DNA of 64,000 bases from Aurelia coerulea. Taxonomy: Eukaryota; Cnidaria; Scyphozoa; Semaeostomeae; Ulmaridae. Below the pieces are notes generated by a model. It was not told the DNA's origin. It saw only the letters and a list, made by a program, of their open reading frames with translations, and made no database searches. Shown in pieces: positions 1 through 64,000 of the stretch. The position numbers and the translations under genes are program-made. The stretch lies in the NCBI GenBank assembly GCA_039566865.1, contig CM076945.1, positions 3,089,501 to 3,153,500 of the forward strand, in the 5' to 3' direction. Each line of letters starts with the position of its first letter. The first letter of the stretch is position 1.

Positions 1-1386
1 GAATAGAAGAGACTGGATAAAAATCACCACAAAAATTATATATATACCAAGTGAGTCAATAAAAAGAATCACTGTTTGAATAATCACCATTCCCTGAATA
101 TCAAGATGATGATATTGGGAAACATAACATTTAACAGCAGACATGTTCAAAGGGAGCTCAACATTTACCTGACTGAAATCGGCCACTCTATTCTGAAGTT
201 ATGAGGGATTTTCTTCAGAAAGCTCTTTCGAGAAATCTTCAAAACGGGCTCAAAACAACGACCAACATTTCCCGAGCTTTCTGCCTCATCTAAATGAGTT
301 CAACACATTCTGACATGTTTTATCCTCTTGGGAAGATTAAATCGTCCGGAATAATGTTGTTTTGCCCCCAGGGATGACATTTTCATTTCCCAAAGGGATA
401 AAACGTGCCCAAGCATGTACAAGTCATTGCTATAAGGCATAGACATACAAGAAATTGGTCGTGATTTTAAGCAGTTTTTGGAAGTTTCTTGGAGGGTCTT
501 GCTCGAGAAAATCTCTTATAATTTCAGAACGGAGTGGCTGATTTCAGGCAAGTAAAATGTAGAATATATTTGAACATGTTTACTATTGAATGACATATTT
601 GCCAAAACATTATTGTCTTGATATCGAGGGATCTGTGGTCTTTCAAACAGGGATTCTTTTTTTACTCACCCACCCGGTATATCTATGGCATAAAAACTCA
701 TGACACCTAATGTCTAATTTTGCTGACAGATGCACAGGAACTTCAAACTGCAAGGCTTCTTTTAATGATTAGGAGGAGAATGAAATAATTTTTAACTTTG
801 CACATTAGGGGAAAATTGATAGAATTGAATCAAATTAAAGAGCTTGAAATTTAACATAATGAACAGAAGGTTTGAGTAGAAAGCAAAGATGTTTCTTTCA
901 GCTGAAAATGGCCACCATTTGGTTATCACATTATATTTTGAAGATGGCTACCAGTCTACAAATGTGTATACAATTCCTGAATTCACATTTTGCAAGAACA
1001 TCATGAGGTACTTCCTACTCAGTGTCTTTCTCCTTGGTGATCAAATTACATGATTTATGAGTGTTTTTCATCTATCTTGACAACAACATGTGATTATGAT
1101 TATGGGTTGATAATGAATCATAATAGTTAATTCAAAATTTTCTGGAAAAGTCTAGAATACTAAATCAAGATTTGAGTTGTAAACCCTTGGGTCTTTGGCC
1201 TACCATATGTAATTAGCACTATAAATATGTCAGCTGTATAACAGATAAAAAACAAAACATTGTCATCTTTTTTCTCATCCTACGATCGATAAAAAATTTG
1301 TGCTTTCTTCCTGACACACCAAACATCATGAGTCATACCAAAAAATTGTTAACGCTTAAACCAAGAAAATTGTGAAACAATCATAC
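1..1386. other. Intron of ERO1, no exon seen
   Basis: This AT-rich stretch lies downstream of the last visible ERO1 exon. The gene should continue here or beyond the left edge, but I found no open reading frame with splice sites that continues the protein. I see no repeat with clear ends. Confidence 0.4.
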
Positions 1387-4189
1387 CATCAACATCGCAA
1401 AATTTATGCTCAGAGTCATCATGCTCAGTCCAGTCTTCAAAATGGCCAAGCTGTTCATCTGTTATACTTGCATTAACATCTCCAAGATGGCCAAGTTCAC
1501 CAGCAGCACACTGAAATCAAGGTTTGAAAATCACACCACGAAACCATAAATCTTGTTGAATTGAGATTAATGATGGTAAAATACTGTAGGTTTGCCTGTA
1601 CCTTATTATTGGAATTAAGGATGCAAGCTATTAACATAAATCTTGAAAAGTAACTAAATCTTGAAAGACTTTTGGAAAATTTTACACAAATTTTAGATGA
1701 TGTTCAAATACATTATATTGTTGAATGTTTTATGACAAAAATATCATAACTTTACTAATCATGCTTCATTTTAAGTTTTCATGTCAGAAATGCCTATCAA
1801 GTAACTACTGTTGAGGATGAAGAACAAGATACAGTAGGTTGATGAGATCAAACTAATCAAATGATATGATGCTTCAAAAAGTAGCTCCTCCCAATCGTTT
1901 TCTACAATGTTTTCCAACGAGACATTACGGAATGGTTTAAAACAGTAATATGCATTCTTGTGAGTTCACAAATTGTGAATTTTAGTCCCCAAAATGATCC
2001 AAAATATTAATATCTAAATTTGTGTCTTTGAAATGTCTGTTTTAACCAGTATCCTTTGCAGTTGTGATCTCTTTGCTGTCACTACTTTCATGGGCTAGAA
2101 AATGCCAGCAACAATGGTCAACAAAGAGGTGGCACCCACCAAACGCGCTAGTGGAAATACACCCTTTAAAAATGTTTATATAAAAAGAAATGTATCAATG
2201 AAAATACAATGATTTTGATAATGGTATTTGCCTCACCTGATAAGAGTCCTCATTGTGCTGATGTTCATCTGCAGAGAACGCACTGTATTTTCCCTGAAAA
2301 TAATAATGAAAATTTCGATATAATTTTGGTCCTACAGTATAAAGATGTTGGAAAAAAGCTTGAATCCCACTCTGGTGATTTTAACTCACTTTTAGAATTC
2401 AAAAAAGCTTACACCAGCTTATTCAATAATTTTTAACATTTGCCATATGGAATTTGATATAACTAAAGAATGCATCAATTGAAAATTACTGCACCTGGCA
2501 GAGCTTGAACTTGAATCAGCACAGCATTAGCAATTTACTGCAGTATACATGATAAACACTGGCATTAATAACTGGTATGCATTTCTGAAGTTTGGTAAAA
2601 CAATAGGTACTGTTTTTAACCTGGGAGGGGGAGGGGAATCTTCCAAATAAGAATCTCATTAAGTAATAAATGACTCTCCTCTAATGAAGGACGTTATTTG
2701 ATGATGTATCAGCCAAAATATAATTAACTGAAGGCTACCAACATGCAAATGAAAAATACAATAATCATACATAATTGTGTTTTTGCTTATTTGCCATTTA
2801 TTTGTTAACACTCACACATACATTTTTAATTTTGTTGAAGCTTTCGCCTCACTTCTGAGACCTCATCAGCAACAATGCGTTGCTGATGAGGCCTCAGGCG
2901 AAAGCTTCAACAAAATTAAAAGTGTGAGTGTTAAAAAATAAATGGTAAATAAGCAAAAACACAATTATGGCTTAGGATACAACACTCGGGATCAAATCAA
3001 AGCTTTGGCAGGTTCTGCTGAAAGAAGAAAATACAATAATCATACAGTACCTTAAATTTAGAGATTCCAATGGGGACCTCATCCTCAGAACAGACATCAA
3101 CAGCACAATCTTTGATAGCACATCTACTATCATCTGGCCAGAAAGGACATCCTTTATCCAGGTTAACCTCAAGAGAAATATAGATTGATACACAACAATC
3201 TGATGATGGTCAAGTGTGTCTGGGATTTCAGAACTTGTTGAATTGCTTATCAATTCTACATCTCTTTTGTATTTTTGATTCTAGGGTTTGCAGAATAAGT
3301 GATTCAATGTGGATTCAATGTAAAAATTAAAATTCATACTTACTTTGAAATATTTGAAATAACTGGATTTTGTGACAAGTGATGTAATTCGAGGGAAGAT
3401 GTGAATATTCAGTTTGTCAACTGTTTCAACTGAGCAGCAACAATCATCGATTTGGCCATTTAACTGAAAAACAATGGAATATTTAAGTAACATTGTTGGG
3501 GAGATGAAGTGCTGAGCCTATTGTTTTGATACATTGTGTTGCAGCTTTGTTGAGAGCGAATTGACATTGGGGCTCACGTTGTCATGCGCATCACAGCTCT
3601 TGCTTCTTCCCTGTTCTCAACGGTCAAGCTAATTTGCATATTACATAAGTGAAGTAAATCGTTACTGCGCATGCAATCTGGAGCCCTTCTTGGGGGATTC
3701 CTCGAGGCGGAAAACTTAGCCTGTTTGTATCCCCAACAAAACAAATAATTGCAATACAATAGAGTCCCTAGCCCTACCGTAATGCTGCCTAGTCTGTAGG
3801 GTAGTGTAGGGCATGGCAGCAGAACTGCTGTGCTAACTTTGCAAAGCTGAAATGTTAAAATTTTGCAAAATTTTAAAAGCAGTATTCTTTGCCAGCTTGC
3901 ACTACTAGATGCCAAAAGGAAAAAAATTCCTATTTATAGCAAACCTAAAAAATCAATTGTTGGTTGTAAAATCTTAAGCTGCAATCAATCATGCAAACCA
4001 GAGAGAGCACGATACCTTACAGAAGCACCGATCATCACAAATGTATTGATCCAAGAGAAGCAAAATGATGAATATCCATAACAGTCGGAGGTCTTTTTTA
4101 GGCCAGAGGTGCAGCCTGAATTTAGGCCCCGCCACTCTTTTTACAAAAACATTGCACGACCAACGAAAACAGTCTTCAGACAGCATCAT
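1387..4189 (-). CDS. ERO1: ERO1-type endoplasmic reticulum oxidoreductin, 5' five exons (3' end outside window)
   Basis: ERO1 is the FAD enzyme that reoxidises protein disulfide isomerase in the ER lumen. Exons on the minus strand: 4189-4016, 3463-3344, 3167-3051, 2293-2237 and 1510-1387; all have GT/AG borders, phase 0 until the last donor (phase 1). Exon 1 (58 residues) has a hydrophobic segment WIFIILLLL followed by the CFC motif of the mature N terminus. Exon 2 carries the [14 protein letters not shown] block (DDCxCDVExID in known ERO1). Exon 3 carries CPFWPDD and the shuttle disulfide CAIKDC followed by AVDVC. Exon 5 has the [14 protein letters not shown] block before the catalytic domain. 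The FAD-binding core with its active CxxC lies outside the window. The start at 4189 is the first in-frame ATG; it puts about 36 residues before the hydrophobic segment, so initiation is uncertain. The 3-4 intron holds a long palindrome. Confidence 0.88.
2770..2969. repeat. 200-bp near-perfect palindrome in an ERO1 intron
   Basis: Two arms of about 97 bases match as inverted copies around a 5-base centre near 2876. Each arm contains CTGATGAGG followed within about 20 bases by GCGAAAGC, which resembles a hammerhead-ribozyme core. This suggests a head-to-head pair of retroelement ends or a foldback MITE. The arms differ by a few bases and a small indel. Confidence 0.7.
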
Positions 4190-5604
4190 TACTAGAGTCC
4201 TTTGGCTTTAGATTTCATCTGTGGTCATATTTCAAAGTCTTTGTGCATCTTGTCAGGGTTCTCATCAAGTTTAATCAGCAGCCTCTGAACTTGCCCGTAA
4301 AAACAATCCTTGTTTGTTGTTCCGTAAGTTTCCGTGTAGCTACCATGTTTTATTTGCCTCGATTTCGCAATGCTTATTCAGCTGGTTGTTGCCGGTTGTT
4401 GTTGTTGTTCCGCTACAATGCATCAGCGATTTTATCGTGTAATGTCATGGTGTTCGGGGAGTTACTGACCCCAAATTATTGTATGTGCAGCACAGGCACC
4501 TGATTGGCTGAGAAAATAAATGTCCAAGACTATAGCCAATAAAATTGCAAAAAGTACAAATGATCTTTGGTACAACGAACATAAATGTTTGCCCATTTCC
4601 ACCAATTCAATTCAAATATAATTCTCTGACTCATGGTCATGGCCCACTTGGTAGTACGCATAGTAGACAATTCCACGAAATTTGCTTGCGTTTTAGGGTG
4701 AATGACAACCAGAAAGAATCTTGCATCTGGATTTTTCCTTCGGCAATGAATTTAGCATGCACGCAGAATCGGGACATTGTTGTACTAACTCATATTAGTA
4801 CTAAACTCGACTGTCACCACTACCATCGCTAAAAACAAATCTTTGCTTTCGCGACATGGAGCAACTCAGAAAGCCCAGTTCAATTATGCAGTTTCAATTT
4901 ATTTTCGAAAGTCAAAGAATCTTCATAAAAGGCTAAATGTTTGAAATTAATGTTTAACTGTTTTTTGTTTCATTGGTCCACTTTTACTGTAGAAAACTGG
5001 CAGGAATTTTTTGTCAAAGAACATTCGTCCGCAGGAAATTTAAAATTTTCTGACGCTCTGGTACCAAGGGTAAGAAATATCTTTTCTCGCTGTTTTTCTT
5101 AGCCAATTGGGCCAATTGATGAAAAATTACTTTTTAATATGGTCTCCTCCCTGGAATTTTTGCTGTCTTTAGTACTTCATACCAATTCCTACCCAATTTG
5201 TTTCATGTCGAGTTCTATTAGCCAATTAAAACGAGCAATTCATTCAATTACAAGGCTACCAGTTCACCTCTACGATGCATCAACAAACCCTTCATTACCT
5301 CCTTTTGCTTCCTTCACTGACACCCTATTATCTTCTCCAGGTACATGACATTTTGTGGCTGCGTTCAAAGGGCTTAGGGCAAAACGAAAGCTAAGACTTT
5401 GCGTGTCCTCGTCTGATTGCTCATCACCATAGCAACATGCGCTAAATGGTATGGCTTCATCCACTTCATAAATTCAATTTCCTTTGTCAATTTGGGCAAG
5501 TTTGTTTGACCTAAGACCAGAAACAGCATGAACTTTTTTATGTTTTGAATATGATTTGGCAGGTACGAGCATTTCGAAGAATGTCGTAGCAAACATGTTG
5601 TTTG
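4190..5604. other. Intergenic, 5' flank of ERO1
   Basis: No supported exon or element. Small open frames here show no family resemblance. The ERO1 promoter should lie just right of 4189, but I see no clear TATA box. Confidence 0.35.
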
Positions 5605-5676
5605 AAGGTATCGTGGCTTATCCTCTGACTTTGCAGCCAGCACTTTCAGGCGGACAGGGTTCGATCCCAGGTAAAG
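5605..5676 (+). repeat. Fragment of a tRNA-derived SINE
   Basis: A pol III B-box-like GGTTCGATCCC sits at 5658-5668, preceded by TCTGACTTTGCAGCCAGCA. The same arrangement recurs at 30.9 kb (plus) and 62.9 kb (minus), where an A-box-like TGGTGCAGTGATG also survives. The A-box part is missing here. Confidence 0.5.
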
Positions 5677-5702
5677 TTCCAACATTTAAGTGTCATGACA
5701 GG

Positions 5703-6198
5703 CAATGGCGTGGCCACGGAAGGATGGGGGGTTATGGGGCACCCCCCGCTTTTGTCGAAACATTGGTCCTCGAGATTCCTTTAAAACCGAAGAGAAAATG
5801 GGAGGGCATAGGTTAGGTAAGCATGTTCCAAGAAATGTCAAAGCTTCTATTTTAGCACTGATGGGTGCATTCTAAGCCAAAGCAAATGATGTTTCTTAAA
5901 ACATTTTCCTTGTGCTAACATGTACAGGATAACTGTCACAAGAATATCAAATTTTCCTTGTCGCTAAAATGGCCAGCATGATAATGCCAAAATAAAGGAT
6001 GTTTCTTCAAAAATTTTCCTCGTTCTCCAATCTATAAGATAACTGTCACAAAACTATCAAAGTTTCCTTGGCAAGCATGATATTGGGTGATGCATTGTAA
6101 GCCAAAGAAAAGGCGTGTACCCAAACATTTTCCTGAAGGGTTCGCTCCCAGACCCCTCGTTTCAATGCCCCACATCCACTTAATTTACCACGCCACTG
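5703..6198. mobile_element. hAT-type non-autonomous element, 496 bp
   Basis: The ends are inverted copies: CAATGGCGTGG on the left, and CCACGCCACTG on the right, which reads CAGTGGCGTGG in reverse. It is flanked by ATGACAGG (5695-5702) and ATCACAGG (6199-6206), a 7/8 match to an 8-bp target duplication. The size of the duplication and the CAGTGGC-like end fit the hAT superfamily. No transposase is encoded. Confidence 0.7.
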
Positions 6199-6206
6199 AT
6201 CACAGG

Positions 6207-7934
6207 GGGTCAGCACTTGGCGCTGAAAACTTCATTTTCAAAAGCTTGGCTATTTACGAATACATGTGGACGTGTGACGTGTGGTACGTAGGTCGCACGT
6301 TTCGAAGCTTGGCTAATGGAAATGATACACCTCCTGGTAGCAATCCGCCTAAAATTCCCCTGGAAATTCACGAGCAATGCAGGCTTAGACTGGTTACAAT
6401 ATTGTAGTTGTCGCTATTGGACGGTATCACTTTGGTGTTAGCTTAGATTGATTACGATGAGTTCCAGTCATCGCTCACCAAAACAAGATTTCAGCCGATC
6501 AAATTATTTTGCCAGAGGAGCGAAACTATAACTTGTAATCAAGCTTGTGTTCGCTGGGAGTCCCCGGTGGGTCCAATTCGATAGTAAAAGGTACACCACG
6601 TTGGTCCATACCATTTCAAAGGATACCCTTTTCTCTGAGTTTCTAGTTCGTGAAAAGACTCCTTATCATAGACAATCTTTAAGGTAGCACCCCTTTAAAA
6701 GGAGTATCACTGATCCCTAAAGAAATCTGTGCAGTGGATTTTTGCATTTCATCACGATTCACTTTACTCATATCTCTTTCTTGGAAAACATTAGAATCCC
6801 ATAAAACTTAAGGTATCAAATTTGGGCCAGGTGAAATTGACTTTTATTCTAGGGTTCCGAGTCCACCAGCATTTAACTGTTTTTGGGCTGGGATAGTTTT
6901 GAAGAAAAATACCCCTTTTTCTGAGATTCTAGGTCCTAGGATTCTGTTTCAAATATGCCCCTTTCTCAGTGAAGTCATGGATGAGCATGGTGTCATGTTT
7001 TCATTAATAACATTGCACCCACCGGGTGGGAGTCATTGCAACCAGTCTAATGCATACTTATGGGAGAGGAGCAGCAAGCGAAAGCAATGTGTTTTTCCAC
7101 TGTTTTTCTAACAAATCTTGAAAGCATGAGGATTTGCTAAGCTGCTACCAAACCTTCTTTTCACAACTGATGGCAAACCATAAAAATAATGAAGCATTAG
7201 CTCGTATATTTAGTTATCTGTTCTCAGTTCTTCCTTCGACAACAGTTAACAAATTTCCCACATCAGTGTGCCGAAAACGCAAAAATGGCACTATCAAAAA
7301 TTCATTAGAAAATAACTCCTCTTATGGAATTGATCATTTGGCAGTTCTGTGCACCATCTGCCTTGATATTTTGATTTTCCGAGGCGTGTCGTTAAATTAT
7401 TGATTATGAATCACTTTGCATTCAAACTATCAAGAAATAAACACAGTAAAACTGTTTAAAAAGCGTGCTGATGAATGAACAGATCGAACAGATAGGAAGA
7501 CCATAGTCGCCAAAGAAAACACGTTCTAGCTAAGACGTTATAGCGCAGCAAAATGTGAGGCTGGAAGGAAGGATATCAGAGAAATCAGGGGGCAACTGTA
7601 GACTGATAACATGTTCGTAGTTGCTAAAATATTAAAATCGTCGCAATTCTTGCTCTTCGCTTCCTCATTAAACTTTGTTTTCCTGCCAATGCACCTTTTA
7701 GCTGTTCTACAAAAGAGCCTGGGTCGAGCGTTATTTCTGTACATTTCCATACGCAAGGTTCGATCGAGTGGCGTTGAGCTTCTATCACAATTGTGCACAT
7801 TCGAAAATTCTATAAAATGTCGCAAAATATCGTTCGATTCTGATTCTTTTCCAGAATAGCTGAAAGGTATTTACGCCGATAGACTGCTGGACGCTATAAC
7901 TACGGATATGCTTCGCTTCGAAAAACGGACATCA
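6207..7934. other. Intergenic, nothing recognised
   Basis: Short overlapping open frames only (for example near 7134-7403 and 7611-7859). None has a recognisable domain or a credible exon boundary. Confidence 0.3.
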
Positions 7935-8046
7935 CGTAAAGCAATTCATTCTTTAAAAAATACGACTTTGTACTTGAATATTGTAACAACACAACGTTTC
8001 GAGCTTTGCCCTTCATCAGAAGTGAAAGTAAGGTAAACGCACTTAA
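7935..8046 (-). mobile_element. Penelope-like retroelement end with hammerhead-like motif (decayed)
   Basis: Read on the minus strand, CTGATGA is followed by a GGGC/GCTC stem with an AAA loop and then GAAACGTT, the order of a hammerhead ribozyme core. The flanking sequence (ACAATATTCAAGTACAAAGTC on the minus strand) recurs in plus orientation at 11.64-11.69 kb, so both belong to one family. Confidence 0.5.
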
Positions 8047-8930
8047 AACCCTAATCCTACCGGGCTTTTTTTGATCTAACATAGCCGGGGGGGGGGGGGG
8101 GGGTGCTTTCCACCCCCCCTCTATAAATAGCCGTAGACTAATGGGAAATCATTGAAACTTGGCAAGGGCGTAGTCCTAGCTATTCTTAGCCGATTGGTAG
8201 TTTTGAGCGTGGCCACCTCATTAGGTGACGTCACTATGACGTCATAATGCCGGAAAATGTCAAAATATATGGCTTTCCGGCTTATTTGTTCTAAAAACGG
8301 AATAAAGGTAATCTGAATGACTTTTTCCATCCTTATTTGGCGTATTATTCATTTCCAATTCAAATATGATGCATATGAGTGTTTTTAGACTGTTATTTTG
8401 GGAGAAAATGATAAAAATTGATGACGTCATAACTAAAAACTGTGTTTTTCTGCCAAAAATTGATAATAATTAGCTCAAAATGCTTTTAAAGTATTGCATA
8501 ACGCAATTCTATGCATTTTTAACAAAATCTATCGGAAAAAACTTCAAAATTTGCCAAAATGACCCAAAATGGCAGCCAGAGTGACGTCATCATTTAAGAA
8601 TGCTGACGTCAGCAAAATCCATTGTTATTGACAACAATAGAAAGCTAATTGTTTGCTGATTCTTTTAAAGTACAATAGTCAACGTTTGGAACTAATTCTG
8701 GGAGTAAAAATATCAAAATCATTAATTTCTCTAATACCTTGCTCCAAATATGGTAGTGTCATCTGTCACGTGACACCTATTGTTCAAAAATTTAATGGTC
8801 AAAATGTAGCTAATAGATAATTAGTAATTGTCAGAGAGTTTGAGGGTCATAGCTTTTGTCGTTAAAGAATGCTCTGCAAAAAACCGACAGGGGGGGTGGA
8901 AAACACCCCCCCCCCGGTAGGATTAGGGTT
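8047..8930. mobile_element. 884-bp TIR element rich in CRE palindromes
   Basis: The termini match as inverted repeats: AACCCTAATCCTACCGGG on the left, and CCCGGTAGGATTAGGGTT on the right. Just inside are a long G tract on the left (8084-8103) and C/G tracts on the right. There is no coding potential. The interior contains five exact TGACGTCA palindromes (8226, 8238, 8422, 8582 and 8604). I see no clear target duplication. Confidence 0.65.
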
Positions 8931-8946
8931 AATGAAGTTTTTGCCT

Positions 8947-11613
8947 TACCGTAAAAGCTCAATTAAGCCCCCCTCTCAATTAAGCCCCCCCCATATCAAA
9001 TTCCACAGGCTACCAAATATTCTCCATTTATTTAGCTACATAAGTTTGCATGTTAATTTTGATGTGTTTTGAGATAACACTTTGTCGAATTAAGGTAGGT
9101 CACTGGTCGAAATTCTAAAATCTTATCCTTTTAAGATTTGTTCCTCAAACTAACCCCCTTACACAAAGTCAACATGCTGACTTCGAATTTAAAATCTATT
9201 TTTAAATTGGATAATTGGTTTCTATGGTAACTAAAGAACAAAGAGATTTGAGTTATATCATTAAGTGAACATTAATATTTGCAGCTAGAGGCTTAGGCTC
9301 TGATATCAGTATATCAAATTGATGCATAGGACCTGGGGAGTGATGTAATGTTGTTGATTTTTCAAAATATCTTTTCTGCATTAAAATATTTTAAAAATTG
9401 TCAAAATTACCTTTACGCAAGGTTTTTTCCTGAAATGCCTTCATCATATAAGTGAAGGAGTATAGTTACTTGATCCAAAAATAAAGCCTATTACATCACT
9501 CTTCGGGTCTTTAGCTTTAAAATGATATATAAACATTGCCCTTTGCTATCTGTTTTGGCAAAAAAGTTAGTTCACTAAGCATTCGCACTCTATGAGAAAA
9601 CAAGTTTTGAGTAAAATGAGTTTGAAATTTAACATTGTGTTCAAAGTTGACTGAATTGTCAAGAATGATCAACAAAGTTACAAAACCATATCATAAACAA
9701 CTCATATCTATGGTCTTTTCATCTAACTGTTATCTGAGGCAGTTTCCTCTAATTTATTTACTATTTCCAGCCCTTGCATTGAATGAACCAGACGCGTAAG
9801 TTGTTCCTTCATAAGATTGTTTCTTTTGTTCCTGTGCACTCTTTTGTATTTTATTGCTCTTCTCCATTTTTTGTAAATTCTTTGCTAGCATTCTCTGCTA
9901 CCATTCTCTGCTCTCTTTAGTATACTAATATCCTTCTCACTGAATGACTTTTGGAGGAAATTACCCGGCTCAATCCCCAGTAGCTTGCAGACAGTGTGAC
10001 GGAATCAAGCGGAATGAAGCACCCAATGTGAACTGTCACACAGTTCATGCCACTGCTGTTTCCAATGTCTGCCAGCCTGCAAATGTGGCTTTGGGGCATA
10101 TTTTCCAAATAAATTGATGCAGGGACTAATTAGGATTCTGTGTACTACTTCTTGAGCACCTTTTGAGGAGATATGAGTGGGTATTCCATGCCAGCCCATT
10201 ATGGGGGGAGTGCCCTCTCCTTATAAGCCATGCACCATCAAATGAGATAGAGCCCCATTCTTATCAGGAAGAACACCAATGTTTTCATATGCATCTCTGA
10301 TTGGCTTAACAGGGTCATCTTGTACAATGTTTGCCATTTCGATGCTAAGTCTTGTGAATTTTGTTGTGGTGTGCAGTGTAAGCATCTTGGCTAGTTGCAT
10401 AGGGTATGTTCATATGTAACACCACATCATTTTTTCATGGCACTGAATCCACATCCAATTTTGTCAACTTTGCTCTCCAACTCTTTGAAACCAACAGCCC
10501 TTCTCAATACTCTCACTGCAAGTTGTACAAAACAATTTACCTTTCACCACAAAGCCATTGGCATTGTGCTATTTGACAACTCAAAATTTGCAAATGGGGC
10601 ACAAGACTTTATCATTCAGAAGACAATGAAGGAAGGTAACTGCACAATGAAAAAACAGTCCTCTATTTCATTGACAGAATCTTCATTTCTTTTCTCTCAC
10701 ACTGGATGCTGTCTAAAGTTATCCTAAAGGAAGCCATCCGTCTTGCGAATGCAGAAGATGACCCTTCGTGTGTCTGTGTGGATCTATCCTTTGATTGAGG
10801 ATGAGGGGTAGGCCTAGTAGACAAGAGTTCTTGCCTCCTCTTCATGATTCGAAGCTTCTTTCTCCGCCCAAGGTACGGTTTCATCGATCTCTGCTTTGTC
10901 CGGGCCATTGAAAAACCAAGGGAAACAACTGCATAAGAGAAACACAACAAATACGAGAAGAACTTTCGAATTCTGGCAAACAAACTGATGATGATTCACG
11001 ATTGCCTCGGCGTTGTAAGTTGTGTTGTTGGAGTGGGCCGCCATCTTGAGGATCTAAACAGCCAATCAGATAGCGCATCTAGATATATCATCCAATCAAA
11101 TGTAAGGAATGGTTGCCATGCAAGGTAGCAACGGAGATCTTTTGTTTTGTAGGTTCAGAAAAATCGTCTTTGGTGGCACATAGGTAAACCATATGCCAAT
11201 GGTATCCTCGTAATCGAATTGAGAAGAAACAGGGCATTCAAACGATGTATTGGGCTTCGATGTTTGGAGGCAGGAATTTTTTAGAAATCTGCCATCAAAT
11301 AGCAACAAGATTTTTCGACATCTTTTCAACTACCTACTTCATGAAAACTTTAAATATTTCTATTTTAGCAAACTTTCTTCACTAAAATTTTTTCAAATTC
11401 AGATTCTACAATGTTTGAAATACCTAATGCAAATGAAAACAGGAAATTGATTTTTTGGAAATATTCTCGTGATTTTCGACCAGTGACCTACCTTAATGTA
11501 TTTAACTCGTAAAATTGTATGATTAAACCGCAAAATGTGGTGCAAAAAGGACTAAAAAGTGTCCAAAATGAAATAAGCCCCCCCCCCCGGGGCTTAATAG
11601 AGCTTTTACGGTA
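8947..11613. mobile_element. 2.67-kb TIR element (TACCGTAAAAGCTC ends) carrying a decayed transposase
   Basis: The ends are inverted copies: TACCGTAAAAGCTC on the left, GAGCTTTTACGGTA on the right. Both are followed inward by AATTAAGCCCC-type motifs. A small relative with the same ends lies at 63,228-63,395. TA at each edge is compatible with a TA target. The interior contains Mutator-like transposase remnants on the minus strand, which may be the element's own or a nested fragment. Confidence 0.65.
9905..10915 (-). pseudogene. Decayed Mutator-like transposase, N-terminal and central part
   Basis: In the minus strand, a basic N terminus starts at about 10,913 (MARTKQRSMKPYLGRRKKLR). It is followed, across stops and frame changes, by a Cys pair (CPICKF), then the block SFDGAWLIRRGHSPHNGLAW near 10,230-10,170. 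This resembles the conserved FDGxWxxRGHxSxNG segment of metazoan Mutator-type transposases, from memory of the family. The reading frame is broken repeatedly, so it cannot be functional. The C-terminal part of the same family appears separately at 17.6-18.0 kb. Confidence 0.5.
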
Positions 11614-11720
11614 CTTTCACACCTGATGAAGAGCAAAACTCGAAGAGTTGTGTTGTAACAATATTCAAGTACAAAGTCACATTCTTTAAAGAATCAACTG
11701 CTTACGATTGTCGAACGACG
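11614..11720 (+). mobile_element. Penelope-like retroelement end with hammerhead-like motif (decayed)
   Basis: ACAC-CTGATGA, a GAG/CTC stem with a CAAAA loop, GAA and then GTGTTGT follow in hammerhead order. ACAC and GTGT can pair as stem I. It is the inverted counterpart of the motif at 7935-8046, but stem III is mutated (GAAGAGTT instead of GAAACGTT). It directly abuts the right end of the 2.67-kb TIR element. Confidence 0.5.
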
Positions 11721-12563
11721 TATGTACTGCACGCAAAATCAACTTTGTTATTCATAGCCTAACTCATCTGCGATCTGCTCCTTTTTTCTCAAAACTACCG
11801 ACCCTAAAACGCTGCAAAAAGCGGTTTTCCTGAAGTGCTACACTGCAAACAAGCTATCAGTACTTAGATGAATCCTACCTACAAATGATCTTGCCTTGCT
11901 ATGTCGAGATTTTGATCGTTGCAGCCATTCAATCGAGCGCGCGTGTTTGGCGGGAAGTTTAATTGAAGAAGAATCGGCCAATCCGATCAAGTTATTTCAA
12001 GTCCTGCATCCTGATTGGTCGGGGAACATATTTGTTTCCTTCAGGAAATTTGTTGCCGTTTTGAGAAGAGTTTGGCAATAAGGCCCTCACTGGAGCGACA
12101 ACAACAACATCAATTCACTTCAATTAGATGAGCGTAAGTTAAGGGTCCTTGTGTAGTGAGGCTAGGGTAACTGTATGATCGAAGCTTCATAGACATTTAA
12201 CGAGCCAATGTCATTTGCGGTGTCCTTTGCGGCACGCTAAACATTTCAGACTGCCTGTAAGTTAACTTTGGCCCAAAGAAACGGCAACTATAGATTTACA
12301 GTGCAGTGTTTGAACTGTACTGATAGAGCAGTGCAATTAAAGTCTCACTTTTCCATCCGTTGAAGTACTGCAATGTACGGCATGGTTTGCTCTCAGGCTA
12401 AATTTGATTTACGGACGGTCTGGAATCTCAGCATCCCCGCAAAGGACCCTGGGTGGCACTGGTTCCTTAAGCTTGCTCCACGCTAGGATTAAAAATGTTA
12501 TGGAAATGGATCAGAAATGCGACCATTTTGTCACGATGCAAAATTTAAATTTTTCTTAGCACA
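11721..12563. other. Intergenic, nothing recognised
   Basis: No supported coding sequence, RNA gene or bounded repeat. Confidence 0.3.
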
Positions 12564-12938
12564 TTAAAGGGGCTGTACAAGAATTTTGTAAATTATCAGA
12601 AAGTGCGGGACGACCCGCGCACGTGACTAAAGCCTTGGATTTGCAATGGCGGCCAGTTTCATGATAGCTTCTACGTAAGTTTCATTGCAGTGTTTTCTTG
12701 TCTATGTCTATGAAATGTGATGGGACTTTTTATATACATTAAAACTTTCAAATATTCGGCGTTAGAAAACTGGTTTAAATCCTCCATTAAAGCTTCGATC
12801 ACCAAGATTGTCGCAGATACTTTGGATTACTACTCTCTGTGCAAAATCACCATCAGCTATGTCGTGTTTAGCCTAAACACATTTGATGATTTGACACGCA
12901 GAGCCACGCAGAGAGGACGGGTTGTACAGCCCCTTTAA
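12564..12938. mobile_element. TTAA-flanked MITE, 375 bp
   Basis: TTAA at both edges, with inverted termini AGGGGCTGTACAA and TTGTACAGCCCCT. A TTAA target is typical of piggyBac- and Kolobok-related elements. There is no transposase. The ends share AGGGGCT with the MITE family at 60.1 kb and 45.1/48.3 kb. Confidence 0.75.
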
Positions 12939-13263
12939 GGCCTTTCAATCTTACACTCTCTGACATTAACATAAGGTTGAAAAGCATAAGCATGCTCAGT
13001 TTTTTTGCATCTGACTCTCATAGTATTTAATTACAATTTTTTACCAATTTATGAGGAATTATAAGAGACTGATGAGGAATTTCCTTAGCATTTTGTATGT
13101 TAAAAGATGCCTTGGTTCAAACTGTGGTGTCCAGCGAGCACTTAATCCCAAATCCAAGCACCCCCTGCTAAAAATATTGTTTACTACCCTCAAGCCGATA
13201 CGTACGACCCCCCGAATGTAAAATCGCATAATTCACGTATCATGTGATAGCAGCTGATTTTAC

Positions 13264-14472
13264 ATGCTGCCCGCTCAAGATACCATCATTCAAGGCCCAC
13301 AACAGTGCAGCAAGATGAGCACACACATGCTACCTAAGAATTTTCAAGATTTTCTAAAAAATTTCATCCTGAGTTGTCTTGACCAACAACCCAGTGACTT
13401 AATAGATTATGCCGCAACTTATTTCAGAGCTGTGAAAGTCAAACGTGATTATTCAATCAAGAAAACAAGTCATGAGGAATTAGCGTCATATGGAGTACAC
13501 CTATCGGTTTGGGGTCTTACTGAGGAGTTGGGCGACGAGGAACTATGGATTCAATCCCCGAAAGAAAGAAGACGTGCTGTCGCCGCACCTTCATTGGATC
13601 CAACAAAAATCGAGAGACAAATCAGCTTAGTTTTTCATCAAAAAAGCAAAGAAAAGATGGATTTCCTACGGGGTGCACTCAAAGAATTGATTTTGTTGAG
13701 AAAATGCGATGATGAACAAATCGAGACAATTGCAGAGGCAATGTTTCCAAGAACAGTAACAAACGGAGAAGTCATAATCAAGCAAGGAGATGATGGCGAC
13801 AATTTTTATTTAATCGAAAAAGGAACGTTTCATGTCCATGTCGAAATTGGGGAATATGAAGTGAACAAGCAGTTAGATGGGAAGGGAAGTTTTGGAGAGC
13901 TGGCACTTCTGCATGATTGCCCGCGTACGGCGACGGTAATAGCAGATTCAGACGGGATCGTATGGTGCCTCGACCAACAAACGTTTCAGATAATTCTAAT
14001 AACGGAGACTGCTAGCAGGAAGTATCAGTTCGAGGAAGTCCTGAAGAGCAACAAAGCATTATCCGTTCTGACATACGCAGAGCGGCTAAAGTTGGTTGAT
14101 GCACTACATATGAGGCAGTTTGAGGGTGGGAGCTGTATCATTAAAGAAGGGGAAGATGGGATGCTGATGTATTTCATCGTTAGTGGGCAAGTAAGAATCA
14201 CAGTCAAGAATGAAGAAACCGGGATTGAGACTGAAGTTGGCAGGATTCTAACAGGTGATCACTTCGGAGAACTCGCATTAGCAATGAACAAACGGAGGCA
14301 AGCGAGTGCACATGCGGAGGGCAAAGTGATGTGTGCTGAATTGGAAGTCGCCGCCTTTGAAAGATTACTTGGTTCCTACAAAGAGATAATAAGGAGAAAC
14401 ATTGATATTTATAATAAGGAACGAAAGAAAGCTGGTTTACACGAAATCAAATCCAACGAGATCATGTTTTGA
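13264..14472 (+). CDS. PRKAR2-like: cAMP-dependent protein kinase type II-like regulatory subunit, intronless
   Basis: It would bind the PKA catalytic subunit and release it on cAMP binding. Order: an RIIa dimerisation/docking domain (residues about 22-58, LPKNFQDFLKNFILSCLDQQ...); a linker with inhibitor site RRRAV (about residues 112-116); cyclic-nucleotide-binding domain A with the phosphate-binding cassette FGELALLHDCPRTATV; and domain B with FGELALAMNKRRQASA. The C-terminal FERLLGSYKEIIRRNI matches RII chains. The 402-residue length is normal. The inhibitor site has Ala where RII chains have the autophosphorylated Ser, so it is a pseudosubstrate as in RI chains. Animal PKA regulatory genes usually have many introns, and this one has none, which suggests a retrocopy or a lineage-specific intron loss. 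Met-18 (13,315) is an equally good start. The frame is open and the key residues are kept, so it may be functional. Confidence 0.92.
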   Translation: MLPAQDTIIQGPQQCSKMSTHMLPKNFQDFLKNFILSCLDQQPSDLIDYAATYFRAVKVKRDYSIKKTSHEELASYGVHLSVWGLTEELGDEELWIQSPKERRRAVAAPSLDPTKIERQISLVFHQKSKEKMDFLRGALKELILLRKCDDEQIETIAEAMFPRTVTNGEVIIKQGDDGDNFYLIEKGTFHVHVEIGEYEVNKQLDGKGSFGELALLHDCPRTATVIADSDGIVWCLDQQTFQIILITETASRKYQFEEVLKSNKALSVLTYAERLKLVDALHMRQFEGGSCIIKEGEDGMLMYFIVSGQVRITVKNEETGIETEVGRILTGDHFGELALAMNKRRQASAHAEGKVMCAELEVAAFERLLGSYKEIIRRNIDIYNKERKKAGLHEIKSNEIMF

Positions 14473-14508
14473 TTTAAACTAAAATAGCAATTCTTTGTTT
14501 AACAGGAC

Positions 14509-14514
14509 AATAAA
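14509..14514 (+). terminator. Polyadenylation signal of the PKA regulatory ORF
   Basis: AATAAA lies 37 bases after the stop codon of the PKA regulatory-subunit ORF. I see no poly(A) tract close behind it. Confidence 0.45.
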
Positions 14515-17500
14515 CATTATCAAGATACAGCAAAGCGAAAATGTCAAGCTGGTCCGGCTTAGCAAGACAGTGGTTCTGCCATTGGTACTCATTTACTCAG
14601 TAGTAACCAGTGTGGTAACAACTATAGCGAGGATGGCTTCCGAATTTTGGACAGGGCAAGGTCTGCCTTCCACCTCAAGGTTTCAGAAGCGGTGTTTATC
14701 AAACTTCGAGATCCCTCCCTCTGCCGAAATGTTCAGGGCAATTTTCCTTTCACAAGATTTGTACATAATTTTCATATTATTGCACATTTTTTGATAACAA
14801 ATAAGATTTAAAGTAAAAAAGGAAGGCTTCCCCTTTGTTGAAAAGAGATGCAAGGTCGAAAATTTGCTATTTCTTTCGCATATAAGCCTGATAACGCAGC
14901 AAGTAAAACATTGTTAAGGCCAAAATCATATTTTGTTGTCATTTCAGGGCCCTTATTGATAACAGTACTTTTAGTATTGATAAGGTAAACCCTGTATAAA
15001 TATTTCTCTTATTATTTCTCTTATTATTATCATTGTCCCTTAAAGAATTGATAATTTGTAAATTTCACTTGGATTTGTGTAAATAATGCCTTGCAAAATG
15101 TCTCAAACGATCATTATCACATAATATATTCAAGGCTATGTTATATTTATAATCAAAATCTACGTGATCATCAGCACACATTGTTTTAACATGTAAGTGA
15201 GGTCCAGTCATCTGAAGTCCTTTCATTGGAGGACATCTACTATAATTTTAGAAATCAAAATCGAGACTTTTGAAATAGAATTAGTCATACAAACTTTTTG
15301 GGCACGAATTGTCACGAGCCCTTGGGTAGAACCTTGTTACGAAGGTGTTTCTAATTTTTGAAATTGTTTTGAAGAGCTTAGCGAAACGTTTATTTTTGTC
15401 TTTAGCTTTGAATATTACGATTGATTTTTACAGTGATTTTTTTTTTCGAAAAGTACCATTGTTCAATTGTTTAAAATGGTCGCAAAAAGGCAAAATATCC
15501 AAACATGCTGAACATTGCCTTGAAGCACAGATGTGGGGGATCAGAACAAGACTAAAGTGAAAAAGATCAGCCAAGTCTGAGCCTAGAAACAAGGAATTGT
15601 AAGCCGCCATCAAAACAGTACCATGCCTCTACAGGTCATGTAAACAAAGTTCTGATTTAGTCAAAACTTTGAAAATCAATGTCTCCGCTTTCTTTGGAAT
15701 GATCTTGAAAATGTTTGCAGCAAATTAATAGCCTGTGTGCAGTCTGAACAATCCTTACAAATTAACCCCTATGTTATGGGGTATGTCCCAAGCCTAAAAT
15801 CAATCAGGAATCTTAAACTTTAAATTTCGGTATAAAATCGATGCCTTGGATCAGAGCCCAGTAATAACTGTTTTGTAGCAGATAAAAACTGTAGTGCAAA
15901 CGTGACGGAAGAAAAGTCAGTTTGCAGTCAGAAGAAATTTCCAAGCGGGTGAAATTTGACACCATCAAAAGTCATTCAACTCTAAATTTGCATTCAATTA
16001 AAAAGCTTTATTTTCTCTTGTAAATAAAAGAATTTCTGCCCGCTCCGAACATGCCACCGACTGGACACTGGTCTTAAGATGTTCGCAGTTGCAGAAAGCA
16101 AGGTGGTGGGATGCTTTGCCGCAACCCGCCAAATAGTCGAAAAATTATCGATGAATTTTGCCGAAAGATTATCATCAACATTTGAAGTCGGTCTTTTGAA
16201 CGATTTATCATAGCCTATCAAAAGTGGGAACGTCTATTTACAGCACCCAATAGACCTTTGGCAAGGTCTGAATAATTAAACAGTAGACCCCATTAAAAAC
16301 ATTCGTTCGGTGAATTTAAGCATTTTACACTGAAATTTGATTTGCTGAAAGTGGCATTAATCTTCTTAGAGATTATTCGGCATCTCTTTGTATTCGATAC
16401 AAAATACATCATCATTATTCAGGTCTTAAATTCACGTTCCTAAAAAGGGCATACTTATCAACGATAGCAGGTACTTTTGAATGAGACTATGATATGATAT
16501 TGAGTCCCTTGTTTCCCTGTGTTCTTTGAAGATCACTTCGGTCAATAGGAATTGATAACAGTACTACGACATTTCAGGCACAGTGACATCGGGAGTGACA
16601 TTACGCGGTACGGGGCAAACATGATGGGGGCAAACTGGATCATAGAAAAATTCATGGATTTTACTGTTGCTTGCCTCAAGGGAGTGTAAATGGTAGACAC
16701 GCTTCTCTATGATTAGAAAAAAGAAAACAGTCAGACACAGCATTGTTTCTTTGGTTATTCATTGTTCACGGCGCATGTGCAACTTCGATTTGAAAGGGAT
16801 ATTTTTATATTGTTTTGCTCTTTGCAAATACAAGCTTTTAACCTTGTACAAACCAAAGAGAATTATCTTCATTGACAAAGCTTCATTGCAATTGCAACAA
16901 GGGACAGTTGCTTAAGGTAGAATACCCCCCAAAATAGAAAAAAGCTTGCTATGTAGAAACTGGCAGCATATTATGATACAGCATCATTGAGTTACCTATT
17001 TTTTGAAACAAAATTAATAAATCACTTATCGTGTTGTCATGGCAACAGTTTTTGTCGCGAAAATGCGTGAAACATGCAGCATCAAAAATTGAGATATCTC
17101 TGTACCCAGTTGAGATATTTCCTCCAAATTTTCAGTGGAGCTTCATTGAGCAATGGTCTATGCTGTGTAGCAGAATGAAGGTTATGGTGATTACTTTCAC
17201 TGAAATGTGAACTTCTGAAAACTGACATTTTTCAAATGATCACCATTCATTACCTATTGCAGGTATGATTGTCTTTCTGCTACACAGCACTCATCAATGT
17301 CCAATGACTCTTTCCTGAAAATTTCATTGAAATATCTTGAATAGGAAAGAAAATGTGGCATTCAAGATGATTTCGGTGACGAGAAATCGCATTTTGAGAA
17401 AACGCACTTTAAAGTTGAGTAAACAGTTTCACACTACAAAAGTTGCCTGCACTGTATGTTGGTCCCTCTTTTTATGGGTTTTTCATTATGTCCTTTTCTC

Positions 17501-17574
17501 TTGCTTCTCAGCCTTTATCTGGCTACTTTTGACAAGTCTTTCGCCATCTATAACCTACATTGGTCAATTTTCCT
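14515..17574. other. Intergenic, nothing firmly recognised
   Basis: Only short frames. A stretch at about 16,730-16,860 resembles 49,615-49,740 (AAAGCATTGTTTCTTTGG, then GCAAGCTTTTAAC-like words), so part of it is an old interspersed repeat. Near 17,160-17,290, GTGTAGCAGAATGAAGG and an inverted relative form a loose hairpin. Confidence 0.3.
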
Positions 17575-17990
17575 TGCAGCCTGCTGTTGCATGTGTTCCT
17601 AGTCCATTTTCGTTTTCTTTAGAATCTCTTAAGAGATCACGATGCATGTCCATATTAAAGCTTCTATCATCGTCATACAATCCAAGCTCAAATAGACCTC
17701 TTCCCACATAAGTATTTTTGGCGACTCTGTCCCATATCATTTTGTTGAAATGAAAGACTCATTTTGATTTTGAGTCTTGCCATGAAGACATTTCATGAGC
17801 AGTGCGCTTGATTGCTGTGCAACTGCAACAAAGGTCGGCTTCAAATCTGCTATCATCACTGGAATTGGAACCAGTTCTGGGTTTAGGCTTCTGTGTTCCT
17901 TTTATTGGATCTGATTTGTACAGGCACTATGAGTCTTCACCATCTGGGTTGGCAGTATGGAGAAGCTGCACTGAAGATGATGGCCTTGAT
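17575..17990 (-). pseudogene. Decayed Mutator-like transposase, C-terminal part
   Basis: On the minus strand, LLMKCLHGKTQNQNESFIST (about 17,810-17,735) is followed after a one-base frame change by MIWDRVAKNTYVGRGLFELG and LYDDDRSFN. The CLHGKTQN-NES...W...K..YVG succession is characteristic, in my memory, of metazoan Mutator-type transposase C termini. Frameshifts and stops show it is dead. It complements the N-terminal fragment at 10 kb, but is a separate copy. Confidence 0.55.
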
Positions 17991-18616
17991 AAGATGATCG
18001 ATGGCCTAAGTCGCTTTTAAATCACTGTAGTATTTAATTTTGGCCTTCTTGTAAGACTTTGACATGGTGATTGCCTCTAAATACTCTTTTACGATACTTC
18101 TGTGACCTTGCTTTTCCCTGATTTTTGTACATAATAATGTAGATATGTTTGAACAAATAATGTAGCATATTAGAATGACCAAGGGATTTTTTACTGGGTC
18201 TTTGATAGCTGACTTCGCAGAGGTGAGTAATAATCTGAGTACGCAGCCTGATACCCAGGATAAGGTGGGTATAAAGATTAGTCAATCAAATTTTGCAAAT
18301 TTTATCAAAAACAAATCCTTAATAAAACACAAAGCAAAATCCACAGCAATTTTTGCAAAAAATATACGGTAAGCATAATTCTATCATCTAACGGGCGAGC
18401 CAGAAAACAGTTCCCACTTTTGAAAATTCATAGCACCAAGACGGATTTGAATCGGACTTGACAGACTTGACGGATTTGAATGACTCAAATTCTAGCTAAA
18501 AACAGAAAGACCTATTTTTGTATTTTTGCGATTTTGCTCGTGGTTTCGTGAGTTCTGAAAATATAGATAAATTAAGGCTTGCCTCAAGTCTTTTTCGCCA
18601 AAACACAACACCCCAA

Positions 18617-18795
18617 CAGAGACGTAGGAACCGGGGGGGGGGCACTGGGGGCACTGGCGGCACGTGCCCCCCAAGATTTTGCAATAAACAAAGAAGTGCC
18701 CTTTTATTTTTCAGGAAGTGCCCCTTTAGCTCAATGAAAAAAGTGCCCTTGAAGTGTCGTTCCCCTCCAAGTTTGAGATGCTTCCTACGTCCCTG
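18617..18795. mobile_element. hAT-type MITE, 179 bp (CGTAGGAA family)
   Basis: The inverted ends are CAGAGACGTAGGAACC and CTTCCTACGTCCCTG. It is flanked by CACCCCAA and CACCCCAC (7/8 match), an 8-bp duplication. A sister copy with a perfect duplication lies at 27,462-27,634. Confidence 0.75.
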
Positions 18796-19048
18796 CACCC
18801 CACTCTCTTCTTCATCGTGGCTTACCCATCGTATTCATTTGTTTTTTAAGAGCTCACAGCCATTGAAAAGGACGGGCGTTTCCGGCGTTGTGAAGGCCGT
18901 GACCCCAGATATTTTTAGCAACTTATTATCGCTCCCAGCCGCCCCTGATGGTGCCATGAATTTCTTCAAAGGGCACTCTACTCTAGCACACCTGCTATTT
19001 ACATTCTTTTCAACAATCTGACTCCTGCAAAAGCTTAGCTTGTCTTAC

Positions 19049-22000
19049 CTTCTAGAGCTAAGCAGTTCTTTAGATTACGAATATGGCGTACTAATTTCAT
19101 GGCTGGTCCGATTTTTATGCCAAGCAGTTTGTTCAGTTTTTCTTCGTTCAGCAGAAGCAGCGCTTTCCCATCTATTTCCTATTGGACGAAGAACGAGAAA
19201 AAATCTGTAAGTTTGTTTACTGAACAAGTGTTGAATATATAGAGTTCTGTCCTCCTTACATCAATCACCGTGAATGACCTGCGTTGAGTGGCGTGGTTTA
19301 TAAATAGAGGAAAGAAAAAGCCTACCCACGCCAATGTTTATTTGGATTCGTTGTCTTGGTGCATGTCCCAGGATTATCAAATACATTCGTATTCCATGGG
19401 GCCAATAAAATTTATGAACAAGAAATCCCGAGAAGAAGGTGCCGTAAACACATGAGCCGAAGAATGTGCTAGTTTTGCTCATAAGAAAGGAAATGATGAA
19501 AAAAATTACCTCGCGTTCGAAGACAGGAAAATGTCCTTTACAATCAGTTTCTTTGAGAAAGGCGACTACATCAGCATTATTCCATTTCGACAATTTTTTA
19601 TCTTTTATGAGTCTTGGGTCAAACATCTCCGATGCAGTATTATTCGAATTATCATCATCATCATAATCATCATCATCATCGTCAACAATCATTCTTGGTA
19701 TCAACTTTGATTCATTTGTTCTCAATACACTGTCTCGTTTGTCTTTAGCAATCACATGACTTCCTGTGCAACTACTGTTTCTATTGTCCTTTTGGCAGTT
19801 CGAGTCATTGTTAAATCCAACCGATCTGCTAGTGGCAATACTTGAAATGCCAACAATCATTGGCCCTTGCGTAATGACATTCTGAAAAAGGCCAGCTTGA
19901 GAATTGGGGTTAGAGCCTGCTCCTTTCTCTGCGGAAGAGGGGGCAGAATTAGCTTCCTCGTACGAGCTGGACAATACCTCTGTCCCAGGAGATCGTTCTG
20001 GCTTAGGGGATCCCATGACATTCCCCTGGGACGCTGTCAACTTATTAGAGCCCTGACTACTTGAAGAACTTCGCCTTCTCCTCTTTGGCTCTTGTCCTTG
20101 AAAAAATGAGACACTGGGAGAGTTCTGTCTGCTTAGTTCCCTAGGGCTGGCGACTTGAACTACGGTGGGCATCGGGCTTGTTACTGGTACGGTTCCTTCT
20201 GCAATTACCTTCACATTCCCGTTTACCGGGTTCTTAACACTATACTGGCTGCTTTGTTGGAGCAATTGTGCGCTGCCATAAGATGGAAGGGTGTTACTAT
20301 CGTGGCTCCTGCATGTAATTGTTGAATCTGGAGCTTGCCATAAAGGATTCTGGTTTACACCAAAAGGTGATTGTCTAATCAAGAGCCGAGGATCACTTGA
20401 TATTGAATGTCTATTTATTTCCATTGGGCTGTGTACAACACCACGAGGCTCTGATGTTCCTGTCTCCTTTGGGGAAATCTGCTTTTGATTTGAAAAGCTT
20501 TGTTCTAAGTTATGTTTTGGAACAAATAAAGACGTTTTCATTGTGTCGACTTGCTCTCTAGGAGAAGCGATTCTGAAACTTGATGGTGGCTTTGGCCAAA
20601 GATGCGAGAGTGCACTGTGTGGAGTTAGAGAATTTTCACTGCTGGAAGTTATGGCATTTGTCGGTTCCTTGTTACATGAGTTCGGATCTTCTTTGAACGT
20701 AACAGCATATGCTGGTGATGCCCTTGGCCTAGCGCCAATAACAACCAGTTTACATTGCATCTCTTCTTTTGACTGACAAATCTGTATATTGTTGTTAAAG
20801 ATGACAGGTGAGCATCCCCCAAGATTCAATCTCAGGCTCGGTGCTCCATCTCTTGAAAAAAGGTAATGGATATGGAATGAGTGACAACTTCTGCAGTTCT
20901 CAAATGTTGCTCCACAAAGCATTGGACGTTCCCCTGCAAAACAAAATTGGGTAATGTACAATCACAAAATAAAATTTCCAACAGTATGGCTCTGATAATA
21001 GCCCTTGGCTCTTTTTTGTTTTGAAATTGGACAAATCGTTGGAAAGCGCGGCTTGATGATAAAGCGGAGAATGGGACAAGCAACGAAAATCATTGCTTAA
21101 ACCTTCATTTTATCAACATTACATTTTGTTATAAATTCGAAATTCCAAGTACTACGACATTCCAAGTTGAGAGACACAAATCCGGTCAAATATAAATAGC
21201 AAAGTTGAATTAAAACATGTTAATTTTCGTATACGGATCAAACTAAACTTGGTTCATCTTCAGCGACTCTAAATAATGATACATGTCAATCTATACCAAG
21301 GAACAAATAAGATGAAAAACGTGGTAAACAAGCGTGAGGTACATGTCCTACGCGTAAGGGGGCCTGATACTTATGTCTTGAATGGATAAATTGGGAGAAA
21401 TCAAAGGAGAAACAAGGGAATAGACGACTGTTGGGAATTAAGTTCAGGCCAATCCTGTAAAATAAGGAGGCTTTCAAGAACGAGAAGGTCAAACTCATTG
21501 TTGAATCTGTCCAAAATAGAGAAATATTTAAGCGACACGGTGTGCCCTGATTGGCTAATGTGATCCCCGAAGGGTGATGGACTCGCTTTTATCTATTGAC
21601 CAGCTTTGTTAACTCAAAAAAAGCTCTCTGCATTGTGTAATAAATCATTTCGCAATTTGGAGAAAGAGACTGAAGAGAGTGTGGACCAATCAGACAGCCT
21701 TGGCAACAGGGAAATCCAGGGAATCCCCTCTTCTGCAGTAGTAAGTGTATAGCTCTCTAAACTCAAGTTATTTTCGGTTTACTTGCAACTTTCAAGAGTT
21801 ATTTGATGCTTGTTTAGTATATAAAGTGTTTTCTCTGGAGCATATAGCCATCCTGACATCTCTCCAGCCATTTGTGAGTGTAATTTGAGCCATTTTATTT
21901 TAGGTGTTCCCCCGACCATGAGGCAGCTCAAGTTAGGTCAGTCGGGCCTACACTGAGCCGCTTCGAAATCAAGGGAAAACACCTAAAATGAAATGGCTCA

Positions 22001-25000
22001 AGGTTACTAATGGCAGGAGGGATGACATGACGCCTAAATAACCAGAGAAACACTTACATACCATACTAAACGAGCATCCCATAACTCTTGAAAGTTGCAA
22101 ATAAATCAAAAATAATTCGAGTTTGGAGAGAGATGCTTGCGAGCCACAAGCTGTACACTTACCAATTCAGAAGAGGGGTTCCCTAGATTTCCCTGTTGCC
22201 AAGGATGTCAGAATGGGGCACGCTTTCCTCAGTCCCTTTCTCCAAATTGCGAAATGGTCTAATAGATGATTATCAAATAGCATTCTGATCCTAAATAAAA
22301 GTTAGATAGATGTGTTGCCAATGTTCAGGGTTGGCAACAACCCTTGCTCCCTGTTGCGCCCTGTGGCATCATTGTGTGGTTGTGTGTGATTGTAGCCAGT
22401 ACAAAAGTACAAGGCTAAACTTGGCCTTGTACAGGCCAAGTTTTAGCCTTGCAGAGGGGATTATGACCTTGTTATGACCTTGTACTAACCTTGGAAGAAA
22501 ATTACAGGGCTATCAGTAAGATTCCAAGCAGCAACCATTCTAACACAAGGTTTCCACAAGGCTTCTACAAGGCTAATTAGCATTTTTCAAGCCATTTACA
22601 ATTAGGTTATTTGCAAGGCTATTCCAGGCTATATAACAAGGTTACAAGGCCATAACTACAATGCTTGTACACGGCTATTACATGGCCTTGTATTTTCGTA
22701 CAGGCATGTGACAAAATGTCCAATTACAGCTTTCAGACCTCTTATGTCATTTAAACCTGAGCTAGAAATACAGTCTAAAATACTGTTGCTGAAAATGTGG
22801 TTCTTAAAAGCAATGTCTTAGTTGACTCTCTACCTTGGGATAAAATTGGCAATGATGTCTGAAATTGGTTTGATCCTTGATACAAATGCTTAAACTAACA
22901 ACATTTCTACGAACTGGGTACAAAAATAATTTGTTGGCATTTTTAGTTTATAATTCCAAAATAAATTCTTACAACTGTCTTGATTCTGGAACAGCAAAGA
23001 AAATTTGAACAATTTGCAGAAAGTGCATTGAACAGTTTTCAAAAAACAAGACTTGAACATTTTTTGGGTGAAATTTCAAAACATGAAAATTTTGATAGAA
23101 AATTCCTTCAAACAAACCGTAAGTTTTTTCAACCCATTCTTCAGTCAATCCACTTCCATCCTGCAGAAAAATGAAGATATTCAATTTGCGGGATTTCCAT
23201 CAAATTTGAGTCAGACAGTATATACAGCAGTCAGAAATGATAAGCAAACAAATATTCAAATTAGACAACCAAGAACAAACAAAGTTGGTCCTGCATACCA
23301 CAGATCTCTTGAAAAATGCCGAACTGGGAAACCACTGCTGCCCTAGCCTGATAACCAGCAGGCTACTGCTGCTCATAAAAAGACATGCAATTTTCATTTT
23401 ATCTTTACATGGAAGTTTCATTCCGTCCCGTCTTGCCAGGATGTTTTCATCCCGTCTTAGCATGGTGGGATTTCTAGCCAGGATGATTTTCTCCATGTAA
23501 ACAGAAACAGGCAGGATAACCCGCCCCTCCAGGATGAAATCAACGTCAATGCATATGCAATAATGATCAGTCTCTTGTTATGGTAATCAATAAAACCTAA
23601 TTAGCGTGGATAGGCGAGATATCCCCGCTTGGCTAGATATCCTGGCAAGGCTGGAGCATGCAAACAGGCCCTCAAGGATGCTCTGTCCTTTCAGGGGGTG
23701 CTCTCTCCTTGATTATTTTTACCTCATGAGGCAGCTCCTCCTAAATATCCTCTCTGGTTTTGTGCACTGTAGTATCATTTTTTATTTCAACTTTTCATTA
23801 TGTGTCTAAATTTATATGTTTTTATATTTATAAACTGTGTTAAAGCAAGTTTTTTTTTATGTTTTTATTTATATGTGTGTATGTTTTTAACAAAATATTT
23901 CTATTTTATCAATCTTGAAATGAATGAACTTGAACTTAGTATGGATTAGAGAGGGTTTTTCCAAAATGGAACAGTGTGCATAACCTTTACTTCATTGTGG
24001 ATGGGGAAGGCAATGGTGTCATCAGGGCTTGGACTAGGGTGGGCATGTCCACCCAGTTTTCCAAGGTCATTTTACTCATTTACAAAAATGAGGTAAAAAA
24101 GCCAGGGATACCTTTCAACATTTGGTAACAATTCAAGTCCACCCCACTGCTCGAGGAGCATTTCACTCATTTGAAAAAGTGTATGAGATATTTTAGAACA
24201 AAAGGATTTTTGCGGATTTTTGATGGATTTTTCTTGAAAAAAAAGGATTTTCACCAAAGGTGTGCGAGATTTTTTGAGAGTGAAATGCCCCTCGCCACTG
24301 TTTAGGACTGCATAGCTACAGTATGTGTTAAGAGATGGGTCATGTGGTTAAATTTGAATTTTCATTGAAGAAGGAATTTCCTTGAGACAAAATTGACATT
24401 TCTAAAGGTTTCAAGAAAGAGCCATCATGGTCTTGAAATGTTTTCTTATGGGGATCCTGATGTTTTGGGTTGCTGTTGCAGCTGAGATCTTGGCAAAAAC
24501 TTCTCAGCTCTACAATCTTGGCCCGCAATCTTTATAAAATTTGAGGATAGACTCTTACCAAGGCTTTAGGCTCTGTCTGCAAGTCATTTCTTGGCATCCC
24601 TTTCATTTGTATTACATTGAAACATGACTGTCTTGTCATATCGGTCTTGAATTTACAGCGAGTGCATTCTTTCAGAATCCTGGGTAAAGTTGTGGCAATG
24701 ATGCTGTTTCCCACTCCTGAATGAGTTGGCTCTACTTGTTGTCTGTCTGGGGATGCAACTGCATAATTTTGCCTGATGAAATTACTGCTTTGTTTAAAAA
24801 TGTTTGGATTAGCAGGTGAAATTGGACTGTATTGTGGATGTCCTTGATTTGGCAAGTTACATTGCACCGGAATTGATGGTGCATCTTCAAGAATTTCTAT
24901 TTGTTCAACCTTTATGATTGGGGCATTACAATTCTGAGCTTGTAACCTTGACATCGTTTCTTGAAGTTTTTCTGTGTCAATGTGTAGCAACTGATGCCAG

Positions 25001-25016
25001 CGTACTTGAAAACATA
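19049..25016 (-). CDS. Polycomb-type SAM-domain protein, three internal/3' exons
   Basis: Exons (minus): 25016-24559, 20934-19510, 19178-19049. All junctions have GT/AG and matching phases: exon 1 enters in phase 1 and leaves in phase 0, exon 2 is phase 0 throughout, and exon 3 leaves in phase 1. Exon 1 has a predicted helix (TEKLQETMSRLQAQ) and ends with CTRC-type cysteines. Exon 2 opens with a second cysteine cluster (MLCGATFENCRSCHSF), then a long Ser/Pro-rich disordered region, KRRRRSSSSS, an acidic run of Asp and the first SAM helices (LSKWNNADVVAFLKETDC). Exon 3 completes SAM with EIDGKALLLLNEEKL...IKIGPAMKL. The EIDGxALLLL and LGPAxKL signatures fit polymerising SAM domains of Scm, SFMBT, L3MBTL and polyhomeotic proteins. 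MBT or FCS modules are not seen, so the exact orthologue is unresolved. The 5' exons, and any after 19,049, were not found. Confidence 0.72.
19510..20934 (-). CDS. Large 475-codon exon of the SAM-domain gene
   Basis: The acceptor TTTTGCAG precedes 20,934, and the donor GAG|GTAATT follows 19,510. The open frame runs on past the donor to 19,261, but that tail is intron: SAM resumes in the exon at 19,178. It contains Cys-rich start, Ser/Pro-rich linker, basic run, Asp run and the first half of SAM. The exon is a multiple of three and could be skipped without shifting the frame, which would remove the start of SAM. Confidence 0.75.
21646..22256. mobile_element. 611-bp foldback element in the SAM-gene intron
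   Basis: The two halves are inverted copies. CATTTCGCAATTTGGAGAAA starts the left arm, and its reverse complement ends the right arm. Similarity continues for about 270 bases per arm, through GGCAACAGGGAAATC and AAAATGAAATGGCTCA. It has no ORF. It could extrude a long hairpin RNA from the intron transcript. Confidence 0.75.
22399..22704. mobile_element. CAAGGC-repeat MITE, copy 1
   Basis: The ends GTACAAGGC and GGCCTTGTATTTTCGTAC are inverted. The interior is built from repeated ACAAGGCTN / CAAGGTT words at irregular 15-30 base spacing. Relatives at 35,644-35,932 and 61,975-62,408 align along their length. There is no coding content. Confidence 0.7.
22705..24558. other. SAM-gene intron, no exon seen
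   Basis: AT-rich. From 23,403 to 23,503, TTTACATGG and CCATGTAAA face each other with internal ATCCCGTCTTGCC-type repeats, probably a small MITE. No coding exon with consistent phase was found. Confidence 0.35.
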
Positions 25017-26764
25017 CTGAGAAGTGAATAACAAGTTTGATTTCCCAAAAGATGTCAAAATGTCTGCACTGGGCTGCTACACAGAGCTCTCCTTCTTTGT
25101 GCTAAAACCGTTCGACTTTCGTGTTTTCTGTATTGTACTGGAGGAACCTATTGCCCTACTAGAAGATAGACCTTGGCCTAATTTTCTGTTGATTGGCCTA
25201 CCAATTGCTAGCTTTAGTTGAGTTCTGCTCTCTTTGAAGTGAAAGTTCGTCTGCCTTTATCTTTTTCCAACAATGGGAGACAGGCTAATGATTGCAGTGC
25301 ATGCACAAAAGCGTTGTTTCGATGATTTTAATTGCCTTCATTCCTTCATTACGCCTGTGCCAAAGATGTGGCTGCCTTCGATGGCCTAACCTAACCACCA
25401 ACCACAATTAATCTTCTCTTTGATGTCTACTGTTTTGCTTTCGCGCTTTCGCGCTTTCGCTTTCCTTCAGCTCATCAAACTGGAGAAAATTCTTTGCTTG
25501 CATTCATTCGAGGTATGAAATGTTATTCAATCACAGATCAATTAAATCTTTGGCGCTGTTTCTTTCCAACTTTTGTTATTGTTTTGAAAATCAATTGAAT
25601 TGCATTCTGAATAAACAACAACAACAGCATTAACTTCTTTCAAATTCAAAAGAATGCAATCTCAAATTTTGAAGGGGTGTTATTGAAATTAAAGGAAAAT
25701 TTCGTATAAAAGGAAAGAAAGAGATTCTCAAAACTATTGAAATTAAGACAAAGAGATAAAGTTTTTCACAAATTGGCTTTGTGCAGATGTTTAATACAAT
25801 ATGTATGTTCTAGAGTCTGCATTGAATAAAAGGGCTCTTTTCCAACGTATTCTCTTTCAAATGCTTTTGTTTTGAGTTTTAAAGGTGGTCATGGGCGCAA
25901 TATTTGCTTTGCAAAACATGCTTACTTACACCTACCTGTGCTGATAACAAAATCCAGTCGAAAAGGTATTTGACGCCAAAGCATTCTGATAGCATGTGTT
26001 GGAGGCAGCTTTTAAATGAATTGAAACAACGGGATTTGGGCAAATTTTAATGAAGTTCTCAGATTGAAATTTCTACCCTATCCTGTTGTGAAAAGAATTT
26101 TCAAAAGAGAAATTTTAAATGAATAAACAAGATAAAAGACCCGCGCGGAAGAAGTCTGGGTATTCCATTATTAGCCTATTGTATTTGATAATTTCGAGAC
26201 GTTCGTGGATATTGGTTAGCAAGAGGAACAATAACGTGCGTCACGGAGTTTTCTCTGTCCTATTTATAGATTAGCTCCATTTGTAAATTCCAGTAAATTC
26301 ACACACATTTGCTGAAGATACAGTTTACCCAAAGATACAGTTTTCCAATATTATGAGTAGCGAAAACACTGCAGTTCTTAGATGCCTGGCTGAGTTTATT
26401 ATTGATGCTAACAAGCTGAGAGACTCGCTTCATATTGTTACCTAGGCCCAGCCTGGGTGTTCCAAGACATCTAAACACATTCTCGCTTTTTTTTGTTGCT
26501 GCTATTTTACATTTCACGTAGCTTTATTTGATACTTTTTAGTTCATTTCTTTTTTTTATTTAGCTCAGTCTCTTGTTCAAGTTTTCTTTTTTTCTTTTAT
26601 CGGGTTGTATTTAATATTATGCGTTAGTTTAGTTTGTTTTATAGCTGCCATACCTGTAATAAGGTAGAGCTTTTATGCTATTATGATGATGATGTTGTTT
26701 TTCGTCGTGTCGTAGCGGTGTTTCTGCTTACAAATTCATTCATTCATCACCCATTCAATATTCA
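25017..26764. other. 5' side of the SAM gene, no exon resolved
   Basis: At least one upstream exon ending in phase 1 is required. Minus-strand frames at 25,200-25,300 are open but give the wrong phase. A short tandem of GCTTTCGC occurs at 25,437-25,463. Confidence 0.3.
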
Positions 26765-27226
26765 CAGGACCGTCGAGAGGGGGGTTGGAGGGGGTAAAAG
26801 GTCCGGGGCCCGGGCCTCGAAGGGGCCCGTAAAAATATCGTTCGACAAAAATTAGCTATTGCTGTAAAATCTCCTAACAGCAACTTTTATGGCAATCTAG
26901 CTACCTGCCTTAAAACATAGACATAAGAAAATAGTTTTCTTATGTGGCTATGTTTAAAAGTTTTTGTGTCCGTACCTTACGAGGTGACTTTGGCAAAGTC
27001 ACCTCGTGAGAGCGAATCTTTTCATTGTTTACCGTAAATACCGCTTCCTTGATAACTTTTTCATGGAATATCTAAGCAATTTTTTTCTGAAGTAGTTTTC
27101 TTAAAAAGGGCGTTTCCCTCATTCTCCGAGAGTCTGAAGGGCGTGGTCCCAGAAAATTTTCTTGGGGGTGAAGGGGCCCCATCCTAGGAATCAGCCCGGG
27201 GCCCGAGCTGGCTCTCGACGGCCCTG
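26765..27226. mobile_element. hAT-type element, 462 bp, perfect 8-bp target duplication
   Basis: The ends CAGGACCGTCGAGAG and CTCTCGACGGCCCTG are inverted. AATATTCA duplicates exactly at 26,757-26,764 and 27,227-27,234. An internal perfect palindrome GAGGTGACTTTG/CAAAGTCACCTC lies around 26,990. Non-coding. Confidence 0.85.
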
Positions 27227-27461
27227 AATATTCATGATTAGCTCCGTTCAATCATTTCAACAAGATTTTAGCCTCAAAAAAGAAAACATTTCATCGCAGA
27301 CTTCAGATGCCCAAAAGAATTGAATTCTGAAACTGAAACATGCTGAATTTCAATGGATCTTCAATCTTGAATTAGACTGCAGTTCCCGCTTTCCAAAATT
27401 CATAGCACCAAGAGTGCTGGATGGATTTGCATGATTCAGATTCTAGTTAAATGCGGGAAGA

Positions 27462-27634
27462 CAGGGCCGTAGGAAGAAGCTTCGGATTGGGGGGGGGGGC
27501 AATTGTTCTTAAAACAATAGAGAACAATACATCTAATTAAGTCATGTGACGTAGCACCATTGTTTTAAAACATTATTGGGGGGGGGCTTGAACCCCCCCC
27601 CCCCCTACCCCCCCCCCCGCTTCCTACGGGCCTG
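27462..27634. mobile_element. hAT-type MITE, 173 bp, perfect 8-bp target duplication
   Basis: CAGGGCCGTAGGAAG and CTTCCTACGGGCCTG are inverted ends. CGGGAAGA is duplicated exactly at 27,454-27,461 and 27,635-27,642. Long G and C runs face each other inside. Same family as 18,617-18,795. Confidence 0.85.
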
Positions 27635-27642
27635 CGGGAAGA

Positions 27643-28539
27643 TTAGACTATTTTGTGATTAAGTGATTTTCCTCGCGAAAGGAATCTTCTGACACACAAC
27701 AACGTGCACGGGCATTTCGTCTCTCTCAGGAGTTACCAATCATAGATTTTCGAACAAATAGGCTACTGAAGATTTTCAACTCGTGGCATTGCATGTGCAC
27801 AAGATATTTCTCACCCACGAAAAATTGTACTTTCCTTATTGTTCTGTGCAGATGGAGTTTCTTCATGATCTGAACAAATGAGGCTTTTTTCATGAATTTC
27901 GCAAAAATGAAGTTTTCGGGAAGTCAAATTTACCTGTATATTTTCACTGCAAATTAAAATACGAGAAAAATAAGGTAAAAAATGCTTGGCTATCAAGCAA
28001 AGTTAGATTTATTCCAATCCATGGTGCTATGATTTTCAAAAGTGGCGACTTTTTTGGTTCATCCGGTACATTTTGAACAAGCCAAGCGAAACCAAAATTC
28101 GTATCATTATTTCCAGGGACGCCGGACGGGGTACATTTTTAGGGAGCAAAATCGCAAATTTGACTGCATCGACTCCTCTTCGGCCTTCATGATTATTTCC
28201 TAACAAACAAACTGGCATTTGTGCTAAAAACAACAAAACTAGGCAATGCAACAGGATTTTGGCAGGAGAAAATTTTATAAACAAATGATTCAGCTGTCCG
28301 TCATCATGAAACGATACTATTTTGAAGAACAGACTTCACAACTCTGAAAGCACTCGATCAAGTCTGCAGAATGGCACATTGCTTTATGATGGCCGATGAT
28401 AGCTGAATCTTAAATTCACCTTTGCTCACCACTTCACAAAATTGTACGTCATTGGCCAATTTTGCCAAATGATAGCCTGATAACAAGACCCAATTTCAAA
28501 AGAGTATTTCTTTTGAAGATTGGGTCTGGTTATCAGGCT
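27643..28539. other. Intergenic; short palindrome at 28.5 kb
   Basis: No gene seen. AGCCTGATAACAAGACCCAAT (28,475 on) and ATTGGGTCTGGTTATCAGGCT (ending 28,539) form a hairpin of about 65 bases. The hAT-type element that follows inserted into the end of it. Confidence 0.4.
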
Positions 28540-30197
28540 CAGGGCCGCCGAGAGCGAGGGCGGGCCCCGGGGCAACTAGTGGATGCGGGCCCCTTGCTTG
28601 GCACTGCCACCAAAAGCGTATTAATAGGCCCCTCTAAGGCCCTCTAACTTTTGCGTTATGTTGTTGTTGTTGTTATCACTCCTTTTGTGGCGGCAAGTCA
28701 ACAGAGGGAGGGAGCGAAACAAGAGACTTTTGGAATGAGTCTATTACGAGTGCACAGTTGGGGAAAATTTCGTGAATTCCAAAACATGAAAATCGTGAAT
28801 TTTTATGTCGGATTTTGTGACTAAAGTGCAATGCAATGCCTAACCCTCATCAATTTCTAGCTGCAAAATGATCCACGGTAATAACTAGACATGTCGGAAT
28901 GAAATTTTGGAAGGCTAGGACTTGATTCGAGCGCAGCGAGCAAAAATGGGGTCCGGGAAAATTTTTTATGACCACGCCCTTTAAATCGCTGGAAAACGCT
29001 TCATTTTTGTAAAATCTGCCATTTAAAGAGGCAAAGGATCGTGAATGATGGAGGTTTTTCCGGGAAATTTTGAAAATAGGACCTCAGTCAATTTCACGAG
29101 GATATACCGGGTGCGCCAAAATAAACTATGCACGTTTGAAAGGCCACAATAAATCGTAGACTGCACCGATTTTGCAGATTTATGACTAAATCATTTGCAG
29201 AAAGCCTGAATAAGATACTGGGATTTTTTGCAAATTTTTCATTTTCAGTTTTTAGAGCTAGAAGCGAGTTTCCTAAAATGTTAGTTTTCGAAAACACTGA
29301 AAACGATGAAAAATCATTGATCAAGCTAAAGAATCGACATGAAAGGACAAAGAGAGAACTTGTTCGTGGTGATTTGCGATTTGGAAATCGAATAATTGTA
29401 ATTTCTGTATGAGAGTTCGTACTAAACCGCCAAATGCCCCTGAAAACGTTTTCTCTTTATTCATTCATGTTAAATCTTTTAAAATTTGATCAACGTTTTT
29501 TTATCGTTTTCAATGTTCTCGAAAATGAACATCTTAAGAAACTTGCTTCTAGCTCTAAAAACTGGACACGGAAAAATTTGCAAAAAGTCCTAGAATCTCA
29601 TCCAGGCTTTCTGCTAAAGATTACACCATAAATCTTCAAAATCGGTTTAGTGTACGATTTATAGTGGCCTGCCAAACGTGCATAGTTTATTTTGGCGCAC
29701 TTGGTAGATTGTTTTTGAATTGCATAATAGCAAAAATGACAGAACTTTCGACTGGCCTGGGAGAACGTACATAGAAAAGTAATAACTTTCTGACAGAGTT
29801 TATTTATTCGAAAACATCAGTTATGGCATGAGCGATATTTTCAGTAGCTTATTCTTAATACGATTTAACGAAACAACGTTGATAGCAGCGAGGAGATGTG
29901 AACTCTCGTTCGATTTCTGTGCATTTTTGTTGTTGTTTACATTCGGCCAGGGAACCTTAAAACACAACACCAAGTTTATTGCAATTGAAATGAACTGAGG
30001 CCCGTGATATCATTTGAACTTGAAAGTGCAATGGACAAGAAGAAAATTTGATTTTGCCGGGGCCCCTTGCGGGGCCCAGCTAGATGATATAATTACAACA
30101 TACAATGGAAAAACAAAGCTTCATTTTTACGGGCCCCTGGCGGGGCCCGGGCCCCGGGGCAGTTGCCCCGGCTACCCCCCCCCTCTCGGCGGTCCTG
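28540..30197. mobile_element. hAT-type element, 1,658 bp, perfect 8-bp target duplication
   Basis: The inverted ends are CAGGGCCGCCGAGAG and CTCTCGGCGGTCCTG. ATCAGGCT is duplicated at 28,532-28,539 and 30,198-30,205. A 602-bp mariner-like MITE (29,105-29,706) is nested inside, so the original unit was about 1.05 kb. No transposase is left. Its ends resemble those of the element at 26.8 kb. Confidence 0.85.
29105..29706. mobile_element. Mariner-like foldback MITE nested in a hAT-type element
   Basis: TACCGGGTGCGCCAAAATAA and the inverted TTATTTTGGCGCACTTGGTA bound the copy, and the arms stay similar for roughly 250 bases. TA edges fit a TA target. Sister copies lie at 58,999-59,558 and, decayed, at 48,990-49,584. 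Confidence 0.8.
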
Positions 30198-30457
30198 ATC
30201 AGGCTAGCCAGGTGACGAACTACAACACGGCTGCACTGACATGATATTTAGTCGCTGATTGTTGAGATATAAAGCTCTTGGCTTTCTTGAGTTTGTCGAG
30301 TTCATTTTTCATTTTTCATTATTTTTACACGGTGGCCCCGTCAATCGAGAGGATTGCTTTACAGGGGGCCGTGCCAAACTTTACAATGTTACTAAAAATT
30401 ACTATCGAATTACCTATATTTACAATCTAAATAAAAAATAAATGAAAAACAAAGGAG

Positions 30458-30949
30458 TTAGCCTGAGAGAGGCAAATTACTCTTCAGCATACTTTTAAAA
30501 ATGCTAAGAGAGGGTGCTTGTTTGACATCCAAAGGCAATTCATTCCAAGTCTTTGCACCCCGGAAAGATATCGCTGTCTGCCCATTGCAAGTTTTCATCC
30601 TTGGAACAAGGACATCGGCAATGGCATTCCGCAAATTCATACTGATATCACGCGCAGAGTTTTTCTTGAAAAGGTTTGAAAGATAGCCGGGTGCAAGACC
30701 TGACAATGCTTTGTATGTAATAGTAGCTGTCTCGCATTTTATCATTTCCGTAACCGTTGGCCAATTTAGTTCCTTGATCAAATTTGAGGCGGATACATCA
30801 CAGCTGCTATTGGTGACAATTCTTGCAGCTCGATTTGCAATTTTTTTCAATCTGAGTTTTGGGTACATGGGAGAAACTTGGGAAGTCCGCTTGTTGTGTG
30901 GTGCAGTGATGTACTTCTCTGACTTTGCAGGCAGAACGGTTAGGCGCAC
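30458..30949 (-). pseudogene. 5'-truncated non-LTR retrotransposon, C-terminal tail of ORF2
   Basis: From about residue 33, the open frame reads LKKIANRAARIVTN, then ITYKALSGLAPGYLSNLF, FRGAKTWNELPLDVKQAPSL and FKSMLKSNL. This is the conserved tail after the reverse-transcriptase thumb of jockey/CR1-type LINEs. The catalytic core is absent, as expected from 5' truncation. It points opposite to the LINE fragment at 31.0 kb. Confidence 0.8.
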
Positions 30950-31035
30950 AGGGTTCGGTCACGGCGCTCCCTGGTTCGGTCTGAAGAAGAGCCCGGCCAC
31001 TTGAGCGCCATGACAAGGGGTTGCGGACTCGATTA
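30897..31035 (+). repeat. tRNA-derived SINE, plus copy
   Basis: An A-box-like TGGTGCAGTGATG (30,899-30,911) is followed by CTCTGACTTTGCAGGC and a degenerate B-box GGTTCGGTC, then GAGCGCCATGACAAGGGGTT. The same order occurs, reversed, at 62,797-62,957. It overlaps the 5' end of the minus-strand LINE frame. Confidence 0.6.
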
Positions 31036-31880
31036 GGTCTTATCTGGTCTTATCTCCTTCCATTGAAAGTGTCATCAAAACATTAGAGAGCGATGCCCTT
31101 AAAATTACAAAATGATTTCCAAACAACTGCATGAAGCTGAATGAGGACAAATGCCATCTAATGGTATTTGGAGACAAGAGTAACAGTATTTCCATAAATA
31201 TCGGAAGTGTAACGATAAATGAGAGCACAGAAGAAAAGCTGCTGGGTGTGATTTTTGACAAAAAGCTCAGCTTCAAACAGCAAGTAAAATCTCTTTGTAA
31301 AAAGGCTGGTCAAAAGCTACATGCTCTTTCAAGAATTTCTCATTTCCTTGATACTGAGCAGCTGAAACGAATGATGAAGGCATTTATCTTGTCCCAATTC
31401 AACTACTGTCCTCTTGTATGGATGTTCTGTGACAGAACATTGAACAATCAAATTAACCATATTCACGAACGGGCATTGCGAATAACTTACAAAGATATGA
31501 GAACAGATTTTGATACGATGTTACTGAGAGACAAGTCGGTCCCACTCCACATAAGGAATTTACAATTGCTAATGACTGAAGTCTTTAAGACAAAATTGAG
31601 CCTTAATCCCAGCTTCATGAAGGACATTTTCGCTGAAAAACAAGTTTCTTATGGGTTAAGAGGCTGCCATAACCTATCCTTGCCACAAGCACGCACTACG
31701 TGCTATGGCTTAGAGACAATATCGTTCCTTGGGTGTAGATTATGGCAGGCACTTCCCAATGACCTAAAACAGTCAGATACTCTCTCCAGTTTCAAAAGGA
31801 AAATCAAAACCTGGAGGGGAGAGGAATGTAATTGTAAAATATGCAGACCTTTCGTGGCACAGGTTGGGTTCTTGAGCTGA
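31036..31880 (+). pseudogene. 5'-truncated non-LTR retrotransposon, RT palm end and C-terminal tail
   Basis: The 249-residue open frame starts at MKLNEDKCHLMVFG, the segment after the catalytic palm. It continues with LLGVIFDKKLSFKQQVKSLC, LKRMMKAFILSQFNYCPLVW, INHIHERALRITYKD and LWQALPNDLKQSDTLSSFK. The similarity extends upstream to about 31,060, where a TGA replaces a conserved Trp codon before FPNN. The active-site FADD-type motif is missing. A different LINE family or subfamily from the fragment at 30.5 kb. Confidence 0.82.
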
Positions 31881-32089
31881 TATTAAATTTTCTGCTGTAT
31901 TTACCGAAAAAAAAAGTAAGAAAACATTGTAAATATTAAAAGCATTGTAAAAATCTGTAAAATGTGTCTGTATTTAATCATTCGTAATTTAATTTATTTT
32001 TTACTTTTTTCTTACAAATTTTACTTTTTTAGATAGTAGGCTTGAATTAGCTCTTAGTTATAGCTATTGTATCTATATGTATATATGTC

Positions 32090-34435
32090 TTGTATGTATA
32101 TATATCTGCTAACAAACACGCAAGAAGCTTTCGCTCTACTGCAAAGAAACTTCGAGAGACTTGTAGATTTAAAAATGACCCAAATGGACGAATCTTAAAC
32201 TTAAGTAAACACACTTTTCCTACACACGTATTTAGTTTATTAGATAAAAGTTTGAATTTCTGCCCCCGACCCCCTAGATATAACACTACCGAATTTGATA
32301 AGGACCTTAAGGCCTTCTTTAGACGAATAAGACTAAGAGCACACTTCGGAATTTCTGAATACAATCCTACAATTTTACAACAACTGAAAGAAAGAAATAG
32401 TTCATTTACACCGCAAAACGTAGACACTACCATTCAGACATTTGAGTCTGCAGTCATTGAAGACATTAAAAACCACGATAAACAGGCGCTGCGATCAAAC
32501 AACCTTACGAAAGGTGAAATTAATGCGCTAAGGAATCTATCGGAAAGAGAGGACATCGTAATAACGCGAGCCGACAAAGGAGGGGCAACCGTTATCTGGG
32601 GTATTGAAGAATACCTCACGGAAGCCAACAACCAACTAAATAATACAGCATTCTATAAAAAATTGGCATTTGACCCATTTCATGGGTACATAAGAATAAT
32701 AAACAACTCGTTAGATGAAATGTACACTCAAGATAAAATTGATGCAGAAGCATTGGAGATTTTAAAGGTTCCTAAAGAAGTTAAACCGGCTAGATTCTAT
32801 CTACTACCGAAAATTCATAAAAAGAACAATCCAGGCCGCCCAGTTGTGGCGTCGACAAACTGCCACACAACCAAAATATCTAAATACGTCGATCATTATA
32901 TCCAACCCCTTGCACAAAAAGTGCGATCATACATCCGCGACACTACAGATTTGTTAAACAAAATAAAAACTATTGGTAAAATACCCATGAATGCATTGCT
33001 CGTAACCTTAGATGTAAGATCCCTCTACACAAACATACGCCACGAGGATGGCCTACTAGCCCTTAAAAATGCTTTAAACAAGAGAGCCAATAAAGAACCA
33101 GCAACTGATGCTTTATTAACCATGATGAGACATGTCCTCACGCTCAATTGCTTCACATTCAACGGAAATAGCTACCTACAGACAAGAGGGTGTGCCATGG
33201 GCACCGTTGCAGCACCCTCTTACGCTGTTATATACATGGGTGAATTTGAAGAAAAACACATCTACCCCACAATAGGTAAAGACTGCCTATACTATGGCAG
33301 GTACATAGACGACATCCTTTTAATCTACAAAGGCAGCGAAAGAGAATTCAAGACGTTCGCTGAGCAACTCAACACAAAACACCCATCAATAAAGTTCGAC
33401 TATGAAATTTCAAAAACATCAATCCCTTTCCTAGACACCTGTATCTATATAGACGACAACAGACAACTACAAACAACTCTATTCACCAAACCAACTGACA
33501 CACACAACTACCTACACTATAAATCAGCCCACCCCAGACATCTTAAGAACAGTTTACCCTATTCACAAGCTCTTAGACTTAGAAGGATATGCACAAAAGA
33601 TGACCAACTAGGTAGCAACTGCAAAAAAATGGAAGAAAATTTTCTCCGACGAGGATATCATAAAGAGAATCTCCAAGAACAAATCGGTAAAGCCATCATA
33701 ACCCCAAGAGACACGACATTAAGGAAAGTTTCAAAGAAGCGATCCACAAGAATCCCCCTAGTCACTACCTTTAATTCTACACTGCCCCAAATTGGTAAAA
33801 TCTTGAAAGAAAGATGGGATATTTTAAACATAAAGCCCAAACTCAAGAAACTCTACTCGGAACCTCCGATAATTGCATTTCGTCGATGCAAGAACCTGAG
33901 AGAAATAATTGGCAGCAACACTATCATCAATAACAAAGTTAAAAGAAAAAAAGCCAACAAAAGAACAATTAAATACTGCTCACCATGTAATACCAAAAGA
34001 AGCCTATGCTGCAACCATGTCATTAAAACTAATTCATTTACTAGCGTAAATACCCACAAAACCTATAAAATCTTTCACGAATCTAACTGCAAAAGCATGA
34101 ACGTAATATATCTCCTTGAATGCACCCGCTGTAAGAAACAATATGTCGGCAAATCAGAATGGCCTTTCAACTACAGACTTAATAATTACCGTTCTCGTGT
34201 AAAATCAGCGCAATACGACAAGCTCCTTCCGGTAGAAAAACATTTCAAAGAGCAAAATCACGTCTTCGAAAGAGACGCAAGATTCATAATAATCGAGAAG
34301 ATCGAAAAAGAAAACGTCCAAAATATGACACATTTATTAGAAACACACGAAGACAGCTGGATTAAACGACTGCAGACTCTTTCCCCTAAAGGACTGAACA
34401 ATAAACTTAACCACCCCGACAACTATAAATCATAA
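32090..34435 (+). CDS. Penelope-like element: reverse transcriptase plus GIY-YIG endonuclease
   Basis: A single open frame of about 781 codons. The RT motifs appear in order: RADKGGATVIW, LLPKIHKKNNPGRPVVAS, LVTLDVRSLYTNI (motif A Asp), RGCAMGTVAAPSYA (motif B), YIDDI near residue 405 (catalytic Asp pair) and FLDTCIYID. The thumb LHYKSAHPRHLKNSLPY is followed by LRRIC. A basic linker with CSPCN...CCNH cysteines leads to a GIY-YIG domain from about residue 671 (VIYLLEC...QYVGKSE...RLNNYRS). This order is the hallmark of endonuclease-bearing Penelope-like elements. There is no in-frame ATG in the first 200 codons, so the 5' end is truncated or initiation is unusual. No stop interrupts 2.3 kb, so the insertion is young. 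It sits just downstream of a LINE fragment. Confidence 0.93.
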   Translation: MYVYISANKHARSFRSTAKKLRETCRFKNDPNGRILNLSKHTFPTHVFSLLDKSLNFCPRPPRYNTTEFDKDLKAFFRRIRLRAHFGISEYNPTILQQLKERNSSFTPQNVDTTIQTFESAVIEDIKNHDKQALRSNNLTKGEINALRNLSEREDIVITRADKGGATVIWGIEEYLTEANNQLNNTAFYKKLAFDPFHGYIRIINNSLDEMYTQDKIDAEALEILKVPKEVKPARFYLLPKIHKKNNPGRPVVASTNCHTTKISKYVDHYIQPLAQKVRSYIRDTTDLLNKIKTIGKIPMNALLVTLDVRSLYTNIRHEDGLLALKNALNKRANKEPATDALLTMMRHVLTLNCFTFNGNSYLQTRGCAMGTVAAPSYAVIYMGEFEEKHIYPTIGKDCLYYGRYIDDILLIYKGSEREFKTFAEQLNTKHPSIKFDYEISKTSIPFLDTCIYIDDNRQLQTTLFTKPTDTHNYLHYKSAHPRHLKNSLPYSQALRLRRICTKDDQLGSNCKKMEENFLRRGYHKENLQEQIGKAIITPRDTTLRKVSKKRSTRIPLVTTFNSTLPQIGKILKERWDILNIKPKLKKLYSEPPIIAFRRCKNLREIIGSNTIINNKVKRKKANKRTIKYCSPCNTKRSLCCNHVIKTNSFTSVNTHKTYKIFHESNCKSMNVIYLLECTRCKKQYVGKSEWPFNYRLNNYRSRVKSAQYDKLLPVEKHFKEQNHVFERDARFIIIEKIEKENVQNMTHLLETHEDSWIKRLQTLSPKGLNNKLNHPDNYKS

Positions 34436-34565
34436 AAATCCCCTAAATAATCCATGGTTAGGCCACTTTTTTCCGTTCACAAAATTATGCAATACTTTGT
34501 TCCCCTGTGGCCTATCAATTTCTACAAATACAACGTAACATTTAACATTCATATGACGCCTTATT

Positions 34566-34620
34566 TTGGCGTCACGTGACCCTTTTAAGGCCACGTGACC
34601 TCATTTATGTCACGTGGCCA
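34566..34620 (+). promoter_or_regulatory. Three CACGTG E-box palindromes in the Penelope-like 3' region
   Basis: GTCACGTGAC, GGCCACGTGAC and GTCACGTGGCC follow each other within about 50 bases. They lie just before a TATA box and the hammerhead candidate. In elements with pseudo-LTRs this would be an internal promoter; activity is inferred. Confidence 0.4.
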
Positions 34621-34630
34621 CTAAAACGGC

Positions 34631-34640
34631 TATAAAAAGG
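34631..34640 (+). promoter_or_regulatory. TATA box before the hammerhead candidate
   Basis: TATAAAAAGG lies about 28 bases upstream of stem I of the hammerhead candidate. A start site 25-30 bases downstream would put the ribozyme at the very 5' end of the transcript, as expected for a Penelope-like pseudo-LTR. Confidence 0.45.
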
Positions 34641-34658
34641 CATACACACTTGTAAAAA

Positions 34659-34714
34659 TTCATTCTCCTGACGATGACCACAGAGTCGAAACGCGTCGAG
34701 AGTAGAAGAATGAA
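34659..34714 (+). ncRNA. Type I hammerhead ribozyme candidate of the Penelope-like element
   Basis: Stem I: TTCATT/AATGAA plus CTC/GAG, with an 8-base 3' bulge (34,701-34,708). Core CTGACGA (34,668-34,674) fits CUGANGA. Stem II is GAC/GTC around CACAGA, with one extra T before it. GAA (34,688-34,690) follows, then a minimal stem III in ACGCGT and the cleavage triplet GTC, so cleavage would fall after 34,697. Very short stem III is known for Penelope-encoded hammerheads, which act as dimers. The three-pair stem II and the extra T make activity uncertain. Confidence 0.62.
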
Positions 34715-34763
34715 ATAAAAGAATTAAAGAACTTCAAATCGTCTCTATTTTTGTGTACATCTT

Positions 34764-34826
34764 ATATATATATATATATGTAGGCCTACTTTAAATAAAT
34801 TGATAATAATAATAATAATAATAATG
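34764..34826. repeat. (TA)n and (ATA)n microsatellites
   Basis: An AT dinucleotide run at about 34,764-34,781 and an AAT trinucleotide run at 34,803-34,826 lie after the Penelope-like element. A SINE-tail-like ATCCCAGCGCT...GCTAAAAG follows at 34,828. Confidence 0.75.
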
Positions 34827-34989
34827 ATCCCAGCGCTTAGCGCTAAAAGTCGCAACTGGGCACCTTCACATTTACTTGAAATTACCCCCGGCACCAAATA
34901 AGGATCACATCTACCAAAAGAATTCTGCGAAAATAAGCGCTTTACCGATTTCCGTGCTCTTTGGTTCATTTTATTGTCAAAAGACCAAC

Positions 34990-35520
34990 TACCAGGTGTC
35001 CCAAAAAGTACTCCTGTTTAAAAAATCAACAAAAATTGATTATCAAACCTTCGATAAAATTGTATTTTTGAGTTGCTTTGCCAAAGACCCAAAAATATTC
35101 AAAGATGATAAAATGTTTGCGTTTGAGACAGCAAGGTAGAAAAATTACACGTTGAAAACCCTTATTTTGAGCTATAATTTTTAAGCAAATACTCCATCTT
35201 GCCTAAGAGTCAAAATTTTCAGATTTTTAATCATCATTGAAGTCACCAATGATAGTGCGCATTTATTTCTGCCATTTCTGATAAGTTTTACATGCGCAAA
35301 TAAATTGATTTGGCAATCATCAGTGCTTTTGTGCAGCATGATTCAAAACCAGGTAGCTCTAAAAAGAGCTAAATTTGCTATTTTTCGAACCAATTACAAG
35401 ATCAGCTATGTCTTGGAAAATAATTTGGTCCTTGATCTACTTGACAAAAAAGAAAATTGAAGATCAGCCGTGTAATCAAATTTTGGTGATTTTTCAAACG
35501 TGAGTATGGGACACCCGGTA
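34990..35520. mobile_element. Mariner-like MITE with TACC.GGTGTCCC ends, 531 bp
   Basis: TACCAGGTGTCCCAAAAAGT on the left and GAGTATGGGACACCCGGTA on the right are inverted. TA edges fit a TA target. A short open frame inside (34,876-35,139) shows no domain and is treated as chance. Confidence 0.7.
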
Positions 35521-35643
35521 GATATATGAAAATTCTAAATGATCAACATTTGTAAGTTTTGCACTTCAAAATGATGACAGTTGCATCGTTGAAATGTTTC
35601 AATAACTCATGTTTTTATATTTGGCAATATTTATTCCCAGCTT

Positions 35644-35932
35644 GTACCAAAATACAAGGCTAAACTTGGCCAAGTTTTAGCCTTGTAGCAGGGGTTATGA
35701 CCTTGCTATGACCTTGTACTAACCTTAGAAGAAAATTGCAAGGCTATCAGTAAGATTCCAAGCTGCAACCAGTCTAACACAAGGCTTCGACAAGGCTTCG
35801 ACAAGGCTAATTAGCATTATTCGAGCCATTTAGAAGGCTACAGCAAGGCTATTTTAGGCTATAACAAGGTTACCAGGCCATAACTACAAGGCTTGTACAT
35901 GGCTATTACATGGCCTTGTATTTTCATACAGG
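35644..35932. mobile_element. CAAGGC-repeat MITE, copy 2
   Basis: The ends GTACCAAAATACAAGGC and GGCCTTGTATTTTCATAC are inverted. It aligns with copies 1 and 3 and has the same repeated ACAAGGCTN words. It lies between the Penelope-like block and the 3' end of ETAA1. Confidence 0.75.
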
Positions 35933-36645
35933 AAGCTAAATAAGACATATTTACAAAAAAAAATCCTTCACAGTTAGAAAAATTCATTTTCAAATGCAAC
36001 AGAACATAACTTCTTCTATGTACAAATGTAATATCAAGGGAGATCAGCCATCTCCTGTAAGCATACGATATAACGTAACTAGCAACAGAAATTACTTAAT
36101 TTTGCATATTGCTCTGCAATTTTACGTTTTTTCATTGAAGGTCAAAACTATTTATTGGTAAACATGATTTAAACATAATTGGTAAACTTGCTCAATGTCT
36201 CAGAGACATTTGAGATGTTTGTTGTGAAAAGATGTTCATGCGTAAAATCTCACAAAATGATCTCTAACTTCGTTAAAGGCAATGTGTCCGTGTATAAGCA
36301 CCGCCGCGTATACACTCTTGTCAAAATATGCTGACACGATGCTGACGAAGAGCCTCGAAGAGCGCGCAGTGATTGGCACAATTTAACTGATCACATGCAA
36401 ACTAAAATTTCAGCTCTGAAAGCGCAACCGCAAGTAAGTCATCAGTTTGGTTAGATCACTCCTTGCCACGTAGTAAACTTCTTTACCAAAGTGATCACAT
36501 GAAATATCACGTGAAATTGACATGGTCCTCGCAAAGCTGCTGTACTTGCATGGACACATTACCTTTAAAGTTAGGCTAGGGCTCTTGAGCATAAATCGTA
36601 TCATTTCGATATGAAAAATAAAACAATCTTACTTGAACACTGGAG

Positions 36646-39600
36646 CTACCTTTTGTTTTTCATTAGTCTCATTAATGCTTTATCTTGTTTCTCTTTGATC
36701 ATTTTCTGTTGAAGTTTTCTTTTCGCTTCAGCCTTCTTCTTCTCAATGTCTTGCATTGTGTACCTCTGGGTCGCAGTTGACTTGTCAATATTTTCATTTC
36801 CTTTTGTTCTTGTATCCAGTTTCTGCGTTGAGGTTATTGGTACAGTAGCAGGGCACTCTAGGATAAATGCAAAAAGGTTTATAAATTTCTGCATGCAGCA
36901 GAAAATACAAAGTTTTGGTACTTGAAGATTTGGATAAAATGTTTTTGGGAAAACAATTTTGGAAATTTTCCAGCAAAATTTGCGACATTATCTGAAATGA
37001 AAGTGATATAAGAATTTATGTTTTACAGATGTTTCGCTACTGTTCTTCGTAGTTTTATTTTCTTCTTCCTTTGAAAGTGCTTTCAAACCATGTTAGATAG
37101 GAGTTTTCTCGATGAAAGCCTGAATTTCAGGGATAAATTCCTTGTCGTTTATCTCTCCTCGAAGAAATTGAATAAATTATGCTTATCACAGGTTTCAGGA
37201 CAACCAACATTTTCCCCAAAGTTTTGGCTTCTGAGATAGTCTTCTTTAGCCAAATTTTCTGATGAAACAGCTGAATTCGACCACTGGGAGGCAATTTATA
37301 AGACTTAGAAACACAAACTTTGAAAAACCAACTTACTTGAATTAATTTCTATGTCATCCCAAAAATCATCATCAGCATCCACTGCAACAAATTTTCCAGA
37401 TAAATGACTCCCTTTTGCTATCACTGACACATTTGCTCCGACAGCATTTTGAATTGGCCACTTATTCAAAAGTATTTGCTTCTTATCAATATTCCCACCA
37501 TTCCTGGTCTTTACTCCTTGAGATTTGTTACCATTGCATGTATTATCCGACAGGGCATTATGAGCATTCTGAAATTGAGCAGAAGTTTTGTTCCTGGTAT
37601 CAACATTTTTGCGTTTATCATTTGTTGAGAGATTAGGTGGCAACATAGACGTTCGTGTCACGTTCTTTGTATTTGTAACAGTGTCAGCAGCGGGCCCCTT
37701 TATACTGCAATTAACTTTGGTACTTCCTGCAGTAGCGGAATCAGTGCCTGCTGATCTACGAAACTTGAACTTATTCCTATTAAAGGTTGCACTTTCAGTT
37801 GATTCCACTTTCGATGCACAAGCGACGCTTTTTGTCAACTTAAGCTCGCGATTAATGGTGTTCGAAGACATTCTTGGCACTCCAAGAGCATCTTTACCGC
37901 GATTATTGTTTGCAAAACAATTTGATCCTCCAGAAACAGCTTTATTCGAATTGCTCATAACGCTGACTCCCTTCACTACAATATTATTACCAGCAACCTT
38001 TGATATCTTTTCACCATGCAAATGATCAACATTTTGTCTGACAAGAGATGCTTTTTCGGTTTGACATTTGTCCGCTTTCTCTTCTAAATCATCAAAGCAT
38101 CCTTCACTAAAATCATCATCGAGCAAATCTGCAAAATCGTCGCAGAATTCGTCAGCTTTGTCCTGCAAAATGTCTCCATTCTTAACTCTACTTGCATCAT
38201 CAGTTTTCACGTTTCTTTTCGGCTGAGCGAAATTAGAAGTGCAATTAGTGACTTTCCTACTGCTTTCAGACAACGGCTTTTCAAGCTCAGGTTCCCTTGT
38301 ATTGCGTTTACCAAGATCTTCCTTTTTCAAGACATGGTCAAGTTCATCATCTATAAGTTCAAGATCATCGTCATCACAATCAAAATTCATGACATCTAAA
38401 TCATCTTCAGTTTCTTTATCAAAACAAACTTCAGTTGCTGCAAAATTGGCTTTTTCCTTCGTTCCTTTTGTGTCCCGTTCTACATTCCTGTCAGTTCTAA
38501 TCTTACTGTCATTAACTTCGTTGGCCAATGACAAGGAAGAAATATTTTTAACTCCATATCCTTTCTTTGATACATCTGTATGGCTATTTTTCATGTGACA
38601 TATATTCATGACACGTCCAACATTAGTCGATGCACTTGGTTTCAAAGATATCTTATGGATTACATTTTCACGAATATTGTGTCTAAATCCAGTAGCATGA
38701 CATGTCCTTGGTTTGGTGTCATCTCCTCTATAAACTGCTTTCATATTTCGCTTATTACTGTCTTTACAGTCATTCTTAACTTCAATTTCTTGAAGACAGC
38801 TTTCACTTAAATCCAGGTCATCAAATTCACAATCCATGTCACCCAGATGGTCGCCATTTCTGATCTTCATATAATTATCAGTAACCTTGTTTCCACAATT
38901 ACCATTTCCATTTTTATGATTTTCCTTATTTTGGACTACTTTCTTCTTAGGATCACAACAATTTTCTTTCGTATTCGTTTCCCCATTTGCAATTTGGCAG
39001 TCTTCTTCGTCAAAAGTGAAAGCCAAAAATTCATCTAAATCATTATCAACACCATCAATGTTGACGTCATTGATCTCTTTTGCTCCAGTTGAACCTGACA
39101 TGCCTTTTATCACATCAGAAGACAGATCTTCATCATCTATAAACATATCTTCTCCCCATTCATCAATATCAATGTCGTCCATTTTCTTCACGTCTTCCGC
39201 TTTCATGTCATCGTTGTGTTGCTTCTTGGTCGTAGAATTATCGTCTTTTCTTAGAACAACTTCAATCTTTGATTTACTTCCGGTATTTTGCTTACCATCA
39301 GCTAGACAGCAATCAAGCTCTTCATCAAGAGACAGATCTCCAAGACAATCTAGATCCAAAGAATCATCGAGATTTTCACTTGTCTTTTCTTTCTCTTCCA
39401 TATTTTGCTGTAACGATTGTTTGGTGCTTCCTTTTCCAGTTTTAGACGATTTATCACACCTGATGTCAACATTGCTATCATTCATTCTCTGAGTTCCAAG
39501 GGAAGATTGAGTTTTACTATGCGCATCACTCTTTAAGGTGTTCTTAGGTGCAGGTTTGATAGGAGGATTCATTGTCATCTTTTTTGCAATCGATAAAGTA

Positions 39601-42600
39601 CGCTCATCGCTCGTCGAAGCCCTAGCACGGGTATCAGTACCCTTCAAAGATCCTTTACTATTGGTACAGCAACTTGAAGGTCGTAGTTTACCATCTGCAC
39701 TAAATCCTGCTATCATGTCTTTGCCCTTTGCATCACTATACAGTGCTGAGTTTACATGATTATGATTAGGTAATTCTGCACCGTTCGTATAGCTACCTTC
39801 AGGCAGTTCTCTCCTGCTTGCAATGTTATTCATTGGTAACTTTTGACCACTCGTTGTGAATTTACCTGAATGCACGTAATTACCAGCTGATCTATTACTG
39901 CTAGCGAATTCTCTTTCATTCCCGGTAGACCGTTGACCATTTTTGCAGCTCCTCTTCAGAATTAATCTGCTATTAGGGCAGTTAGTGTCAAGTATTTCTC
40001 TATCATTTCGTGCATTGTTGGCAGAGCTACCCTTCGAGACTTCTTTTCTAAAACGTGGCAAGTCCTGTTCTGCTATCAAGTTGTGTACAGTATTCACTGT
40101 TGACAGCTTGTGACGGTTATCGCAATCATGCTTGGGTAATTCATCAATGTCAACGAATATATCATCTTGGAGGTCATCGTCCCCATCAAACGGCACTTCA
40201 TTACAAATAGCTCCATCCTCATATCTAACGGTGTTTCCCTTAACATCTGTTGCGTTGTCCAACTTGACTCTGTTGTCCATAACATTTACAGCCTCCTCAT
40301 TCAATTCACAGGCAGTAATCACAGGAAGAGGTTTACCATTGCCTGTAACATTCAAATCTTCAAATAGAAAAGGATTGTCGTCATCACCCAATAGTAACTC
40401 ATCGGCATCGAGAGTCTGATCCTGATTATTAGTTTGTTCATTAGGTGCAATTTTATCATTGGTATCAGGTCTGTATGATTCATGACCTAGGGGCAAAAGG
40501 TGATTAAAATTGGCTGGAAAATAGTGCTCGAGTGGTAACTTATAATAGGCAGATGTAAGGGGCGTGCCATTTTGACTTCTGAAATCACACCCTCTAGATT
40601 TCCCGAAAACCATACCCCAGAATTTACAGGCCATTAGAAATAAATACCATAAAAATAGTAAGAAAAATCATTTTAACCAAGTATATAAAATTAGATCAAA
40701 TTTGATACCCTAAAGAGTTATTGCGTACAATGATACTCCAAAATTTAAGGTCGTACCAAAAATGATATTTCAAAATCTATGGCTATTATGATCTTTACGA
40801 ACAATTCTCAAGAAAGAGAAAGCAAAAAATTAATCTCGTAGCTTTCATGTATATGAATTCTGAAGATTCATGTTCAGGCATACAATACAATTGATATAGG
40901 AAAAGATCTATCAAAATTTGGCGCTTCTTCCTTTCCCCACGGCTGGAGTGTTCTCCCGTGGACCTTGCGCAACAAGGTACGCAAATACGTAGACAAAGCG
41001 TATAGTACGTAGACAAAGCGTATTGTTACGTACGTAATACGTCACATCCAGCAGCGTACAGAGCGTACGTACGTACGTACGTAGGGGCGTGCGCGTAATA
41101 ATACGTGCGCGTGGTGGGGCGGGGAGCGGGTGTGTGTAAAAGGGCGGAGGCGCCTCCGCAGCCGCCTCCGCCCTTGTATAGCATATTCAAAAAGATAATA
41201 CGCATATATTTTCCACTTTTAACTCATCCATTATTAATATACATCATGTTTACCATATTAAGAGTTTCAAATGTTCCACCATTTACGTCATATACTCTAC
41301 AATAATTAGTTTCCTCATCTGTCGTGTCAACATCTTTCTCATCGACATCGCGTTGTTCTTTCTCTGTTTCTTTAGGTATGTATACGCATGAATCCATAAT
41401 GTTCTCAACTTTTCTCTTCACTCCGTTAATACCCATAGTGCGTCGTCCATAAGTGCGTCGTCCACACCATTCCATATATACATTAATAGTGCCACTCTCT
41501 GGATCTATGTCGAAGTTCATTGTTATATCATTGATATCTCTGAAGTTCCATTTATCACTAAAGTCAAAATATATCATATCATCCATGTTGCTCATCGTAA
41601 TTGTGTGTTGAAAATGAGTTGTGAGTCCTTATTATATGATGCTGAGTTTCCGACACATCGTTAGAAGTATCTGTTACTTACACTTGAATTGTTTTGGCGT
41701 AAATGACCCTTGTCGTGGTCTTAATGTTTTTAGGCGCTCTAATCGAATGTCTCTGCGAATTGCTGAATCTTTTTTTCTATAAAAATAACCATCTCTAGAC
41801 ATATACATCCATTGATGATGTTTTTTTATTTTTTTCCGGCATGCACCAAATTAATTCACCTAGTGTTGCTGGATAGTAGTCCTCTCGTGTCATTTTTTTC
41901 CATTGACCCCATTCATCGTCAGATAAGTGTTCTTCGCAGTTTTGTTTCTTGTCTGAAGCGATGATGTTCGGATGTATGGCTATTTTCGGTGTGATGATTT
42001 CATATGGATATGCTGAAGCGCGGGATATCTCCCTAGCTTTTGATACTGCTGTGAAATGAGCCATCGTAATTGTGTGTTGAAAATGAGTTTTGCGTCGTTA
42101 TTATGTGATGCTAAGTTGCCGACACATCGTTGGAAGTATCTGTTAGTAGGTACTGTAATAACAGTTCGATTATATTCATCAGTATGACATGCAGCCACTT
42201 CCTTTGCACAACTTGCTTCTACAAACTCACTCATAACGACTTAAACGGCCAACTTTTGCGAACGATCCGATGTCCAGTATGTCAAGAACGAGACTTTCCT
42301 GCAGAGAATGATACAAACGCCACTATGCACAAATTCACACTTTTAAAAGCACTTAATGAGAGTGAACACATCCGTCAACAAGCAAAATCCGACATTATGG
42401 AAACAAAAATAATGAAAGATAAAGATGCGGAAATTACCTCACTTAAAATGGAGAACGTTAAACTAATTGCAAAGATTCTAAACATGGAAAAAATCAATTC
42501 AAACCTCACATCACTTGCCGCTCAAGCCAAAGAAATTGAACAGTTGACAATGTCAAAAAATGCAGCTATGGAATTACTGGAGAAGAATCGTAGACAGCTG

Positions 42601-45600
42601 GACTCATCACATAACACTTTATGTTTCGCCCTCGGTACAATGCAAGCTGATATAATGCAGAAGCTAAATGTCATTGCCACTGAGGCCATTGGATTGCCAG
42701 AACGTGTAAGAACAGACCTGGAAAACAAACTAACATATGATTTCAGCAAAACGCTGAAAAAACTTGGTTGTATTGAGCACGATAATGCAGTGAAAACATT
42801 AGCTAGTATTCATGGAGCAGAACATATATTGAATAAATCATGCGTCAGAGAAGCCCTCCTTGCAGACGTCTCCTCACACGCTCACGATCATGAGGAATGT
42901 CAAAAGGATTTGTTTAGAATGACAAAATTAATTGCCGATGTAAATAATGGAATCACCACTCTTACCGGTTTACATGCACTATCCGAAAAAGTATTAAAAA
43001 AAGAGCACATGATTCAATTTCAATTGCCTGCCGCCGCAGAGCAATTACTTTCACACGACATCAACTACAACACCTTTATTTCAAACACCCTCCGAAGCAC
43101 AGAGAAAAAAATTCATGCCTTCGCTAATGCACTTGGCATCACAGCACGTGAAGAGATGATCAAAAAACGACCTCCTCCACCTCAAGAATGCGACACTGAT
43201 GATGACAACACAGCTCCTCCGCCTGCAAAAAAGTCGTTTGCCCCCGTAAACACCTTCACTCAAACATCATCATCAGAGCCTACCTATCAACTCCTCAAAG
43301 CACCAAAGAAAATCGTCACACCTCCTCCTTCAAAATATGACGTATGCGCAAAGATAGATATGGCAACACAAACAGACCCACCACTCTACACCACACCAAT
43401 CACACATGCCGTTAATTTCATGAATGACAAGCGAAAGATGCTGCAAGACGCAGAGAATCAAGTATTAGAAGTATTACAGCAGATGAAAGAAGCAGCCCTT
43501 CTCAATTCAACTCAAGCATTTCACTGCTGGGTATGGAATGAAATAAACCCCAAGGATGAGACACCGTTGAAATCAATTAAATGCATGTTGGGACCTCACG
43601 TGTCAGGAGTAGATGCACCGCAACGATGCATGCTCGAGCACCGATGTATGGCTTCTTTAGCACACGGGGGTCTGTGCTTAGCTCGCAATCACACTTACGT
43701 GCAACACATCCTATTCTACGATATGCCCCTCGATAAAGCAACCATCCTATGGAAACACGACGTCATCACCAGAGAGCAATTCAAGTTGGTGAAGACTTTG
43801 GACTAGGAACGACGAGATAACTTACATGCTATGTCAAAATCAGACGTTATCGCAACTATTGAACGCTATGGTCTTATAGACAGTTATCAATTACCTGTAA
43901 TAGAGAACACTGACATTATTGATTTTGATTATTTTAAATCTAAAAAATAAGTGTAAAATATTTTGATTGCAATCACGGACTGAGCATCTTATCTACCGAT
44001 TCATATAATGTGCCTATTTCTCTTGTATGAACCTCTCACACGTTTTGGTAAGCGCAGCGCGAAATACATTATTAACAGCATTTTAAATATCATAGAGGAT
44101 GCTACGATATATATAATGAAGAGACACCCTGAAAAATGATAACTTACAAAGATATGATTCTGCAGACAGGACGCACACCAGCCCATCAATATGGATGGAC
44201 ACGGGGGCATATATACGGTGGATAATAGTGTAATGGTGACGTAAAGATTGCGTCTAGCGCATGTGCAGTGTATGACTTAGGGCGGAGGCGGCTGCGGAGG
44301 CGCCTCCGCCCTTTTCCTCACACCCGCTCCCCGCCCCACCACGCGCACGTATTATTACGCGCACGCCCCTACGTACGTACGTACGTACGCTCTGTACGCT
44401 GCCGGATGTGACGTATTCCTTGCAAGTAACAAACATTTCTTACAATGAAAAGAGCATATCAAACAACGTTTTTTTAACTTCAAAATGCGATCCAAAGAAT
44501 GCACATAACGTTTAAAGAAATAATCTTTCAAAAGAGAGGACTGCGCTGGGCGTCGTTCCTCGGTAAAATTATCATGAGAAAAAAAGAAACAAACATACCA
44601 ACTTCGTTGATATTTTCGACAAATTTAGAGAGCTCCTTGTGAAATTCCATGCCATTCCAAATTCCGGCTCTACCTCTCTTTCTTAACAGTCTGTGAAAGG
44701 GCGAATGACATAAAATACGGGTAAGTTTGTCATGCCCAGATTTAATGAAATGGTTACCTGAAATCACAGTCGTAGAAAGGCAAGAGGTATGGTCAGAAAA
44801 GGATTTTGAAATCAGCAAAATTTGGTGCTGCAACTAAAGTCTGTCTAAAGTTAGATTTCACATGTAAATATCCGCGAATAAGAACCATTACAAGAGCTTT
44901 GCATCAGTAGTTTTGAGATGGTGCGAAAGATCAAAATATCTTTAGTGGCAATACCAAATAATACCCACACAAGTGAAAGATTTGACTAATAAGCTGCAGA
45001 TGGAGATTCTTTCCAATTCTCGAAAAGTGCCGGAACATTTTATTTGGTGTATTTTGTCCACAAGCTTTCCATCCGAAACGTTTGGATGTTAAAGGGGCTC
45101 CATTGCCAAACAATAAACACACGTAAACTCGCACGTGTCACCAATTATCCATTGTTTGCTGCAGTTTGTTTGGTGGCTTCACTCCAGCCACCAAAAAGTG
45201 ACCGTTAAAAATCCACTTATATCCGAGCAATCGTAGAAGATATGAATGTTTGGTTTGTTCCTTAGTGAAGTACAATGATTTATGTTCAAACAAAGATAAG
45301 GCTCAAATCCTTACTGGTTGCCAGAGCATGCGGAAATCATCCAATTTCATGCTTGTCAGCCAATGAGATCACCGCTTTCTAGCCCCTGGAGCAGGGCTGG
45401 AAAAAGTGCGCGACCACGCGACCGTCGGTCGGAGGCATGTTTTAAAATCTGACAAAACAATGGAGGCACTTTTTAAACTTTCTGAAACGTCTTTTGAAAA
45501 TATTTTCCACTCTTAATTGTTCAATAGAATTTATTATATGAGATTTTTGTGAAAGAAAAAGAGCCTCATATTACTGCAACGAAAGTTAGGTAGACAATCG

Positions 45601-48600
45601 TAACCTCAGAATATCTTCTTGTCGTTTTTTGGCTGTTTCTTAAGATTTTAACGTATTTTTATAAGAAACTCTTGACTTGAAAACTGGAAGAAATTGTTGA
45701 TAACTGATTTTTGCACTTTCAATAATTAAGATCTGTTCCGTGGTATTTATACCGATTGAATCTTAGAAAGTTTAAGCGTTTAAAGGGTCTGTTTCATCCA
45801 GCATGCCTTGCACGCACCGTCTGTTGATGTCCCTTTGTTGCCGCCATTTTCATGGCCCATGAAAATGGCGGACAACAAAGGAACATCAACAGACGGCACG
45901 TGCAAGGAATGCTGGATGAAACAGACACTTTAAAAATGTCTGCAGAACTAACTTTTAAAATTTAAAATGTTTCTTTGGTTCATTTAGCCAGTCACAGCTT
46001 GGAAGCTCTGCTTTTAAGCCATAGATTGTTACAAAGTATCCTCAAACTTGCCAAGAGTCTTTTTTTACAGTTACGTGCTAATTTTCTATTCATATATCGT
46101 CACTCGACATATTCAACTAAAGCAAGAAACCAGGTTTTCTTCCTGGCAACAAAAATCAAAATTTCCTGCAAAACCTTGCCAAATTGCCTTGCAAGTAGGA
46201 TTGTAAGTTGCTATATTCCACTGGGTATAAAATTTCTTCTAGCATACCTAAATTCCTTCCAAAATGAGCTTGCAGACCAACACAGGAATAATGTCCATGC
46301 ATTCTTTGACAATGCTAACGCAATGCTTATATTTCTACTTGAAAACAGCTAATCGTATTAATCAACAAGGAAATGTGTGGGCATTTTGATATTAGGGGAG
46401 GCCGGGGCTTTTTGTAACTCATTTTGGAAAAAATGGCATGTTTGTCCTTAAACGCAACATGCAGGTTCTTCGTGCTACCACCATTTGCCAGGTTTGGCCA
46501 TTGGCTGCCGAATGCAATTTATCTTTTGTTGGTGGGGCTACTGTTTTCTCGCAATTGGGAAATAAAATTGAGATTGAAGAGTTGCGACTTGCCTGGGCAT
46601 GGGGCAAGTTGTGACAGACACCGAGGAAAATTGAAAAACATAAAACAAAGCAAATTGATGGTTCTAAATACTGTATCAAAACTTGAGGTGTTGGTACATC
46701 CCTTGAACTCATAAACTTACAACACCCGGCAAAATAAGGCTTTGAGCCATGAAACATTTACCTCGATATTTTAGGCTACCTTAAAAGTCCATCTCAAAGT
46801 TGAATAATCTAGACTTCAATGACAAATTCTTAAAATGTAATGTTGTGTCATTCTAATACACAATTGTTCAATAACGATAACAAAGTACAAAATAAAAGCA
46901 TTCTGATAAAATTTTTCATTTGGTAGACATTCTCGTTAGTGTTTTAACTTGCCACAGGCTGACAAACAATAACAGCTTGCATTATTTTTCATGCAGTTTA
47001 AACCTAACCTTTTACTCTTCAAACAGCTACTCTCGCGACAATTCTTTTAAAAAATGTTGGAGGCCCCTTGCCTGTGCTTTTTACCGGTCGGAGGCACTAA
47101 AAAATCTTTTCCAGCCCTGCCCTGGAGACAAAATCGGTCGTTTGAGGTAAATTTTCTAGTACTCTCACTAAAACTGAAATGGATGCTAGAATACTTCAGT
47201 TATTCGCAATTTTTTTTGATAAATCAGTTGTGGGGATGTCCGTCCAGAGTTGTTTACATGTTTAGGCACATAGCTTGTTTGGGGCCGGAGCTGCGTTCAT
47301 TTTCCGGTCGAAGAACATTGACCTTCGTTGAAATATCTATAGAAATCGCTACAAACGAGATATACAGATAAGAATTTCAGCAATTATGCATACTGACCTC
47401 AGCAATAACCCAAACTCCTTTACTGCTATCATATCTCAAAATTGGAGGCAATTTCTAATGATTTCTGGTAGAGATATCATTTGGGCCTAAGCTTGTCCTC
47501 GCTTAAAACTCATTCCATTGCACTTAAAAAGTAGTGGTAAAATTCTTGAGCTAGATGATGCACTTACCCATTACTCAGACACCAGTTTGACTTCGTTTGC
47601 CTTCTTCAATTTGCCAAATTTTTGTAAGAAACAACCAGTTGTGGGCGAATTGCAAAAACTTTCCTCGGTCCATATTTTTATCTGCACAGTCTCTCCGCTT
47701 CAAACAACAAACAGTGAACTTTGTATCATAAAAGTCTTGCATCACAAAACATTCCTACAGAACGATTCCATGCGCCTTAGCGAGGCACTTGTGAATTGTT
47801 TTCACGCATTTGGTTCAATCAGTCAATGCAAACAAACAAAAGAGCAAAATCGGGTCTCTTTTTTAGCGAACCCAAAACAATGTTTTTGTTCTTTTTATGT
47901 TTTGCATTGATTGAAATAAGAACGAAAAGAACGAAATGCGTGAATACAATTCACGAGTGCCTCGCTAAAGCGCATGGAATCGTTCAAAAGGAATGTTCTG
48001 TGATGCAAGACTTTTATGATACTATGTCAAAGTTCACTGTTTGTTGTTTGAAGCGGAGAATCTGTGTAGAGAAAAATATGGACCGAGGAAGCTTTTTGCA
48101 ATTCGCCCACAACTGGTTGTTTCTTACAAAAATTTGGCAAATTAAAGAAGGCAAACGAAGTCAAACTGGTGTCTGAGTAATGGGTAAGCGCATTATCTAG
48201 CTCAAGAATTTTACCATTACTTTTTAAGTGCAATGGAATGAGTTTTAAGCGAGGACAAGCTTAGGCCCAAATGATATCTCTGCCAGAAATTGTTCAAACA
48301 ACAACTTTCATATTGAAAAAAATACGAAAATCCTATGTGACCTTTCGAAAAACTGCAAAAATCATCGTTTTGTTTACATTTTGACGACGGAGCCCCTTTA
48401 ACATGTATACAGTAAATTCAAACCTTTGTTCTGGACCAACTTCAGGTGGCTTCGCCAAGTTTAAAATTGATCTCTTCTTTAGTCTCCCTTTTCCAATAAG
48501 TCTTTCGCTCCTCCTTCCACTCAATACATCTTCTCTTCTCATCCAGGAATTGAATAAATTAGACGTTTTTTCATCCTCTTTATTGAGGACCTATGAGAAA

Positions 48601-51600
48601 TAATTACAGTGGGCCATAAGCATAGGGATCAAAGGGCAGACAAATTTGGTGAAAGGACACAAATGAGAGTCCCAAACTAAAGTTAGACAACAATGACAAC
48701 CTACAGTAGCTCTCAACATTGTTTCAATAGGCAAAGGTAAATAGGTTTGTATATGAATACCGAATGCACACAGTTGAACCAGCTTTATCTATTTCAGGCT
48801 ACGTTTCAACCAATCAAATGCATTTCATTTGTTAGATTGACCAATTAGGAGAACCAATCAAATGCATTTGATTTGTTAGATTGAGCAATTAGGATGTCCT
48901 TTTCGGCAACCTGGTTTAGTTTAAGCTGGTTTTACTTGCAGTGTGAATGAGGTATTAATCTTTCACAAAAAGGTTGAATTAAAGGTTGATTCTAGGATTT
49001 TTTGGAAATTCTTTGTTTTCAGTTTTTAGAGTTATGAACGAGTTTCTTAAAATTTTCGTTTTCAAAAACATTGACAATGATAAAAAACGTCGATCAAATT
49101 TTCTAAAGACTGGACATGAATGAACAAAGAGACAGGGTTTTTGTGGTGACTTGGGATTTAAAAATCGATTAATTGTAATCTGCTGCACGAGCAACAGTTC
49201 TATCTTGGGAGAAATGTGAAATTACTTTCAGTTGATACAAAGAAATGTTTTAATTTTCAAATTTCATTAAATTTATGCTTTGAGGCAGGTTGTGTTCCTG
49301 TTTTAAAGGGGTTAAAAGACAAATAGGGCAGGCAATTTGTTGCAACTACTGCAGAATTTTTCAACAGGCCAGTCGTTGAACCAATCCTCATACAGAAGTT
49401 GACACTATTAAAGTTCTAAATCCCCAAATTCTCTTGAAGAAGCTTGCTTATAGCTCTAAAAACAGAAAACTTTGCAAAAATCCTATCAGGTTATTTGCTA
49501 GGGGTTAACTTATATCTTCAAATTGGCTCAACGTGTACGATTTATCATGGACTGCCAACAGTGCATTGTTTATTTGGCGCACACATTGTTTATTTGGCGT
49601 ATAACAAGAAAAATACACACAGGCAAAGCATTGTTTCTTTGGCAATGTATTGTGCATTCATGACACGTGGCCAACTTTGATTTTAATGAGAATTCATAAA
49701 TTTTCCGGCTCTTTACAGATGCAAGCTTTTAACTCTGGACAAACCTTTGACATCTGGACATCAGAAAACAAATGGAAACATTTACTGAACGATGTCGCTG
49801 ATGTTGCCAATCAGACAGAGACAGTATGGGGATGCATTGGAAGAGTTGAGATGAGTTCAACTTTTCCAAACGTCGCTGACCAGTCGCCTTATGTACAGTC
49901 GCAGACTGCTACAAGCAAGATTTTGTTATAGAAACATGATTTTTGGCTGCACTGCACGGCGACGTCAGGCACTGAAAATCGATCCCAGCAAAGCAAGAAA
50001 ATATGTTTCCGGAAGAGCATAACAATCCCCAATCGGTCGGGGATTAAAGTTTATAACGTGTTGCTGACCGTTCAGATTATATGGAAATACGTCTTCCGAT
50101 CAATCGGGGATGCATCGCAGACGCATATTGCCAATCATGCGACATGTTGCTGACTGTTATGATAATATGGAAACCAGGCTTTGCTCATCCATGATAATAA
50201 AACAAATGTATCACCTTGTTTCTGCTGAGCTTCTTTAAGATTGATGCCAGCTGTTCTGGGTCTTTGTTGCTAAGCAGTCCATCACCCTTAGCTGCATAGA
50301 AAAAATGCAACAATCTGAACTTATTCTACTGGGAGAAGGGTTTAATTCAAGCAATAGCAACTGAAATACTTGCTTTTACAATTCAAAGTTCAGTCAAACA
50401 TGAAAATAGTAATTCATTTTTTAAGTTTTGGTGCAGTAAATTTACCTTCGGCAAGGCATGAGAGCCTCAAAATTTAAAAGAAAGGAAAATTGGGAAAGGA
50501 AAAGAGAGAAAGAAGATTAGAAAAATCTCTTTCCTCCTTCATTTGCCCTTTTTCTTGTTCTGTTATCCTTTTGCTATGGTACCAAGCGTTTCGGGATTTC
50601 TTCTTTGAATACTTGTTGCCTACAACATGCTCCTACCACACCAGGGTTTCTCTTGGATTATTTTGCAGACACCTTTACTTTGAATGAAATATTTATTCAA
50701 TTCAATACTATCACCTTGATAATTGTTCTAGCCTGTGAGTGGAGCAACCTACCTCACTGGCTGTGAGTGAAGCAAGCTACCTCTCTCTGGCAGAGTGAAT
50801 AAGCCCAGAGCTACTCACTCCTCCAGAGAGATAGCTTGCAGCAAGGTATCCAGAAAAAGGTGTTAAATATGTTAATATGATGCAGAATAAACATTCTCAC
50901 ATTTTTCCAAAGCTTTGGTTGGACTCGGTGAATTGTTGTCCCATGTAATTTCTGGTCCTGAGTCACTAGCATAACCGTTTCCCCATGCTGCCAGTCTCCT
51001 TGGAGTCTTTCTCAGTCGCACTGCAAAAGAAACAAATATGACACTTTATACTGCATGGATTGGGACATGGGCATGTGCCTGGGTTGCCCACCCTTACTGT
51101 ATATCCTTATAGTACATAGGATGCCTCCGAAATGTTTTGGTGAGGATACCAAGAACCATCCCTTTTCTTAGCCTGTGTGTAGTCTTTCTTTTGTGAATTG
51201 AAAGAAACAGAAAGTATAACAACTGTGCAGCACCAATAGATTTCAGCAAAATGAAATCAATGAACGTAATCTGTTCTATCAAACTGTTCAATTTCAAACA
51301 AAAACAAAGCAAAGAATGCTTGTTTTGTAGGCTAATTGTGTTGCTGTAAATTGTTGCAGTAAATTGAAAGTCGGATGATTACATTGCAGTTTGAAAAATC
51401 TCTAACCAGGTTCTAATTGGTTCATATCACAATGAAGGACAGGTAATACCATTGTTTAGATTTTTGTTGAGAGGACATGTGACAATTCATTTTAAGGTGA
51501 TTTTCTCTTGTATAATGTGATATGCTTTTGCTATCATTTGGAGAACTGTCCATTGAACAATCAAATGCAGCAAGAGGTGAATTATTAGGGGGCAAAGGGG

Positions 51601-52568
51601 GACAAAATTTTGTTTCCAAGAAGAAAACCCTGAGCCATACAGGCATTATTTTGGGAAAAAACAACTTCTTTTCTGTTTGGTAATGGTCCAAAACTTTTCA
51701 TGCCTTCGGTCCCCATTTTTGCACCCCCTGTACGAGCTGCCCCCTTCAGATTCAGAAAAGGTCCCATATTGAATTCAGCCTGCAAAGGCAAAGATAAGTA
51801 AAGTTAAGTCTCAAGATGAAAGCCTTTCTCTCGATTTGTTTACCTATTTAGAGAGCTCAGAGACTTCCTCTAATCATCAGAGTTATCGTCAGTCTTAATA
51901 CAATCCAGTCTGCAGCAGTATGGCAGTTCTTGATGAGATCTTGCGCATGCAGACCAACGTAGAAGTGGTGTGCTCACGTGTGAGGTCTTTCACTCTTTTG
52001 TTTTCAAAGTAGTGAACGAAAGATTTCGTTGACAATTGGCGTGTACGTACAATTCTTGTACAAAATCTTGTGCGTGCATTTGCCACACTCTGCTGCAGAC
52101 TGGTACTGTTTCCGGCATCTTCAAGTTTAATGTATTTCTGTGTTCTACAGTATTTTGTAAGTATTTAGTTGTAATGTAATTGTGTAGGATTGTAGTTAGG
52201 ATCGGTTGATTAACCTCGATTTTCTCTTTAGGATAGGATATTCTAGACCATTGAAAATGGAAGAATTAGGCCTATAATAATAGGCCTAATCATGAACAAA
52301 ATAACAAATTCTCAAAATTATCACCTAAAGCGTTTGGAAACTGTGCCCTGGTCGGTGTTTTCAAAGGCTGATTGCAACTTTTATCCGACGGAGAATGTTT
52401 CTTGGTTCTTCTAAGTGAAATTTTTGTTCTTGTTTCAGGTGTCTTTTCGTTATCTTTCTTTGCTTCAGTTGTGGTGGCTCTCTTCGTCTGACGACCGTCT
52501 AGGCCTAGGCCTAAAGCTCTTCGTTTCCTCATGGGAAAGTGGCTGGTTATGGGCATATCTGATGCCAT
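36646..52568 (-). CDS. ETAA1: ETAA1 orthologue, RPA-binding activator of ATR (7 exons, 1,353 aa)
   Basis: ETAA1 is recruited by RPA to stalled forks and activates ATR-ATRIP. Exons: 52568-52325, 51020-50901, 50291-50215, 48590-48424, 44690-44599, 40486-37337, 36857-36646. All borders are GT/AG, every phase agrees, and the sum is 1,354 codons including the stop. Exon 1 is basic. Exon 2 has TPRR...EITWDNNSP, matching the FWDxNSP motif of the ATR-activating domain; W108 aligns with the activating Trp (W107 in human, as I recall). Exon 4 has NKEDEKTSNLFNSW, matching the following conserved block. Exon 6 is long, disordered, and has at least seven acidic D/E clusters. Exon 7 ends with YTMQDIEKKKAEAKRKLQQK, an RPA32-binding helix of the SMARCAL1/TIPIN/ETAA1 type. 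At 1,353 residues it is longer than the human protein (926). Introns hold many mobile elements. Confidence 0.85.
37337..40486 (-). CDS. ETAA1: Giant 3,150-bp exon 6 of ETAA1
   Basis: The acceptor CCCCTAG precedes 40,486 and the donor TCAA|GTAAGT follows 37,337. The frame is open for 1,049 codons. It is rich in Asn, Asp, Lys and Ser, with no globular domain. Acidic clusters recur (for example EWGEDMFIDDEDL, DEFCDDFADLLDDDF, DDDFWDDIEI), separated by basic Asn-rich spacers. The last one sits next to the C-terminal RPA-binding exon, in the place where the vertebrate protein has its first acidic RPA-binding motif. The apparent upstream extension of the frame to 40,634 is intron. Confidence 0.85.
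41036..41173 (+). repeat. Left 138-bp terminal inverted repeat
   Basis: It differs from the right TIR at 3 of 138 positions by eye: one at AG/GG after ACATCC, and two in GTGTGTGT/GTGTGAGG. The inner end folds as GGGCGGAGGC (41,142-41,151) with GCCTCCGCCC (41,164-41,173). The alternative GCGGAGGC/GCCTCCGC palindrome (41,144-41,159) competes. ACGT repeats lie at about 41,066-41,083. Confidence 0.92.
41224..41595 (-). CDS. Element ORF A, 123-aa unknown protein
   Basis: It starts at ATG 41,595, directly at the edge of an 88-base leader that also precedes ORF B. Acidic, with MDDMIYFDFSDKWNF near the start, an EWCGRRTYGRRTMG segment in the middle, and a KEQRDVDEKDVDTTDEE run toward the C terminus. 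No signal peptide or membrane segment. I recognise no family. The shared leader argues that it is a real gene. Confidence 0.6.
   Translation of the reverse strand: MSNMDDMIYFDFSDKWNFRDINDITMNFDIDPESGTINVYMEWCGRRTYGRRTMGINGVKRKVENIMDSCVYIPKETEKEQRDVDEKDVDTTDEETNYCRVYDVNGGTFETLNMVNMMYINNG
41592..41680 (-). promoter_or_regulatory. Leader/promoter repeat, copy for ORF A
   Basis: It aligns with 42,063-42,150 over about 88 bases with scattered mismatches. On the minus strand it ends in CAACACACAATTACG directly before the ATG of ORF A. It contains an AT-rich ATCATATAATAAG stretch about 50 bases upstream of the ATG, a possible TATA-like core. Confidence 0.6.
41795..42064 (-). CDS. Element ORF B, 89-aa unknown protein
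   Basis: ATG at 42,064, in the same position relative to the leader repeat as ORF A. Contains HLSDDEWGQWKKMTRED and ends with a polar tail. No known domain, signal peptide or membrane segment. ORFs A and B are not similar to each other, so the leader was duplicated without the coding part or the proteins have diverged beyond recognition. Confidence 0.55.
   Translation of the reverse strand: MAHFTAVSKAREISRASAYPYEIITPKIAIHPNIIASDKKQNCEEHLSDDEWGQWKKMTREDYYPATLGELIWCMPEKNKKTSSMDVYV
42063..42150 (-). promoter_or_regulatory. Leader/promoter repeat, copy for ORF B
   Basis: Second copy of the repeat at 41,592-41,680. It also sits between ORF B (minus) and the large ORF C (plus, ATG 42,184), so it may work as a divergent control region. 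Confidence 0.6.
42184..43806 (+). CDS. Element ORF C, 540-aa half-RING coiled-coil protein
   Basis: The start is the ATG just before CSHFLCTTC; the frame upstream of it has no other ATG. Residues 3-45 hold C-x-H-x2-C-x2-C and CPVC, the second half of a C3HC4 RING finger. The first Cys pair is missing, either lost or in an unseen 5' exon. A long predicted coiled coil follows (about residues 65-150, KMENVKLIAKILNMEK...), then helical sequence, a Pro-rich basic linker (KKRPPPPQEC, APPPAKKSF) and a C-terminal Cys/His-rich region (CWVWNE, KCMLGPH, CMLEHRCM, GLCLARNH). RING plus coiled coil suggests a ubiquitin ligase or regulator like some large-DNA-virus proteins, but I cannot name a family. Frame fully open. 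Confidence 0.75.
   Translation: MTCSHFLCTTCFYKLTHNDLNGQLLRTIRCPVCQERDFPAENDTNATMHKFTLLKALNESEHIRQQAKSDIMETKIMKDKDAEITSLKMENVKLIAKILNMEKINSNLTSLAAQAKEIEQLTMSKNAAMELLEKNRRQLDSSHNTLCFALGTMQADIMQKLNVIATEAIGLPERVRTDLENKLTYDFSKTLKKLGCIEHDNAVKTLASIHGAEHILNKSCVREALLADVSSHAHDHEECQKDLFRMTKLIADVNNGITTLTGLHALSEKVLKKEHMIQFQLPAAAEQLLSHDINYNTFISNTLRSTEKKIHAFANALGITAREEMIKKRPPPPQECDTDDDNTAPPPAKKSFAPVNTFTQTSSSEPTYQLLKAPKKIVTPPPSKYDVCAKIDMATQTDPPLYTTPITHAVNFMNDKRKMLQDAENQVLEVLQQMKEAALLNSTQAFHCWVWNEINPKDETPLKSIKCMLGPHVSGVDAPQRCMLEHRCMASLAHGGLCLARNHTYVQHILFYDMPLDKATILWKHDVITREQFKLVKTLD
43831..43950 (+). CDS. Element ORF D, 39-aa peptide
   Basis: ATG 24 bases after the stop of ORF C, in the same direction. Contains VIATIERYGLIDSYQLP and an Asp-rich tail. 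It could be a separate small gene, or the former C terminus of ORF C cut off by a stop and frame change. Low certainty. Confidence 0.35.
   Translation: MSKSDVIATIERYGLIDSYQLPVIENTDIIDFDYFKSKK
44001..44210 (-). CDS. Element ORF E, 69-aa peptide with a hydrophobic segment
   Basis: Minus strand, ATG at 44,210, near the right TIR. A hydrophobic stretch GCLFIIYIVASSMIFKMLL could be one membrane helix, and the C terminus is basic (RLPKRVRGSYKRNRH). It converges on ORFs C and D. It could be a chance frame. Confidence 0.3.
   Translation of the reverse strand: MPPCPSILMGWCASCLQNHIFVSYHFSGCLFIIYIVASSMIFKMLLIMYFALRLPKRVRGSYKRNRHII
44280..44417 (-). repeat. Right 138-bp terminal inverted repeat
   Basis: Inverted copy of 41,036-41,173 with the same hairpin and ACGT tract. 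Equal length and about 98% identity suggest recent insertion or active correction between the ends. Confidence 0.92.
45089..45293. mobile_element. Left part of a split TTAA MITE
   Basis: TTAA plus AGGGGCTCC, then sequence that follows the intact copy at 60,090-60,417 for about 205 bases. It stops at GTTCAAACAA (45,284-45,293). The remainder resumes at 48,292. Confidence 0.75.
45392..47120. mobile_element. hAT-type element, 1,729 bp, perfect 8-bp target duplication
   Basis: CAGGGCTGGAAAA-type left end and TTTTCCAGCCCTG right end are inverted. CCCTGGAG is duplicated at 45,384-45,391 and 47,121-47,128. GTCGGTCGGAGGC near the left recurs as CCGGTCGGAGGC near the right. Small open frames (45,975-46,352; 46,424-46,714) show no transposase signature. 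Confidence 0.8.
45779..45934. mobile_element. Near-perfect hairpin MITE, 156 bp
   Basis: TTTAAAGGGTCTGTTTCATC and GATGAAACAGACACTTTAAA bound arms that are almost perfect inverted copies, meeting at GCCATTTTCATGG/CCATGAAAATGGC. It lies within the 1.7-kb hAT-type element. Confidence 0.8.
47461..48290. mobile_element. 830-bp foldback element with about 330-base arms
   Basis: ATTTCTGGTAGAGATATC on the left and GATATCTCTGCCAGAAAT on the right are the ends of two long, highly similar inverted arms. Open frames in both arms (47,518-47,910 plus and 48,027-48,233 minus) are mirror images of each other, which explains why near-identical peptides appear on opposite strands. They are not genes. Confidence 0.8.
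48292..48401. mobile_element. Right part of the split TTAA MITE
   Basis: Continues the copy interrupted at 45,293: CAACTTTCATATTGAAAAAA through GACGACGGAGCCCCTTTAA. Its end is only 22 bases from the 5' splice site of ETAA1 exon 4. Confidence 0.75.
48990..49584. mobile_element. Decayed mariner-like MITE in ETAA1 intron 3
   Basis: Two segments (48,990-49,195 and 49,420-49,584) follow the MITE at 29,105-29,706, ending in GTGCATTGTTTATTTGGCGC. They are separated by about 220 bases of other sequence. The left terminus is lost. Confidence 0.55.
49585..50214. other. ETAA1 intron 3, remainder
   Basis: An open plus-strand frame at 49,650-49,931 shows no domain. Its start shares words with 16.7 kb, so I treat it as repeat-derived. 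No further ETAA1 exon is needed here, because the phases of the flanking exons join directly. Confidence 0.35.
51021..52324. other. ETAA1 intron 1, nothing else recognised
   Basis: No exon is needed: exon 1 ends in phase 1 and exon 2 completes it. No bounded repeat seen. Confidence 0.4.
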
Positions 52569-52916
52569 CCTATGCTTTAACCTACTCTGCAAAGCTGCAT
52601 CTTTGTCTGGAATGCATTTGAATTATTTTTATCTGCACTCTTGCGTCTGTTTCTGTATATTTGTATTTTCTAACTTGCTGTGACGGGGTCCAAGATGGCT
52701 GCCAATCCTCGTTGTGTTTATGATTGCGAAAAAGGCGCGCTATGAATCACAGGGAGTCTAGATGTTAGAATTGGGCACAGTGCTGCAGTCACAGGTCAAA
52801 AAGAGATCCAAATTTTGATTCGCTCCAAGAATTTGACCAATCACATTGAGTTAAAATAAAAACATTGCCAAGGAAGTCAGTCACTGACCATCTATCTCAC
52901 ACGTATTTCATGAAAG
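52569..52916. promoter_or_regulatory. 5' flank of ETAA1 with a YY1-like site
   Basis: About 125 bases upstream of the ATG lies CAAGATGGCTGCC (52,691-52,703, plus strand), the core of YY1-type sites common in TATA-less promoters of housekeeping genes. No TATA box is evident. Transcription start not determinable. Confidence 0.3.
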
Positions 52917-53855
52917 TAGGGTAGGGTGGGGGTAATGAGGGTCTACGGGGTAAAGTGGGTCTACTGAGCTTTTCGCTAGAAATATCCTTCCTCGTTAAAT
53001 GGAAGAAAGGCTGGCTATTTTTCTTTTAATGTCTACATAATAAACTACCTTTTTACATAAAACATTCGTCTTAGATGTATCTCCATTCATTTTATAAAAT
53101 TTAATGACCATGAGGTAAGAGTTTGGTCTTTTACAAATAAAATAACGTTTGTTTCGAAGTCATTGACGCTATTGTTCTTTTTATTTTTATTTTTTTACCA
53201 GGTGGGGTAATGTGGGCCTACTGAGAATTCAGCCATAATTCAAATTCAACGAAGCCTTGAGTTGCTTAAAATTTTCGCACTTATATTCATCTTGCCACGT
53301 TGTTTTCTGTCTAAAATGTGAAAACGGGTTTCCTATTACCGCAGTTGCTGTCTGGTAACCAGTAAATTGGAGTAAACATACTGCAAAAATCTTTTTTTGA
53401 CTGTTATTATCAAATTCGAACACTAACTTGCAAGTCGCAACGATGGTGGATCACTGCATAATGACCGTAGTTTTATTTTCGTCGCGGGAACGGATTGCTT
53501 GCGATAAAAGGCAAAGACAGTGATTTTATTGAATAGAGAACATTTGGGAAATGTAAATCCATTAATTTTTTTAATCATTTAGCCTTTCATATTCCGATTT
53601 AATACACGTTTTGAAAATAGACCCACTTTTCCCGCTCGTCGGAAAAAGTAGGCCTATTTTAGTTGCCAAAAGAGAAAATGTTTTAAAAATATTTAACTGC
53701 CTTTGTCAGAGCTGAGATTTTTTCCCAAGAAAGAAGAAGCACTGAATGTCAATTAAACGAAACTTTTGAAATGTTTTGCATTTTAGTCTCGTTTTACCAG
53801 CTATCCATTTTGAGATTTTGCTCATTTTAGACTCAAATTACCCCACCCTACCCTA
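52917..53855. mobile_element. 940-bp TIR element with TAGGGTAGGGTGGGG ends
   Basis: GTAGGGTGGGGGTAATG on the left and ATTACCCCACCCTACCC on the right are inverted. An internal ACCAGGTGGGGTAATGTGGGC (around 53,200) and AAAAGTAGGCC repeat the terminal theme. It has no ORF of note and no sure target duplication. Confidence 0.6.
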
Positions 53856-54359
53856 AGGTACGTGTACCGTACCTACTCACAACCCTGTTCCTAAAAGATC
53901 ATTGATTTAGCAAAACATCAGTTTTGTTTGTTTGCCCTCACGCAATCAAAGTTTGCGTTCATATTGACTCCAGTGGTTTTAGCAAATTCAGCTTTATTGA
54001 CTAAAGTTTCAGATGAACAAGGACAGCTGGGCATATCCTAGCGTACAGCCAAATCTTTATTTCCTTGGGTATCTAAATCTTTATTTTCACATTATTGACC
54101 GTATTCCAATCAATTCCACGACATCAGAGCATGCATTCTTGTGAGTATTGAAGATATAATGTGTTAGTTGCAAGGCTCTGAAATTTTTAAACCGAGCTCT
54201 CTCTGGCTCTTTTACGAGTATACGAAATTTAGAGTTTTTTTTAAGTTCTAGTACCAGCTCCAACAGTGAAAGAAATTTGCAGTTTCAAACGTACCATCAG
54301 AAGGTTAGTTTGGTATTCTGAAATCTGGTGGGAGTTAACAAATTTGTGGATGTCAAATC
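53856..54359. other. Intergenic or intron upstream of the C2 gene
   Basis: The first exon of the C2 protein gene should lie in or left of this region. I could not identify it. Confidence 0.3.
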
Positions 54360-54629
54360 CCGTGGCAGAGCCAGGGGGGGGGGCAAGTCCCCCACTATTC
54401 TCTGAGGTCACTCTTCCAATTCGTCTAAATCCGTTGAGAAAATGTCTTAGGAGGGGCTAGGTAGGTATCTTTAGAGCTTGATAGACAAAGAAGGGTGTTT
54501 CCTTAGGGTAAAAAGGGCATTTCCTGAGCATAAAAAGGGCGTAGTCTTGACAATTTTCCTGGGGGCTTCGCCCCCAGACCCCCATCTTCCTTCGTCCCCT
54601 CCACTTTTCTGAGGCTGGCGCCGCCACTG
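54360..54629. mobile_element. hAT-type MITE, 270 bp, 8-bp target duplication
   Basis: The left end CCGTGGCAGAGCCAGG and the right end, which reads CAGTGGCGGCGCCAG inverted, correspond. GTCAAATC is duplicated at 54,352-54,359 and 54,630-54,637. Long G tract just inside. Confidence 0.75.
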
Positions 54630-54776
54630 GTCAAATCCATTAGTTACAAGTTTTACTTTATACCATCAGTTGCGATGTTACGAGTCAATATTTTATGAGC
54701 TTACTTGTTATATCAGGAGTTATATTATAAGTCACGAGCGATACATCAATTTAATACCAGCTTCTTTTCATTTCAG

Positions 54777-55923
54777 GAGTTACAAGTTGAGTTTACGAGG
54801 ATTTTTTCTTCTAGGGTCGGTATCTGTCGCTATTTCCCTTTGTGTGGCAGTCGGTACAGCCGGTACAGCCATTCTGCTCATCGCAATTTACTTCTGTATA
54901 AAATTAGGCAAATGCTTTCGCCAAGATTCCAAAAAAGATCCCACCAGACGACATGTGAAGTATGCCAAAGTCGCACCACAGGATTCTTGCACAGACATCA
55001 GTAACTGCACGACTTTAGGAAATCTCAAAGACGAGAACAATGCTAGCGATATTTCGACGAATAAATTCATGTTGTCAGATAACGGGAAAGCAGCTTCTCA
55101 GGTCACATGGGACAACGGGAAGACAGCTGCTACGATTGGATCAGACAAAGGTAACACGGCTCCTACAATGGGATCAGACAAATGGAAGTCTCCTACAGTA
55201 AGCTCAGATAAAAGAAAGGTGGTTCCAACAGTTGGAGACAACGAGAAAATGGACTCTTCAGTTTTAGACGTAGGAGAAAAGTCAGACCATGCAACAGTGA
55301 AGCGTTCGTCAAAGAAAATCAAGCGCCAAAATGAATCTGAGACGAACAGAACAAGACCAGGCCATTTGCATATCACTTTGCAGTATTCAAAAAAGGAATT
55401 GTTGTTATTTTTGGTGATTCATAGAATTCGTGAGCTACAACCTGCCGATTTTGACAGCATTAATCAAGTACGGGTAAGCATGGTTTCTCTTCCTTCCAAA
55501 CGTCTCCGTAGCAAAACGAAATTCGTCTCAATAACTGAGATAGAATTCGGTGCAACGTTCAAGTTCTTGAGTGTCAGCAAAGCAGATCTATTTCAATCAT
55601 CGATGCGTTTTCGGTTATACGGCAGGAATGTACGACTAGGAATGCATTTCGGCAAAGATAAGCTAATGGGGGAAATGAATGTAAATTTGGCAGATGTGAC
55701 ACAACGGGAAAGACTAACGACAAGTAGGCCATTTAGGCCGCCTAGCAGCACTAAATCTATTAAGAAGTACATACTACTCGATGATAAAGTTAATTCAAAA
55801 CAGAGAAACGCAAAGACTAACAAAAAGACACAGAACGTAGGAGACGATAGGGGAAAGGTTAAGATAACAGAGACAAGTGAAGTGGTCACTGAGGATAGAC
55901 CAGAAGTAAATCTAGGAGAATAA
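54777..55923 (+). CDS. Single-pass membrane protein with one synaptotagmin-like C2 domain (3' exon)
   Basis: The acceptor CTTTTCATTTCAG ends at 54,776; a second possible acceptor is TTTTTTCTTCTAG at 54,817. Both keep the frame. The protein has a transmembrane helix (VAISLCVAVGTAGTAILLIA and on), then a Cys/Lys stop-transfer (KLGKCFRQDSKK), a polar linker with four or five imperfect G-S-D-K repeats, and a basic KRSSKKIKRQ. The C2 domain starts at GHLHITLQYSKKELLLFLVI and ends at DKLMGEMNVNLADV. The Asp residues that bind Ca2+ are mostly missing, so it is probably Ca2+-independent. Only one C2 domain is present, where synaptotagmins have two. It may act in membrane trafficking. The upstream coding exon, with the start codon, was not found. 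Confidence 0.65.
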
Positions 55924-56744
55924 CATGGACTAAACAGAACGTTGGAAACTCACTGTCTTGTTCGTTTGTTTGTTCTATTCTTGCCACACGGACGCTCATC
56001 TAAAAGTATTCCAATGGTAAGGGCAGAAATTATGCGGTATGAGTAACAATACACCAATACACAAGATATTTACAGGTTTACTGAAGTTTTATTGGACAAA
56101 TAACAAAATTATGATGGGATCTTATCTTTCGGAATTATTCTGAAAACACCGTTAGGCCCACGTCTGAAGCCAAATAATCTGAAGGATATTCAATGAACAA
56201 GGACAGATTTTGTAACACAATAGCATGAGATGATTTGTCAGCACCTCAGGAGTGGGGGGGGGGGTCTGGGGCGTAGCCCCAAAAAATTTTTCGTGACCAC
56301 GCCCTTCAGACGATTGGAGAATGAAGGAAACGCCCTTTTTAGTTATATTTTGCATCGTAAACATGGTTGCAATGAACATAAAATAGGCAGGATGTTTTGT
56401 TGAATTTGCATTGAGAATTGATATCCATCATAGCAAGCTAATCTAGGACAGTAAACGAAGAATTGTTATTCGGGAAAAAAAAGTTAAGCATATCAAGTAC
56501 GAATTACAAAATTGCTTTTCTTAGCTCTACTGAAAAAATGATTTGGCACTGGTTGCTCGCTTGATATTCGAGGAAATGCCTCTTTTCGCCACTTCATCAT
56601 TGTCTGGTCAGTCTATAGCATCTTTTGCAAGAAGACTTTGCAAAAGAAATTTTTGTGTCAATTTGAATTATTTTAAGTAGGTCAGAGTACAGCTCTGCAA
56701 ATCATTTTGATAAGAGTGTTTCAAGAAGCAGTAGCAAATGTATC
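55924..56744. other. Intergenic, with a fragment of a hAT-type MITE
   Basis: At 56,236-56,345 a G run, GGGGCGTAGCCCCAAAAAATTTTT and GACCACGCCCTTCAGACGATTGGAGAATGAAGG match the interior of the hAT-type element at 26.8-27.2 kb in reverse. No ends are preserved. Nothing else is recognised. Confidence 0.4.
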
Positions 56745-57247
56745 GACACCTGAATTCAAAGCGATTAGCGACTGCAGACAAAGGAAATTCTCCCAACCAT
56801 AAATTCAAAACAGACAGAGCCGCAAAATTTTCTCTGAAACCCAGGTAGCTAGCGCGCTCGTTGTGCATTCCAGAAAGCGTTTTTAAGAGAAACATGAGCA
56901 TATATTGAAAGAAGAAGGATGTATCTAAACATCTACCTCGGGCATTTTATTTCTTTGGTCCAGAAGCTGAGCAGTAAATGTTTTGATAACACCCAAAAAA
57001 ATAAGAAAATTGAATCGCCTCCCAATCGGCTTTTGAACCAAATAAATTAAATGCCCGTGGCGGTTGTGTAGATAGATCCTTCTTCTTTCGATCTATACTC
57101 ATGTTTACTCTTAGAAACAACTTCTGGAATGCACAACAAGCGAGCTAGCTACCTGGATTTCAGAGAATCTTTTGCGGCTTTGATTGTTTTGATTATCTGG
57201 TTGAGAGAATTTCCTTTGTCTGCGATCATGCTTTGAATTGAGGTGTC
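56745..57247. mobile_element. 503-bp foldback element
   Basis: GACACCTGAATTCAAAGC and GCTTTGAATTGAGGTGTC are inverted ends. The arms share GACAAAGGAAATTCTC, GTAGCTAGC and TTGTGCATTCC in mirror order, about 200 bases each, around an AT-rich centre. Confidence 0.7.
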
Positions 57248-58998
57248 AATCAAACCAGCTCGTGCTATTGTCTTACCAAATCTGTCCTTTTTCATTCATT
57301 GCAGGCATGTACTGTAAATAAAGATAGACAAACTTTTGCAATTTGCAATGATCCAAATTGAAAAATTTACATGAAATGGACGCAATACAAATGAAATGAA
57401 TAAACCGACCTGTAGAATTACAAATATAAAATGAATGCTTCTCGTTAAGTCTATAAAAGTATCAAATAAACGAATATGAGAAATAAGCGTTCAAGCAAAA
57501 ATTATAAGATAATAGCTGTAAAAAAACAACGACCATTTGAGATGCAAGGGTGAATTTTGCGAAACAGAAATCAAGGTTTCCAATAAGACGAAGCGATTTG
57601 TCTTTCAGAAGAATAGATTTCACACCTCTGAGTGCACTCAACCAAATGAAAATAAACAGAGAGGGAAAGACACTGTTTGGCTGCACAGGAGGTGTGAAGT
57701 CGATTCTGAAGGCAGCCAAATCACATGTCTCAATCTGACCTGTATCATTCGTTTAACAAAACTTACCCTTGCTAAACCAAGCATTATAAGTCCAGAACAT
57801 ATAAGTCCAGAACATGTATAAATGCACAAAAATTGAGCAGAGTTGTCTGATGATCGCCGTATAGCGTGAAACTCTGAGTAACAGCAAAGAATGTAATCTT
57901 TCTTTTTGTCTCAATCCTGTTATAAGTCCAGAACATATATGATGAGCTGCATCCGTTCCATTCAGGAAACTAAAGGTCTTGCAATTGCCCCTCTGGTTGG
58001 CTAATTTCAACTTAATGCATAGAGAATTCACTGTTATTTCATAAATTCTATCTTGAGTATTAAATCGGTCGTTTACTCTCTGTTCCCATCTGAGCCGATG
58101 TTTGCATGTCTGTAAGTTTTGGTTTTCTGCCGAAAAGATGGCTTTTACTTCCGAACAAGAAATCAAATGAACTTTAGCTGACACACTGTCCAATCAACAC
58201 AGAAGAGACTAAATCTAACGGCATCGTTTGAAATGAAGGCATATCAGCGTTCTATAATATGATATGAATTTGGCCTTTCCAGTGCAATGATTGAATTGTC
58301 CAATTAATTGGTCTAACAAGGTTTTCAAAACATTTACAATTTTTGGAAATAGTGTTATTTTCCACATTCTACCACTTTGGAGCTGCTGTTTTCCGAATTT
58401 CTCGCACCAATAATATGAGCAATCTATTTATAGTAGTCTTGACATTATTCCTAGCTAAATTACAGCCAATTTAGGCTTACTTCCAACTTCTTGACAATAC
58501 TAATAATACTTCTGTCATCTAGTTGAATGACTTAAAAAATTGATCGTGACTAGAAAAAAGCTTCACACTTGCTGGAGGACATCAAAATGACACAAACAGG
58601 GCCTAAATTTGGCATGGAAACCAGTAGCCACTTCCTTCTTTTGTTGAAGAGAAAATGAAACTGTGTCGGCTGTAGTGCAACTTAGCCATAAGATTGAAAC
58701 GAAGCATTGGCATTAGATTTTTAAAAGCATGGCACGACTGGTTCATGCATTTTTCGTTTGATTTAATGGCTTTACAAGAATTTTAGATACTTCTTTATAT
58801 TATGAGTGTTTGTTGACCATCTTTGGTATCTTGATTGTTTTCAAAATTTACAGCGTCTTCTATATTTCGAACAATTTTCCAGTTGTGATGTCATCAAATT
58901 ACTAAATCAGGAGCCAGAAAGGATACAAATTCCTGCTAACTGCCACATCATAGACTTCAACAAATTTGGTTTTCAAGAAAATTGTAACGTTTTTCCTC
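57248..58998. other. Intergenic; short AAGTCCAGAACAT repeats
   Basis: AAGTCCAGAACATATA-type words occur three times (57,789, 57,804 and 57,924). Open frames such as 57,537-57,821 and 57,753-58,193 overlap these and show no domain. Confidence 0.3.
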
Positions 58999-59558
58999 TA
59001 CCGGGTGCGCAAAAATAAACTATGCACGTTTGGCAGGCCACAATTTTTGAAGATTTATGACTCAATCTTTAGCAGAAAGCCTGAATTAGATTCTAGGACT
59101 TTCTGCAAATTTTTCCATTTTCAGTTTTTAGAGCCAGAAGCGAGTTTCTTTAAATTTTCGTTTCCGAAAACACTGAAAACGATAAAAATACATCAATCAT
59201 GTTTTAAAAGACTCAACATGATTTGGGGATTTAGTACGAACTCTCGTGCAGCTGATTACAATTAATCGATTTCTAAATCCCAAATGACCACGAACAAGTT
59301 CTCTCTTTGTCCATTCATGTCGATTCTTTAGAAAACTTGATCCATGTTTTTGGATCGTTTTCAGTGTTTTCGAAACTAAAATTTTAAGAAACTCGCTTCA
59401 AGCTCTAAAAACTTAGAACGAAAAATTTTGAAAAAAAAATCCTAGTATCTAATTCAGGCTTTCCGCTAAAGATTAAGTCATAAATCTTCAAAATCGGTCC
59501 AGTGTACGATTTATCGTAGCCTACGAAAAATGCATAGTTTATTCTGGCGCATCCGGTA
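58999..59558. mobile_element. Mariner-like foldback MITE, second copy
   Basis: TACCGGGTGCGCAAAAATAA and the inverted TTTATTCTGGCGCATCCGGTA bound it. It is the best-preserved relative of 29,105-29,706. Confidence 0.8.
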
Positions 59559-59902
59559 TTCAGTTAGGATTTACAATTTTGTTCAAAGTTTTTCATGAAT
59601 TCTTGACAAAGAAAGAAAAGCGCAATAATTTTGAAAAGAAACAAAATAACAAAGATTGGCAATGAACACTCATGGCGCTGTAACTGAAATGATTTTCAAG
59701 CCAATGACAGATGCATTTACCCCTCGTGCAATGATTTGAAGCATATGCAAAACAATATAGCCAGAAGGTCACAGAACGTTATAATAGCAAAACGTGATAA
59801 TTGGACATTACCTCTCGTCTGAAAGTATCAAGATTTACTCAAATATGGTCACCATAGACCCTTCTGAAGGGAATAACATCGCTATAAAATCTCTGTATGT
59901 AT

Positions 59903-62900
59903 TCATGCATTATAAAAATCGTCCGTACTTTCATCTCTATGTTTAGGAATACCACTGTCATTTGTGTCTAACGATGCCCGTGAGTCCATGCTTGTTGACG
60001 TATTTGCTTTGGTTAATTTCTGCGTTTCTATTACATGAGTCGACCATTGATTTGTAGGCTCGTCTGTAAAAATAGAAAAATAGAATGTGTTAAAGGGGCT
60101 CCGTCGTCAAACAGTAAACAAATCCGTAAACTCGCACGTGCCGGGGATTGTCCATTGTTCATCCATTGTTCTATGCAGTTTGTTTGGTGGCTTCACCCAA
60201 GCCACCAAAAAGCGACCGTTAAAAATCCACTTATATCCGAGCAATCATAGGAGATATGAATTTTTGGTTTGTTCCTTAGTGAAGTACAATGATTAATGCC
60301 CAAACAGCAACTTTCATTTTGAAAAAAATACGAAAATCCTGTGCGATATCACCTTTCAAGAAAACTGCAAAAAAAAAGCATCGTTTTGTTTACAGTTTGA
60401 CGACGGAGCCCCTTTAATCTATGTTGAATATCAAAATCCAGAAGACAGTAAAAGTTTTTGGACAAAAATTAGATTTGGACAATATTTCGACCAAAACAAA
60501 AGATCAAAAAGTTTCTTTTGGCTGCGTAGTGCAATAGACGATTACGTTAAAGATGAGGAACTTTTTACCAAGATGCATCAAATTAGAAACTTTAACAATT
60601 CTATAGGAATTCGATTAAAGAACGCAGTACATCTTGGCAAAAAGTTCCTTGCCACCATCTTTAGCATAATCGTCTATCGTACAAGGACCAACAACTAAAT
60701 AAAGTAAAGATTAAGCCACTTTTTGGATATGAACTGAATTCAGAACGACGTTTCGAGCATAGCCCATTATCAAGCTTGATAAGAGGCTATGCTCGAAACG
60801 TCATGCTTAATTTAGTTCATGTCAAAGTCCTTATATTTTACTATTATTTAGTTGCTTACCTTTAAAAGAAACCGAAACATGTTTGGCTGAATGTGATCTC
60901 GCGATACGTTTAATTGAAGATTTCTTTGCCTAAAAACGGGTTACCTCTATGCAAATATGAACCATTTCAAGAAAAACATTTGATCAATAAGCCCTGAAAG
61001 AGGAGGATACTGTACCCAAAGCAAAAAGTGTCCGAAAATATCTATCCGACGTTTTTTCTCCAAAACTTTTCCACCTGAAACGTTTGGATGAAGGGTGATT
61101 CTTGATTGTAAAACGCATGAAAACAGGCATTAAACTATCGATTTAAGCATATAAAATCGCCCTTACTCGAACACCACTCGAAGTAAATTCTCCTTCAAGT
61201 GTTACAATATGAACGATTTTTTCGAAAACTCTACTTTGCCTGGATTTCTAGTACTTAGGAAAATATAACTAAAATCCCAAATACTACATTCGGCCTTTCA
61301 ACGATCAACTTTTGAGTTCGTTTCATTTCAATCCATCAATGCGAGTTGTGTAACGCATTACCAGCTTCGACAGATGAAAAAAAATATTTCATAGTTTCCT
61401 TGCGTTACTATTTAAACAAACGTCGAGCAAAATCTTTCGAGCAACAACTTGTAGAACTAATAGTTCCTTACAAGCCAATTTCTTACGAAAGAGAACTAAA
61501 TTTCGTCCCACATTAGAGCTTGCATGAAAATGTGCGCGAATAAAAACAATCAACAAAGTGTTTCGCATGACAAGTTTTCGATATAGCAAATATCATGTGA
61601 CATTAACTTACCATCAGAGTCTGGTTTGTATGTTTCCATTTCTCCTCCTAGCCCTTCGTCATTTTCATCACCGTTTCCTAATTTCATACGTTGTGCTCTT
61701 TCTCTAACTCTTGCAGCATGCTCTCTTTGCTTCTTTTGTTTCTCTACAATTTCTGCTTGTAACCTCTCTCTTTTATTGACCGTTGAGTCCATTTTTTCCT
61801 TTAACTGAAAGTTAGAAGGGCACATTTATATTTATATGATTCTTTTTCATGTAAGAACGAAGAAATAGATAGAGTTACAGAGAGGCTTGGCTGGAAGAAT
61901 ATCATGATGCTTTAAGATACTCTTTTTTCAGAAGATCGATTTGTTGTTGTAATGTTTTCATCTCGGATGCTTCTTGGACAAAATACAAGGCTAGACTTGA
62001 CCTTGTACAGGCCAAGGTTTGGCCTTGTAGCAGGGATTATGACCTTGTTACGACCTTGCCCTAACCTAGACTGGCTACACAATCTCTCTATGCTTCTTAC
62101 AACTGATTTGTTTGCAACAACAACAACAACAGCGAAATTGAGGGACTAGTGTAGCTAGCCTAGCCCTAACCTTTGAAGAAAATTACGAGGCTATCATTAA
62201 GATACTAAGTTAAAACCAGTCTAACATAAGGTTTCCATTAGGCTAAGATCAACCTTGTGCTAGTCCAGGTTAAATGGGTTAAACTTATTAGCATTTTTCG
62301 AGCCATTTACAAGGTTACAACAAGGCTTTTCTAGACTAGAACAAGTTCACAAGGCAATGACTACAAGGCTTGTACATGGCTATTACCTGGCCTTGTATTT
62401 TCATACAGATTGTTACTGATTTGAGTTTTTCTATTTGTTTCGTATCTTTGCTTTAATGTTTTGGAATAATAAAAGGTTGGGTGGTGCAGTAAATTATCAG
62501 TACAAGCTTTTTGGCATTAAAATATTAGCGAATAAATGTCTATCCTAAAATAAATAATTTATGATCTGCTGCAGATAAATTTCTGCCCAAAATTCGAGCT
62601 TTCTGCATCTTCCAGAGATTTGCTTCTTATCCAAACAATAAAAATCGTTAAAATATTAAAGAATCCACAAATTCAGTTTGAATTAAAATATACCATGTTT
62701 TAAACTTAGCCCAGGCTAGCTTTTAAGATGCTGATTCCCTTTAAGAAACTATGGTACAGTATTTATAAGGTGAAGGTGAAGGTAAAAGTGAAGTTGCGGC
62801 TTTTAGCGCTGGGATCGCAGAAGTAGAATAGTTCTAATGGAGTCCGTGACCCCTTGTCATGACGCTCAAGCGGAGGGGCTCTACCTGGGATTGAACCATG

Positions 62901-63514
62901 TCCGCCTGACTGTTTTGGCTGCAATGTCAGAGGATAACATCACTGCACCACAACACCTTCAAATAAATAAATGAAATCCTTAGAACACTCTTACTTTATT
63001 TTTACCTGTTTCCTGTATCACATTTTTCAAAGACACTTGGAGTAAAGCCTAAATATTGGAAAGGCTGGAAAAACTGTCTTTTGAAGTTTTGATGAGGGCG
63101 CAGGTAGTGAACATAAAGATTGCTATGGGACCTTTAAAAAACTTGCAAGAAGATCTGAGTACTCAAAATCTGATAATTTTGAGAAACTTTAGTACTGGCT
63201 CAATTTCTTAGATTCTTACAAAAATATACACCGCAAAAGCTCGATTAAGCCCCCCTATCAAATACGCCCCTCCCTTCTGAGCCAAAATCTTTAATAAGCC
63301 CCCTCTCTAATAAGCCCCCTCTCTTTTAAGCCCCCCCCTCTGGAGTATCCAAAACTAAATAATGCCCCCGGAGACTTCATAGTGTTTTTACGGTATGTGT
63401 AGTGTAATGTACCTCTTCAGCTTTTTCTTGCATGTTACTTTGTTCACGTGCTGCAATTATTTCTCTTTTCCTTCTAGACATTCTGCTTGATTTCAGTTTT
63501 TTCCTTTGGATTTC
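59903..63514 (-). CDS. Stathmin-like coiled-coil protein, three 3' exons
   Basis: Stathmins bind tubulin dimers through a long helix. Exons (minus): 63514-63413 (34 codons), 61804-61612, 60063-59903 ending in TGA. All have GT/AG borders, and the phases (0, 0, 1) agree. Exons 1-2 give a charged helix: KREIIAAREQSNMQEKAEEL, then KMDSTVNKRERLQAEIVEK and KKQREHAARVRERAQRM. This follows the spacing of the stathmin helix (KM..I..NRE..LAA...RL.EKE.HAAEVRR), which is my basis for the call. A non-helical tail of about 75 residues follows, Ser/Thr/Asp-rich, with MDSRASLDTNDSG. Such a C-terminal extension is not typical of stathmins, so another coiled-coil family remains possible. The 5' exons lie beyond the right edge or were not found. 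Confidence 0.6.
60090..60417. mobile_element. TTAA MITE, 328 bp, intact copy
   Basis: TTAA edges and inverted termini AGGGGCTCCGTCGTCAAAC / GTTTGACGACGGAGCCCCT. The interior contains TTTGGTGGCTTCACCCAAGC and other sequence shared with the split copy in ETAA1 intron 4. It starts 26 bases upstream of the last stathmin-like exon's acceptor, within the intron. Confidence 0.85.
60730..60838. repeat. About 100-base palindrome with hammerhead-like remnants
   Basis: ACGACGTTTCGAGCATAGCC and GGCTATGCTCGAAACGTC face each other across CAAGCTTG. Each arm reads TTGATAA...stem...CGAAACGTC, like a mutated CTGATGA...GAAACGTC core. Same design as the palindrome at 2,770-2,969. Confidence 0.6.
61975..62408. 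mobile_element. CAAGGC-repeat MITE, copy 3 (with internal insertion)
   Basis: AAATACAAGGC and GGCCTTGTATTTTCATAC are inverted ends, and the interior follows copies 1 and 2. About 110 extra bases (62,067-62,175) with (CAA)n interrupt it, bordered by CCTAACCT-type words on both sides. Confidence 0.7.
62797..62957 (-). repeat. tRNA-derived SINE, minus copy
   Basis: On the minus strand: an A-box-like TGGTGCAGTGATG (62,950-62,938), TCTGACATTGCAGCC, a B-box GGTTCAATCCC (62,897-62,887), then TGAGCGTCATGACAAGGGGT and a GATCCCAGCGCTAAAAGCC tail. Most complete copy in the window. Confidence 0.65.
63228..63395. mobile_element. 168-bp MITE with ACCG(T/C)AAAAGCTC ends
   Basis: ACCGCAAAAGCTCGATTAAG on the left and TTTTTACGGTA on the right, with AAGCCCCC repeats inside. 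A short relative of the 2.67-kb element at 8,947-11,613. Its right end is 18 bases from the 5' splice site of a stathmin-like exon. Confidence 0.7.
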
Positions 63515-64000
63515 CTGTAAATGGAAAGTTTATTAAACTTTTGTTTAAATGGTTAATTACAAGGCATGATATGAAATGTGTCAGGATGAGCTTCGGGATA
63601 AACTTTCAACTGGGATGGACTGCAAAAAGACGAGAGAGAGCTTTATAACTAGGTTTAATTAAGGAGGACTCTTGTGAATGGAGTCATACCAAAGTCCAAT
63701 GGAAGATGTTTTGGCAACATCAGTTCAATAAATGAATATCTATTGCAGCATAATTCAAAAAGTAGCTTTTTGAGCAATTAATTTACTCAGCTTTGTTCTT
63801 TTCCAAGCTTTGATGTTCAGGATTTTACAATTGGAAACATGCAATGCCATCAAGTTCACCACCATGCTTCATCTCATCAATCATTTTAATGAGAGACAAT
63901 TCCCTGAATTACAAAGAGGGTCTACAGGTCTAATATGCGAAAAACATGGATGAAATCTTCCAAGCCCATTCAGAGGTATTTCTCTAACAAAGGTAATGGC
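63515..64000. other. Intron upstream of the first visible stathmin-like exon
   Basis: No exon with a matching phase and no bounded repeat seen up to the window edge. Confidence 0.35.

What the first reader, a model, noticed from the sequence alone, without database searches (positions are those of the whole stretch)
41036..44417. Undescribed-looking 3.4-kb virus-like element with hairpin TIRs inside an ETAA1 intron
Two 138-bp inverted repeats differ at 3 positions and enclose compact divergent ORFs, none of which I can place: a half-RING coiled-coil protein (540 aa), two small ORFs behind a shared leader, and small ORFs at the right. There is no recognisable transposase, integrase or replicase. 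Base composition and gene style differ from the surroundings. It could be an integrated small DNA virus, a satellite of one, or a new transposon class that relies on factors in trans.
Basis: partly seen in the sequence, partly recalled or inferred. Interest (0 to 1): 0.92.

Follow-up and report, generated by a model that had tools for sequence, protein, structure and literature searches.

The report
Small hairpin-ended relative of virus-like transposons
A single 3.4-kb piece of DNA with matching hairpin-rich ends sits in an animal genome and carries a diverged copy of a gene otherwise found there in large virus-like elements, so it looks like a small dependent relative or remnant of such a virus rather than a wholly new class.

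Summary
The structure is real: 139-nt inverted repeats (3 mismatches) at 41036-41174 and 44279-44417 enclose 3.1 kb with one long open frame, 42115-43803, far beyond chance. In the 574-Mb genome the repeat was found only here.

It can be placed: the genome gives 12 other matches at E<=1e-3, in 11 loci. Several lie in large elements that end 5'-AGTAGTATA and carry a RING-coiled-coil version of the gene. The one I followed also has a B-family polymerase by motifs (perhaps protein-primed) and an A32-like ATPase. The ten versions aligned share a C-terminal Cys/His domain with 11 invariant residues.

The window copy looks decayed or altered. It lacks the first Cys pair of the RING, and a stop separates it from a tail that relatives keep fused.

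Most likely this is a solitary, non-autonomous, satellite-like or defective relative of Polinton-like elements with its own hairpin ends, integrated without a recognisable target duplication. How it replicated and integrated is inferred. A gene-capturing transposon, a segment of an unsampled virus, or a local inverted duplication are not excluded.

The parts
41036..41174 (+). left terminal inverted repeat: ACGT repeats, imperfect hairpin with TATTATTAC on the minus strand, GC boxes, inner GC-rich palindrome
   Evidence: found only here in own genome
44279..44417 (-). right terminal inverted repeat, 3 mismatches to the left arm
41137..41178 (.). GC-rich palindrome at the inner edge of the left arm
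   Evidence: I2
44279..44312 (.). GC-rich palindrome at the inner edge of the right arm
   Evidence: I9
41227..41595 (-). 123-aa ORF; one match in the genome (itself); only a weak PHROG match (phrog_17453, unknown function, E 6e-4)
41593..41676 (-). 84-nt repeat copy 1: leader/promoter-like stretch ending in the ATG of the 123-aa ORF; TATAAT box at 41636
41798..42064 (-). 89-aa ORF; no relative in the loci held (whole-genome search not answered)
   Evidence: unanswered
42062..42145 (-). 84-nt repeat copy 2 (92% to copy 1), ending in the ATG of the 89-aa ORF and close to the start of the long frame
42184..43806 (+). 540-aa ORF: half RING (C-x-H-x2-C-x2-C...C-x2-C without the first C-x2-C), coiled coil, C-terminal Cys/His domain; related to RING-coiled-coil genes of large Polinton-like elements
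43510..43803 (+). C-terminal Cys/His domain with invariant C, N, C, C, H, C, G, C, H, H, L
   Evidence: 10 aligned rows
43831..43947 (+). 39-codon stretch in the same frame, behind the stop at 43804-43806, resembling the tail fused to the gene in L024/L025
   Evidence: E 0.003 and 0.012 in a search of 20 loci
40986..41035 (.). ACGT-rich 20-bp tandem repeats just outside the left arm; possibly more of the element's end, absent at the right
   Evidence: weak

Best explanation
A solitary integrated copy of a small linear DNA element that depended on others: a non-autonomous (satellite-like or deletion-derived) relative of the Polinton-like virus elements of the same genome. Shown: the TIRs, the gene family link, no replicase, integrase or capsid gene recognised by profile search, one copy found, no shared flank of 4 or 6 bp at the TIR edge. 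Inferred: the hairpin-rich TIRs served as replication ends for a polymerase supplied in trans (the B-family polymerase of the large elements); the RING-coiled-coil product acted in the host cell, for example as a ubiquitin ligase or regulator; the DNA entered the intron by illegitimate end joining. The present copy is probably no longer fully coding.
For: The long frame has 12 other matches at E<=1e-3 in the own genome, in 11 loci, with an alignable C-terminal Cys/His domain in 10 of 10 rows chosen. In the large element followed, the genes beside it include a frame with C2H2 fingers and B-family polymerase motifs (motif A in 5, B in 7, C in 7 of 9 aligned sequences, query included) and an A32-like ATPase (E 4e-4, below the Pfam cut-off). 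AGTAGTATA occurs in 11 of 20 fetched loci; one short element, L031 2903-9458, has identical 121-nt TIRs and ATTGCC on both sides, so short derivatives exist. Window: no AGTAGTATA, no duplication seen, TIR found only here.
Against: The window TIR is not the TIR of the large elements; alignment scores to their ends are borderline at best. The 123-aa ORF is unique, and the 89-aa ORF has no relative in the loci held. No second copy with the same TIR proves mobility. The closest relatives (L024-L026) show no inverted repeat of 40 nt or more, only short inverted matches. No profile or structure confirms the polymerase. No test of replication in trans was possible.
Confidence: 0.5

Rival explanations
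1. A genome segment, or a small complete genome, of an unsampled linear DNA virus (bidnavirus- or parvovirus-like, multipartite), integrated by chance; the RING gene was exchanged with Polinton-like viruses.
For: Compact divergent genes, duplicated leader, hairpin-rich TIR, one copy found, no target duplication seen. GTATTATTAC occurs twice in the window, only in the arms; TATTATTAC I recall as a nanovirus-type origin nonamer.
Against: No Rep/NS1 or capsid match in Pfam, PHROGs, PDB sequences, IMG/VR or the protein collection for the ORFs given; a PDB hit of the 123-aa ORF to a VP2 chain has E 0.24.
Confidence: 0.2
2. A TIR transposon moved by a transposase in trans that captured a Polinton RING gene. 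A 2-bp TA duplication is possible if the TIR starts at CGTCAC.
For: TA on both sides at offset 4, and AT at offset 3.
Against: Only one copy found; two bases agree by chance easily; capture of one gene would not by itself explain two further ORFs behind duplicated leaders.
Confidence: 0.15
3. A decayed internal piece of a large Polinton-like element whose flanking repeat arose by local inverted duplication.
For: Broken-looking RING gene and detached tail; TIR found only at this locus; relatives L024-L026 look like fragments and show no long inverted repeats.
Against: The arms enclose the gene set and stop at palindromes; no other gene of the large elements (polymerase, ATPase, 496-aa gene) was recognised in the 3.1 kb.
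Confidence: 0.15

Closest known systems
Polinton/Maverick and adintovirus-like elements (eukaryotic preplasmiviricots)
   Same: Shares its main gene with elements in the same genome that have a polymerase with B-family motifs, an A32-like ATPase and AG...CT ends
   Different: No polymerase, ATPase or integrase recognised; TIR unlike theirs; no 6-bp duplication
Short Polinton-like element L031 2903-9458 in the same genome
   Same: Short TIR element with remnants of the RING gene
   Different: L031 keeps the AGTAGTATA end and ATTGCC on both sides
Bidnaviridae / Parvoviridae (recalled; passages in PMC11071308)
   Same: Small linear DNA with hairpin or inverted terminal repeats, divergent genes
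   Different: No polymerase, NS1 or capsid gene found here
Transpovirons and virophage-type satellites (recalled; a passage of PMC11071308 and abstracts in listings)
   Same: Small DNA dependent on a larger virus
   Different: Described with giant viruses of protists; no gene comparison was made here

Membership tests
Polinton/Maverick | protein-primed B-family DNA polymerase | tested here: not met
   none of the ORFs given matches; present by motifs only in relatives
Polinton/Maverick | retrovirus-type integrase | tested here: not met
   no Pfam match in the five ORFs scanned; not seen in the parts of the large elements scanned either
Polinton/Maverick | 5'-AG...CT-3' TIR ends with 6-bp duplication (recalled) | tested here: not met
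   AGTAGTATA 0 matches in the window; no shared 6-mer at offsets -3 to 5
Polinton/Maverick | capsid proteins and packaging ATPase | tested here: not met
   ATPase only in relative L045
Parvoviridae/Bidnaviridae | NS1 helicase or PolB and capsid protein | tested here: not met
   (sequence profiles only, no fold comparison)
Parvoviridae/Bidnaviridae | hairpin-forming terminal repeats | tested here: met
   left arm folded; hairpins lie inside the arm, not strictly at the end
Cut-and-paste TIR transposon | target-site duplication | tested here: inconclusive
   only TA or AT possible; no empty site available
Cut-and-paste TIR transposon | several copies with the same TIR | tested here: not met
   three matches, namely the two arms and the arm's own palindrome (the tool skips very common words)
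RING-coiled-coil gene family of the large elements | complete RING plus C-terminal Cys/His domain | tested here: inconclusive
   C-terminal domain met; full RING pattern in 7 of 7 large-element ORFs that I picked but not in the window

The most novel reading that the evidence does not exclude
An endogenous DNA satellite of Polinton-like viruses in an animal: a small linear replicon with its own hairpin origin ends that hijacks a helper's protein-primed polymerase and carries only a RING regulator and two small genes.
Probability: 0.22. Interest if true: 0.8.

Novelty: new variant of a known kind. Interest (0 to 1): 0.6.

Why it matters
If it is a satellite of Polinton-like elements, animal Polintons would have parasites of their own, which would support the view that they are live viruses. 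Even if it is only a remnant, it exposes a RING-coiled-coil gene with a conserved C-terminal Cys/His domain shared by diverged virus-like elements in this genome. No function was found for it, and the accompanying polymerase is too divergent for Pfam.

Tried and rejected
Viral collection by protein and by TIR pattern: no relative in 5 scans. Protein collection: none for the window ORF (8000 candidates scored) or its C-terminal part (40 candidates). PDB sequences: weak hits only, taken as chance: E 0.024 and 0.025 for the long frame, 0.24 (VP2) and 1.4 for the 123-aa ORF, none for the C-terminal part. PHROGs: phrog_1210 at E 6e-4 for the coiled coil and phrog_17453, of unknown function, at E 6e-4 for the 123-aa frame; both marginal and not followed. 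Weak Pfam hits of the small ORFs (E 0.02-0.05) taken as chance. Rfam: nothing at gathering score; four weak hits at the palindromes, E 0.03-0.7, taken as chance. A resemblance of the C-terminal domain to the primase large subunit occurred to me and was dropped: Pfam and PDB gave nothing. A missing upstream exon for the RING was looked for; the only donor that seemed to fit lies in the TIR without an ATG before it, so it was dropped (reading by eye). Structure of the 558-residue frame from one sequence: mean pLDDT 39.5, mainly a long helix, not used for a fold search. A 17-nt direct similarity of the outer flanks (6 of 500 shuffles) is too diverged for a target duplication. Profile confirmation of the polymerase failed: 0 of 9 members match a polymerase in Pfam, and the PDB search gave no polymerase; the assignment rests on motifs. 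A second structure job was never accepted. Searches of the own genome with the polymerase family, the polymerase fragment, the 89-aa ORF and the left flank did not complete.

Full report
The thing itself. The inverted repeats are present as described: 139 nt, three mismatches, 41036-41174 and 44279-44417. Each arm runs, from outside in, through ACGT repeats, an imperfect hairpin, GC boxes and a GC-rich palindrome on which the repeat ends. As single-stranded DNA the left arm folds better than all 200 shuffles (z -3.1). GTATTATTAC occurs twice in the 64 kb, once in each arm (0.11 expected); I recall TATTATTAC as a nanovirus-type origin nonamer, and nothing else here supports rolling-circle replication. 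Arm divergence is 3 of 139; without a host clock I give no age.

Genes. On the plus strand a 563-codon open frame (42115-43803; 540 aa from the ATG at 42184) exceeds anything in 300 Markov sequences (longest 209). On the minus strand ORFs of 123 and 89 aa each begin at the end of an 84-nt leader present in two copies 92% alike. A TATAAT box stands 41 nt before the ATG in copy 1 only. Pfam finds the RING without its beginning (zf-RING_5, E 6e-6, 26.5 bits against a cut-off of 27.9, profile positions 10-42 of 43).

Uniqueness. In the genome (574 Mb, 294 contigs, unnamed) the TIR search returned this locus only and the 123-aa ORF matched itself only. The search for the 89-aa ORF did not complete.

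Relatives. The long frame has 31 matches at E<=1, one of them itself; 12 others are at E<=1e-3, two of which are neighbouring pieces of one locus (the tool calls its counts lower bounds). I fetched 20 stretches of 10 kb around them and next to them. By DNA similarity most fall into three groups. L036 and L038-L042 (with L037 as a fragment) carry a gene with an open frame of 787 aa in L040 and 785 aa in L041, shorter or split in the rest. L028, L030 and L033 carry frames of 808, 836 and 811 aa, with cut or internally repeated versions in L029, L032, L034 and L035. L024-L026 are closest to the window. L027 and L031 match too but stand apart; L043 is a neighbouring stretch and is not counted. In seven loci (L028, L030, L033, L034, L036, L040, L042) the end of homology lies within about 6 nt of 5'-AGTAGTATA, and this motif occurs in 11 of the 20 stretches, none of them L024-L026. 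I recall AG...CT ends and 6-bp duplications as Polinton traits. L031 2903-9458 shows both, with ATTGCC on either side; I checked the duplication in this locus only.

What the large elements encode. Following the one at C9 around 12.15 Mb inward from its end: the RING gene, a gene of at least 940 aa that runs on into the next stretch, frames of 755, 438 and 496 aa, then a long frame with C2H2 fingers and B-family polymerase motifs, and a protein with a Pox_A32 match (E 4e-4, 20.3 bits against a cut-off of 22.8). The 496-aa frame is related to the gene next to the closest relative in L024 (29% identity, E 5e-36 for this single comparison). The second half of the polymerase found ten relatives in the protein collection (8000 candidates scored), one of them from EukProt labelled hypothetical. 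I aligned the query with eight of the ten. In these 9 sequences motif A (D.CSLYLSS) is in 5, motif B (K..GNS.FG) in 7 and motif C (TDTDS) in 7, two of the sequences being short. Pfam and PDB do not confirm it. A vOTU-like stretch between fingers and polymerase is my reading by eye and was not reported by Pfam. PMC11071308 (passages only) describes terminal-protein and vOTU domains before the polymerase of Polintons. PMC11071296 (one section read, and passages) uses an OTU-like domain on PolB among the traits that define adintoviruses. No integrase or capsid protein was identified in the parts scanned, and the far end of this element is not held, so the name Polinton-like is provisional.

How the window copy differs. 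The full RING pattern is in 7 of 7 large-element ORFs that I picked and not in the window. A stop at 43804-43806 separates the frame from a 39-codon stretch in the same frame that resembles the tail fused to the gene in L024 and L025 (E 0.003 and 0.012 in a search of the 20 loci). So the window gene is either decayed or shortened. The C-terminal domain is intact by its conserved residues: 11 invariant columns over 10 rows, among them five Cys and three His. Some of these rows are near-duplicates.

Ends. No shared 4-mer or 6-mer is found at offsets -3 to 5 around the TIR edge; two offsets share two bases. Outside the left arm lies an ACGT-rich stretch with 20-bp tandem repeats that the right lacks. 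It has 4 ACGT in 61 bp against 0.13 per 60 bp elsewhere, but at least one other 60-bp stretch of the window also reaches 4. It may be element DNA left at one end only, which would suit ragged end joining. Alignment of this region to the ends of the large elements is borderline: over 20 comparisons the score was reached by 0 of 200 shuffles for L040 and L042 (near-identical to each other) in one orientation and by 1 to 186 in the rest.

Reading. The main gene ties the element to the large elements, while its ends do not. The simplest account is a small dependent element of that virus-like world, integrated once. That its ends were copied by a polymerase in trans, and that it was joined into the intron by repair, are inferences. 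A local inverted duplication around a decayed fragment is the dullest rival and is not excluded, because the TIR was found nowhere else.

Literature. Library searches for Polinton with RING finger and Cnidaria or with RING finger and coiled-coil returned 0 papers; among the titles listed none describes such an element. Most subscription papers are not in that library.

Noticed in passing
L031 2903-9458: 6.56-kb element with 121-nt identical TIRs, AGTAGTATA ends and ATTGCC on both sides, holding remnants of the RING gene and C2H2 part, and an RT-like frame inside (by eye).
   Followed up: partly
L017-L023 and L034 (C1 19.304-19.344 Mb): Array, mostly with a period of about 5.1 kb, joining the 3' part of a RING gene to the N-terminal half of the polymerase gene.
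   Followed up: partly
L029, L032, L035: RING genes with internal tandem repeats of about 1.12 kb that keep the frame open (1755 codons within L032; 2803 at the same locus).
   Followed up: no
L024 1671-2379 minus: Kinase-like frames next to the closest relatives of the window gene (by eye).
   Followed up: no
window 32051-34435 plus: 794-aa open frame that looks like a reverse-transcriptase element, probably Penelope-like (by eye).
   Followed up: no
window 13258-14472 plus: 404-aa frame resembling cyclic-nucleotide-binding domains of a cGMP-dependent kinase (by eye).
   Followed up: no
window 40900-40915 and 44447-44463: Direct similarity of 17 nt in the outer flanks, reached by 6 of 500 shuffles.
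   Followed up: no
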